Below, in pieces: positions 1 through 47,765 of a stretch of DNA of 47,765 bases (positions are counted from its first letter, which is position 1; each line of letters begins with the position of its first letter). The DNA comes from Mariprofundus sp. EBB-1 (lineage in GTDB: Bacteria; Pseudomonadota; Zetaproteobacteria; Mariprofundales; Mariprofundaceae). A program made the position numbers and the translations under genes. The DNA lies in the NCBI RefSeq assembly GCF_003665155.1, contig NZ_RCFQ01000023.1:1-47765 (forward strand), read 5' to 3'. Under the pieces are notes generated by a model. That model saw nothing but the letters and a program-made list of their open reading frames with translations, made no database searches and was not told where the DNA came from.

Positions 1-1092
1 CTTTGACCATTCACCCCATGGCCTGTCATCAATAGCTGCAAGATGATCACATAAGTTTTGAGAGGCAAGACGATCAACCTTTAGCTTTTCAAAGATATTT
101 CGAATATCTCCTAATAGTTGAGCATCAATTGATTCACTGGTTTCAACACATGATAAAGCAGTCACAGCAGCTTCCGCTTTTTCTCTCCATCCACTAAGTA
201 CTGCCACTGCCAACAATGGAGTCCAATTATCAGCAGCACGATCATTTAACCCTTTGGGCATTTCGGGATCAAAAAATTTTACCTTCTCATAATAATCTTC
301 AGCCCATCTCATGCATTTACGTTTGATGTCATCAAAGCTGGTTATATCCAAACGTAAACGTGCTACTTGTTCATGATCCAGCTTACGCCTTAGTGGAATG
401 GCAATACTTCGATCCTCTAACGTATCACGCTGGCTTCCTATCCCAGCAATTACCTTTGGACACCATGTAGAAAACCTTTTGACCTCATTTGCATCTCCAT
501 CACATCGCATTACAAAAGCTGTTGTTTTTGTATGACCTGAATTTATCACACCTGCCATATCATCATTTTGCTTTAAGAACGTATCAGCCTCATCAATTAG
601 CAGTGTTGGAGTCCATTGTTCAATTGCTCTGTAAACTGCCGCAGATGAGATATTAGAGGCCAGCAATGACCTATTCGTTAAGCCATATAGCAATGAAAGC
701 ATTGTAGACTTACCACAACGCTTCTCAGGGCTAGTTATTAATAAAATTGGGCTATGATAACTGGCATCATGAACATAGGTGTTTAACACCCATAATGCAG
801 CCGCTTCCGGTGCATGGTTTGGCGTGACAATAAAACGTTTAAATGTATCTACAATTTCATCTAGAAGTTCAGCACCATTCACAGGCTCATCCCATGGTTC
901 AATTTCAAGAAATATTGATGATTCTGATTGATTAGACTTCCTTGCCCCTTTAAATGCGGCATCTAACGTTTGAGGACGAACGCCAAGTCTTTTAGCTTCA
1001 TTAATCCGTATCTGGTCATATTCCAAAGGTGATAATTTTGCCAAACGTGAAACAGCAGCATCTAATGACTCTCCATTATGATCATCATCCAT
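1..1092 (-). CDS. DUF3631 domain ATPase, C-terminal part cut off by window edge
   Basis: The first 364 codons of a gene that runs off the window start. Translation gives a P-loop-like segment (SPEKRCGKST, about residue 120), a Walker B-like LLIDEADTFLK about 55 residues later, and the stretch around DDRPWGEWSK near the cut. These match the DUF3631 family, found in phage and island proteins, often attached to primase or helicase modules. It probably has a replication or DNA-processing role for the island (inference). The ATG at 1092 is preceded by AGGAG at a spacing of 8. The gene lies downstream of the AlpA-like gene on the same strand, a common arrangement in integrated elements. The C-terminus, and whether a separate primase domain exists, cannot be judged here. 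Confidence 0.8.
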   Translation of the reverse strand, partial: MDDDHNGESLDAAVSRLAKLSPLEYDQIRINEAKRLGVRPQTLDAAFKGARKSNQSESSIFLEIEPWDEPVNGAELLDEIVDTFKRFIVTPNHAPEAAALWVLNTYVHDASYHSPILLITSPEKRCGKSTMLSLLYGLTNRSLLASNISSAAVYRAIEQWTPTLLIDEADTFLKQNDDMAGVINSGHTKTTAFVMRCDGDANEVKRFSTWCPKVIAGIGSQRDTLEDRSIAIPLRRKLDHEQVARLRLDITSFDDIKRKCMRWAEDYYEKVKFFDPEMPKGLNDRAADNWTPLLAVAVLSGWREKAEAAVTALSCVETSESIDAQLLGDIRNIFEKLKVDRLASQNLCDHLAAIDDRPWGEWSK

Positions 1093-1168
1093 TTTCTAAA
1101 CTCCTAAATCTCATTATTAAATTGTGTTCTGAGTTAATTGAAAAGCGCTCTCTGAGGCCAAAAAAGGC

Positions 1169-1202
1169 GGTGAGATACTAATTCGGTACCTTTCTTGGTA
1201 CC
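1169..1202. repeat. Motif shared with the recombinase-gene end, plus paired GGTACC
   Basis: GGTGAGATACTA at 1169-1180 is found in inverted orientation at 5079-5090, beside the recombinase gene. It is followed by two GGTACC hexamers (1185-1190 and 1197-1202) around a 6-bp spacer. The other copy is also next to GGTAC-containing palindromes. This suggests a binding site for an island-encoded protein, either an arm-type recombinase/excisionase site or an operator of the DUF3631 gene. The function is inferred. Confidence 0.5.
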
Positions 1203-1278
1203 TCAGAAGCACTTACCGTGTAAAATATCATTGTAGGTAATGGGTTTTACCTGCATTGAAACACGGATTCTTGATCCG

Positions 1279-1488
1279 TTAGCAGACTTTGGTGGCAATC
1301 CATTCAGCGAATTTATTCTTATGAATAAGCATTCTTCCACCGACTTTTGAAACGGCTCCAGATTTAGATAACCCGTTATGTTTACGACTTCTAATTAAGT
1401 ACTGTACCTGTGAAAGGTTTAGAGCTGGATAAGCTTTTACGAACTGTTCTTTCGTTATCCAATCTTCTAGTGGTGATTTTATGTCCAT
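1279..1488 (-). CDS. AlpA-like helix-turn-helix regulator / excisionase-like protein
   Basis: A 69-residue protein with the layout of small winged-helix or MerR/AlpA-type DNA-binding proteins. It has a 'WITKEQFVKAYPALNLSQVQYLIR' type helical start, then a basic stretch (RSRKHNG) and a GGRMLIHKNKFAEWI beta-wing and helix. Such proteins in islands act as excisionases or activators of the recombinase gene. The ATG at 1488 has AGGAG 9 bases upstream. The gene is followed on the same strand by the DUF3631 ATPase gene after a 186-bp gap carrying the shared motif and GGTACC pair. The family call rests on pattern and context; binding specificity is unknown. Confidence 0.7.
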   Translation of the reverse strand: MDIKSPLEDWITKEQFVKAYPALNLSQVQYLIRSRKHNGLSKSGAVSKVGGRMLIHKNKFAEWIATKVC

Positions 1489-1564
1489 ATCTTCGACTCC
1501 TGCGCCGTTGTGGCGTAATGAGTACGATACGATATGAATATAGACGTCTTGAGGAACACATAAT

Positions 1565-1592
1565 ACCTACAAGTAGCCAGCTAATTGTAGGT
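1565..1592. promoter_or_regulatory. Inverted repeat, candidate operator upstream of the AlpA-like gene
   Basis: ACCTACAA and TTGTAGGT form perfect 8-bp arms separated by 12 bp, 77 bp upstream of the AlpA-like start codon. A related string (TTGTAGGTAAT) occurs near 1230, just downstream of that gene. The size fits a dimeric repressor site; the regulator is not identified. Confidence 0.4.
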
Positions 1593-1789
1593 GAATCAAC
1601 AGATAGCAGGCTAGTTGTTGAATAAAGATTCAAACAAACCCAAAATTAGTAACTAAACGGTTGTTTTCGGCCAGACTCAAACAGTCAGCTGTCCTTAGTT
1701 CGAGTCCGGATTAGAGAGCAGGTCCTGAACAGAACTGGGCACGTATTGCCTCCAAAATTCATTAAAAATGCAAACCTTCAGCTTTAAGC

Positions 1790-1795
1790 TATAAT
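1790..1795 (+). promoter_or_regulatory. Possible -10 element (TATAAT) for the DUF4062 gene
   Basis: A consensus TATAAT lies about 135 bp before the DUF4062 start. The 16 to 18 bp spacing upstream holds no good TTGACA match and there is no extended TG, so this is only a candidate that might need an activator. Confidence 0.3.
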
Positions 1796-1930
1796 GAAAC
1801 AACGGAGAGTTAGCCGAAATGTATTTGTAGCCCCCGTGTTACTGAAATGGGGGAATGCATAAATGATTAATAAACACTTCAAAGCCACCCCTCTGGTTAA
1901 AAACATAATATACAGCTTGAGGATGAATAT

Positions 1931-3109
1931 ATGCCTGAGAAAAAAGAAGTGTTTTTAAGCTCTACCTTTCGGGATTTAAATGAATGTAGAGCATCAGTAA
2001 TTAAGGGTATTGAGTCACTTGAAGCTTTTTCTTGTGATGGTATGGAAAAATTCACAGCAACGCCTCATGCTCCACTAGAAGAGTGCCTTAGGAGAGTTGA
2101 GAGGTGTGATATTTACGTTGGAGTTCTTGCAAGTTTTAGAGGTGGGAGCCCTAACGGTAGTAATATGTCATTTACTGAGCATGAGTATGAGTGTGCTAGA
2201 GAGCTAGGACGCCCAATTATTTTTTTTATGGCTTCAGAGTCATTTCTTACCCCCATCAGCATTAGGAACTCAGATTCAGATCATGAGGAACAGGAAGCCT
2301 TTAAGGAGAAAATAAAAAATAACCATGTGGTAAATTTTTTCAGTGATCCAGAAGAACTAAGGAGCAAGGTTGTTGAGGCCTTATCAAATTGGGAGTACCA
2401 GCTTAAATCAGGAATTAATGTAAACCTTGAAATAGGCTTGTATCATGTTGTTGTGAAAGGTCGAAAAAGCATCGAGATAAGAACACTTAATGTTAGTGAG
2501 GGTTCCCCATGTGAAATTCACCCAAATAAGGGGGATTGGCATATCCAGTGGATTACTGTCTTTCAAGATGATCATCCATCACCAATGGTCTTGGATTTTT
2601 CTTCAGGGGTGATGCCAGAAGAAGTTAGCTTCTTTCGGAATAGTACGGCGACATACAAACCGAGCTTCTTGGGGAGCCGGGAAATTGCTGAAATTGATGA
2701 GCCAAGATTCGAAGAGATAAAAAAGAGCGTTTATGCGTTGCTTCTTGAGCCAGGCAAAGCCAATCGCCTGACCGACAGCTCATCTCCTTCATCTCAAGGG
2801 GTGCATCTATTAACAGAAGGAGCTTATATTATATGGGTGGAAGGAGAAGGCGGAGCCGAGGTTTTTCAGGCTGGCTCCTCTCTCGGGATATCAACTTGTG
2901 GTGATCCATTCGTTTTTGCCGTGAATGAAAACAGCAATATATTTGTAAAGGTGCATGGGGAGTTGAATTTATTTCAATTAGAATACGGTATGACTCCTAC
3001 TAGTTATATTGAAACTATTAGAGCTAATGATACGATTGAGTGGTCAAATCCAACTCAAGGAAGACCCAGTAGGATGACTCCTTCAAAGAACTGTTTTTAT
3101 ATAAAATAG
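1931..3109 (+). CDS. DUF4062 domain protein, island cargo
   Basis: 392 residues. The N-terminal ~110 residues carry the DUF4062 signature: VFLSSTFRDLNECR at residues 7-20, LRRVERCDIYVGVLAS with a following glycine-rich turn, and the FTEHEYECARELGRPII segment. This domain has a Rossmann/TIR-like appearance and is usually the N-terminal part of STAND-type ATPases or other larger proteins with signalling or defence roles (family knowledge, function unproven). Here the rest (about 165-392) has no NACHT/NB-ARC P-loop or repeats I recognise and reads as beta-rich. The start has GAGG 8 bases upstream. It is the only plus-strand gene in the visible island and stands alone, as defence cargo often does. 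Specific function unknown. Confidence 0.75.
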   Translation: MPEKKEVFLSSTFRDLNECRASVIKGIESLEAFSCDGMEKFTATPHAPLEECLRRVERCDIYVGVLASFRGGSPNGSNMSFTEHEYECARELGRPIIFFMASESFLTPISIRNSDSDHEEQEAFKEKIKNNHVVNFFSDPEELRSKVVEALSNWEYQLKSGINVNLEIGLYHVVVKGRKSIEIRTLNVSEGSPCEIHPNKGDWHIQWITVFQDDHPSPMVLDFSSGVMPEEVSFFRNSTATYKPSFLGSREIAEIDEPRFEEIKKSVYALLLEPGKANRLTDSSSPSSQGVHLLTEGAYIIWVEGEGGAEVFQAGSSLGISTCGDPFVFAVNENSNIFVKVHGELNLFQLEYGMTPTSYIETIRANDTIEWSNPTQGRPSRMTPSKNCFYIK

Positions 3110-3221
3110 AAACTGTATATTACTAGTCAATTCTTGGTATTGAATGACCAGTTGAGATCACCGCCGAAAGCAGCCGTTCAGCGTAAACCCCTGTAGCAAT
3201 TCGATAAAGTTAGATTGCACA

Positions 3222-3983
3222 TCAATTACTTTGATCTATAGGTCGTTTGTAACTCGTTAAAGTCCTATAAGTGATCATTCTAGAATTGTGAATATCATTG
3301 GCAGGACTAACTTTCAATTTTCCATCGACATACTCAATACACTTAATCTGAGGGTGAGGAACATCATCGCCCATAGCAACAAGTCTATTAAAAATAAGCT
3401 TCCAACTTAAACCTTGCTCTGTTTGATTAATCACTTCCTGCAAAGGCTCTTTCCACCATGATGGGCTTTCCCCTGCTGCTTTCCTAGAGGCTGTCGTCTT
3501 TTCTTCAAAGCTTTTCATTCCAAATATAGGGCTTGCACCAAATAAGTTCCTCATAATGGCTTCAGCTTGTTTCAGCCTCATAGAAAGACTCATAACAGTT
3601 GTAATATTTGGGATAGTTTCACTTAATTCTTTGAGTAGTACATCAGCTATAAGTAAGACCATCGAAGCTGCTTGATGAGCTGAAAGGTTCACTTCATTTT
3701 CATCACCACAGTAGTAGCAAAATGCCATCCAATACTTAAATGGCTCATCCACTTCACATCCAAACATTTCTGCATTACCTTTTAATGAGTCTACCCATAT
3801 AGAATCATCTACTAGCTCACATAGTTTCCTATAAAACTCATTAGCCGCTATAAATGCTTCATCCTCACTAGAATGTCCCCATCGAGCCCACATAATCGGA
3901 AACTGAATTTCATGAGAAATTTTTTTATTAAAGCTAGAACCATCCTTAAGGAAGCTTTTTAAATATGGTAACTCTGGATTCAC
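3222..3983 (-). CDS. Unrecognised island protein encoded directly behind the recombinase
   Basis: I do not recognise this ~253-residue protein. It is soluble, with no signal peptide or membrane segment, is rich in aromatic and charged residues, and has Trp-containing segments (PIMWARWGHSSEDEAF, DSIWVDSL, SWWKEPL). The C-terminal part ends in a compact basic segment (SRMITYRTLTSYKRP). The reading frame is open from a GTG at 4016 that overlaps the recombinase stop, but the GTG at 3983 has GAGGG just upstream and is preferred. It directly follows the recombinase gene on the same strand and is probably cotranscribed with it, so it may be an element-maintenance or cargo gene. No function assigned. 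Confidence 0.65.
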   Translation of the reverse strand: MNPELPYLKSFLKDGSSFNKKISHEIQFPIMWARWGHSSEDEAFIAANEFYRKLCELVDDSIWVDSLKGNAEMFGCEVDEPFKYWMAFCYYCGDENEVNLSAHQAASMVLLIADVLLKELSETIPNITTVMSLSMRLKQAEAIMRNLFGASPIFGMKSFEEKTTASRKAAGESPSWWKEPLQEVINQTEQGLSWKLIFNRLVAMGDDVPHPQIKCIEYVDGKLKVSPANDIHNSRMITYRTLTSYKRPIDQSN

Positions 3984-3990
3984 ACCACCC

Positions 3991-5004
3991 TCACATAGCC
4001 AACTTATCAAACACACTATCTGTCACAGACTGCACTCTCTCAGATGAGAGGTGAACGTATTTTTTTGTCGTCTCATAGTTTTTATGACCCAATACAGCTT
4101 GAATGTCTGGCCCTGTAGCGCCTGCATTAGCTAAATACGAAGCACAGGTATGACGAAGATCATGAAATCTAAAGTCTTTAACAGCCGCAATTTCTAATGC
4201 CTTCACCCAATGCTTACGAAATACAAATGGCTTGTTTGTGTTTGTTGCTGAAAAAATAAGGGCATCATCTAGCCCTCTATGCTTAAGTATCAATTCAAGT
4301 ACAGGTAACGGAAAAGAAACCATTCTATCGCTACCATTCTTAGTGTCTTTCAATACGGCTGTACGATTAGAGAAATCAATATCAGACCAACATAGCTTTA
4401 ACAGTTCGCCTCTACGCGCTCCTGTCATTAGAGCCATCGTTACAAGCAGTGTGAGCTTGTTCCATTCAGATACAGCATCTACTGCTCTACATGCTTCCAG
4501 TAGATTCAAACGCTCTTCATTCGTTAAATAACGTATTCTATTTTTTGCTTCTTTATATGATGGAGCGTTTAGCACTGGGTTTTCACCAGTGTAACCTACT
4601 TTCTTTGCAAACCTGAACAGAGCAGAGAGGCATGATTTCATACGGTTGTGGGTGCTATTAGATACCGTCTTGCGATAGGCATTCAAAAAGCCTGCAACAT
4701 CTTCTGTGCTGATCGTTGCGAGCTTTCTATTACCTAGTCTATCACTCCACCATGAAATACGGAGGTGATTGGTGTGATCCTTGCCATCCCATTCAGCAAG
4801 ATATTCAAGAATAAGTTGTGAGAGAGTGATATTACGCCAGCGCGTACCTACTTTGCGGTAGTTATCTTCGTTATCTTTGATCCATTGCAATAGATCTGTT
4901 TTGTATCGCATGGTTTTTGTTTTGAGCAGACGGCCTTGTTTATCTTTGATAATAGCCTTAAAGACATGACCTGATTTTCTGTTTAACTTGATGATAGTAG
5001 CCAA
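3991..5004 (-). CDS. Tyrosine recombinase / integrase
   Basis: A site-specific recombinase of about 337 residues that would integrate and excise the island at the tRNA-Met gene. It has an N-terminal arm-binding region, a core-binding SAM-like domain (around TLSQLILEYLAEW to LFRFAKKVGYTGENP) and a C-terminal catalytic domain. The catalytic set is visible: Arg in TGARRGELLKL, Lys in the KDTKNGSDR beta-hairpin, HDLRHTCASYLA (His and Arg), LGHKNYETT (His) and the nucleophile Tyr in KKYVHLS. The open frame reaches a TTG at 5019, but the TTG at 5004 sits 8 bases after GGAGG and yields a typical MATIIKLNRKSG start. It is flanked upstream by palindromic repeats and then the tRNA. Confidence 0.93.
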   Translation of the reverse strand: MATIIKLNRKSGHVFKAIIKDKQGRLLKTKTMRYKTDLLQWIKDNEDNYRKVGTRWRNITLSQLILEYLAEWDGKDHTNHLRISWWSDRLGNRKLATISTEDVAGFLNAYRKTVSNSTHNRMKSCLSALFRFAKKVGYTGENPVLNAPSYKEAKNRIRYLTNEERLNLLEACRAVDAVSEWNKLTLLVTMALMTGARRGELLKLCWSDIDFSNRTAVLKDTKNGSDRMVSFPLPVLELILKHRGLDDALIFSATNTNKPFVFRKHWVKALEIAAVKDFRFHDLRHTCASYLANAGATGPDIQAVLGHKNYETTKKYVHLSSERVQSVTDSVFDKLAM

Positions 5005-5020
5005 GAGAGCCACCTCCAAA

Positions 5021-5090
5021 GTGAGATATGGCAGGGTACAAAACAGGTATTAGTACCTTATTTTGTACCCTACTCAGGTAGTATCTCACC
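5021..5090. repeat. Nested inverted repeats between recombinase start and tRNA
   Basis: Inner arms AGGGTACAAAA (5033-5043) and TTTTGTACCCT (5061-5071) are perfect 11-bp inverted repeats around a 17-bp spacer that itself holds TAGTACC. Outer arms GTGAGATA (5021-5028) and TATCTCAC (5082-5089) are also inverted. The TAGTATCTCACC part recurs inverted at 1169-1180. The position directly upstream of the recombinase gene suggests arm-type recombinase sites or an autoregulatory operator (inference). Confidence 0.6.
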
Positions 5091-5107
5091 TTTATGGTGG
5101 TGTCGAA

Positions 5108-5129
5108 GAAAACAAAACCCATTGTTTTC
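5108..5129. terminator. Weak hairpin after tRNA-Met, possible terminator
   Basis: GAAAACA (5108-5114) and TGTTTTC (5123-5129) pair around an 8-base loop, 12 bases beyond the tRNA 3' end. The stem is A/T rich and there is no clean T-run after it, so termination is uncertain. It may instead be part of the attachment region. Confidence 0.25.
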
Positions 5130-5140
5130 AACAACTTAGA

Positions 5141-5217
5141 TGGTGGCGCTTCAGGGACTCGAACCCCGGACACCCGGATTATGATTCCGGTGCTCTAACC
5201 AGCTGAGCTAAAGCGCC
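5141..5217 (-). tRNA. tRNA-Met (CAT), elongator type; island integration site
   Basis: A complete cloverleaf with encoded CCA. Acceptor arms GGCGCTT and AAGCGCC pair fully, with A as discriminator and CCA at 5141-5143. The D arm is GCTC/GAGC, the anticodon arm is CCGGA-ATCATAA-TCCGG with anticodon CAT, and the T arm is CGGGG-TTCGAGT-CCCTG. The first base pair is a normal G-C and the sequence resembles elongator tRNA-Met more than initiator. A tRNA-Ile(CAT) cannot be fully excluded, since its identity depends on lysidine modification. The recombinase gene lies just past the 3' end, so the 3' part of this gene is the likely attachment core. Confidence 0.93.
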
Positions 5218-5233
5218 TTTCGTTGTGGCGCGA

Positions 5234-5261
5234 AGTATAGGAAGGCAAAGCGCTTTGGCAA
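5234..5261 (-). promoter_or_regulatory. Sigma-70-type promoter of tRNA-Met
   Basis: On the minus strand TTGCCA (5261-5256) and TATACT (5239-5234) are separated by 16 bp. The -10 ends 16 bases before the mature tRNA 5' end, a normal distance for a tRNA promoter. Confidence 0.65.
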
Positions 5262-5344
5262 GCGCATAATTGATTTTTATTCTAGTCACCAGATCCAGAC
5301 AAATTGAAGTGATTAATCGCCTTGATTTAATTCACAAAAAAGCA

Positions 5345-6085
5345 TCATTCATTCAACTCGGGTAACAATGGCAACAGCAAAATAAACTCAGCTCCTTCAC
5401 CGGGATTACTCACTATCTGGATGGTTCCGCTGTGTTTTTTGACAATAGCAGCCACGTTAGCCAGACCAAAACCATTGCCATCAGGCTTGGTAGTAAAGCC
5501 CGAATCTAATAAACGACCGATGACTGCTACATCTATACCCGGGCCTGAGTCTTTCACACGTATTTCAGCCCATGGATACACCTTTCTCAAATTCATAGTG
5601 ATCGAGCCTTCATTGTCACGGCCAATCGCTTCAATGGCGTTTTTCAATAGATTCAATATCACCTGATAGATCTGTCCATCATCACCCAGAATATGCATTT
5701 CCTGCAGGGGGCGCTGCCATTCCATGCTGATACCGGCAGGAAACATCGGGCGTGCATGTTGAATGGACTCATCAATCGAATGGGGAAGATCAATAATACC
5801 AAGATGTTCTTCACTGTTATTGGCAAAGCTTAGAATACGCTCGATCAAATCATTGGTACGCCCGATCGTTTTATGAATGGTGTTTACATGATGATGGATA
5901 GCAGCATCATCAGTCCGCCGTTCGATCAAGGTCGAAGCACTACCCACCACATGTAATGCATTACGGATATCGTGAACGATAGCTTGCGTAAAATGGCCCA
6001 ATGAAACCATTTTTTGGGCATGCACTTCTTGTTCGGAATCATCCACTTGTTCACCGCTCTTCGGTGAAACATCGTGCTTCTTCAA
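5345..6085 (-). CDS. Soluble sensor histidine kinase (HisKA plus HATPase)
   Basis: About 246 residues. A short N-terminal tail leads into a HisKA dimerisation domain with the phospho-acceptor in IVHDIRNALH. A GHKL ATPase domain follows with N box (NLLKNAIEAI), G1 (DSGPGID) and G2 (GNGFGLANV). There is no membrane segment or recognisable sensor domain, so it must receive its signal from another protein or through its short N-terminus. The form resembles the catalytic part of NtrB/ZraS-type kinases. The frame is open to a TTG at 6100, but the TTG at 6085 has GGAGG 7 bases upstream and is preferred. No response regulator lies beside it, so it is an orphan in this window. Confidence 0.85.
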   Translation of the reverse strand: MKKHDVSPKSGEQVDDSEQEVHAQKMVSLGHFTQAIVHDIRNALHVVGSASTLIERRTDDAAIHHHVNTIHKTIGRTNDLIERILSFANNSEEHLGIIDLPHSIDESIQHARPMFPAGISMEWQRPLQEMHILGDDGQIYQVILNLLKNAIEAIGRDNEGSITMNLRKVYPWAEIRVKDSGPGIDVAVIGRLLDSGFTTKPDGNGFGLANVAAIVKKHSGTIQIVSNPGEGAEFILLLPLLPELNE

Positions 6086-6100
6086 ACCCCAATCCTCCAA

Positions 6101-6474
6101 GCCCTTTCAAAAACTATGCTTATCTTCGCACAACGCCATAACGACATCAACAGCAGGCATTCATATTTATGTTTTATATCAAACAATAAGATTCATATGA
6201 TGGAGTAATGTCTTCACTTTCAAACAGATCAAAACATGGTCTTACAACCATATACAGACACCGTGTTGCTTAGCACTATATAGCTTCTGCCTTTACGAAA
6301 ACAACGACACAAACAACGTCTCATTGATATCCAGCAACTGCAGGCACTGGATCACACCGTTGAATTGCTATCGCGGCCACGGCTGCTTTGTTACTGTTCG
6401 CATACAACCTACCACACAGCTGTTTCGAAAAGGGGCAAAGCTTGAGCACTTCAGATCAATCACAGGATAAACCC
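6101..6474. other. Divergent intergenic region between histidine kinase and trpS
   Basis: This region should hold promoters for both the kinase and the trpS-led operon. I see no strong -35/-10 pair, no T-box-like leader and no convincing small gene. A TTG at 6442, preceded by AGGGG, would extend TrpS by 11 residues and is the main alternative start. Confidence 0.4.
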
Positions 6475-7473
6475 ATGCGTATTCTTTCCGGTATGCGACC
6501 GACAGGTCGTCTGCACCTTGGACATTACAAAGGTGTATTGGAAAACTGGCTGGCACTGCAGGAGACCAATCAGTGTTTCTTCTTTGCTGCTGACTGGCAT
6601 GCACTGACTACCGATTATGCCAATCCATCGATTGTGAAAGATACCATCTGGGACATGCTCATCGATTGGCTTGCTGTGGGAATCGACCCGAACAAAGCCA
6701 CGGTATTTATTCAGTCTGAAGTACCTGAACATGCTGAGCTGCATCTGCTGTTTTCGTTCATGACTCCCCTCTCATGGTTGGAGCGCGTACCCACATACAA
6801 AGATCAGATTGAACAATTGCGTGAAAAAGATCTTGGCACCTATGGTTTCCTTGGTTATCCACTGCTGCAATCGGCCGATATTCTGATTTACCGCGCCGAC
6901 GGCGTGCCCGTTGGTGAAGATCAGGTGCCGCATGTTGAGCTTACCCGTGAAGTAGCACGGCGCTTTAATCACCTCTATCGCAAAGGTATCCCCCCACTAT
7001 TCCCTGAACCCAAATCCCTGTTGATGCCGGCAGCTAAATTACCGGGGCTAGATGGTCGCAAGATGAGTAAATCGTATGGCAACACCATCGAACTGGGTGA
7101 AACATGGAAAGTAACCGAGAAGAAAGTAAAAACCATGCCTACGGATCCGGCCCGTGTACGTCGCGATGATCCTGGTACGCCTGAGAAGTGTCCGGTATGG
7201 GATTTCCACAAGGTATATTCCACTGAAGAAGAGCGTGCCTGGGTACAAGAAGGTTGTACTACGGCTGGCATCGGTTGTATTGATTGCAAAATGTGCATGC
7301 TCAAGCATATGGAAGAAGAGCTACAACCCATCCGTGATCGCCGTGCCGATATTGCATCACGCCCTGATGATCTGAGGGACATCGTACGTGCCGGTAACGA
7401 GCGTGCTCGCATTGAAGCTGGCCGCACCATGGAAAAAGTACGCAAAACCCTGAAAATGGGTTATCGTGTATAA
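6475..7473 (+). CDS. trpS: Tryptophanyl-tRNA synthetase, iron-sulfur-motif type
   Basis: Charges tRNA-Trp with tryptophan; class I synthetase, cytoplasmic. The 332 residues begin MRILSGMRPTGRLHLGHY, containing the HIGH-type motif (HLGH), and carry GRKMSKSYG (KMSKS loop) near residue 200. Four cysteines, C239, C261, C268 and C271 (plus C274), are spaced C-x21-C-x6-C-x2-C. This is nearly the C-x22-C-x6-C-x2-C set known to bind a [4Fe-4S] cluster in Thermotoga maritima TrpRS. The ATG at 6475 has AGGA 7 bases upstream and matches the family start; a TTG at 6442 is an alternative. It is the first gene of a run with scpA 9 bp downstream. Confidence 0.95.
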   Translation: MRILSGMRPTGRLHLGHYKGVLENWLALQETNQCFFFAADWHALTTDYANPSIVKDTIWDMLIDWLAVGIDPNKATVFIQSEVPEHAELHLLFSFMTPLSWLERVPTYKDQIEQLREKDLGTYGFLGYPLLQSADILIYRADGVPVGEDQVPHVELTREVARRFNHLYRKGIPPLFPEPKSLLMPAAKLPGLDGRKMSKSYGNTIELGETWKVTEKKVKTMPTDPARVRRDDPGTPEKCPVWDFHKVYSTEEERAWVQEGCTTAGIGCIDCKMCMLKHMEEELQPIRDRRADIASRPDDLRDIVRAGNERARIEAGRTMEKVRKTLKMGYRV

Positions 7474-7482
7474 GCCTCATGC

Positions 7483-8244
7483 ATGAGTGAGACTGCTCAG
7501 CTTCCCCTGATCGATAGTGATGCAGAGACGCATACTCTGCCGCCTGTACATCTGGATCAGTTTGAAGGGCCGCTGGATATGTTGTTGCACCTTATCCGCA
7601 AACAAAAAATGGATGTGTTTGATATTCCAATTGCCATCATTACACAGCAATATATGGATATGCTTGAAGTACAGGACGATCTCGATCTGGAGATGAGCGG
7701 TGACTATCTGGTCATGGCCAGCTCTTTAATGCAATTAAAATCGCGCATGCTACTACCCCGCCCCGAAATCGATGATGAAGGCAATAGCATAGATCCCCGC
7801 AGTGAACTGGCCGCTCAACTGGTGGCCTATGAACAATACCGCTTGCTGGCCGAAGCACTGAATGAGCGCCCATTGATGAATCGTGACGTATTTACACGCT
7901 CTATTTTCCCGGAAGCCGATGATGTAGAGCGGCCGTTAGCGCAAGCTGATCTTGATGCCCTACTGGTTGCGTTCAGGCAGGTGTTAAAACGCGTTAACGG
8001 CGAAGTAAGGCAGCAGATTTTCACTGAACCGATGAATATGCGTGCGCAAATGGCTTTTGTATTACAACGCCTTCAACATAGCAGCATGCAGCTTGATGAA
8101 CTACTGCATCATTCTCCCGGACGGGAAGCACTGGTTACTACGATCCTGGCCATTCTCGAACTGTGGCGTCAGCAGAGTATTACGGTATTACAAGGTGAAC
8201 ATTTTGGAGCCATCATGTTACTCGCACGGGGCGAGGAAGCATGA
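7483..8244 (+). CDS. scpA: Segregation and condensation protein A
   Basis: The kleisin subunit that bridges SMC heads and binds ScpB in bacterial condensin. 253 residues, of normal size. The family N-terminus is clear (DQFEGPLDMLLHLIRKQKMDVFDIPI), followed by the YLVMASSLMQLKSRMLLP segment. The C-terminal winged helix (from about residue 195) includes REALVTTILAILELWRQQ, the part that contacts SMC. The start lies 9 bp after trpS, and the stop overlaps the scpB start as ATGA, implying translational coupling. An smc gene is not in the window. Confidence 0.96.
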   Translation: MSETAQLPLIDSDAETHTLPPVHLDQFEGPLDMLLHLIRKQKMDVFDIPIAIITQQYMDMLEVQDDLDLEMSGDYLVMASSLMQLKSRMLLPRPEIDDEGNSIDPRSELAAQLVAYEQYRLLAEALNERPLMNRDVFTRSIFPEADDVERPLAQADLDALLVAFRQVLKRVNGEVRQQIFTEPMNMRAQMAFVLQRLQHSSMQLDELLHHSPGREALVTTILAILELWRQQSITVLQGEHFGAIMLLARGEEA

Positions 8245-8885
8245 ACCTGCTCACCGCCCGGATCGAAGCACTCTTATTAGCCAGCGATGAACCGCTCAGT
8301 GTACAAAAAATACATGTATTATTACTTAGCAGCACGAGTACCGAACCACATTCAGAGGATTCTCTTTCAGCTGATATTCAACATGCATTAATTAAACTTG
8401 AATCAGATTATCAGACCCATGGCATTCATATCGCTCAGGTAGCCGGTGGCTGGCAATTGCGCACAGCCCCTGAACACGCTGAACTGGTGCAACGTTTATG
8501 GCAGGTAAAAGCCCCTCGCTTATCACGATCTGCCCTGGAAACACTGGCAATTATTGCCTATCGACAACCAACCACGCGGGCTGAAATTGAAGCCTTACGC
8601 GGCGTGCGCGTCTCAAGTCAAATGCTTTCTAACCTTCAGGAACGCGGCTGGATTAAGGTCATTGGCCGCAAAGATGTACCTGGCCGCCCACATCTATTTG
8701 GAACGGGAAAACAATTTCTTATTGATTTCGGCTTGAATGGGTTGAAGGATTTGCCTGATTCTAATCAATTGATGGATCACGATGAGCTCAACCCCGCATT
8801 ATCACAACGTACATTACAACAAAGCGCATCAGAGCAAGAGTCAGCAAACGAACAGAATTCAGAGCATCAACATGGGACCCAATGA
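8241..8885 (+). CDS. scpB: Segregation and condensation protein B
   Basis: Partner of ScpA in the SMC-ScpAB condensin, working in chromosome compaction and segregation. 214 residues with two winged-helix modules. The second carries the family signature APRLSRSALETLAIIAYRQP (about 89-108), followed by TRAEIEALRGV and the GRKDVPGRPHLFGTG beta-wing. The C-terminal tail (about 180-214) is Gln/Glu/Ser-rich and low in complexity, probably disordered. The ATG at 8241 has GAGGAAG just upstream within scpA and overlaps the scpA stop by 4 bp. Its own stop overlaps rluB in the same way. Confidence 0.96.
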   Translation: MNLLTARIEALLLASDEPLSVQKIHVLLLSSTSTEPHSEDSLSADIQHALIKLESDYQTHGIHIAQVAGGWQLRTAPEHAELVQRLWQVKAPRLSRSALETLAIIAYRQPTTRAEIEALRGVRVSSQMLSNLQERGWIKVIGRKDVPGRPHLFGTGKQFLIDFGLNGLKDLPDSNQLMDHDELNPALSQRTLQQSASEQESANEQNSEHQHGTQ

Positions 8886-9760
8886 GCGATAAAAAAGATC
8901 CAACAAAATCAAAAAAACCGAAACGCATTAAAGTAAAAGTTAAGCACGCGAAGTCAGCCAGGATGCACAACAAATCCCGGCCACATACAGCGCCCGCCAC
9001 GAACACTGCAGCGGCTGTCGATAGCGCAACAGGGGAACGCATCAACCGCTATTTAGCACGTTGTGGTCTCTGTTCCCGCCGTGAAGCTGACCGTTGGGTT
9101 GAAGCTGGTCGTGTTTCCATCAATGGTAAAATCTGTAAAGAAGCCGGCACCAAAATCATGGCTGGCGACAGAGTCAGTGTTGATAAAAAACCTGTCACAC
9201 CGCAAGAGAACTTTACCTATATTGTCTATAATAAACCGGTAGGACAATTGTGTTCACGTAAAGATGATGTGCGCAAACGCCCTCTGATTTATGACACCCT
9301 TGATGTTGCGCCCAATGTGCAATCGGTCGGCCGTCTGGATATGGATACAGAAGGCCTGCTTATCCTTACCGATGATGGTGATCTCACCCGTGCCCTGACC
9401 AAACCCGGAGCCAATATAGCACGTGAATACCGTGCCCGGGTAGCCGGTCTTGTAGCCCTGGAAACACTGGAGAAACTGCGCCGTGGCAATTTTGATATTG
9501 GTAAAGGCGATACCAGCGACGCCTGGGAAGTAACCGTCACCTCTGAATCAAAAGGGCACACCTGGTTAAGCATTATCATTTACCGTGGCCGTTGGCGTGA
9601 AGTGCGGCGTACACTCGAAGAGTGTGGCCACCCTGTCAGGCGATTGATGCGTACCCGCTTTGCCTCACTTAAACTCGAAGAAGAGATGCCACGCGGCAGT
9701 TATCGCGACTTAAACCGTGCTGAAATCAAGAAACTAAAAGAACGCAGTGGGGAAAATTGA
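8882..9760 (+). CDS. rluB: 23S rRNA pseudouridine synthase, RluB/RsuA family
   Basis: Converts a uridine of 23S rRNA to pseudouridine (position 2605 in E. coli RluB). 292 residues: a Lys/Arg-rich tail of about 45 residues, an S4 RNA-binding domain (RINRYLARCGLCSRREADRW to SVDKKPV), then the catalytic domain. The active-site aspartate is in VGRLDMDTEGLL, and the family motif NKPVG precedes it. The REVRRTLEECGHPVRRLMR segment is typical of the RluB/RluE/RluF/RsuA group. The gene is translationally coupled to scpB by an ATGA overlap, and its TGA overlaps the next gene's ATG by one base. RluB is favoured over RsuA by its position next to scpB, a common pairing, and by the basic tail. Confidence 0.92.
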   Translation: MSDKKDPTKSKKPKRIKVKVKHAKSARMHNKSRPHTAPATNTAAAVDSATGERINRYLARCGLCSRREADRWVEAGRVSINGKICKEAGTKIMAGDRVSVDKKPVTPQENFTYIVYNKPVGQLCSRKDDVRKRPLIYDTLDVAPNVQSVGRLDMDTEGLLILTDDGDLTRALTKPGANIAREYRARVAGLVALETLEKLRRGNFDIGKGDTSDAWEVTVTSESKGHTWLSIIIYRGRWREVRRTLEECGHPVRRLMRTRFASLKLEEEMPRGSYRDLNRAEIKKLKERSGEN

Positions 9761-10443
9761 TGACCCTCTCGCCATTAGAGATTTATGAAAAGTTAAACAC
9801 GGCATACGGCCCGCAACAGTGGTGGCCAGCGGAAGCACCCTTTGAAGTGATGGTCGGTGCAATTCTTGTGCAGAATACCAGTTGGGAAAACGCGCATGAA
9901 GCCATTAATAACCTCAAAGAGAAAAACATGCTCGATCACGAAAGCATTGCCAACAGTAGTTTACAAGACCTTGCTGAAGTCATTCGTCCTTCTGGCACCT
10001 ATATGCAAAAAGCACGCTACCTGCACGGGTTCACCACGTTCTATATCGAGCATGGAAAGCGTCAGGGTTTGATGAAGTGGCCTATGAGTGTGCAGCGTTC
10101 ACATCTGCTCAAATTATATGGCATAGGGCCTGAAACCGCTGATTCCATCATGCTCTACGCACTGGATCGACCGATATTTGTGATTGATGACTATACCAAA
10201 CGCCTGCTTGTGCGGCTCGGGCATTTCGATTACATCCTGGGTTACGAGGCTATTCAACATTACATCCAGCAACGCCTACCCGAAAGCCTGCCACTATTTC
10301 AGGAATTTCATGCACTCATCGTAGAACACGGCAAACGCCACTGTAAAAGTAAACCGCTGTGTGATCAGTGCCCGCTGTTCGATTATTGCCCTACGCCTGA
10401 TAAATCACAAATGGATCACACGCTCGACACTGATGTGGATTAA
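9760..10443 (+). CDS. Endonuclease III-family DNA glycosylase lacking the lyase lysine
   Basis: A HhH-GPD base-excision repair enzyme of about 227 residues. The helix-hairpin-helix reads KLYGIGPETADSIML, the catalytic aspartate lies in FVIDDYTKRLL, and the C-terminal [4Fe-4S] ligands follow C-x6-C-x2-C-x5-C (CKSKPLCDQCPLFDYC). In E. coli Nth the loop after the hairpin glycine carries Lys120, the Schiff-base residue; here the corresponding position reads Glu (GIGPETA). That predicts a monofunctional glycosylase, as in the MagIII/MpgII alkyl-purine branch, rather than a glycosylase/AP lyase. The ATG at 9760 overlaps the rluB stop (TGATG); a TTG at 9757 is also in frame. The end overlaps uvrC by 11 bp. 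Confidence 0.88.
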   Translation: MTLSPLEIYEKLNTAYGPQQWWPAEAPFEVMVGAILVQNTSWENAHEAINNLKEKNMLDHESIANSSLQDLAEVIRPSGTYMQKARYLHGFTTFYIEHGKRQGLMKWPMSVQRSHLLKLYGIGPETADSIMLYALDRPIFVIDDYTKRLLVRLGHFDYILGYEAIQHYIQQRLPESLPLFQEFHALIVEHGKRHCKSKPLCDQCPLFDYCPTPDKSQMDHTLDTDVD

Positions 10444-12268
10444 CGCACCGGTTCAACTATCTGAATTACCGCGAGAACCCGGTGTTTACCGCATGCTCGA
10501 TGCTGAGCGTAAAGTACTCTATGTCGGCAAGGCGCGAAATTTAAGAAAGCGTGTATCGAGTTATTTTCAACGCCAGCCGGAATCACCTCGCACCCAGGCT
10601 ATGGTGCAACAAATTAAAGACATTGCATGCAGCATTACCATATCAGAAGCGGAAGCATTAATTCTTGAACATAATCTGATCAAACAGCTTAAACCGCGTT
10701 ATAACGTGTTGATGAAGGACTCTAAGAGTTACCCCTATATACTGCTAACGGATGAAGCCTACCCGAAACTGCAACTCTATCGAGGCAATCGATCCGTCGC
10801 TGGTGAATATTTTGGCCCTTTTCCCCATGCCGGTGCCGTCCACACCACGCTGCATATGATGCAGTCGCTCTTCCAGATCAGAGATTGTGAAAACGGGGTA
10901 TTCAACAACCGTTCACGCCCCTGCATGCAGCATCAAATTGGCCGCTGTTCGGCTCCCTGTTGCGATATTGTCTCCAAGGCATCCTATGCTGAGCAGGTGG
11001 GTGAAGTGCGCTTGTTCCTTAAAGGTAAGGACAACGACCTGCTGAAAAGCTGGCAAACGGAAATGCAGCAGGCTTCGGATGCTTATCAGTTTGAACAGGC
11101 TGCGACGCTGCGTGATCGTATCATGGCCTTGCGCTCTGTACTGGCAGGATCAGAACAGAGTCAGTTGCCTGATGATGCCGATGCTATCACCCTGATACGC
11201 CACCCGACCGCAGTACTGGCCAGTGTCGGTGTACGCCGCGCAGGCAGAGATATGGGTAATCACAACATTCGTATTGATCAGGCTATTGATGCCGATGATA
11301 TGGAAATTCTGCAATCACTGTTCATTGAACGCTATAAAGATGAGAGGCTGCCAAAACATATTTTTCTTTTAACATCAGATATTAACATTGATAAGCTAAG
11401 GTCATTGATAATACTCATTCAACCCAAATCAGGCAGTGAAGTTCATTGCCCAAAACGGGGACAGCGTTTGCAGTGGTTACAGCAGGTCAGCCATTCCGGC
11501 CAACAACTCTTGGCTAGCCGTAAACAGGATAATCAACAAGCGGTATTTGATGCACTAGCCCTGTTATTGCATCTTGATACCACACCTGAACGTATTGCGG
11601 CAGTCGATAATGCGCATCTTGGTGGCAAACAGATGGTTTCGGCCATCACCTTTGCCGGCTGGCAAGGGCCGGAGAAAGAGCTCTATCGCCGTTATAAACT
11701 CGATGGTATCGAAGGCAGTATCACTGAGGGCGATGATTATGCCGCCATGGATATAGTATTGACCCGCTTCTTCAGAGCGATCAATGAAGAAACCATCCCC
11801 TGCCCTGATCTAATGCTGATTGATGGCGGACGCGGACAACTGGCTATCGCCATACAATGTGCAAGTGATGCAGGTCTGCATGACCTTAAACTACTGGCAG
11901 TGTGCAAAGGCGATAGCCGCAAGCTTGGAGAAGAGACGCTGTGGCCCGGTTGGATCGACAACCGTGCGCTGACGGTTGGGTCACCACTGAAACCCGGCAG
12001 ACATGATCCCGCACTGTTACTGATTGCACGTGTACGGGATGAAGCACACCGTTTTGCTGGCGCATATATGCGCAAGCGCAAAAAACAGAGCATGTTCAGT
12101 TCAGCGCTCGATCATATTGATGGCATCGGCTCAGCTAAACGAGCCAGCTTACTTAAACATTTCGGTGGTATCGAAGGCATCAAAAAAGCCAGTCGCCAGC
12201 AATTAACTCAGGTTACGGGCATTTCAGATAAACTGGCTGAAAAGATCTTTATAGCCCTGCATCAATAA
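10433..12268 (+). CDS. uvrC: Excinuclease ABC subunit C
   Basis: The dual-incision nuclease of nucleotide excision repair, acting with UvrA and UvrB. 611 residues, matching the usual ~610. It has an N-terminal GIY-YIG domain (PGVYRM and VLYVGKARNLRKRV), a cysteine-bearing linker (DCENGVFNNRSRPCMQH and CSAPCC), a UVR motif for UvrB binding (YQFEQAATLRDRI) and an RNase H-like endonuclease domain with acidic residues in IAAVDNAHLGG and LMLIDGGRGQL. A tandem HhH is at the end (IDGIGSAKRASLLKHFGG and VTGISDKLAEKI). The frame is open upstream to 10361, but the ATG at 10433 fits family length and gives an 11-bp overlap with the preceding glycosylase gene. It is the last gene of the trpS-led operon. 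Confidence 0.97.
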   Translation: MWINAPVQLSELPREPGVYRMLDAERKVLYVGKARNLRKRVSSYFQRQPESPRTQAMVQQIKDIACSITISEAEALILEHNLIKQLKPRYNVLMKDSKSYPYILLTDEAYPKLQLYRGNRSVAGEYFGPFPHAGAVHTTLHMMQSLFQIRDCENGVFNNRSRPCMQHQIGRCSAPCCDIVSKASYAEQVGEVRLFLKGKDNDLLKSWQTEMQQASDAYQFEQAATLRDRIMALRSVLAGSEQSQLPDDADAITLIRHPTAVLASVGVRRAGRDMGNHNIRIDQAIDADDMEILQSLFIERYKDERLPKHIFLLTSDINIDKLRSLIILIQPKSGSEVHCPKRGQRLQWLQQVSHSGQQLLASRKQDNQQAVFDALALLLHLDTTPERIAAVDNAHLGGKQMVSAITFAGWQGPEKELYRRYKLDGIEGSITEGDDYAAMDIVLTRFFRAINEETIPCPDLMLIDGGRGQLAIAIQCASDAGLHDLKLLAVCKGDSRKLGEETLWPGWIDNRALTVGSPLKPGRHDPALLLIARVRDEAHRFAGAYMRKRKKQSMFSSALDHIDGIGSAKRASLLKHFGGIEGIKKASRQQLTQVTGISDKLAEKIFIALHQ

Positions 12269-12315
12269 ACAGCATCGTTCAAACGGCAAGGGGACAATAT
12301 CCCGAACAGTGCTAT

Positions 12316-14271
12316 TTAATCTTCAATACCCAGCATTCTACGCATCGCCGCCATGTGATCTTCAGCCTCTTCTTTGGCTTCTTCACATTCGGGATTTTTA
12401 TCCACCCAACGCATTACCGACTGATCCGGTTCATGTAAAAACAGCGATGGCGCACTCTTCTCTTTCTGACCAAAACGTTGACGCACACGCGCATAGCTCA
12501 AGGTTAAATGGAAACGGGCACGCGTCATCGCCACATACATCAGCCGACGTTCCTCTTCCATGCGATTCTCTTCCACGGCATTTTTATGCGGAAAAATGCC
12601 ATCTTCGGTACCGATCACATACACCTGATCAAACTCCAGACCCTTGGCACCATGCACGGTCATCAAGCGCACCTGCTCGGATGGATCATCATCCGATTTA
12701 TCGGCCAGCAGAAATATATGTTGCAGGAATTCGGCCAGATTGCCGCCATTCTCGGTATGTTTGATCCACCAGCGCCGCAACTCCATCAGATTTCCCATTC
12801 GCATTTCCGCCAGCTCTTCCGTGTCCGCTTCGGCACGAATCGCCGCTTCCAGATGTGTCATATCCAGCACCGCATCAAATGCTTCATCCGGTTCACAATG
12901 CCTGAATTGAAATTCCAGCCCCACCATCAAATCACCAAATTCACGCAAGTTTACTGCCCGTTGATGCACCAGATCATCATGGCTACAGGATTCAAGCAGG
13001 GAGCAACTGTTTGCCATGGCAAAGTCACCCAGATCACCCAGCGCCTTCGCACCGATGCCGCGACGAGGCCTGGCAATCGCACGCATAAAGGCCAGATCAT
13101 CATCACCATTGGCAAGCAGGCGCAAATAGGCGAGTAGATCCTGAATTTCAGCTCGATCAAAAAAGGACAAACCACCACTGACATGATAAGGAATCTTGGC
13201 TTCGCGCATGGCAATCTCAACGGAGCGAGCCTGATAGGATGCACGGTATAACACACAGAAATGTTCCCACTTCGCATCCTGGGTTGTGGCAAATCTCGCT
13301 TTTATATCTCCAGCCACGCGGCGTGCTTCTTCTTCCGGATTGGGGCATTCCCATACGCGCACCGGTTTACCATCGCCCAAATTGGAACGCAGCGTTTTAC
13401 CCATGCGCTCTGTATTTTTGGCAATCAATGAATTCGACGCCGTCAAAATAGAACCGGTAGAACGATAGTTCTCTTCCAGGCGAATAACCTTCAAGGAGGG
13501 ATAATCCCGCTCCAACATAAACAGGTTTTTCACTTCCGCACCACGCCAACCATAAATCGACTGATCGTCATCACCCACAACGGTTAAATTACCATCGGCC
13601 GGCACCAACATGCGCACCCAATCATACTGCAAGCGTGATGAATCCTGATATTCATCCACTAAGAAGTGGCGCGCCCTGGCTTGCCACAGCGCACGCGCAT
13701 GTGCATCTTCATTCAATATTTTGATAGGCAGCACCATCAAATCATCGAAATCCACCGCATTCATACGCATTAACAGTTCATCATAATGTTCACGAATTTC
13801 CGAGAGCTGATTGTCATGTTCTTCAATCAAACCGCTCTTTAATTGTGAGATACGGGAAAGTACCCGATCTACCTGATCCGCATCGGCTGCCAACTGCATC
13901 TCAGCCAACACCGATTTCATAGCCGATTTCTGCTCGGAACCGGCAAAGATCGACACATTTGCCTTGCGCCCTGCCAGTTCGGCATGTTCACGCACAATCG
14001 CCAACCCCAGTGAATGGAAGGTACAGATCCGCAAACGTTTCGATGTATCACCCAAACGGCCTTGCAAACGCTCTCGCATTTCCCGCGCCGCTTTATTGGT
14101 AAAGGTTACCGCCGTAATAGCATCTTCCGGCACATCACGCTCCACCAGCGCCGCAATACGTTCAGTAATCACGCGTGTTTTACCGGAGCCTGCTCCAGCC
14201 AGCACCAGCAAAGGGCCACCGCGATGAAAGACGGCGTCGTATTGTTCTTGATTCAGCTCAGAAGTAGACAT
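12316..14271 (-). CDS. rep: UvrD/Rep-family DNA helicase, Rep-like
   Basis: Superfamily 1A 3'-5' DNA helicase of 651 residues, for replication restart or repair. Motifs in order: Q motif (LNQEQYDAV), Walker A (LAGAGSGKTRV), motif II (VDEYQDSS), motif III (GDDDQSIYGWRGA), motif IV (LEENYRST), motif V (TVHGAKGLEFDQVYVIG) and motif VI (MYVAMTRAR). The length and the short C-terminal tail fit Rep better than UvrD (about 720). The frame extends to 14349, but the family start MSTSELNQEQYDAV places the ATG at 14271; its ribosome-binding site is weak. The gene converges on uvrC with 47 bp between stops and diverges from the next gene. Confidence 0.92.
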   Translation of the reverse strand: MSTSELNQEQYDAVFHRGGPLLVLAGAGSGKTRVITERIAALVERDVPEDAITAVTFTNKAAREMRERLQGRLGDTSKRLRICTFHSLGLAIVREHAELAGRKANVSIFAGSEQKSAMKSVLAEMQLAADADQVDRVLSRISQLKSGLIEEHDNQLSEIREHYDELLMRMNAVDFDDLMVLPIKILNEDAHARALWQARARHFLVDEYQDSSRLQYDWVRMLVPADGNLTVVGDDDQSIYGWRGAEVKNLFMLERDYPSLKVIRLEENYRSTGSILTASNSLIAKNTERMGKTLRSNLGDGKPVRVWECPNPEEEARRVAGDIKARFATTQDAKWEHFCVLYRASYQARSVEIAMREAKIPYHVSGGLSFFDRAEIQDLLAYLRLLANGDDDLAFMRAIARPRRGIGAKALGDLGDFAMANSCSLLESCSHDDLVHQRAVNLREFGDLMVGLEFQFRHCEPDEAFDAVLDMTHLEAAIRAEADTEELAEMRMGNLMELRRWWIKHTENGGNLAEFLQHIFLLADKSDDDPSEQVRLMTVHGAKGLEFDQVYVIGTEDGIFPHKNAVEENRMEEERRLMYVAMTRARFHLTLSYARVRQRFGQKEKSAPSLFLHEPDQSVMRWVDKNPECEEAKEEAEDHMAAMRRMLGIED

Positions 14272-14391
14272 GGTCGCGCAGCATAAGGTTGCCTTGCCTG
14301 ATCGCAAGAACAGTTTGTTCGAAGCGTTGCACCCAACGTATTTGCACACCGAATATTTGCCTTCAAGCTACTCAAGCCCGATAATCACAGC

Positions 14392-15480
14392 ATGCGTATC
14401 CTGCTTGCATCGGCCTACGATGCCGAATCCCATCGCTATTGGCGGCAAGCGCTGGTATCGCATTTCCCGAAGCATTACTGGACGATCATCACTCTACCCC
14501 CGCGTCATTTTGCCTGGCGCATTCGTGGCAACGCCCTGTCATGGGCTTTTGAACAGCGTGAAGCACTGGATCAGGATTATGATCTGATTATCGCCACCTC
14601 CATGGTGGATCTGGCCACACTTAAAGGATTAACACCCGGACTTTCACATGTGCGCAGCCTGCTCTACTTTCATGAAAATCAATTTGCCTATCCTGAGACG
14701 GAACATGTCCATGCAAGTGTCGAAGCCCAACTAACATCGATCTATAGCGCTCTTGCTGCTGATTGCATTGTGTTCAACTCGGTATGGAATCGTGATTCTT
14801 TTTTACAAGGCGTGGCCACCTTTCTGAAACGTCTGCCTGATCATGTGCCCGCTCATGTCCCTGAGTATTTACTACAGCGTAGTCATATTCTCCCCGTCCC
14901 TCTTCATGACGACTGTTTTGAAACACATGCCAAACAAGACAATGAAATCCTCACACTGGTCTGGAATCATCGCCGCGAATACGACAAAGGTCCTGACCGT
15001 CTGCTCAAAGTGATCACCTATCTACATAACGATGGTCTGGATTTTCGCATACATATTCTCGGACAACAGTTTCGTCATGAACCCGATGCCTTTGCCATCA
15101 TCAAAGAACAGTTCGCAGCGCATCTCGGTGTCTGGGGTTATCTGCCAGACAGACAAGCCTATCTGCAGCTACTTCGCCAATGTGATATTGTGTTATCTAC
15201 TGCCCTGCATGATTTTCAAGGCTTGGCTATGCTTGAAGCTGTGGCCTGCGGTTGTATTGCGGTTGCACCACACCGATTGGCTTACCCCGAATTTCTGTCC
15301 CATACATACCTCGCCAGCTCTTTCCCCAATGATATTGACAGCGATGCGCGTGCCCTGGCCGATGCCGTTGTGCATGCCGCTCTTGCCATGAAGAAACAAA
15401 GCACAGAAAGACCTGATATGTCGCATTTCAACTGGTCAACAATGCACGACCAATATGCTAAGCTGATTGAACAGCATTGA
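14392..15480 (+). CDS. DUF3524 glycosyltransferase, tRNA-queuosine mannosyltransferase family
   Basis: A GT-B fold glycosyltransferase of 362 residues. The N-terminal half is the DUF3524 domain, with RILLASAYDAESHRYWRQAL at the start, LYFHENQFAYP (about 100) and VFNSVWNRDSF. The C-terminal half has the nucleotide-sugar side, with WNHRREYDKGPDRLL and the E-x7-type motif in DFQGLAMLEAVACGC. The vertebrate member (GTDC1/QTMAN) adds mannose to queuosine in tRNA-Asp; bacterial members share the domain but their substrate is less settled. No queuosine genes lie nearby. It is divergent from the helicase gene, with 120 bp between starts. Confidence 0.82.
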   Translation: MRILLASAYDAESHRYWRQALVSHFPKHYWTIITLPPRHFAWRIRGNALSWAFEQREALDQDYDLIIATSMVDLATLKGLTPGLSHVRSLLYFHENQFAYPETEHVHASVEAQLTSIYSALAADCIVFNSVWNRDSFLQGVATFLKRLPDHVPAHVPEYLLQRSHILPVPLHDDCFETHAKQDNEILTLVWNHRREYDKGPDRLLKVITYLHNDGLDFRIHILGQQFRHEPDAFAIIKEQFAAHLGVWGYLPDRQAYLQLLRQCDIVLSTALHDFQGLAMLEAVACGCIAVAPHRLAYPEFLSHTYLASSFPNDIDSDARALADAVVHAALAMKKQSTERPDMSHFNWSTMHDQYAKLIEQH

Positions 15481-15627
15481 TCGAAAAAAAAAGCGGATTG
15501 AAAAGAGGCTCATCGTTCGAACCAAACCGGACAGATTCGATCAAACAGAGACGACCGATAAGGCCTGAATTGCAAGCCTTGCTGAATTTATCTATGACTA
15601 TCTTCAGACAATCGTTATGATTCCAGC

Positions 15628-15978
15628 ATGAATAATAATGTCATCCTTAAAAAAATAATCATTGCCAATAACCTCAAACATTTCGAACTCAAAGAGATCT
15701 TTGAACTTGGCGGTTTCACATTCAGCAGTAGTCAGGTCAAAGCATTCATGGCCGGTTCACAGAACAAGAACCACGAAAAAGTGAATGACGAACAGTTTGA
15801 AGCTTTTTTAAACGGTTTCATTCTCTATTCCCGTGGGCCGGTCGATGAACCTACCCTGCTTCCACGTACGATCGAAAATTTCATTATCGGTCTTGTTGAA
15901 TCGGAGAACACCGGTGCTATCGAAGAGATCCGCTGCCTGATTGAAGATGCCAGTGATGGTTTGGCTAAGGTTGATTAA
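15628..15978 (+). CDS. DUF1456 family protein (YehS-like), single repeat
   Basis: A 116-residue protein whose first part (MNNNVILKKIIIANNLKHFE to FEAFLNGFILYSRG) resembles one DUF1456 module. E. coli YehS carries two such modules, with the second also starting NNNIVLKKLRIA. Here only one module is present, followed by an acidic tail of about 40 residues. Members are small cytoplasmic proteins of unknown role. The ribosome-binding site is poor. A good intrinsic terminator follows 26 bp after the stop. Confidence 0.65.
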   Translation: MNNNVILKKIIIANNLKHFELKEIFELGGFTFSSSQVKAFMAGSQNKNHEKVNDEQFEAFLNGFILYSRGPVDEPTLLPRTIENFIIGLVESENTGAIEEIRCLIEDASDGLAKVD

Positions 15979-16004
15979 ACTAACCTCTCGGTTTGAACCC
16001 TATG

Positions 16005-16038
16005 CAGCGTTGAAAACGATTGTTTCAGCGCTGTTTTT
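16005..16038 (+). terminator. Intrinsic terminator after the DUF1456 gene
   Basis: CAGCGTTGAAAAC and GTTTCAGCGCTG pair around a 4-base GATT loop, with one G-T wobble and one bulged A, followed by TTTTT at 16034-16038. The stem and T-run are as expected for rho-independent termination on the plus strand. Confidence 0.75.
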
Positions 16039-16058
16039 AAATCAACAATAAACCGGCC

Positions 16059-16232
16059 TTAATGCGCTTGCATCTTGCCATCAGCTTCATGATGACAATT
16101 TGCATGACAACAATCCGGATCTGGCCCGATGAGAAATTCAATCTCAGACATGGGAATATCTGCGTTGCGTTTTAAAACCCAGTTTATAAATTCTTCACGT
16201 GCTGAAGATACGTTTGATTTTTCACTATGCAT
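16059..16232 (-). CDS. Small protein with EIEFLIG motif and Cys/His-rich tail
   Basis: A 57-residue protein. Residues 1-40 align without gaps to the 47-residue product at 16600-16743, with about 22 identities, including SAR-EFI-WV and the block EIEFLIG. The C-terminal 20 residues are Cys/His-rich (CCHANCHHEADGKMQAH) and could bind a metal. The ATG at 16232 is preferred over the one at 16250 because GGAG lies 7 bases upstream and because it makes the two paralogs start in register. Family and function are not recognised. Confidence 0.6.
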   Translation of the reverse strand: MHSEKSNVSSAREEFINWVLKRNADIPMSEIEFLIGPDPDCCHANCHHEADGKMQAH

Positions 16233-16599
16233 TGGCCTGCTCCTGCTCATGTTATAGGAGAAATCATATCGGGAATTATGACAATCCAGTGTCAGCTATA
16301 GGTCAGAGAGATGACATCGATAAAATTGGGTAGTCATTGAATGCGGAAGCCTTCTCCCGTCGTTTTAAACAGAGGCGTTCAGTTCGGCGCATTTTAACTC
16401 CGCCAAGATTTAAGTCCCAAGCATCTCTATCAGTGCTGTTAACGTGATGACAAGCAATATGCCGAGCATCATCGTTTCCAAGCATTGCCTTGATGGAGAT
16501 TGCCCGATATACCTGCGTGTTATGAAGTCTTGGGATCTATTGTCCATGTCGTTGGGGTCACCAGATATAAGAGGATTCATTGGTCTTCACTCATCTATT
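16233..16599. other. Intergenic region between two small paralogous genes
   Basis: The minus strand has an open stretch (16303-16485 from an internal ATG, continuing upstream to an in-frame stop) with no ribosome-binding site and no family resemblance I can name. It may be a decayed gene. No promoter or terminator is clear. Confidence 0.35.
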
Positions 16600-16743
16600 T
16601 CACAGTCTTTCTTCATTTTCATCATTTGGGGAATGACCGATTAGAAACTCGATTTCAGGTAATGGTACATGGGCATTATGCAGGCTCACCCATTTGATAA
16701 ATTCCATACGTGCGCTTTCTGAATTTGCCAGCTCAGTGATCAT
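16600..16743 (-). CDS. 47-residue small protein, paralog of the 57-residue neighbour
   Basis: Too short for usual gene calling. The start ATG at 16743 has a strong AAGGAG 5 bases upstream, and TATAAT lies just before that. The product reads MITELANSESARMEFIKW and onward to LPEIEFLIG, then an acidic tail (HSPNDENEERL). It aligns from residue 1 to 40 without gaps to the protein at 16059-16232 (about 22 of 40 identical), which supports both reading frames and both starts. It lacks the Cys/His tail of its paralog. Function unknown. Confidence 0.65.
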   Translation of the reverse strand: MITELANSESARMEFIKWVSLHNAHVPLPEIEFLIGHSPNDENEERL

Positions 16744-16758
16744 GTGATCTCCTTGTTC

Positions 16759-16764
16759 ATTATA
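16759..16764 (-). promoter_or_regulatory. -10 element (TATAAT) for the 47-residue gene
   Basis: A consensus TATAAT on the minus strand ends 15 bases before the start codon, which would give a very short leader. No strong -35 is seen; TTGTTT lies 19 bp upstream. Confidence 0.4.
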
Positions 16765-16863
16765 GTGACTGTGCTAAATGATAAAACAAAATAAGACATG
16801 TTCATGTCATGGACGTGTCAGTTCTATGACGAATAAGACCTAACACCAAGGAAAGCAGCGACG

Positions 16864-17373
16864 ATGAGTGAGTATAAAAAAATGATCAGCGGACAAGCGT
16901 ACAATTGTCTGGATTCAGAGCTTCGGCAGCTGCGTGCGTCTGCCCGTTTGGCTTGTGCCAAATTCAATGCCCACCCAAGCCCCGGCAATATGAAACATAT
17001 CAAACGACTATTTAAACATTTGGGCAGTGCCATTCTGGAGCCCGGCTTTCAGTGTGATTACGGCATCAATATTCAGGTCGGTGATCATTTTTATGCCAAC
17101 TTTCATTGCGTGTTACTGGATGCGGCCCCCATCATCATCGGTGATCATGTGCTGCTAGGGCCCGGTGTGCATATTTACACCGCTGATCACCCCAAAGATC
17201 GTGAAGCCAGATCGCAAGGCACATGTTTTGCTAGAGCTGTTCATATTGGTAATGATGTATGGATTGGTGGTGGAGCAAAAATATTACCGGGCGTACATAT
17301 CGGTGATGGAGTGATTATCGGTGCCAACGCTGTGGTCACAAAAGATATTGCTAGCAATGAGATCTTTTATTAA
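16864..17373 (+). CDS. Sugar O-acetyltransferase, maltose/galactoside acetyltransferase family
   Basis: 169 residues: the N-terminal Mac domain ([20 protein letters not shown]), then a left-handed beta-helix of hexapeptide repeats ([18 protein letters not shown] to [12 protein letters not shown]). The catalytic histidine is in YTADHPKD. The family transfers acetyl from acetyl-CoA to sugar hydroxyls as a trimer. The protein stops at [10 protein letters not shown], where relatives continue for roughly 10 to 15 residues with a GNPA-type segment that helps close the acetyl-CoA site. It is therefore slightly truncated at the C-terminus and may be impaired. Cotranscription with the next gene, 29 bp downstream, is likely. 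Confidence 0.85.
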
Positions 17374-17402
17374 CCGTTCAATCATGAAAAGGAGTCTTCA
17401 AC

Positions 17403-18461
17403 GTGAACCGTACTGTCGATACAACAGAGGCAATGCTGAACCTATTTGAAAAAGAGATGTTGCGTACGCTGAAAGGCGCTAACACAACAACAATCGTCCA
17501 TTTGGCTCATCATATGGTTGATGCCCAGTATCGTGTATTAAATATTCAAGATGCATTGCATCATCTCATCGCATCCGGCTGCAAGAACACAGAAATCTAT
17601 ACCGCTTTTGTGCGTTGCGAATGGGCGGCTTTAAATATTATATTACCCCAACTTAACGAGCTTGATGAAAAGGAAAAGACCCATCAACTGGGCGGCATGA
17701 TTGATCGTTTTCATGCTATTAAATATGCTTTAATCACTGTCAGCGAAGCGCTATGCGATGAAAAAATAAGCCATCACCATGATCCTCTGATATTGAATCA
17801 GGCTAGAGAAGCATGGATGATAAAACAGCAGGTTTCGTTTTATAACTTATTTGATGAGATGCCTGTTCGCGCCACCGTTACTGTTTCGGCATGGAATACT
17901 GATCATATCTTACATAGCAACATTACACCTGAACTCGCTCGCGTTTTTTCTGCAGACCCTGAAATGCGCTATGCATATATTGATTGTCCACAGCCGGGGT
18001 TCCGTCTCAAAGTCATGGTGGATAAGGTTTCGCGTAAAAGCGCGCGATTAAAAGTTGTGACCGTTGACGCCTCCGGTGTAGCCCTGCGCAAAGAGGTTCG
18101 CATTGGCCTTGAAGAGCATCAGCCAGTCAAAATATTATCTGCCAGCAAGCTGATATGCCCTGCTCAATTAACGGAAATATCTCAAAAAGGACTCGGGCTA
18201 ACTGCCCAACAGGAACTGCCTTTTGTTGCCGGTGAAAAATTCACCTGCCAAACTCAAATTGGTAAAATCAACGTAAACCATATCAGTGAAGTTGTTTGGG
18301 TTCGATCTTTCCAGAAGGGCGGACGTTTTGCCTTAACCATTGAATTTGACAAAGCAATCTGCAGACAGCTCAACAGTGAAATTCTTGATCTACAACGTAA
18401 AAAGATTGCTCGCCTTTCCCGATTGGGCATGCCTCCGGCATTCCACGCATACAAACCTTAA
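17403..18461 (+). CDS. Helical protein with a C-terminal PilZ-like domain
   Basis: 352 residues. Residues 1 to about 130 are mainly helical with no membrane segment. The C-terminal part (about 240-340) resembles a PilZ beta-barrel, with LTEISQKGLGL and EVVWVRSFQKGGRFALTIEF in the expected places. The N-terminal RxxxR that clamps cyclic di-GMP in classical PilZ domains is not evident, so it may be a non-binding type. The GTG at 17403 has AAGGAG 9 bases upstream. It follows the acetyltransferase gene closely and converges with the next gene. Confidence 0.55.
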   Translation: MNRTVDTTEAMLNLFEKEMLRTLKGANTTTIVHLAHHMVDAQYRVLNIQDALHHLIASGCKNTEIYTAFVRCEWAALNIILPQLNELDEKEKTHQLGGMIDRFHAIKYALITVSEALCDEKISHHHDPLILNQAREAWMIKQQVSFYNLFDEMPVRATVTVSAWNTDHILHSNITPELARVFSADPEMRYAYIDCPQPGFRLKVMVDKVSRKSARLKVVTVDASGVALRKEVRIGLEEHQPVKILSASKLICPAQLTEISQKGLGLTAQQELPFVAGEKFTCQTQIGKINVNHISEVVWVRSFQKGGRFALTIEFDKAICRQLNSEILDLQRKKIARLSRLGMPPAFHAYKP

Positions 18462-18486
18462 GAAAATACTGAAAGCTTCACACCGG

Positions 18487-19119
18487 TCAATCGGCCTTAA
18501 AATCAATGCTGGCATGAGAAGCATCACAGTTCGGGGACATTTGTGTGGCTCCACAACGGCACAGGGCACTCTTCTTGCAGACACGGGCAACAGCTCCCGA
18601 TGCATCATAAATCGTGTGCGGGCCAAGCAAATAGAGAGGCCCATTCTTTAATGTTTTGATTTCCAGAAGGCCGGACTCCTGTGGATCATCCGGATTAGAA
18701 GCAACCAGTTCACCAGCATCGCTAAAGCCAGCTTCACTATGTGAATCATCACAATAGGGTTGATTTTTGGATGCGCCACAACGGCATAGAGTGGCACGCG
18801 GTGAATCAGCCTTCACGCCATTAAGTGTAAAGTTTGCATGGATCGTTAATGGCCCGTCCTTCTCCACGGTGACGCTGTTATACTGCGGTGCTTGCTCACG
18901 CTGACTCTCTTTATCATAACGTAGCGCACCGGATGGACATGACTCAATCAACGCTACCAGCGCATCCACGTCTGCTGCATCGGGATGAATCCATGGCCCT
19001 TCCGCATTAGACTCAAACACCTTGGGCAATGTGCGCACACACAGACCAGCATGCATGCAGCGCTCAGCATCAAAATGAACAACGATCTCTTTACCTTTGT
19101 ATTGCTGTTTCTTGCTCAT
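18487..19119 (-). CDS. Ferredoxin-like plus double CDGSH iron-sulfur protein
   Basis: 210 residues with three predicted Fe-S sites. The N-terminal ~70 residues match the divergent mono-cluster ferredoxin type (Fer4_19), with cysteines in AERCMHAGLC and IESCPSGAL. Two CDGSH-type motifs follow, CRCGASKNQPYCDDSH (about 111-126) and CRCGATQMSPNCDASH near the C-terminus, each with the C-x-C-x2-S/T-x3-P-x-C-D-x-S-H pattern that binds a [2Fe-2S] cluster. The likely role is electron transfer or cluster sensing in the cytoplasm. The start has GGGAGG a few bases upstream. Confidence 0.9.
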   Translation of the reverse strand: MSKKQQYKGKEIVVHFDAERCMHAGLCVRTLPKVFESNAEGPWIHPDAADVDALVALIESCPSGALRYDKESQREQAPQYNSVTVEKDGPLTIHANFTLNGVKADSPRATLCRCGASKNQPYCDDSHSEAGFSDAGELVASNPDDPQESGLLEIKTLKNGPLYLLGPHTIYDASGAVARVCKKSALCRCGATQMSPNCDASHASIDFKAD

Positions 19120-19150
19120 TCATCCTCCCTCTACGCTTTCTTACCTGCAA

Positions 19151-19651
19151 CTAATACACATCTAAAATTTCATAATGGCGCGTTCGGCCGGCAATATGCA
19201 CCTCAACCTCATCGCCAGCATTTTTTCTCATCAAGGCACGCCCAAGCGGTGATCTCGGGGTAATCACCGTAACTTCTATTGCACCACAATGAACCTTTAG
19301 CCCACCAGCCTCAGCTGCAACCCATAACAGCTGTTGAAGCCCCTGCTCATCGGCCAACAAAAGCATTGAGGAACACATTACCTCAGAAGTGTATGCGTTG
19401 ACTGTAATCTGTTTAAAGTATGATAGTGAACGCTCTACTTCAATCAGACGAGTACCCTGCCCCTGGGCCAGATAGGATGCTTCCAAGCCCATCGTTTCAT
19501 ACTTACTCGATCCCAGACAATCTGCGTGTGTTGCCGTATCCCGGGCAAGTGCAACGGCCTGCTCAAGCATCAATAGATCGGAAGCCAATTGTTCAATGAT
19601 GCATTGTAAGAACGATTGTTTATCCTGTATCGCTTCTCTAACATTATTCAT
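19151..19651 (-). CDS. GreA/GreB-family protein with atypical N-terminus
   Basis: 166 residues. The C-terminal half is a GreA/GreB FKBP-like domain, recognisable from VITPRSPLGRALMRKNAGDEVEV and the terminal YEILDVY. The N-terminal half has the SSKYETMGLEASYLAQGQG segment typical of a proteobacterial side family rather than the coiled coil with acidic tip of true GreA. It probably binds RNA polymerase or acts like the Rnk group, but transcript-cleavage activity should not be assumed. It starts 3 bp after the ankyrin gene, so the two are likely cotranscribed. Confidence 0.75.
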   Translation of the reverse strand: MNNVREAIQDKQSFLQCIIEQLASDLLMLEQAVALARDTATHADCLGSSKYETMGLEASYLAQGQGTRLIEVERSLSYFKQITVNAYTSEVMCSSMLLLADEQGLQQLLWVAAEAGGLKVHCGAIEVTVITPRSPLGRALMRKNAGDEVEVHIAGRTRHYEILDVY

Positions 19652-19654
19652 GGG

Positions 19655-20053
19655 TTACTTATCAAATAACATTAAATTCGCTCCATGCTTGATATACAGC
19701 TCGGTAAGCTCACGTGGCATGGAACCATAAAATGCAAAATAATAGGGATAATCATAATCTTTATCCTTGATATTCGGATCAGCCCCCGCCTCTAACAGTA
19801 TTCGAATCGAATCCATATTTTTTGCTGTCAGATGCAGCGCGGTTGAGTCGTAATCATTCTGAACATCCAACTCAGCTCCGGCCGAAATCAACAAGCGCAT
19901 GATATGAAGATCCCCGGCTTTGGTGGCGTGATGTAAGGCTGTGTTCAGTTTCTCATCGCGCGTATTCACATCAAAACCTGCAGCAAGAGCCTCACTCAAG
20001 GTTTTTTCATCACCATCAGATACCGCTTTAAACCATGTTTCCTGATCTAGCAT
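19655..20053 (-). CDS. Ankyrin-repeat protein
   Basis: About 132 residues with three to four ankyrin repeats. Visible are DEKTLSEALAAGFDVN, NTALHHATKAGDLHIMRLLI, STALHLTAKNMDSIRILLEAGADPN and LTELYIKHGAN. There is no signal peptide, so it is predicted to be a cytoplasmic protein-binding adaptor. Two ATGs are adjacent; the second (20053) has the better spacing to GAGG. It is encoded immediately before the GreA-like gene. Confidence 0.85.
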   Translation of the reverse strand: MLDQETWFKAVSDGDEKTLSEALAAGFDVNTRDEKLNTALHHATKAGDLHIMRLLISAGAELDVQNDYDSTALHLTAKNMDSIRILLEAGADPNIKDKDYDYPYYFAFYGSMPRELTELYIKHGANLMLFDK

Positions 20054-20229
20054 CATTCACCTCGCAAGCAGTGAGTTTATCGCCTCTGGATATCAATGCC
20101 AACGCACAATCCCGTATAATCCTACGAAAGCACGCGCAAAAAAGTTGTGAGAATAAAATGATCAGACAGTATTCACCCGGTTCGTTATCCACTGACATTA
20201 TACCGTATCACCGATCACCCGGAGAAATC

Positions 20230-20625
20230 ATGGCCAGACCACTGAAAATATTTATGCGCGGCAAACGCATCACCATGCTACAGGAAATATTGCGTCGGAT
20301 GGGTTACCCTATGCTTGATCAAGCAGGTCAGTTTGGCGCTTCTACCCGTGATGCTGTGAAGGACTATCAAAGGCAGCATGACTTCAAAGCAACGGGCATA
20401 GTTGATGATGCATTACTCTCTTTGATGCAACAGGGGCCACTTGCAAGCAGTGCAAAAGCCAAACCCTCCGACAGTGAAACAGCTCCAACAGCCCCCCCTG
20501 TGAATCAGATACAACTTGATGCACTCATTCACCTGTTGGTAGATAAAGGGATCATCACAGAGGAGGAATTGAACAAGGAAATAGAGCGCCCTCAAACACT
20601 ACGCCTGCAACCCCCGCTGCTTTAA
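20230..20625 (+). CDS. Protein with a peptidoglycan-binding-like domain (PG_binding_1 type)
   Basis: 131 residues. Residues about 10-65 form a PG_binding_1-type three-helix module (ITMLQEILRRMGYPM, GQFGASTRDAVKDYQRQH, GIVDDALLSLM). A Pro/Ser/Thr linker and a short C-terminal helical segment ending in KGIITEEELNKEIE follow. No signal peptide is present, so export is not evident and the module may have another use. The ATG at 20230 has GGAG 5 bases upstream; a longer frame open to 20035 lacks support. The P-loop-like gene begins 21 bp after its stop. Confidence 0.75.
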   Translation: MARPLKIFMRGKRITMLQEILRRMGYPMLDQAGQFGASTRDAVKDYQRQHDFKATGIVDDALLSLMQQGPLASSAKAKPSDSETAPTAPPVNQIQLDALIHLLVDKGIITEEELNKEIERPQTLRLQPPLL

Positions 20626-20646
20626 CAGCGCTGATTGGAGATCTGT

Positions 20647-21291
20647 GTGTCTATCTATTTACGACCGGTATTTACCGCTTCTCTGGCTAACACATTACTG
20701 GCCGGGGCATGCATCCATTTGATCAGCGCGCATGGCCAGGGTCGGCGTCGAACCTTGCAGGATTTACGCCATCTTTTATCCGGATCACTGCAAACATTTC
20801 ACATGAATATGCGATCCTATAAGTTTGATTATAAAGATTTTATTGATGATTTAATATTGCAGTCAGGAAGTAAACCCTCTACGCCACAAAGCCTTGACAG
20901 CATACTCAAGAAAATTGAAAGAAAGCCACAAAATAGCCTGCTTATTCTCCATAACTTTGATGAGCTAAGATGCACAGAAAGCATCCATGCAGGTTACAGC
21001 AGTCTTTTTTTTCAGGCATTGAACAGTATTCAGCACCGTAAAAATATTGCCCTGCTGTGCGTCTCTGAACATGCATTCGATCACTACCTGATTCAGGCTG
21101 ATGGTAGCGAGGTAGTTCACTCCAATCTGGAAGCAGAATTCATACACTTACCTACCATCACATGCAGACAAATCATCGCAGAACTGCGTCGCCGCAATGT
21201 GCACCTGTCAGAAAATGAGTTGCAGCAATTGGCCTCAAGCTTACGCGCTCAACCAGCCCCCTACTCTGCGCTTGAAAACATAAAGAACTGA
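20647..21291 (+). CDS. Unrecognised protein with degenerate P-loop-like and Walker B-like motifs
   Basis: 214 residues. SAHGQGRRRTLQDL near residue 30 sits where a P-loop would be and LLILHNFDEL near residue 100 resembles a Walker B strand, but the first lacks the GKS/T of a true Walker A. Together with the preceding PG_binding-type gene this recalls the two halves of ExeA/GspA (an AAA ATPase plus a peptidoglycan-binding domain), here as separate proteins. That is an inference from arrangement only. The GTG at 20647 has GGAG 6 bases upstream and is preferred to the TTG at 20635. Confidence 0.6.
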   Translation: MSIYLRPVFTASLANTLLAGACIHLISAHGQGRRRTLQDLRHLLSGSLQTFHMNMRSYKFDYKDFIDDLILQSGSKPSTPQSLDSILKKIERKPQNSLLILHNFDELRCTESIHAGYSSLFFQALNSIQHRKNIALLCVSEHAFDHYLIQADGSEVVHSNLEAEFIHLPTITCRQIIAELRRRNVHLSENELQQLASSLRAQPAPYSALENIKN

Positions 21292-21381
21292 GAATCTCTC
21301 TCTTTGCCACATTCACCCTTGTGACATTTCACCGTTGGCAATCCCTGTTTATATGATATCATGACTGGTAAGAGAGGTCCT

Positions 21382-22170
21382 ATGAGTAAGCCGAATAAAA
21401 TGCCCAACGCTGAATACACAAAGTCTTTGTCTAAAATCTATCTTGAACTGGTGAAATGGCAGTACTGGATTAAAGAAAAAGGACTGCGTGTGATCATTAT
21501 TTTTGAGGGCCGTGATGCAGCCGGCAAAGGCGGTACCATTAAACGTCTGATGGAGCCACTGAATCCACGCGGCTGTAATGTGGTGGCTCTACCCGCACCC
21601 TCTGATCGAGAAAGCACACAATGGTATTTCCAGCGCTATGTGAATCATTTCCCTGCAGCCGGTGAAATCGTGGTCTTTGATCGCAGTTGGTACAATCGCG
21701 GCGGAGTGGAACGTGTCATGGATTTTTGTACCGACACAGAATACAGAGAGTTTTTGCGCAGTTGTCCAGAATTTGAACGCATGCTTGTGCGTTCGGGCAT
21801 CATTCTTTTGAAATATTGGTTTTCAGTCAGCGATGAAGAACAGGAGCGCCGTTTCCAAAAACGTGCCAACGATTCCGCTAAACACTGGAAACTCAGTCCG
21901 ATGGATCTGGAATCACGTAATCGGTGGGTAGAGTACTCCAAGGCCAAAGACGAGATGTTTTTCTATACGGATATCCCTGAAGCACCATGGAATGTGGTTG
22001 ATGCCGATGTAAAAAAACGAGCTCGCTTAAATTGTCTAACGCATATTCTGGATTCTATTCCTTATAAGGATATTATGCCTGCTCCGGTAGAACTGCCGGA
22101 ACGCAAAAAACAGGGCTCATACGAACGTCCCGATATCAACACACAAACATTTGTGCCTAGTAAGTATTAG
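21382..22170 (+). CDS. ppk2: Polyphosphate kinase 2 family protein
   Basis: A single-domain PPK2, about 262 residues, which uses polyphosphate to phosphorylate nucleoside diphosphates or monophosphates. Motifs: Walker A in FEGRDAAGKGGTIKRL, Walker B with the lid segment in VFDRSWYNRGGVERVM, and the family end (PYKDIMPAPVELPERKKQ). Length and motifs fit class I (NDP-phosphorylating), but the class cannot be fixed by eye. The ATG at 21382 has GAGAGG upstream; the one at 21361 has none. It is convergent with the PstS-like gene, 151 bp away, suggesting but not proving a phosphate theme. Confidence 0.93.
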   Translation: MSKPNKMPNAEYTKSLSKIYLELVKWQYWIKEKGLRVIIIFEGRDAAGKGGTIKRLMEPLNPRGCNVVALPAPSDRESTQWYFQRYVNHFPAAGEIVVFDRSWYNRGGVERVMDFCTDTEYREFLRSCPEFERMLVRSGIILLKYWFSVSDEEQERRFQKRANDSAKHWKLSPMDLESRNRWVEYSKAKDEMFFYTDIPEAPWNVVDADVKKRARLNCLTHILDSIPYKDIMPAPVELPERKKQGSYERPDINTQTFVPSKY

Positions 22171-22321
22171 TCTGTATTATTCATAAACGCTACCGCACCC
22201 TTGCTTGTTTCTTTATCCACCACGAATCCTTTGTAGGTCGTCCGGAAGCATTGCTACGAACGTTCTTCTCGTAATCCGTAGTCTGTAAGGAAGTACTGAT
22301 TTGATTGATTCAGTGTTTTCC

Positions 22322-23149
22322 TTATTGAATGGGCAAGTACCCCGCACGCTCAACCAGACGCTGTCCTTTTACTGATAAGATAAAACGCACAAATGCCTGC
22401 ACCTGAGCGGAAGCATCGTTGGGTAGCAACACATAAAGTTTACGCGAAATCGGATAAGCACCACTTCTGATATTTTCCACAGTAGCGGCTACAAGTTTGC
22501 CTTCAATTTGCAAATCCAGTCCATACACAAGCGCGTTCACATACGAAAAACTAACATACGCAATAGCCTGATCACTGCCGCTCACAATATTGACGACATC
22601 ATCATTGGACTCAAGAGTAATAGCCTCTGGAGATACTGCTGCCGTGGGAGAACCGAGCACATATTGTGCAAACACATGGCGTGTACCGCGATGCATCTCT
22701 TTATCCACAAGCAGAATCTGTCGATCTGCTCCCCCCACCTGTTTCCAGTTGGTAATCTTGCCCCGATAAATATCTGCCAACATGGATGGTGTAATCTGGG
22801 ATACACCGGATTGTTGCACTTCATGTGAAACAACAGGCACCACAGCATCCACAGCGACCGCCACATGCTGCACATCCCCCAATGTTTGCTGTTCCTCCAC
22901 GGTCAGGTTTCGGCTCATCATACCAATATCCACGCGCCTATCGATAAGCTGGCCAAAACCAGACGTCGAGCCGCCGCCATTAATACTGAAATGCACATCA
23001 GGGTGTGTTTGCATGTAGGCGTCAGCAACAAGCTGCATATATTTTTTAACCGTGGTGGATCCAGATACGGTGATTGTTTCCGCCCTTGCCTGCGGCATCG
23101 TGAATATCATCGCTGAAAGTAGAATCCAAAAAAAATGAATACTTCTCAT
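22322..23149 (-). CDS. PstS-like periplasmic phosphate-binding protein
   Basis: 275 residues with a signal peptide (hydrophobic segment 5-18, cleavage after QARA at 23). The mature protein begins ETITVSGSTTVKKYM and has the phosphate-binding family signatures INGGGSTSGFGQLIDRRVDIGMMSR, ADIYRGKITNWKQVGG and HRGTRHVFAQYVLGSP. No pstCAB transporter is nearby. Its start overlaps the end of the hybrid kinase gene by 4 bp (ATGA), so it is translationally coupled to a sensor, which suggests a ligand-sensing role rather than transport (inference). Confidence 0.9.
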   Translation of the reverse strand: MRSIHFFWILLSAMIFTMPQARAETITVSGSTTVKKYMQLVADAYMQTHPDVHFSINGGGSTSGFGQLIDRRVDIGMMSRNLTVEEQQTLGDVQHVAVAVDAVVPVVSHEVQQSGVSQITPSMLADIYRGKITNWKQVGGADRQILLVDKEMHRGTRHVFAQYVLGSPTAAVSPEAITLESNDDVVNIVSGSDQAIAYVSFSYVNALVYGLDLQIEGKLVAATVENIRSGAYPISRKLYVLLPNDASAQVQAFVRFILSVKGQRLVERAGYLPIQ

Positions 23150-25773
23150 GGTTGCTCTCCGAGCATCTTTTTCACTTCTTCGCTCAAGGCTTGCGGAGTA
23201 AAGGGCTTCTGAACAAAGCCAGCCAGACCTTTACCAGAAAATTGTTGAATCGCTTCCGTTGAGTTGTATCCACTGCTTAAAATAACACGACATTCCGGAT
23301 TGATATTTTTCAATTCAGTGAACAACTCCTTGCCACTCATGCGTGGCATGGTTAAGTCGGTAAGTACAAACAAGATAGAGTGCTGATGTTTTTTATACAT
23401 CGACAGCCCCTCTTCACCATTGCATGCCGTGATCGTGTCAAACCCCATCTCCTCCAGCATCATGCAGGCGACTTCACGCACAGTCTCTTCGTCATCCACA
23501 ACCAGTACAGTACCGCCAGAAAATTGCTCCACACCCGTTTCCTGCTCGGTAGGCATATTCAAGCCATACTCCGATTCATCAACCGGCAGTAAAAACTTGA
23601 ATGTCGTTCCACGTCCGGGTTCCAAATAAACTTTTAGCGCACCCTGATGACCCCGCACAATGCCCAGTACCGCACTCATACCGAGCCCTCGCCCTGTAAC
23701 TTTGGTGGTAAAAAACGGATCAAATATTTTCTGAACGGTCTCTTTATCCATACCACAACCAGTATCACAGACTTCTACATAGATAAACCGGCCGGCTTGA
23801 ATATGATCGGCATAACATGTGGCCAGGTATGGTGCTTCTGCATTCATCACCCCGGTAGTTAATGAAATCACGCCACTCTTGCCATCAATCGCTTCATTGG
23901 CATTGGTCACCAGATTCATGATGACCTGCTGCATCTGTGCTTCATCCACCATAATCAATGGTAATTGACTGGTAAGGTGATATTTGATGATCACGGCCTT
24001 ATCGATAGATACTTCCAGCAGATGGGTCATCTCTTCTACAATGCTCGATAAATTGATCGGTTTCAAAATAAACTGACCCTTGCCAGAATAGGCCAGCATC
24101 TGTTTGCACAACACTCCTGCTTTTTCCGCTGAAAGAATGATTTTTGCAGCACGCTCTTTCGCCTTGAGCGGATCTTTCAGAATATTTGATTCCACCAACG
24201 ATGCATTGCCAAGGATTGCAGTGAGTAAATTATTGAAATCATGAGCAATGCCGCCGGCCAGTACCCCCAGACTTTCAAGGCGCTGTGAATGCTGCAACTG
24301 CTTTTCCATCTGCTCCCGCTCAATTTCATTTTTACGCTGTTCGGTGATATCCAGAAAAGTCACAACACTGCCAATCGCATCATCACCCTCAAACAGTGGT
24401 TGCGACCAACATTCAACCATGATTAGCGTACCATCTTTGCGCCAGAACGACTCATCAGTTCTGTGCACGCGCGTACGCTCACGGTGTGCTCTGTAGATAC
24501 TGCACGCTTCAACAGGATAATCATCACCATCAGGATAGGCATAATGGATCAGTTGATGGATATGTTTCCCCACCACCTCAGACTCCTCATAGCCCAGCAT
24601 GTTAAGAAAGGATCTGTTCACAAACGTGCAATAGCCATCCATATCGATGCCATAAATGGCTTCCGCGGTGGATTCCAGCAACAGGTTTTTATGGCGATTA
24701 GCCTCCCGCTCAGAGCGAATACGTAAACGGCTATATGCCATCATCGCTGCAAGTGTGCCTGCCAACACAAAAAACAGTAGAATAAGCAAAACATTACGCA
24801 CATAGACATAGAGTTGCATGGCTTCGCCCTGATCAATTTCACTAATGATGGCTGCATTCAAATACTTGTCCCACTGCCAGACACCCAGCACCAGAGCCCC
24901 CCTGTAGTCTCTGTAACCATCTGTATTCCAGCCTGGTTGATGGGTGGATGTCACCTGCTCGACAGCGTATGTAAACGGCTGTTGCCCGGTCCTGCTGATT
25001 GCGATTGGTTGATTCAACAGATTAATACCCGGATCAAGCACTTGAATATTCAGAGTAGTCGCATCACCAGTCTTCAATAAACCTGCCGAGATCAGACCTG
25101 CCTTCAAGCGGGATTCGGATAACATCCAGCCCTGATCGTTCACAAGGTAAGTTTCACCACTCGCATAACTAATACCGGCACTTAAAGTCGTTACAGAAAA
25201 ACGATGGGCATTGCCCAATTCGAGGGCAAAATACCCCATGCTTTTTCCATGCTCATCTGTAATCGCTTTCAGTATCCACATGGATATTTGACCAACATAT
25301 ACAAAGGGGTGCGTAAGCGCCGACTGCTCACCCTGTTCAAGGCGTTCAATCGCCTCCTGCGCCAATTCAGGTACCTGCATACCCATATCGCGCTGTTTCA
25401 TGGACACAAGAATTTTTCTGTTTTTCCCGATCAGGAAAAAGCCTTTATAGTGTTGGGAGAATACATTTTTGGCCAATACTTTACGCAGATCAAAACGTTG
25501 TTTAGCTGTCATTTCTGCTGGATTCAATGCATCCATCAGCAGTGTGCGTGTTTCTCTACCTTCAATAATTTGCGTAATCGTAACAACGTTGCTGTCAATC
25601 TGGCGATGCAAAGCATCACGCACTTTTTTATTGATCGCGGTAAGGTTATCCAATGCATGCGTATTGATATGGGTTTTCAACTGGGCCATGCCCAAGGTCA
25701 CAATGAAGAACAACGCAATGACAACACCAATGGCGAAAGAAAATTTAAAAAACCGGTTTTTTATCATTAGCAC
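23146..25773 (-). CDS. Membrane hybrid sensor histidine kinase (Cache-like, PAS, HisKA, HATPase, REC)
   Basis: 875 residues. TM1 at about 11-30, a large periplasmic Cache-like sensor of some 290 residues, TM2 near 325-345, a PAS domain (LLLESTAEAIYGIDMDGYC onward, with PAC), HisKA with the phospho-acceptor in AGGIAHDFNNLL, HATPase (NLVTNANEAI, DTGCGMDKE, GRGLGMSAV) and a C-terminal receiver (VLVVDDEETVRE, phospho-site Asp in LTDLTMPRMSG). No output domain is fused and no separate regulator lies nearby, so the receiver may relay onward. A GTG at 25773 lies 10 bases from GGAGG; the ATG at 25767 is an alternative. The PstS-like gene follows with a 4-bp overlap. Confidence 0.92.
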   Translation of the reverse strand: MLMIKNRFFKFSFAIGVVIALFFIVTLGMAQLKTHINTHALDNLTAINKKVRDALHRQIDSNVVTITQIIEGRETRTLLMDALNPAEMTAKQRFDLRKVLAKNVFSQHYKGFFLIGKNRKILVSMKQRDMGMQVPELAQEAIERLEQGEQSALTHPFVYVGQISMWILKAITDEHGKSMGYFALELGNAHRFSVTTLSAGISYASGETYLVNDQGWMLSESRLKAGLISAGLLKTGDATTLNIQVLDPGINLLNQPIAISRTGQQPFTYAVEQVTSTHQPGWNTDGYRDYRGALVLGVWQWDKYLNAAIISEIDQGEAMQLYVYVRNVLLILLFFVLAGTLAAMMAYSRLRIRSEREANRHKNLLLESTAEAIYGIDMDGYCTFVNRSFLNMLGYEESEVVGKHIHQLIHYAYPDGDDYPVEACSIYRAHRERTRVHRTDESFWRKDGTLIMVECWSQPLFEGDDAIGSVVTFLDITEQRKNEIEREQMEKQLQHSQRLESLGVLAGGIAHDFNNLLTAILGNASLVESNILKDPLKAKERAAKIILSAEKAGVLCKQMLAYSGKGQFILKPINLSSIVEEMTHLLEVSIDKAVIIKYHLTSQLPLIMVDEAQMQQVIMNLVTNANEAIDGKSGVISLTTGVMNAEAPYLATCYADHIQAGRFIYVEVCDTGCGMDKETVQKIFDPFFTTKVTGRGLGMSAVLGIVRGHQGALKVYLEPGRGTTFKFLLPVDESEYGLNMPTEQETGVEQFSGGTVLVVDDEETVREVACMMLEEMGFDTITACNGEEGLSMYKKHQHSILFVLTDLTMPRMSGKELFTELKNINPECRVILSSGYNSTEAIQQFSGKGLAGFVQKPFTPQALSEEVKKMLGEQP

Positions 25774-25937
25774 GTCAACATTTCCTCCCCAGAAAACATT
25801 GCAACTATGGCTTATATCGTATTAAAAATAAACGCGTAATTTCTTCCTGAATAATCATAAATATGCATGTAAGGATAGCAAAGACCTTAGGGAAGCACAG
25901 AAGCCCCATGCAATAAAAGACCTTTTTTAGATGCGCT

Positions 25938-26390
25938 CTATTCAATAAGCTGTGTGATGCGCACCATACGATTCCGGTTTACGCCAAAATCAGAATGGCC
26001 CACTCGTGATGCAGAACGCACATGAATCAAACCTTTCACGTGATCAAATCGCAGCTCCACATCATCGACATACCGAAAGAATGGTGATGTAAACGTGGCA
26101 TGCAGATAGTTGCCATCATCCTGCTCAACAACGCCGCCCTGCTTAGTAATTATAGCTGTTAGTATAGCCCACGTTTCATCATTAGCCTTGATTGGAGCAA
26201 TGGCATGTTGTGCGTCATATTGGCTATGATCTTCACTACAGACACAATTGGGCGAATCAGGACAGGTGCGTAACAGGCCTTGCTGCAAGCCCAGGTTATC
26301 GGGTCGTTTATGCGATTGCATCGCCATGGCGATGTAAGCAATCACTCCCAATGAAAGTAGCAGTGCAATAATGATCAATATCCATTTCAT
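25938..26390 (-). CDS. DUF1499 family membrane-anchored protein
   Basis: 150 residues with one N-terminal membrane segment (about 3-22), then a DUF1499 domain recognisable from TCPDSPNCVCSEDH and the closing ASRVGHSDFGVNRNR segment. The soluble part should face the periplasm. The function of the family is unknown. It stands alone between the S4-protein gene and the hybrid kinase gene. Confidence 0.85.
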   Translation of the reverse strand: MKWILIIIALLLSLGVIAYIAMAMQSHKRPDNLGLQQGLLRTCPDSPNCVCSEDHSQYDAQHAIAPIKANDETWAILTAIITKQGGVVEQDDGNYLHATFTSPFFRYVDDVELRFDHVKGLIHVRSASRVGHSDFGVNRNRMVRITQLIE

Positions 26391-26450
26391 AGCTTTACAA
26401 ACACCCTTTTCGATTCAACATCATTGCGACAGCCTCTTCTCATGACCACA

Positions 26451-26663
26451 TCACTTGAGCTGAACGACTATTTTTTCATTGCCAAAGGCCACGACATCTC
26501 CTGAGACGATCTTTTTTCTCTTCTGTGTCTCAGGCTTTCCATTGAGCCAAACAAGACCATCAGCAATCACATGCTTAGCTTCACCACCACTGGATACCAG
26601 ACTTTCAAACTTCAGCAGTTTATAGAGTTCAATCGGCTCTTCTGAAATCATCACTGTTCGCAT
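26451..26663 (-). CDS. Small S4-domain RNA-binding protein, YbcJ-like
   Basis: 70 residues forming a single S4 domain: PIELYKLLKFESLVSSGGEAKHVI, then the loop DGLVWLNGKPETQKRKKIVSGDVV. E. coli YbcJ has the same size and layout and binds RNA. The ATG at 26663 follows AGG; the TTG at 26684 is in frame but less likely. Confidence 0.85.
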   Translation of the reverse strand: MRTVMISEEPIELYKLLKFESLVSSGGEAKHVIADGLVWLNGKPETQKRKKIVSGDVVAFGNEKIVVQLK

Positions 26664-27022
26664 CTTACCTACACCCCGATTCAATATTCATAACCATCAG
26701 AAACGCCATACATGCAAAATAAGCATTCCATATCTCTTTTCCTTAGATGCTTTTACACCTTTAACATGATCTACGGACAAACGCTGACACAGCACCGCAA
26801 AAGACGACTATTTCAGCACAGGCTCAAAATAGAGTATCATGGCACTGACTAACATGAATCGTTTTAGCATGTCGCCATCCTGAAAGAAGTCACCGGATTA
26901 CAACATGATTCATCACAAAATCAACGCGCATGGCTGTGAAATAGCGTTCCGGATTACGTGTGCCAGATTGCATGTACTAGATTGAACTGTTCTTTTATTC
27001 AACTGCATGTAAACATTACAGA
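26664..27022. other. Intergenic region of about 360 bp
   Basis: I see no gene here on either strand. It should contain the promoter of the S4-protein gene and the end of the ICMT-like transcript. No clear hairpin-plus-T-run or strong -35/-10 pair was found. Confidence 0.4.
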
Positions 27023-27484
27023 TCAGATCCAGCGGCGAACTTGATTTTTATAAGTAAGATATTGCTCACCGAACTGTTGCTCCAGATGTTCTTCCTCAGC
27101 TTCTATTTGAAACTTATTCATATAGACAACAAACCCGAGCAACACGAATATTCCTAATGCAGCACCCAGATAAATACTTAATGATGTTAAAATAAGCACC
27201 AGACCAAGATACATCGGATTGCGTGTGAATTGATAAATACCGTGAGAAACAATCGCACTGGTTTTATGCGGATAACGTGGATCAATGGTGGTTTTTGCAA
27301 ACCTGAAACTCAGCAGAGCCCATACATCGATCGTACCAGCCACAGCCAACAGCATCAGGGCAATGATTTGTCTTAAATCGGCATGTACTACTTCTACAGA
27401 AAACGTATGACTCAAACCCCATATCATCAGTCCGAAAACAATAGCAACAGCAGGCGGTGGGATTTTCAATCTTAGTGTTTTCAC
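27023..27484 (-). CDS. Isoprenylcysteine carboxyl methyltransferase-like membrane protein
   Basis: 153 residues with about four membrane segments and the PEMT/ICMT-family core: GIYQFTRNPMYLGLVL, then after two membrane spans EAEEEHLEQQFGEQYLTYKNQVRRWI. Bacterial relatives are S-adenosylmethionine-dependent methyltransferases with mostly unknown small-molecule or lipid substrates. The GTG at 27484 lies 6 bases after GGAG. It follows the HlyD-type gene by 76 bp on the same strand and could be the last gene of the giant-protein operon or independent. Confidence 0.85.
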   Translation of the reverse strand: MKTLRLKIPPPAVAIVFGLMIWGLSHTFSVEVVHADLRQIIALMLLAVAGTIDVWALLSFRFAKTTIDPRYPHKTSAIVSHGIYQFTRNPMYLGLVLILTSLSIYLGAALGIFVLLGFVVYMNKFQIEAEEEHLEQQFGEQYLTYKNQVRRWI

Positions 27485-27560
27485 ATCAACTCCATTCAAT
27501 CATTTCATTATCAGAGGGCACCATGCAACGACTTTCCTTCTGCACATTTAACCTTTCCCT

Positions 27561-28295
27561 CTATTTATTACGTTCAGAAAAACTCACTTTGCATTTAAGA
27601 CCGGCTGGCAGGCGATATTTCTTGTTGGGCAAGGTCACTTGAACGGCAAATGTTTCACTGGCCGCATCAATCATAGGATCGACCAGATTAACCTTACCTG
27701 AAAAGTGTTCATCATAACCGGCAATATATATGCTGGCAGCATTGCCCTTATGCACCTTCCCGAACATTTCAACAGGTAAAATCACTTCCACTTTCAACGG
27801 GTTAAGTTTGGCGATTTTCATCACCACATGTTCCTGAACAAATTCACCCGCAGAGTAATTCTTGTCCACAACGATGCCGCTGATCGGGCTATGAATAATA
27901 CGCAGCTTTAATTGTTCCTCAGCCTGTTTATGCTCCATTTCCGATATCCGGGTTTCTGTTTCAATATCATCGTGATCCATCTGGGAAAGCAACTTTTTTT
28001 CAAACAGTTCACGATTACGTTCCAGCCGGCGTGCATTGTATTTATATTTCACCTTGGCCAGATTAACGCTGGCCCGTTCCACACCCGACTTCAGCCGGGC
28101 AATCACCTGACCTTTGCGTACACGATCACCTTTATCGAACAGCACCGCATCAAGCACACCGGGGATCGGGCTACTTACAGAGATAAGTTCATCCGGCTCG
28201 ATCAATCCATCAAACTGCTGTTTTGCTTCATCTGCAAAGCTTTGCCCGCATACAAGCATACATGCCAGCACTATCACCCAATTGATATATTTCAT
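27561..28295 (-). CDS. Periplasmic adaptor, HlyD/RND membrane-fusion type
   Basis: 244 residues with an N-terminal signal peptide (cleavage near SFA-DEA, about residue 22). It then follows the membrane-fusion-protein plan: barrel-sandwich half (SVSSPIPGVLDAVLFDKGDRVRKGQVIARL), a short coiled-coil hairpin (about 75-130), the second half (IHSPISGIVVDKNYSAGEFVQ) and a beta-barrel. It is shorter than transporter adaptors of RND pumps, and no pump gene accompanies it. Its start lies 11 bp after the SecA-like stop with AAAGGGGATAGGG upstream, so it belongs to the giant-protein operon. Confidence 0.9.
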   Translation of the reverse strand: MKYINWVIVLACMLVCGQSFADEAKQQFDGLIEPDELISVSSPIPGVLDAVLFDKGDRVRKGQVIARLKSGVERASVNLAKVKYKYNARRLERNRELFEKKLLSQMDHDDIETETRISEMEHKQAEEQLKLRIIHSPISGIVVDKNYSAGEFVQEHVVMKIAKLNPLKVEVILPVEMFGKVHKGNAASIYIAGYDEHFSGKVNLVDPMIDAASETFAVQVTLPNKKYRLPAGLKCKVSFSERNK

Positions 28296-28306
28296 CCCTA
28301 TCCCCT

Positions 28307-30319
28307 TTATTCCGAATAACCGGAAAATGACAGTGTGCGATCAAGATCCTGATCGGAACGCAACACCTGCTTTCTGACCTTATAGTGCATCCGCTCTATT
28401 TTCAATTGCGCCATCCGCTGCAACAACGGCCCGAAATAGTGCAGCAACAACGGCACATGCTTTAGCAACGACTTCAATGACTTTAATATCACACCGATTC
28501 GCCGCTCATCCAACAGTGGATCATCAATGGATAAAATATATCCATAGCTTCCCGGATCACCCTGTCTTGCGCAGCGACCGATAAGCTGGCGATCAATGCG
28601 CTTGGCTTCATGGCGTTCAACAATCAACACATATAAACCACCCATGTCGGTACACGCTTCATCCAGCTTTATATCCGTACCGCGTCCGGCCATATTGGTG
28701 GCAATTGTAATGCGGCCTCTTTGCCCCGCCTGCGCTACGATTGCAGCTTCATCGGCTTCATGTCGTGCATTGAGCAGCTGATGTGGAATGCCCGCATCAG
28801 TCAGCAGATTGCCAAGGTGTTCTGAGCTTGAGACAGAGTGCGTGCCAATCAATACAGGTCGCTGCAGCTGATACAGCTCTTCTACCCGCTCGACCACATG
28901 CAACCATTTCTTATCTCTGTCCGGCAATATCCGACAATAATCGTAATCACGGATACATGTTTTATGCGTGGGTATCTCCAGGGTGGGCAGGCGATATACC
29001 GCCCACAGCTCACTGGCAGCTTCATTGGCTGTTCCTGTCATACCGGATAGGTGATGGTAACGCCGAAAAAAACGCTGATAACTGATTCTGGAGAGCGTCT
29101 CCCGCTCCTCACTCAAGGCGCAGCCCTCCTTCGCTTCAACAAGCTGATGTAAGCCCTTGCTCCACTGGCGACCGGACATTGCACGGCCGGTATATTCATC
29201 AATAATTTCCACCTCGCCCTCCGTGACAAGGTAATCTTCATCCAGTTTAAATACGTGTAGCGCCGTTAATGCTTTTTGCACCAGATCTTCACACAATAAC
29301 AAACTGCTCCAAACCGATATCTGCTGCGTATAACGATCGGCTATAAAAGCCTCTCCTTCAGGGTATAACTCTACCTTACGCAGCGCATCATCCACCTGAA
29401 AATGTTCTCCCTCTTTCATTTCACGCGCAGCGGCCAAGGCATGTTGAATCACAGTCTCATCAAAATTACCCTGCTGTTCTCCGGAGATAATCAATGGCGT
29501 TCTGGCCTCATCAATTAATATACTGTCGGCTTCATCCACAATGGCAAAATGCAGACCACGCAATAATGATTGCCGTGCCGATGAGGTATCATCGTAGAGC
29601 TGATGCATCTGCATTCGCAATCCACCCGGATGGTTACCAAGCGTCAGACGATCTTTCAGATAATCGAATGTCAGCTCTTTATTGGTGCAATAGGTGATAT
29701 CGCAGTCATACGCCTGCCTGCGTGCATCGGCATCCATACCCTGAATAATCACTCCAACGCTAAGCCCTAACGCTTTATACAATGGGCGCAGCAGTTCTGC
29801 ATCGCGCTGGGTCAGATAATCATTCACTGTAATCACATGCACAGGAATGCCAGCCAGCGCAGCAGCCGCCGCCGGCAGCGCAATCGTTAAGGTCTTACCC
29901 TCACCTGTTGCCATCTCGGCCACCTGACCATGCAGAATACTCCAACCAGCCATCACCTGCGTATTAAAGTGACGCATGCCAAGCTGACGAAAAGAGACCT
30001 CGCGAATCAGGGAGAACTGCTTCACCAGTGCCTGCTGCCCAAAGCCGTGCATCTTCAATACCTGTCCATATGCGCGTGCCTGCAGCAGCAACTCATCATC
30101 ACTGCCGCTACCAAATAGATCAGGCAGTTGTTCAACACGCGTGGCAAAACGGTGCATGCGCGATTTCATCATCGGCCGCATCAAGCGGGATAACATCATT
30201 GTGCCTGAACTGATAAACTGGGTAACCCTGCTCACCTTTTTCTCTTTGGCTTCCGGATACAGACCCGGTACAGCCTTGGGAAAATGCATCACAAAATGAA
30301 CTGGTGAGAAACTAGACAT
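28307..30319 (-). CDS. Short SecA-like ATPase lacking the C-terminal translocase domains
   Basis: 670 residues against about 900 for housekeeping SecA. Both halves of the motor are present: Walker A MATGEGKT (137-143), VITVNDYLTQRDAELL, DEAD in FAIVDEADSILIDEARTPL (262-265), the preprotein cross-linking-domain region, GMTGTANEAASELW, and the second nucleotide domain with ATNMAGRGTDIKL and RQLIGRCARQGDPGS. The match to SecA continues to AQLKIERMHYKVRKQVL, the start of the helical scaffold, and then the protein ends. The rest of the scaffold, the two-helix finger, the helical wing and the zinc tail are missing. The start ATG at 30319 overlaps the M50 gene by 8 bp. Probably a dedicated motor for the giant protein (inference). 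Confidence 0.9.
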   Translation of the reverse strand: MSSFSPVHFVMHFPKAVPGLYPEAKEKKVSRVTQFISSGTMMLSRLMRPMMKSRMHRFATRVEQLPDLFGSGSDDELLLQARAYGQVLKMHGFGQQALVKQFSLIREVSFRQLGMRHFNTQVMAGWSILHGQVAEMATGEGKTLTIALPAAAAALAGIPVHVITVNDYLTQRDAELLRPLYKALGLSVGVIIQGMDADARRQAYDCDITYCTNKELTFDYLKDRLTLGNHPGGLRMQMHQLYDDTSSARQSLLRGLHFAIVDEADSILIDEARTPLIISGEQQGNFDETVIQHALAAAREMKEGEHFQVDDALRKVELYPEGEAFIADRYTQQISVWSSLLLCEDLVQKALTALHVFKLDEDYLVTEGEVEIIDEYTGRAMSGRQWSKGLHQLVEAKEGCALSEERETLSRISYQRFFRRYHHLSGMTGTANEAASELWAVYRLPTLEIPTHKTCIRDYDYCRILPDRDKKWLHVVERVEELYQLQRPVLIGTHSVSSSEHLGNLLTDAGIPHQLLNARHEADEAAIVAQAGQRGRITIATNMAGRGTDIKLDEACTDMGGLYVLIVERHEAKRIDRQLIGRCARQGDPGSYGYILSIDDPLLDERRIGVILKSLKSLLKHVPLLLHYFGPLLQRMAQLKIERMHYKVRKQVLRSDQDLDRTLSFSGYSE

Positions 30320-32465
30320 GCAATACACTCAGGAAGGTTTGTCTGAGCTGACGATACCATTGCCATGCCAGTGATTCATCCGCATGCACAAAGCGTACAT
30401 ACACCCGGCTACCCATCGCTTTCGCATTCAACTGACCGGGTAAACCGATATCAAACTGAAACATACTCTTGAAAGATTTCGCCTCATCTTTACTTTCCGG
30501 ATCCAACGCAATCGTTCCGCCGCCCTCAATGGCCAGCGCCATGCTTGGCAAAGCATGGATCGCAGCCGGCACTTCATGTAACAACGAGGCCTCAAACACT
30601 TCAAGGAAATTTTCAGACAAACGCATCTCTACATATTGTGTATCTGCTCTGACCTGCTGGATACTCTCCTGCATCACTACCGCACGCACATGCAGATGAC
30701 CCTGTTGCACCACATAGGCGAGCATTTCACCGCGACGCACAAACCGACCAGGTAGATTTTCAGGCTCCCTGATCATGAACATACCATCGCGACTGCTGCG
30801 TATCGTTAATGCATCAATCCGTTCTGTCAGATAGGTGTATTGCGCCTGCGCCTGTCGCATCTCATCCTGCAGCAGTTGTGCCTGCATACGGTCATCCTTG
30901 ATGGCAATGGTATAACGCACCCGCAACTCTGCCAGTCGAGCTAACACTACCGCGCGTCTCGCATTGAGTTCCGGCGCTTTACACACCACGAGTATATCCC
31001 CCGCCTTTACCTGACTATTTTCTCTGGCCACAATCCGGTCAACAAAACCATCACTGCCGGCCCGAACCCACATCTCCTCAGGCACCCAGACCACACCTTC
31101 AGCCAATGTCGATGAGGAGACAGGAACCATGGCAACCATCATCATGCAACTTGCCATGGCAGCGGCACTAATAAGCATACCGCGAGCAAAATGTTCATCG
31201 AGTTTCGGGTCTGTCCATGTCGATTTCAACACCTTAAATGCCGGCACCAGCAACATCATCACCACCGCCCATATCGCCAGCAGCACACCAACAATAAAAT
31301 ATTTACCTGCGACAAAAAGTACAATCACATAGAGAATAAACATGCGATATACAAAAGAGGCCAGGCTGTAGGTGACAAACCAGAACGGCTCCCCTGGTGC
31401 AGAAGCCGGTGATTGAATATCTTTGGCCTGAAATAGATGTTTCTTGATCAGAAAGCCGAGATACTGGTTGGCGCGTTGGCCAAGATTAGGGATTTCTAGC
31501 AGATCAGCCAACACATGATAACCATCAAAACGCAGTAGCGGATTCAAATTAAACAGCAACGTAGAAACACCGGCAATTAGCATCACGTTGTATGCAATCG
31601 CACGCGCTACGCCCTCTTCGGCATAGACCCAGAACCACATAGCGATAGCCGCAAGAAATAACTCTACAGCCACACCGGCAGCACCGACCATAATACGCTG
31701 ATAGCGATCTCTGAAGGCATGCGCTTCTGACACTTCAACATAGGGAATGGGTACCAGCACCATCAGCATGATACCACCCTCATGTACCTCACCGCCCCAA
31801 CGTTTCACCGCCAGTGCGTGGCCCATTTCATGCAGAAATTTCACCACAGGGTAAACCAGCCACAACAGCAACAGATTTCCCTGCGACAGCACCCTATCGG
31901 CCACATTATCCGACAGTGCATCCCAGTGTTGTAATGCCAGCATAAGGGCAGAGAAAACCAGCAGCATCCACAACAGGCGCGCTTTTTTAGTAAACAGCAC
32001 GTTCGCCAGCCCCTGCAACTGTTGCAGCAATGGTTCAGGATCAACCAGCGGAAAACGCAAACCCAGTGGATTGATAAAATAACTATGTATTTTTTTCTTT
32101 CTCAACTTCTCTTGCCTATCCGCCATCTCTTCGGAATCAGGCTTGGCTCCGCCAAGAATCACATCGGCGTTATGCAAACGGCTCAACAGTTGAATTAGGT
32201 CGTCCTGAGTAGGCATATTATCGTTATCGATCTGCCGGGATGCTAACAACCAGATATCATTGACCGTATGACTGCCATTCATCAGCTGGATGACAAAATA
32301 GGCGTCCGGTGAAAATCGGTGAAATTTGCCCGTTACATGATCCTGAAGCACATACCATAATTTGCCGCGAAAAATGCGCCGGTGAATATCTACATGTTTA
32401 CGCAGTATCGGTTTTAATTCCGCAACCCGATACCATGAGTCACTGAACAGCGATGCTCCAGCCAT
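30312..32465 (-). CDS. PqqD-like / M50 site-2 protease / HlyD fusion protein
   Basis: 717 residues in three parts. Residues about 15-105 look like a PqqD-type peptide-binding winged helix (HRRIFRGKLWYVLQDHVTGKFHRFSPDAY). Residues about 160-445 are polytopic and carry the zinc motif HEMGH (212-216) plus the second metal motif FNLNPLLRFDG (305-315, Asp at 314), so the M50 protease site appears intact. From about 455 there is a HlyD-like adaptor: VDRIVARENSQVKAGDILVV, a coiled-coil hairpin, TIRSSRDGMFM and a closing barrel. The family occurs with peptide-export and surface-protein operons. The start is 1 bp past the stop of the preceding GAF-HlyD gene. Confidence 0.9.
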   Translation of the reverse strand: MAGASLFSDSWYRVAELKPILRKHVDIHRRIFRGKLWYVLQDHVTGKFHRFSPDAYFVIQLMNGSHTVNDIWLLASRQIDNDNMPTQDDLIQLLSRLHNADVILGGAKPDSEEMADRQEKLRKKKIHSYFINPLGLRFPLVDPEPLLQQLQGLANVLFTKKARLLWMLLVFSALMLALQHWDALSDNVADRVLSQGNLLLLWLVYPVVKFLHEMGHALAVKRWGGEVHEGGIMLMVLVPIPYVEVSEAHAFRDRYQRIMVGAAGVAVELFLAAIAMWFWVYAEEGVARAIAYNVMLIAGVSTLLFNLNPLLRFDGYHVLADLLEIPNLGQRANQYLGFLIKKHLFQAKDIQSPASAPGEPFWFVTYSLASFVYRMFILYVIVLFVAGKYFIVGVLLAIWAVVMMLLVPAFKVLKSTWTDPKLDEHFARGMLISAAAMASCMMMVAMVPVSSSTLAEGVVWVPEEMWVRAGSDGFVDRIVARENSQVKAGDILVVCKAPELNARRAVVLARLAELRVRYTIAIKDDRMQAQLLQDEMRQAQAQYTYLTERIDALTIRSSRDGMFMIREPENLPGRFVRRGEMLAYVVQQGHLHVRAVVMQESIQQVRADTQYVEMRLSENFLEVFEASLLHEVPAAIHALPSMALAIEGGGTIALDPESKDEAKSFKSMFQFDIGLPGQLNAKAMGSRVYVRFVHADESLAWQWYRQLRQTFLSVLHV

Positions 32466-32466
32466 A

Positions 32467-34320
32467 TCAGAACTTCAAATCAAACATGACCCAGAGTTGC
32501 AGGCGCAACCAGTTCAACAGGTCATGGGTCCATATCCAAAATAGTTTTCTCTCACCAACAACCACTTTACCTACCCCCTCCATACCGGGGCGCAGTGTGG
32601 CTGATGGTTTGTCGAGGCTGGCCTCAACGGTAAAATAATTGATGCCGTCCTCAGCTGTCGATACAGGTGTGATGCGTTGCACCTGCAATAGAAAGGTCTC
32701 GCCGGGTGCAGAGGTCAGATACAACTGTCCCTGCTGACCATTTTCAATTTCGGTAATCTCCACTTCATCCACTTTCAATTTAACCCGGTAGTCATGCAGT
32801 GGTGTAATTTCAAACAACACATCCCCTTTTTGAACGGCAGCACCCAACGACTGGCTCAGATCACCGTCGACAATCAGGCCGTCAAACGGGGCCTTGATGA
32901 TGGTGCGCTTGATACGCTCATCCACCAGCCCCAGTTCTGCATCGGCCTGATCCATCTGTGCGGCGGCAAGTCGGGATTCACCCAAATCGTGTTTGGACTG
33001 AGCCTGCTGATATTTATGGCGGAATTCACCCTTCTTGGCGATCCACTTCAAGCGCTCCAAATGCAGATCCTCATCATCCAGCGTTACGATAAGTTCGCCT
33101 TGCTTTAAGGTATCGCCAACTCTGGCATAGGCCTCCTTGATAAAACCATCGTATGGAGCCGCAATAACCCTGCGCATCTCACCTTCAATCTTTGCTTCAC
33201 CTGTAACCCGGTACTCTCCGTTAACAAAGGTAAAAAACAGCGTGGCGATAAGTAGTCCGGCCACTATAAACTTACGTAGCAGGTAATCTTCCCCCACCAG
33301 TTTTGACCACTGATCCCGACCGCTTTCTGCGACCTTCTTCCATAACGGGCTGTCATTCTTTTTCATATCGTACAGAATCGGCCCCAGCAGCACAGCCAGA
33401 GCTTCACAAAACCGGACAGTGTTCTGATCCACAAAACCCGCCCCCCCACTCTGTTCCAATGTAAGCACTGCAAATACGGAACCTGCTCCATCTTTAAGAG
33501 GCAGGCTTAATATGGCGCTACTGTCATAGGCCTCTTTTAATCTTGCATGCGCCTGTGTAATCAGCAGATAATGATTATCATGTGGATAGTGAATCATCGC
33601 ATCCTGATCAGCCACTTCATCCATTGCCTCAGCGATGGCACGCACCAGATTCATTTTACGATCCATCTGACTGCTGTGCGACATCGCCCGCACATCCATC
33701 TGTTTGCCACCTTTGAAACCCAAGCTCACACGACCGCAATCAAAGCGATTGCTTAATTCATTGACCAAAACCATACAGGCGTGATTAAAATCCTTCTGCT
33801 CAAGTGTTTGCGCCAGCAGATCAATCAGTTGTTTCAAACGCTCTGGTGAAGCGTTCTGATTTGCCTTGTCATGCTGCGTAAGATCCTGTTGCAGAAAAAA
33901 GTTATCCAGCCATGAGGCGCCCCATTGCAAAGTACGCAATACCGCACGCAGATGCTCATCTGATCGTTCCGCCAGCTCCATCACCACGACCGCTCTGAGT
34001 GCTCCGCAACTCCAGACCGGATACCCGATGGCACTGATTTCTCCTGTAGCAGCTGTTACTACGCCCTGCTTCGATTCCAGCGCCTGAGCTGCCATACTTT
34101 TTAGATTTTCACTGACTTCCGACATACCATCCGGCCATAGTGCTACCGGTTCAAACGCATCCCCCTGCTCTGATTCAGCCAGCACCACAGCTGATTGCAC
34201 ATCCCGGATCATCAGGCACTGCAAATGCAGCCAGTGACCACAAAAGTCGTTGACTGTTTCTGCTTCAATCAGTTGTTGCCAAACCTCACGGTCCAGATAA
34301 GAGATACTATTACCGCTCAA
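32467..34320 (-). CDS. GAF-domain / membrane / HlyD fusion protein
   Basis: 617 residues. The first ~320 are cytoplasmic, with a GAF-like domain at about 165-315 (FDCGRVSLGFKGG, SSAILSLPLKDGAGSVFAVLTLE) and a possibly related domain in 1-145. A single membrane span at 351-366 (FIVAGLLIATLFFTFV) leads to a periplasmic HlyD adaptor: VIAAPYDGFIKEAYARVGDTLKQGELIVTL, a coiled-coil hairpin (about 425-480), IIKAPFDGLIVDGDL and a barrel. A sensory domain on the cytoplasmic side of an adaptor suggests export gated by a cytoplasmic signal (inference). The TTG start at 34320 is supported by GGGGAG 6 bases upstream; no ATG fits as well. Confidence 0.88.
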   Translation of the reverse strand: MSGNSISYLDREVWQQLIEAETVNDFCGHWLHLQCLMIRDVQSAVVLAESEQGDAFEPVALWPDGMSEVSENLKSMAAQALESKQGVVTAATGEISAIGYPVWSCGALRAVVVMELAERSDEHLRAVLRTLQWGASWLDNFFLQQDLTQHDKANQNASPERLKQLIDLLAQTLEQKDFNHACMVLVNELSNRFDCGRVSLGFKGGKQMDVRAMSHSSQMDRKMNLVRAIAEAMDEVADQDAMIHYPHDNHYLLITQAHARLKEAYDSSAILSLPLKDGAGSVFAVLTLEQSGGAGFVDQNTVRFCEALAVLLGPILYDMKKNDSPLWKKVAESGRDQWSKLVGEDYLLRKFIVAGLLIATLFFTFVNGEYRVTGEAKIEGEMRRVIAAPYDGFIKEAYARVGDTLKQGELIVTLDDEDLHLERLKWIAKKGEFRHKYQQAQSKHDLGESRLAAAQMDQADAELGLVDERIKRTIIKAPFDGLIVDGDLSQSLGAAVQKGDVLFEITPLHDYRVKLKVDEVEITEIENGQQGQLYLTSAPGETFLLQVQRITPVSTAEDGINYFTVEASLDKPSATLRPGMEGVGKVVVGERKLFWIWTHDLLNWLRLQLWVMFDLKF

Positions 34321-34397
34321 TAAAAACTCCCCTTACCGCAAATGAAATACGGCCGAATGCAAGCATTCGACCGCATCATCAATTCTATGCGTACTAC

Positions 34398-34700
34398 TTA
34401 TGCATCAAGCTTCAATTCACCGAATCGGGATTCATACTCTTTCAGTGTATTCTCCAGCAACAGGCTCAAACGCTTGGCAGCAAATGGGCTGAGAATAACA
34501 CGGTCAGTCAATTCCACGGTCAGCTCAGACTCTGTCGGATTCCATGCCTGATTGGTACCGAAAAAGAGCGACACCTCTTCGCGTGTACTCGCCGCATTGC
34601 ACACATTGGCATAGGTGCTCTGCATCTTACTGTCGTCCCATTTAATGCTGCGTGGACCCTGTGCTGCTTCTGCTGTTGCTGTATCTTTCTTATCTGCCAT
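34398..34700 (-). CDS. DUF3467 family protein
   Basis: 100 residues, no signal peptide or membrane segment. The DUF3467 pattern is clear: STYANVCNAASTREEVSLFFG, then ELTDRVILSPFAAKRLSLLLENTLKEYE. The function is unknown. It is encoded 26 bp after the giant protein stop, with GGAGAAGTAA before its ATG, and 77 bp before the GAF-HlyD gene. Being the first gene after the giant protein gene, it may act as a cytoplasmic chaperone or regulator of it (inference). Confidence 0.88.
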   Translation of the reverse strand: MADKKDTATAEAAQGPRSIKWDDSKMQSTYANVCNAASTREEVSLFFGTNQAWNPTESELTVELTDRVILSPFAAKRLSLLLENTLKEYESRFGELKLDA

Positions 34701-34726
34701 TTACTTCTCCATAGTTCATATTGATT

Positions 34727-37700
34727 TTACCAACGAATCTTGCGGGATTTTTGCTTTTTCAACGCATCTTCCTGCATCATCGAACTGTTACGATTCATCT
34801 GCCAGCCGGCAAGAGCAATCAAGCCAACGCCCAGCAGTTCATCATTTTTAGCGTCACCATCTAGTAGCTTATTTTCATCTTCAAGAGGCTGATCATGCTC
34901 TAACTGATCCGGGGCAACAACAGGTAGATTCCCAGAATTTTCGAGGATAATAACCCCTTCAGGTAATGCATCTGGATCTTCCGGCAATAAATTCAGCTCT
35001 TGCGGCAAAAGAACTGGCTCATCTGGCACGGTATGCTGCTCTGCAGGTAAGCTGCCATCATCTTCACCAACAGAAGTCGGCTGGATTGAATCTGTTTGGC
35101 TATGGCTGTACGTCCGGTGTGCTCTACCATATGAGGATGCAGTAATTTGCTTTATATCAGTATTAGATAGGTCAGGTCCATTGTAAGTCGGAATCACGGC
35201 TGGTAACTGCCAACTACTTGGAGAGAGCAAACTCGAACCGTATAGATTCGCCATCACCACGGAAATTTGATCCAGTACCACTACGGAGTAGGAAAGAATA
35301 CTTTGCGCCATACCATTGAGCAGCACGGCCCGACCATTGTCACCCATCATCACATCACTGGCCAGTGTACCCACCAGAATATCCCTAGTGCCAAAGCCAC
35401 CGAACATCATATTGTTTCCGATTCCACCGCTAATCCAATCGTTCTGGCCAATATAATAATCGGTTGTCTGAATAACGGTCTGATTACCAGTAATGATAAC
35501 CTTAGCGCTATCGCCAATCAGAATATCATTGCCTGCCTGACCGGAAATGGCGTCCATGCCCCAACCACCAAACACAATGTCATTACCGGCACCGGAGACA
35601 ATCGTATCATCGCCTCCGATAGCTGGATCCAGTGTAGAAATAGTGCCCGGTGTGGCTCCCGCATAAGTGATGATGCCATTATCACCGAAGATAATATCGT
35701 TACCGGCACCGGAGCTAATGGTGTCGTTTCCTGCACCACCAAAGACGATGTTATTGCCGTTACCGGCATTCACCGTGTCATTGCCACCGAACGCCGTGAA
35801 CAGCGACGTGATATGCTGAACCTGTCGATTTGCATCACGGGTAATATAGGCGAAATCACCGATAATGATGTCATTACCCAGCCCGCCATTGATCGTATCG
35901 GCACCAAACACCGTACTATCAATGGCATAGATGTCATTGGCCTGCAGACTGCCGTCATTACGCACCTGCACACCGTTCTCGCCCATGATGATGTCGTTAC
36001 CGGCATCAGCATTGAGCATGTCATTACCGAAGCCGCCGAAGATCGCATCGCCGCCTGCTCCGCCACTTATCGTATCGCTACCACCCTGCGTAGTATTGAT
36101 CGACTCCACCCGATCAATGGTTGGCCTTGCTGTGATGTGATTATGAACCACATGCGCATCGTCGCCGAAGATAGTATCAGCGGCGACGCCACCGGTGATC
36201 GTATCAGCCCCAACACCGCCAATCAGCACCATCGTTGCCGAGGTAGCTGCCGCATTGATGGTGTCATTTCCAGCTTCTCCATCCACCACTAGCTGTCCGG
36301 CGGTATGCGTTGCGGCCACCGTAACGCTATCGTCACCGGCTCCTGTCATCAGAGAGGTAATGGCCTCGCTGCGCACGCTTTCAACCGTGATCGTATCATT
36401 ACCCTGGCCTGTCCAAATATTGATATCAGGACTAAAACTACCGCCGCTTGCCGTATAGCGGATATCAGCTGGTGCCAATCCCCTGATCAGGTTACTGGAG
36501 ATCAAGACCGCAGCATCGCCGATCAATGAACCTTGATCGCTAATCTGCAGCAGATTATTACCGGCACCTGCATTGATATTCAGCGTGCCCTGCACCAGAT
36601 CAAGTATGCCGGGCAGGTTCGGTGCATGAGCAGAGATATGGATATCACCCAGATTGGCCGGTGCCTGCGATGATACGTTAATAGTATCGTTGCCTGCCTG
36701 ACTGTTCAGATTGGTCACAGCACTAGTACCCTGCACATTGAACACGTCAGCACCGCTGCCCAGATCAATATTCATCGTATCAATATTGTAATAGTTCATG
36801 CCATCTGTGCGGGTTTGCAGTGAGATCGCCCCGCCACCAGCCAGCGTACCATCACTGAGAGTCGTGCCAGCGGTCAAACCTGCACCGTTCACATCCGCAG
36901 CAGTCAGACGCAAGCCTTTGTGTTCACCCTGGAAGGTAATCTGGAACACCTCACCATATTTGCTAACCACCACATTATTGGTGTACGGCAAGCTCGGATT
37001 ACTATTATTCGGATTCAGAACCGGGTCGAGCGCCGCCTGTAAATCTGCCGCTGAAGCATTATAAGCAATCGCTGCGGTGATCTGCCCCAACAGGCTTAGA
37101 GTAAAAGAGCCTGCTATCGCATTCATGGCCAATGTCTGCACCACATTCAGCGCAGGCGTTAGCGTACCATCCTGCAAGGTCGCGGTGACCAGTTGCGGCG
37201 TTGCATTCAGATTCGCAACCAAGGAAACATCACCAATGCTCATCTGAGGCTGATTCAAACCGGCCAATGCACCACCGAAGAATACGCTGTAAAGATCACC
37301 CTCCTTGATGACAGAGATCTCGTTATTCACATCGCCATAGAGCGTTTGCACAGCCGTTTGCACTTGCAGTGCAGTCATGCCATAGGTCAGTATTGATGAA
37401 ACCATACCTGCAATATTCAGGGTGAAATCACCCGTCACGCCACTAACCAGAATTGTTTGCACTTCACGCACCGTAGGCATATCAAGGCCGGTCAGCGTAG
37501 AACTGGTCAGATAGCCGGTATTGTTATTGGTATCGCCACTATCATTAATATTCAGTGTATCTGTAGCACTAAAACCATCTCCGACCACCGTGAGCAGTGC
37601 CGTGATCTGATCAACCACCTGTTTATCACTGCCTACATTAACCGTATTCACACCTGACCCGGTTGAGACGGTGGTATGACCTGAAATCATTTTCGCATTG

Positions 37701-40700
37701 ATCGTATCGTTACCACCGCCGGTATTCACCGAGGTGGAGCCTGTCATGGTAGAATCAATCGCCAGTATATCGTTGCCCGAACCCAGTTGCAGATTGAATG
37801 ACTCAACATTGCTGTAGCTGATGCCGCCATTGATTAACTGCCCACCGATGAGCGAGTCCGGTCCCATGCCAAAGCCAAACAGACGTGTACCCGTCAGCGT
37901 ACCGGCTGCATTGGCAATACTGTTCTGATTGAACACATTGATGGCATCCACCTGATTAGATTCAATCACTGTAGTATTCGCATTCACAGCAGCATAAGTA
38001 TACGTATCACCGATCGCCGGCACTAAGGGTAGCCCTGTCAGCAAATCTATCGGCCACGGTGTCTTGAATGTTACAGTCTGACCTGTGACTGAAAGCACCT
38101 GCATAACAGTACCGACAGCGGCACCACTGAGAATCCTGAATTCATAAGGGTTGCTGTTCATACGCTGATCAAATTCCAGCGTTCCTACAACAGCAGCAGG
38201 ATCACTGGAGGTGATAGCAATGTCGGTCAGTGTGGCATTGCCATTAATATCTGTAGCAATGGCTGAGGCACTGCCGGCAGGTTTGTATTCATTGGTTTCA
38301 CCAATCAGCATAAACGGAGCAGCTGTCGTGACAGAAGTCGCATTCCCTGCACCTGCATCAATGTTAATCGGGCCTCTAATGAGATTAATTTTGCCCGGCA
38401 TTTCAGCGAAAACGAGTGCATCGCTGCCATCCACCACCTTATCATTGATCGCGGTCACGGTTACCTGCTGTGCGGTATCCCAGTTCAGTGTAGTAAAGAG
38501 CACACCCTGACGCACGCCGACAGATGCCGTGAGCGGTGCTGTCATGGCCGTGGTGAAAATCGCCGCAGCATTCTCAATCGTCAGTACATTGGCGGCTGCA
38601 TCAAACAGTGCCGTGTATCCGACTGGCAGGTTTGCCATCAGCCCGTCCGCTATTCCCTGCAGTGACAACGGCAGTAACGGGTCTGTTCCGGCCGTATAAC
38701 TGTATGGCGTAGCATTGAGCGTTAATATCCATACATCACCTGCCATTACTGGGCCTGCCATATCCATCTTAGCGATATGACTTGCAACAACGACCTGTTT
38801 GGCAATCCGTTCACCATTATTCGCAGCAGCATCAAAGGCCAGAGCAGCATTGTAGGTGCGCGTTAATTCCGGTGTAGCATTGACAAACACATCGGCTGTC
38901 GGAGCAGCAGTCAGCACCACATCATACTGATCACGCACTTGATTGGCCGGCGGCACAACGGCGGCATCGAATTCAGTGACATTGGTTGTGCCACCGGACT
39001 GATGAATCACCACGCCAGGACTATTATCCAATACAGTCACATCAATCGAGCCGACAGTCATGGGTTGACCACTGCTGACAGTATGTGTGATACGCGAATA
39101 ATGCGTGCCTTCAGCCACACCATCGGCCACTGCCTTGATATAGACAGTCTGTGCTGTCATCCACGTGCCGGTAGTAAAGGTCAGGGTAGAGATGGGTTGA
39201 GTCAGTGCTGCATCGGCAAACAGTTGTAGCTGCCCATCCACGCCAATAGCAACGGTAACATTCCCAGTCGGCGCCTGCGTCATCACCATCTGATAGGAAT
39301 CGACAGCGGCATAAGCACCAGCCTCGGCGACCATGCTCTGGTTATTGGTCTGCGCAACCACAATGCCAGGCAGATTATTATCCACCACTTCAACAGTCAG
39401 GTTACGCACATTGATATTATCATAAGCACCTTCTGGTGTTGCAGAGCTGACGGTATGACGGATATCGAGAAACTGTGTGCCCTCTGCCAAAGCATCATTG
39501 ATCCCCGTCACGGTGACAGTCTGCGGGATATACCAGTTTGCCACGGTAAATGTCAGCTGTGTTCCGGTCGCATTCATATTGGCAGGCGTCGTTCCCACCA
39601 TCACTCCGGCGCCAACACGCGGCACAACAGGCAATGCATTCACCACTACTGTCTCAGTCGGCGCGCTGCTCAATACTACCTGATAGCGATTGCTCACAAA
39701 GGGTGCTGCTGTCGGCGCATTAAGCTGTTCTTCAAAGACACGCAGCGGACCTGTAACAGGGGTAATGACCACTTCCGGTGCACTGCTATCGGCTACTTTA
39801 GCAACGATATTCTCAGCAAATATATTGTTGAAGACTGCATCGACCGATGTCACCGCATGATTAATCAGACCACTATGCCCTTGCAAAGCGTTACTCACTA
39901 ACGAAATTGGTTGTCCCGGAGCAGTGCCGCCCGACACATTGAACGTGTCACTTCCCAGACCACCAAGCAGTTGAATATCGATATTCGGATCAGAACTGGC
40001 TATATAAAAACGATCATTACCGGCCCCTGCATCAACCACTACCCGCTCGATACCTCCATAGCTGACAAACAGCCCCGCGCCAAACACGCCATCAGCAGCA
40101 ACGACAAAATCATCACCTGAATCCGTACCAACAACGGTTAAGGTATCAAATCCATCACCACCGGATATCGCCACCGGCGCATTTACCGCATAACTGATAA
40201 AATCAGCGCCCTGACCACCATTGATATTGGTATAAGGGCCAACAGGATCGCCCGGATTTACTTTAACGAAGGCATGCACGGCAAAACTATCAGAGCCGTC
40301 TTCACCAAATACAGAGAGTGCAGCCTTATTGTGATTGACCGTGAATGCGTCATTACCGATACCGCCATAGAGCGTGGCTGGCAGGCTAATGCCATTACTC
40401 AGATAACCCGCCGTAGTCAGCGTGGTATTGAACTGATCGGCCATGGCAAGGCCTGCAGCCGCATCACGTTGAGACTTGAACACCTGACCGACCTGAAAAG
40501 TATCATCACCGGCATCGCCATACACGGTCACTGCAGAACTAGTATCATCGAACATGAAGTTATCATTACCATTGCGACCAAACACCGAAATTGATTCCAC
40601 ATTGGATGTGTAATTCACGCGCTCGGCCTGATCAAATGATGCTACTATCAAGGCGCTTTTTGAGAGTGACGTGATGGCACCGGCACGAAACAAGAAATCA

Positions 40701-43700
40701 TCAGCCACATCGCGACCAAAGATATTCAAGGCATCAACACCCGTGGCGATCACACCGCTATCATCCACATTGACAATCACATTGCCGGAAGCAGGCAACC
40801 ACAGGTTGTAAAGATCCTGTCCATCCTGACCATCCAGCGTGGTCACAGCACTGGGAGCCGAGACATCAATCAAGTCATCACCTGCACCGCTGTTAACGGC
40901 GAGTAAAGCAGTATTGGCGACGCTGTTAATATACACTGCATCATCGTCGCTACCTGTATTGATCACCACAGAAGGCGCGCTCAAGACCCCGTCAATCGTC
41001 ACAACAGCACCAGTGCCAACATCCGCATCTGCAACAAGATCGGCATTGAAGGCAATCACGCCTGCAGCTTTGACCAAACCACCAACGGCGACTGTGATAT
41101 TATCGCCGCCATTCAAGCTCACATTGCCTGCCACTGCATTGATCTGCGTGGTGGCGTTGACGTTAATATTCTGCCCCGCCGTGGCGGCATCGGTGGTCGC
41201 TAAAATAATATTGCCCGTCATTGCGGTAGCTGTCTGAACATTCAGCTCTCCTGCCGTTTCATTCAGATATACCCCTGTTGCACCGGTGGCTGTTACGGCT
41301 GTTGGTAATGCCGTCGAATCGATATCCAGCAGGTTGGTTGCCGTTCCGATTGAACCACCATTGGCAGTCATGAACAGCTGGGCGCCATTGATGTTGCTCA
41401 GGCCATTATTATTGGCATCCAGCATCGATCCCGCTGTAGTCTGCAGCGTCACGCTGCCTGCGCTAGCGATAACGGTGTTGATGTTCATATCACCAGTTGT
41501 CTCATTCAGGAACGCATCTGTTGCTGCTGTAGCGCTCAGCACTGTCGAATCGATATCCAGCAAATTCGCAGCCGTCCCGATTGTGCCGCTACGCGATGTC
41601 AGATTTACCGTACCACCGCTTAGACTAGAGCCAACCCTGTCCAGCAGGCTGCCTGCCGCTGTCAGGTTTACGGCACCAGCCCCGGCTGAAATCGTACCAA
41701 CGGTCATATCTCCAACCAGTTCATTGATGAACATGTCTCCCGTTGTTACCGCTGCCGAAACAGTGCCTGTCTGAGCGCTATCCACTTCCAGATAATTGCC
41801 CGCCTGACCGATAGTTCCAGCTGTCAGCATCACACTGTTTGCATTGATATTGCTCACCGGAGCCAGATCATCGAGCTGCATATCCGCTATCGAGCCGGAA
41901 GCACGCAATGAAACCGTGCCGATGCTGGCATTGATCAGACCGACATTGATATTCCCGGAGATCATGGAGGCATTCACACTGCCGTTTGCAGAGCTGATGT
42001 TGTGCAGGTTATAGATACCCGGCTGTGCCCCAACAGCAGTTGTAGTGCTAGCCACATTGATGATGGCATCCGGCACCGGCTCCAACACCGGGTTGCCCGT
42101 AAGTGGATCAAGTACAGGATTACCTGCAGCATCTAATCTTTGCTGCATCATCTGATTGCCTAGGCTGTCCTTCACCTGCACCAACTGCGGCGTAGAGGTG
42201 GTGATGATTGTCGTCAACTCCGGCTGCAGTCCGGTCAGTGTGATATCTCCACCTGCGGTGATGCTGTTGATATCCAGTGCACTGATGGCATAACCGGCAG
42301 CAGGTGCTGTAGTCAGGCTTTGTTTCAGCCCCATATCCATGACTACATTCTGGGCTGAGGAAAGGTTCAACTGGGGATTTGGATTGAGGTTAGGCTTGGA
42401 ATTAGTGCCTGCCAGATGATGAAAATCAACAGCCACTTTATTGACCAGCGTACCTATACTACCCGTGTTCGTAGTCATGCTCAGGGCGGTCGCTTTGATC
42501 AGTCCGCCCGTCTGCCCCAAGATATTGCCACCGGTATCCCCCACCGTAGTGATATAACCCAGTGTATTCGCAACACCTGCAAACAGGATATCCGATGCCG
42601 TATTACCCTGAATGGTAATAGCGCGTGGATTGGTGCTATCCGTGATATAGGTTGTATTCAGTGTATTGGTTCCGGAGCCGGCATTCGCTGCCAGTGCCGG
42701 ACCCGGCGGATTCGGGTTATAGGTCTGGATGGTCCCGACAATCAGTCTCTTGTTTGAATTATTGGTGATCGTTACAGACTCAAAAACATTATTCTTATGC
42801 ACGATCACATTGCCCGTGATCAATCCCGCGTCCAGCGAATTGACAATAATTTCGCCCGGATTACCGACGTTGATGGCGTCAACAAACACATCATTGCCTA
42901 CCGTTGTGGCTGTAATCTGACCGGCTTTAGTGATCGAGCCATCAGCATTGATGGTTAATGTTGGTGTCGAAATGCCGCCCTGATAGATATCGCCATTGAG
43001 GTTGACCGAACTGTTGCTCGAAAAAGTACCCGCCAGTGTCGGTGTCACAACACTGTTAAAGGCAGTTGCCACCCACTCCATAAACGTCTTGATAACCTGA
43101 TCAAAAACGACTGTGGTAACAGTTTCCACGATCGCATCCAATGGCCATGGTAACCACTTTGTCACTTGTGAGACCACCGTTCTGGCCACTTCAACCACTT
43201 TTTCCACAGCCGTAAGAATCAGTTTTACAACCGTATCGGCTTTCGCGTCAGCTGTCTTATTGTAGCTCGTCACTGTTTCTACAGGAGAATTGGCTTCTAC
43301 AACTACCCTATCCGAATATATTTTGGTTCCTGCCAGCACATTTATATTGGCATTGAGTATGGCATTATTATGCCCCGTAGCAAAAACCGAGCCTGTCAGG
43401 CCGGCAAGAATTCTGGCCGTACCCAGACTGAGTACGGAAACGCCTGTATTGGTAGCAAACATATTCACGGCATTCGCCGCATTGATGACAACACCGCTGG
43501 TATTGAGCAGCAGATCAGTCGCCACAGTGGTATTCAGAATCGATTTGGCATCAGATGTTGAGGATGCTGCAATCGTCTTGGAATATGCACTACCGGAAAG
43601 ATTAAGCCTTATCACCTTGGCATCAAGATTTACCGTCGTTCCGCTTAAACTACTACCTGTACCGATATCCACCTTCGTGGTGACCCCAGTGGTCAGCCTT

Positions 43701-46700
43701 GCGTTGACTTTGTTATCGACGATTAAACCGCCTGCTGTAATGCCGCTACTGACACGTCCATAAATATCACTCAACGCATCAACAGTAAGAATACCGCCTG
43801 CACTTATATTGGAGTTACTGCCCAGCGTGGTAACCAAACTTGCAGTCAAGCTAGCTGTGGCATCAGTAGTCATGCCTGCCAGCAATCCGCCGCCAGCACC
43901 GACAGCATCGCTGCGGAATACTTCCAGCTGAGATGCTCCGGAAATCGTGACATTTCCGGTCGCCTGCATGATAGCGCCCGCCCCGGTAAAGGTTTGCGTC
44001 GTATCGGTCAGGTTATTCACTACTATCGATACACCATCTGCGGCAAGCAAACCGATAGCAATACCATTGGCATAGGCATCAGTGCGTTGACTCGACTTCG
44101 CAAGCAGATCGATATTGCCACCGGCTGTAAGCGATGTCCCGCCATCTACATGTGCCTTGGTGATGGCACTGCTATTGACGGCACTGCTGGCACCTGTACC
44201 ACCTAGTAGCGCGCCGGCTACAGAGGTCGTCGTAGCCTGATTGAGATTGGCAGCCAGCCGCAAACCATTCACATCGTAATTGTCGAATGCTTTCACACTC
44301 ACGTTGCCGCCGGCGACAATGACAGTGTTCGCACCGATGTAGCTATCGATATTGCCAGTCCATGTCGCCGATGCCAGAGAAGCACCAACAGCAAGTGCAC
44401 CCGCTGCCGCACCGGTTGCATCGGCTCTGGCCTGCCCCAGCGCAATGGCATACTGATTGTGTGACCCGATCAAACCAATCGATGCCCCTGTACCGATATA
44501 CGCTTTTACTGTTGGTGTTGCAGTTGCAGCCGCATCCGCACCACTACCCGATGCAATACCGGCAGCAGCAGCTGTTGTGAGTGCATTCACATCAACCGTT
44601 GCCTGCGCACCGACAGTAAGGTTATTGACGCCTCTCAACGCCGTGGCTGCAAGTCGATCACCAATCACTACATTATTGCCCAGATAAGCCTGGGTAGTGC
44701 CGGTCTCTGTGGCAGTTGCAACTACGCCGCCCACAGCAACACCACCGACAGTTACACCAAAGCCGATAGCTTTAACCGTCGAGCTGGATGTCGCCAAAAC
44801 CGCAAGCTTATTTGCCCTACTCACATCACCTGCCATATAGGCAGAAACATTATTGATTGAATGAAAGGTCGCCACCGCAGCAGAGGCACCCACGATGCCA
44901 CCGGCACCGACATAGGTTTCTGCTCCTATACCTGAGACGTTACCTGTGGCCGAGATTGTAATATTTCCTGCCGCAGAGAGGGTTGTGCCCGCACCGATAT
45001 AGGCATTCACCGTATGAGTGACATCAGCAGTGGTTACAGAGGCGGCAGCACCGACAAACCCGCCCGCAGCGGCCCCCGATCTGGCTGTTATATTGGTTGT
45101 CTGGTTAGCAGTAACATCAATCAGACCTGTTGATGTGATGTTTGAGCTGCCCGTGATATGCGCATCAACGCTACCAGCCGCACCATTCACTGTTGTCGAG
45201 CCTGCTAACCCTAACCCCAAACTACCGGCCGCGGCCGCTGAAATCGTCTCAATGGATCTTGTCGATGTCGCTGAAATTGAAACAGAGGCAGCATTTAGGG
45301 TCGAAGCATCAACATAGGATTGAACCAAATTCGTAATATTATTGGTTGCAACTGCACCTGCAATTCCCGCCGTGCCACCGATGGCAGCACCACCGGCAAG
45401 TGATCTGATTGTGGATGTATCCGTTGCAGTGAGTGAAATCGCACTGGTAGTTGTAAGGTTAGAGCCTACTGCGACATGCGTATCCACAGAACCACCTAGA
45501 TTATTCGTGGTCACTGCACCCGCGACACCTACGGTTCCACCTGCAGAACCTGCGACAGCAATCGACTCAAGTGTTCGCGTTGCTGCAGCTGAAAGTGCAA
45601 CACTGGCAGCAATGACAGTTGAACTGTTAATATAAGCGGTGATGCTATTGGTGATATCATTGGTGGTCACAGAGGCGCCAACGCCAATGGTTCCACCACC
45701 ACTTACTGCACCGGCCAGAGACCTGATGATAGATGTATCATTAGCAGAAAGTGTCAGCCCGCCTGCAGCTGTGATAGCTGCACCGGTCGCAATATGCACA
45801 TCGACAGAGCCACCGGCATTATTCACAGATACCGAACCGGCCAACGCGCCCGCTCCGCCAGCGGATCCACTGGCAGCAATAGATTCTATGTTTCGTGTTG
45901 CTACAGCAGAAAGTGACATGCTACCGGCGCTAAGTCTCGAAGCATCAATGTACGAGGTGAGAATGCTGGTGATCGTATTAGTTGCAAGAGCTCCGGCAAT
46001 TCCTACTTGCCCACCGGCAGTCATACTTCCGGCAAGCGATTTTATAATGGAGGCATCATTGACAGTAAGTGTAACAGTCCCTACCGATGTGATATTTGAA
46101 CCGCCCGAAATATGTGCATCTACGGATCCACCAAGCGTATTCAACGTCACCGAACCAGCCAAAGAACCCGTTCCACCAATGGATCCACTGACTGCATTAG
46201 AATCAATGTTCCGTGTTACTGCGGCAGAAAGTGAAACGCTGCCTGCACTCAGTACTGAAGCATCAACGTAGGAGGTGAGGATGCTGGTGATCGTATTAGT
46301 TGCATCTGCTCCGGCAATTCCCGCCTTGCCACCAATGGCAAAACCTCCGGCAAGCGATTTTATTGTAGAGGTATCACTGGTCGTGAGTGTGGCAACCACG
46401 GCCGAGGTTATATTTGAGATACCCGAAATATGCGCATCGACAAAACCACCAATCGTATTCAATGTCACCGCACCAGCAACTCCGGCCTTTCCACCAGCGG
46501 TACCGGCGGCGGCAAGGCTCTGAATGGTTCTTGTCGAACTGGCCGCAAGTAACACACTCGCAGCATGGACAGTTGAAGCATCAATAAAAGATTTGCTACC
46601 ACTTGTGATCGTATTCCAGGCAAAAGAAGCACCTATCCCGGCTGTACCACCAGCAGCCACGGCCCCTGCAGTAGAAGTAATGGTGGACAGGTCACTCGAA

Positions 46701-47765
46701 GAAAGTGAAAGCGCAGCAGCAGGCGCAATATTTAAGCTGCCTGTGATATGCGCATCAGCATTACCGTCAATGATATTAACTGACTCAGCACCAGCTCCAC
46801 CTGTACCTGAAAGTGCCACATTAGCCGAGGCAGCCTCAGCCTTTGCTGTGATGGTTGCGAATTTATTCGCCTGCAGCATGACATTGCCAACCAGAGCCTG
46901 AGCGCTCGTGGCAGCGTTGATATAGGCGGAAACATCGTTGGTGATTTCATTTCGTCCGATACTCAGACCAAGCGACAAGGGTGACGTGCCTATAACCGTA
47001 GCCGATACCGAAGAAGCTATAGTGAATGAACGAATCACGGATGTGTCCATCGCCTGAATAGTGATATTACCCGTGTTGGAAGTCATGTTGCCGCCATCAA
47101 CATAGGCATGAACCTGGTTGTTGAGCATGTTTTTCGTGATTAGCGCGCCTACGCTGGCAGCTGTATTGTTTAACGAAAATGAGCTGGATGCCGCCTTAAT
47201 ATCCGCTGCTATAAGCGCACTACTGCTCGCACTCACAGTGATTCCGCCGGCAATCATGGCTGTCGAATTCTGCATATAGGCAGTAATCAAATCAGGCTGA
47301 GTGACTGCAATGCTGGTACCAATCAGGGTATCAATGGTACTAAAGAGGAAATTTTGCGATTGCCAGCCTATCGAGTTAAAGGCCAAACCTATGCCTATCG
47401 AAACCCCGTTTGATTTGGTCGTGGCATTAATCCAGGCATCAATAGAAGAGGTATCCCTGCTATCAATGGTCAGCGCACCAACGCCGGATGTCGTGATCTG
47501 GCTGTTGGAGATATGAGCATTCGCACCGCTGAGAACTGTATTTGTGGCGATAGCGCCGTTAACTGCCAGCGATTTTCCCATCGCCAGGCTCGTGGTGGCG
47601 GTAACATTACTGGTCAGCTGCGCGCTAAGCGCCACATTCTCCAGTGCCGTCACATTCACAGCACCCGCTGCAGTGACAATCGCCTGATCTATCCACGCAT
47701 TTGCACCACCTTGCAGATCATTGAGGGAAAAGAGCATGGCCGCGCCAGTCGCTTGTGTGTTCGCT
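34727..47765 (-). CDS. Giant repeat/RTX surface protein, N-terminus outside the window
   Basis: At least 4345 residues are visible; the frame is still open at the window end, so the start and any signal sequence are not seen. From the N-terminal side: a long Ser/Thr/Ala/Gly-rich beta region with tandem ~106-residue units (about 45000-46640), a ~65-residue helical insert (about 43050-43260), ~77-residue LDIDST units (about 41310-41800), dispersed RTX-like motifs (about 40150-40600), Calx-beta-like modules (about 38850-39760), clustered RTX nonapeptides (about 35360-36290), and an acidic Pro/Leu/Glu tail ending in ELLGVGLIALAGW plus a basic KKQKSRKIRW end. Predicted extracellular calcium-binding adhesin or surface-layer-like protein. 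It heads an operon of SecA-, M50- and HlyD-type proteins that probably exports it. Confidence 0.9.
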   Translation of the reverse strand, partial: ANTQATGAAMLFSLNDLQGGANAWIDQAIVTAAGAVNVTALENVALSAQLTSNVTATTSLAMGKSLAVNGAIATNTVLSGANAHISNSQITTSGVGALTIDSRDTSSIDAWINATTKSNGVSIGIGLAFNSIGWQSQNFLFSTIDTLIGTSIAVTQPDLITAYMQNSTAMIAGGITVSASSSALIAADIKAASSSFSLNNTAASVGALITKNMLNNQVHAYVDGGNMTSNTGNITIQAMDTSVIRSFTIASSVSATVIGTSPLSLGLSIGRNEITNDVSAYINAATSAQALVGNVMLQANKFATITAKAEAASANVALSGTGGAGAESVNIIDGNADAHITGSLNIAPAAALSLSSSDLSTITSTAGAVAAGGTAGIGASFAWNTITSGSKSFIDASTVHAASVLLAASSTRTIQSLAAAGTAGGKAGVAGAVTLNTIGGFVDAHISGISNITSAVVATLTTSDTSTIKSLAGGFAIGGKAGIAGADATNTITSILTSYVDASVLSAGSVSLSAAVTRNIDSNAVSGSIGGTGSLAGSVTLNTLGGSVDAHISGGSNITSVGTVTLTVNDASIIKSLAGSMTAGGQVGIAGALATNTITSILTSYIDASRLSAGSMSLSAVATRNIESIAASGSAGGAGALAGSVSVNNAGGSVDVHIATGAAITAAGGLTLSANDTSIIRSLAGAVSGGGTIGVGASVTTNDITNSITAYINSSTVIAASVALSAAATRTLESIAVAGSAGGTVGVAGAVTTNNLGGSVDTHVAVGSNLTTTSAISLTATDTSTIRSLAGGAAIGGTAGIAGAVATNNITNLVQSYVDASTLNAASVSISATSTRSIETISAAAAGSLGLGLAGSTTVNGAAGSVDAHITGSSNITSTGLIDVTANQTTNITARSGAAAGGFVGAAASVTTADVTHTVNAYIGAGTTLSAAGNITISATGNVSGIGAETYVGAGGIVGASAAVATFHSINNVSAYMAGDVSRANKLAVLATSSSTVKAIGFGVTVGGVAVGGVVATATETGTTQAYLGNNVVIGDRLAATALRGVNNLTVGAQATVDVNALTTAAAAGIASGSGADAAATATPTVKAYIGTGASIGLIGSHNQYAIALGQARADATGAAAGALAVGASLASATWTGNIDSYIGANTVIVAGGNVSVKAFDNYDVNGLRLAANLNQATTTSVAGALLGGTGASSAVNSSAITKAHVDGGTSLTAGGNIDLLAKSSQRTDAYANGIAIGLLAADGVSIVVNNLTDTTQTFTGAGAIMQATGNVTISGASQLEVFRSDAVGAGGGLLAGMTTDATASLTASLVTTLGSNSNISAGGILTVDALSDIYGRVSSGITAGGLIVDNKVNARLTTGVTTKVDIGTGSSLSGTTVNLDAKVIRLNLSGSAYSKTIAASSTSDAKSILNTTVATDLLLNTSGVVINAANAVNMFATNTGVSVLSLGTARILAGLTGSVFATGHNNAILNANINVLAGTKIYSDRVVVEANSPVETVTSYNKTADAKADTVVKLILTAVEKVVEVARTVVSQVTKWLPWPLDAIVETVTTVVFDQVIKTFMEWVATAFNSVVTPTLAGTFSSNSSVNLNGDIYQGGISTPTLTINADGSITKAGQITATTVGNDVFVDAINVGNPGEIIVNSLDAGLITGNVIVHKNNVFESVTITNNSNKRLIVGTIQTYNPNPPGPALAANAGSGTNTLNTTYITDSTNPRAITIQGNTASDILFAGVANTLGYITTVGDTGGNILGQTGGLIKATALSMTTNTGSIGTLVNKVAVDFHHLAGTNSKPNLNPNPQLNLSSAQNVVMDMGLKQSLTTAPAAGYAISALDINSITAGGDITLTGLQPELTTIITTSTPQLVQVKDSLGNQMMQQRLDAAGNPVLDPLTGNPVLEPVPDAIINVASTTTAVGAQPGIYNLHNISSANGSVNASMISGNINVGLINASIGTVSLRASGSIADMQLDDLAPVSNINANSVMLTAGTIGQAGNYLEVDSAQTGTVSAAVTTGDMFINELVGDMTVGTISAGAGAVNLTAAGSLLDRVGSSLSGGTVNLTSRSGTIGTAANLLDIDSTVLSATAATDAFLNETTGDMNINTVIASAGSVTLQTTAGSMLDANNNGLSNINGAQLFMTANGGSIGTATNLLDIDSTALPTAVTATGATGVYLNETAGELNVQTATAMTGNIILATTDAATAGQNINVNATTQINAVAGNVSLNGGDNITVAVGGLVKAAGVIAFNADLVADADVGTGAVVTIDGVLSAPSVVINTGSDDDAVYINSVANTALLAVNSGAGDDLIDVSAPSAVTTLDGQDGQDLYNLWLPASGNVIVNVDDSGVIATGVDALNIFGRDVADDFLFRAGAITSLSKSALIVASFDQAERVNYTSNVESISVFGRNGNDNFMFDDTSSAVTVYGDAGDDTFQVGQVFKSQRDAAAGLAMADQFNTTLTTAGYLSNGISLPATLYGGIGNDAFTVNHNKAALSVFGEDGSDSFAVHAFVKVNPGDPVGPYTNINGGQGADFISYAVNAPVAISGGDGFDTLTVVGTDSGDDFVVAADGVFGAGLFVSYGGIERVVVDAGAGNDRFYIASSDPNIDIQLLGGLGSDTFNVSGGTAPGQPISLVSNALQGHSGLINHAVTSVDAVFNNIFAENIVAKVADSSAPEVVITPVTGPLRVFEEQLNAPTAAPFVSNRYQVVLSSAPTETVVVNALPVVPRVGAGVMVGTTPANMNATGTQLTFTVANWYIPQTVTVTGINDALAEGTQFLDIRHTVSSATPEGAYDNINVRNLTVEVVDNNLPGIVVAQTNNQSMVAEAGAYAAVDSYQMVMTQAPTGNVTVAIGVDGQLQLFADAALTQPISTLTFTTGTWMTAQTVYIKAVADGVAEGTHYSRITHTVSSGQPMTVGSIDVTVLDNSPGVVIHQSGGTTNVTEFDAAVVPPANQVRDQYDVVLTAAPTADVFVNATPELTRTYNAALAFDAAANNGERIAKQVVVASHIAKMDMAGPVMAGDVWILTLNATPYSYTAGTDPLLPLSLQGIADGLMANLPVGYTALFDAAANVLTIENAAAIFTTAMTAPLTASVGVRQGVLFTTLNWDTAQQVTVTAINDKVVDGSDALVFAEMPGKINLIRGPINIDAGAGNATSVTTAAPFMLIGETNEYKPAGSASAIATDINGNATLTDIAITSSDPAAVVGTLEFDQRMNSNPYEFRILSGAAVGTVMQVLSVTGQTVTFKTPWPIDLLTGLPLVPAIGDTYTYAAVNANTTVIESNQVDAINVFNQNSIANAAGTLTGTRLFGFGMGPDSLIGGQLINGGISYSNVESFNLQLGSGNDILAIDSTMTGSTSVNTGGGNDTINAKMISGHTTVSTGSGVNTVNVGSDKQVVDQITALLTVVGDGFSATDTLNINDSGDTNNNTGYLTSSTLTGLDMPTVREVQTILVSGVTGDFTLNIAGMVSSILTYGMTALQVQTAVQTLYGDVNNEISVIKEGDLYSVFFGGALAGLNQPQMSIGDVSLVANLNATPQLVTATLQDGTLTPALNVVQTLAMNAIAGSFTLSLLGQITAAIAYNASAADLQAALDPVLNPNNSNPSLPYTNNVVVSKYGEVFQITFQGEHKGLRLTAADVNGAGLTAGTTLSDGTLAGGGAISLQTRTDGMNYYNIDTMNIDLGSGADVFNVQGTSAVTNLNSQAGNDTINVSSQAPANLGDIHISAHAPNLPGILDLVQGTLNINAGAGNNLLQISDQGSLIGDAAVLISSNLIRGLAPADIRYTASGGSFSPDINIWTGQGNDTITVESVRSEAITSLMTGAGDDSVTVAATHTAGQLVVDGEAGNDTINAAATSATMVLIGGVGADTITGGVAADTIFGDDAHVVHNHITARPTIDRVESINTTQGGSDTISGGAGGDAIFGGFGNDMLNADAGNDIIMGENGVQVRNDGSLQANDIYAIDSTVFGADTINGGLGNDIIIGDFAYITRDANRQVQHITSLFTAFGGNDTVNAGNGNNIVFGGAGNDTISSGAGNDIIFGDNGIITYAGATPGTISTLDPAIGGDDTIVSGAGNDIVFGGWGMDAISGQAGNDILIGDSAKVIITGNQTVIQTTDYYIGQNDWISGGIGNNMMFGGFGTRDILVGTLASDVMMGDNGRAVLLNGMAQSILSYSVVVLDQISVVMANLYGSSLLSPSSWQLPAVIPTYNGPDLSNTDIKQITASSYGRAHRTYSHSQTDSIQPTSVGEDDGSLPAEQHTVPDEPVLLPQELNLLPEDPDALPEGVIILENSGNLPVVAPDQLEHDQPLEDENKLLDGDAKNDELLGVGLIALAGWQMNRNSSMMQEDALKKQKSRKIRW
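35360..36290 (-). repeat. RTX (hemolysin-type) calcium-binding repeats
   Basis: Repeated GGxGxD-type nonapeptides such as GEAGNDTI, GGVGADTI, GGAGGDAI, GGFGNDML, GGLGNDII, GGAGNDTI, SGAGNDII and GGWGMDAI. About a dozen copies are interleaved with short linkers (FGDDAHVV, MGENGVQV, IGDFAYIT) of similar design. These should bind calcium and fold outside the cell. Confidence 0.9.
38850..39760 (-). repeat. Three Calx-beta-like modules
   Basis: Three copies of a roughly 117 to 130 residue module. Each opens with an acidic edge strand (RVFEEQLNAP, MVAEAGAY, NVTEFDAA), then YQVVLSSAPTETVVVNA-like strands, and two close with VVDNNLPGIVV or TVLDNSPGVVI. Calx-beta folds bind calcium and extend adhesins. 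Confidence 0.6.
41310..41800 (-). repeat. 231-bp (77-residue) tandem units
   Basis: The block encoding LDIDST recurs at 41321, 41552 and, more diverged, 41783, exactly 231 bp apart each time. Each unit reads roughly GTIG-AANLLDIDST, then LNET-GDMNI, then AGSVTL. Confidence 0.75.
43050..43260 (-). other. Helical insert inside the beta-rich giant protein
   Basis: About 65 residues (KADTVVKLILTAVEKVVEVA to FDQVIKTFMEWVATAFNSVV) rich in Val, Leu, Lys, Glu and Trp with amphipathic-helix spacing. This is unlike the Thr/Ser/Gly-rich beta sequence on both sides. Confidence 0.55.
45000..46640 (-). repeat. 318-321-bp tandem units in the giant gene
   Basis: The same segment (encoding TNTITSILTSYVDAS-like sequence) recurs near 45030, 45350, 45668, 45986, 46304 and 46622, with spacings of 318 to 321 bp (106-107 residues). 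Each unit alternates a TSIIKSLAG block, a GGxxGIAGA block, a YIDAS block and a TRNIESIA block, then AGSVTxNxxGGSVDxHI. The period is kept while the sequence drifts, as in old tandem duplications. Confidence 0.85.

Follow-up and report, generated by a model that had tools for sequence, protein, structure and literature searches.

Among the described antiphage systems, the closest to the gene analysed here is Swarozyc, introduced in a preprint of May 2026 as a system of the DUF4062 proteins, a family of TIR-like NADases (PMC13174449). According to this preprint, five bacterial DUF4062 members were challenged with phages, and strong defence was seen above all with two of these members. In the case of KpSwz (PDB 10wc, 11cq, 11cv), the phage portal activates the protein by way of the auxiliary domain, and E97 is required (PMC13174449). 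KpSwz is a single protein, in which an N-terminal DUF4062 TIR-like NADase of ~150 aa with a conserved glutamate is followed by an auxiliary arm. The preprint describes this arm as helical stalks plus an HTH/winged auxiliary domain ringing the portal, and the authors propose that an arm gathered on a virion protein realigns the TIR-like domains (PMC13174449).

Here, we describe a gene with the same layout in a 47,765-nt stretch of DNA from Mariprofundus sp. EBB-1 (the window), in which the part following the DUF4062 domain differs from the KpSwz arm and resembles a beta tail-fibre-type module (Table 1). An SD-like GAGG precedes the ATG of the gene by 8 nt, and the ORF is no chance product, since its 392 codons far exceed the longest stop-free run of 214 codons in 500 shuffles of positions 1631-3220. 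In its own genome, the protein was the sole match to the full-length query (E up to 1). Desulfoferrodoxin, MLLE and beta-cyanoalanine synthase were also considered as identities of the protein and rejected, all matches being sub-threshold.

Table 1. Features of the effector gene and its surroundings (positions in the window).
Feature	Position	Strand	Basis or remark
DUF3631 gene, truncated by contig end	1-1092	-	PF12307 E 4.1e-26
DUF4062-fibre-module fusion gene, 392 aa	1931-3109	+	intact ORF, ATG start
DUF4062 domain, residues 1-152, TIR-like, putative NADase	1931-2386	+	PF13271; KpSwz E 2.1e-6; AlphaFold2 model
E85, predicted catalytic glutamate, S-F-T-E-H-E motif	2183-2185	+	alignment
Linking segment, residues 153-217	2387-2581	+	no detectable relatives
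Phage tail-fibre-type module, residues 221-366	2591-3028	+	HMM 69.7 bits; PHROG 1419/5939; IMG/VR relatives
R-N-S-T-A-T-Y motif, residues 236-242, corresponding to RASTATY of phage modules	2636-2656	+	alignment
Closing motif QLEYGMTPTSYIET, residues 349-362, cf. phage QLEAGAFPTSYIPT	2975-3016	+	alignment
264-aa protein, family unknown	3222-4016	-	overlaps 3' end of integrase frame; strand opposite to effector
Tyrosine integrase of island	3991-5019	-	PF00589 E 9.2e-28
tRNA-Met, likely attachment site	5141-5217	-	46-nt exact copy of 3' end at G000:C5:71178-71223

Sequence, predicted fold and the predicted catalytic residue, all in the N-terminal half, place the protein among the DUF4062 TIR-like proteins. 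The Pfam model PF13271 matches residues 7-89 with an E value of 1.2e-19 (70.7 bits against a curated cut-off of 24.7), and the phmmer alignment to the solved KpSwz chain extends across residues 4-147. E85 is invariant in all eight rows of one alignment (A3) and all 20 rows of another (A9), and it stands opposite an alanine at chain position 84 of 10wc, which fits the E97A mutant if the offset in chain numbering holds. Based on an AlphaFold2 model of residues 1-167, calculated from a 20-row alignment (pLDDT 88.9, pTM 0.86), we are confident in predicting a TIR/NDT-like alpha-beta fold for this region. A structure search with the model retrieved NDT 8pqt (6.2e-6), the plant TIR of RPS4 (2.0e-5) and also the SARM1 TIR. 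By Z score, the fold resembles DNPH1/NDT enzymes (DNPH1, 13.8) as well as TIR NADases and related TIRs, namely SPARTA TIR-APAZ (12.6), RPS4 TIR (11.9), TIR-STING (11.8) and SARM1 (11.5); with SPARTA, TIR-STING and SARM1 the effector-domain fold is shared, whereas the sensors differ. The KpSwz entries were absent among the fold matches listed for the model, the structure library running to April 2026 and perhaps predating them. By analogy with the DUF4062 family, we infer that the effector hydrolyses NAD+.

In a 78-row DUF4062 tree, the query stands alone on a long branch. It falls outside a clade of 42 rows (support 98/94), most of them short DUF4062 proteins, in which KpSwz is present not itself but through very similar rows such as L069. 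The five rows nearest to the query by tree path are long ORFs of 695-1362 aa (L231 counted as a 985-aa frame). With the DUF4062-STAND, NB-ARC and nSTAND proteins, the effector has in common an N-terminal DUF4062 and these long ORFs as nearest rows, but it differs from them by having no NTPase: in the C-terminal 241 aa, no P-loop NTPase family was matched at E up to 10, which rules out a STAND architecture for the 392-aa protein. This agrees with the earlier note on this DNA, which had read the gene as an N-terminal DUF4062 domain without an ATPase. Its further premise of a usual link between DUF4062 and STAND found no support, as any single NTPase family matches at most 6 of 91 DUF4062 C-termini in a sample that leans viral (67 from viral contigs, 16 from genome contigs, 7 from whole-genome searches and the query; set A10, thinned for redundancy and trimmed at 400 aa). 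Pfam domains found in some of the other C-termini comprise NTPase, TPR and metallopeptidase domains, and two families are widespread, phrog_15411 in 63 and phrog_9489 in 30 of the 91, neither of which matches the effector. A match to a tail family occurs in one of the 91, namely the effector itself. These distributions bear on the reading that the protein is an abortive NADase of the Swarozyc kind, sensing the portal by an unrelated arm, with an incidental fibre resemblance. The N-terminal domain is the same as in KpSwz and the portal is the known KpSwz trigger (PMC13174449), but this reading is very unlikely in our view, because the common arms of the family, phrog_15411 and phrog_9489, are missing here.

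The C-terminal half had been called unrecognised beta-type sequence in the earlier note. Its beta character is borne out as a prediction of moderate confidence, whereas the sequence proved to be recognisable. In the PHROGs, it matches the tail families 1419 (E 9.6e-6) and 5939 (E 6.7e-5), which are also matched by all seven phage module proteins scanned. We also built an HMM from 13 phage modules, leaving out the query protein, although similarity to the query had led to these rows. It gives residues 221-366 of the query a score of 69.7 bits, compared with a maximum of 3.3 among 1000 shuffled sequences. A tblastn search of phages with the C-terminus returned 146 records at E up to 10, the best among the matches listed being a tail fibre (E 3e-4), and of the 30 records listed, 27 bear a tail or tail-fibre annotation and three bear none. 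With the full protein at 1e-5, tblastn found no phage match, and among plasmids the C-terminus gave 18 records (best listed E 0.1). A single-sequence scan of viral contigs was without match for the full protein, and for the C-terminus none of three pattern matches was confirmed; the alignment-based scan of IMG/VR confirmed at least 52 module relatives from 600 candidate stretches, 32 of the 52 loci being read as ORFs. The best IMG/VR match listed covers residues 65-209 of the C-terminal half (E 7e-16, relative to the candidates only), and these relatives extend the module through FQLEYGMTPTSYIET.

Within the aligned core, VSFFRNSTATY...EIAEIDEPRFEE...LLLEPGKANRL of the effector faces VSFKRASTATY...FKIADIDEPRFEK...LLIEGQRTNHI of phage Ioannina, and the pattern R-x-S-T-A-T-Y ... 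P-R-F-E ... L-L-x-E ... N ... Q-x-E-x-G-x-x-x-S-Y-I is shared with Lambda-like side tail fibres and the tail proteins of PHROG 5939/1419. The frame is intact at 22-35% identity to the 13 phage rows, and the module retains 12 of the 21 columns that are invariant in the phage rows and 15 of the 29 that are nearly so, with the core motifs kept; the other nine invariant columns are lost, so that phage-like assembly may be gone. Taken together, profile and motif matches show, at the level of sequence, that residues 221-366 share descent with phage tail-fibre/virion proteins. In bacteria, too, the module is found in tail-gene surroundings: loci were followed in five of seven other genomes, and in four of the five the module gene has tail genes as neighbours (baseplate, sheath, tape-measure or others). 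At the fifth (L086), the match lies inside a protein of a lysis/amidase-labelled PHROG, and a tail-fibre match follows farther on in the same stretch. Among 78 genomes of the source's class, three contain the module: the own genome, G024, where the module gene sits among baseplate and sheath genes, and G039, where the protein that carries it is 586 aa long and matches tail family 5939 weakly.

The predicted structure of the C-terminal half is all beta with a mean pLDDT of 61, reaching 81-90 at residues 299-348 and 78-79 at residues 349-368. A structure search, proposed for this half by the earlier note, found no clear housekeeping fold. The best VIA-align match is CBM60-type (Z 7.1, weak and in the range that the tool calls common), followed by one at Z 6.3 that is described as "two families of calcium-dependent carbohydrate binding modules" and is presumably CBM36. 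Foldseek against BFVD reported 462 matches when E values up to 10 were allowed and none at 0.001. Of six related phage proteins, three have CBM_4_9 or Laminin_G_3 hits, each of which stays under the curated cut-off. These resemblances would suit a module that is a generic oligomerisation or CBM-like glycan-binding arm, with a trigger other than a virion component (sugar, envelope damage or nucleotide signal). We regard this as unlikely, considering that a Z score of 7.1 is common for the tool and that the trigger of Swarozyc is a virion protein (PMC13174449).

Despite its module, the effector protein is no tail fibre. In contrast to tail fibres, it has no tail N-terminus and its gene lies outside a virion gene cluster, the neighbours being the integrase, one protein of unknown family and DUF3631. 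The protein ends ~20-26 residues past the module, and in two of the six phage proteins a sub-cut-off Laminin_G_3 follows the module.

The gene is cargo of an AT-rich, integrase-driven island at tRNA-Met, and this setting upholds the island-cargo reading of the earlier note as well as the long upstream region it had noticed. The GC content of the effector-gene segments is 0.35-0.43 compared with 0.49-0.50 in trpS/scpA/uvrC (named by eye from translations), and 442 bp separate the ATG of the effector gene from a small divergent ORF at 1279-1488. A consensus scan of these 442 bp found no promoter-like site on the + strand. For the 264-aa protein downstream, searches of Pfam to an E value of 1, of the PHROGs to 10 and of PADLOC to 0.1 found nothing. 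Since the window begins at the end of its contig (C16), the far end of the island lies outside it; within the window, the island genes that can be named are the integrase and DUF3631, and no virion or lysis gene is among them. The absence of such genes from this part of the island speaks against the gene being the island's own weapon, either directed against a helper or rival phage or virion-borne, instead of a host defence. Such a role would fit cargo of an integrase island and the presence of DUF4062 genes in viral contigs, where 154 of 206 pattern matches were confirmed, but we consider it scarcely likely at all. As further features of the upstream region, an imperfect long hairpin is located at 1567-1620 of the window, in the gap that separates the effector gene from the small divergent ORF, at the site of an Rfam match to mir-4041, and GTTCGAGTCCGG at 1698-1709 looks by eye like a tRNA T-arm, possibly an old attachment-site remnant within the island. 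A cis RNA 5' of the gene was dismissed as a candidate, the mir-4041 matches being the sole ones and falling far short of the gathering threshold (25.5 and 25 bits against 74). The exact 46-nt copy of the tRNA-Met 3' end on contig C5 lies ~3.5 kb from the end of that contig, and it is only a guess that C5 and the contig of the window join. Besides, C5 harbours a second small integrative element (L217, G000:C5:65997-71223), flanked by exact copies, 29 nt and 46 nt in length, of tRNA-Met 3'-end sequence; it encodes an integrase (Arm-DNA-bind_2) and a replication protein (REP_ORF2-G2P).

So far, the fusion of DUF4062 and fibre module is a singleton. The module HMM found no module in 141 other DUF4062 ORFs, comprising 80 from viral contigs (the best 80 of the 154 confirmed), 39 from genome contigs (39 of 150 stretches confirmed in a scan with two patterns, which samples part of the DUF4062 genes only) and 22 from whole-genome searches, where long DUF4062 ORFs are visible in part because the loci were taken with ~1.5 kb of flank. 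The first 119 ORFs screened include 113 distinct ones, and six are under 250 aa and perhaps cut short. One stretch, L137, matches the module HMM weakly (E 0.019), in a 190-codon stretch at 2681-3250 outside its DUF4062 ORF. In four overlapping genome samples, the full-length query was matched in 3 of 100 genomes (E up to 1e-3, own included), 11 of 397 (own included), 7 of 369 and 10 of 385 (one module-only), and outside the own genome no match spanned both halves. In literature searches within PMC, no defence effector fused to a tail-fibre module was recognised among the papers listed, though variant spellings may hide reports.

Because the fusion is a singleton, an accidental origin has to be weighed, that is, a chance gene fusion or an assembly join with a C-terminal half without selected function. 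The middle segment also agrees with this reading: residues 149-222 had no significant phmmer match among the collected DUF4062 and fibre proteins, and the pLDDT is under 50 at residues 149-210. Nevertheless, we judge it quite unlikely, since the gene is one uninterrupted frame, its segments are island-like in GC with no large jump at the join, the contig extends into host genes, and the module has diverged while keeping its core motifs. A diverged module in an intact frame with this share of columns kept (12/21 and 15/29) is unlike a recent accidental fusion.

We return to the role of a defence effector, which the earlier note had considered possible. It is backed by the function reported for the family (PMC13174449), the conserved glutamate, the fold and the island; on the other side, PADLOC had no match for the protein at E up to 0.1 in its 2023 library. 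Our leading reading, to which we give slightly less than an even chance, is a single-gene abortive-infection NADase with a captured virion module as its sensing or clustering arm. The TIR-like domain (residues 1-152), with E85 as catalytic residue, would be inactive until clustered, and the fibre module (221-366) would most likely act as the arm that senses or oligomerises. Once a phage has infected the cell, the module might engage a virion component made late in infection; candidates are a fibre of that phage from the module's own family, the partner with which such a fibre assembles, and the usual docking target of the fibre module. Such engagement would gather the TIR-like domains, and NAD+ depletion would lead to cell death before phage release. 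Each of these steps is inferred by analogy: the NADase activity and its autoinhibition, the activation upon clustering, the abortive infection and the role of the module as sensor. A narrower form, in which the protein is an "integrated decoy" receptor whose captured fibre piece is built into, or docks with, phage fibre trimers or assembly factors and thereby switches the NADase on, is plausible but somewhat unlikely.

Most likely, by the same analogy, the effector would work like Swarozyc. We do not file it there, as its auxiliary arm differs and the portal trigger is a finding on KpSwz: compared with the KpSwz arm as described, the C-terminus matches tail families and is predicted to be all beta. 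A tail-fibre module in place of the Swarozyc arm suggests recognition by co-assembly or by a shared fibre partner. Integrated decoys are a concept from plant NLRs, and if the proposed sensing is true, a bacterial immune effector would likewise use a built-in piece of a virion protein to sense phage. Phage escape would then be hard without altering the fibre fold that sets the phage's own host range. The fusion would also widen the DUF4062 NADase family, in which activation by phage has so far been elucidated with KpSwz and its portal-binding arm (PMC13174449), and the effector is a compact protein that allows a direct test of the trigger.

Further DUF4062 proteins with other C-termini were noticed along the way. 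A 411-aa protein of Thauera (L174, with L177 and L178 as close relatives) joins DUF4062 to a zinc metalloprotease-like C-terminus with HEFGHVLGLAHEH and is an apparent NADase-protease fusion; Matrixin and Astacin each match one of the 91 DUF4062 C-termini. Two Treponema proteins of 392-393 aa (L185, L189) carry DUF4062 with another, unassigned C-terminus. In the genus of the source, a 507-aa DUF4062-like protein (L004, G002:C28) is encoded immediately 3' of a gene that by eye resembles a restriction-modification methylase, and a species of the same genus has a DUF4062 protein (L002, G002:C11) that is Swarozyc-like, by eye from its translation.
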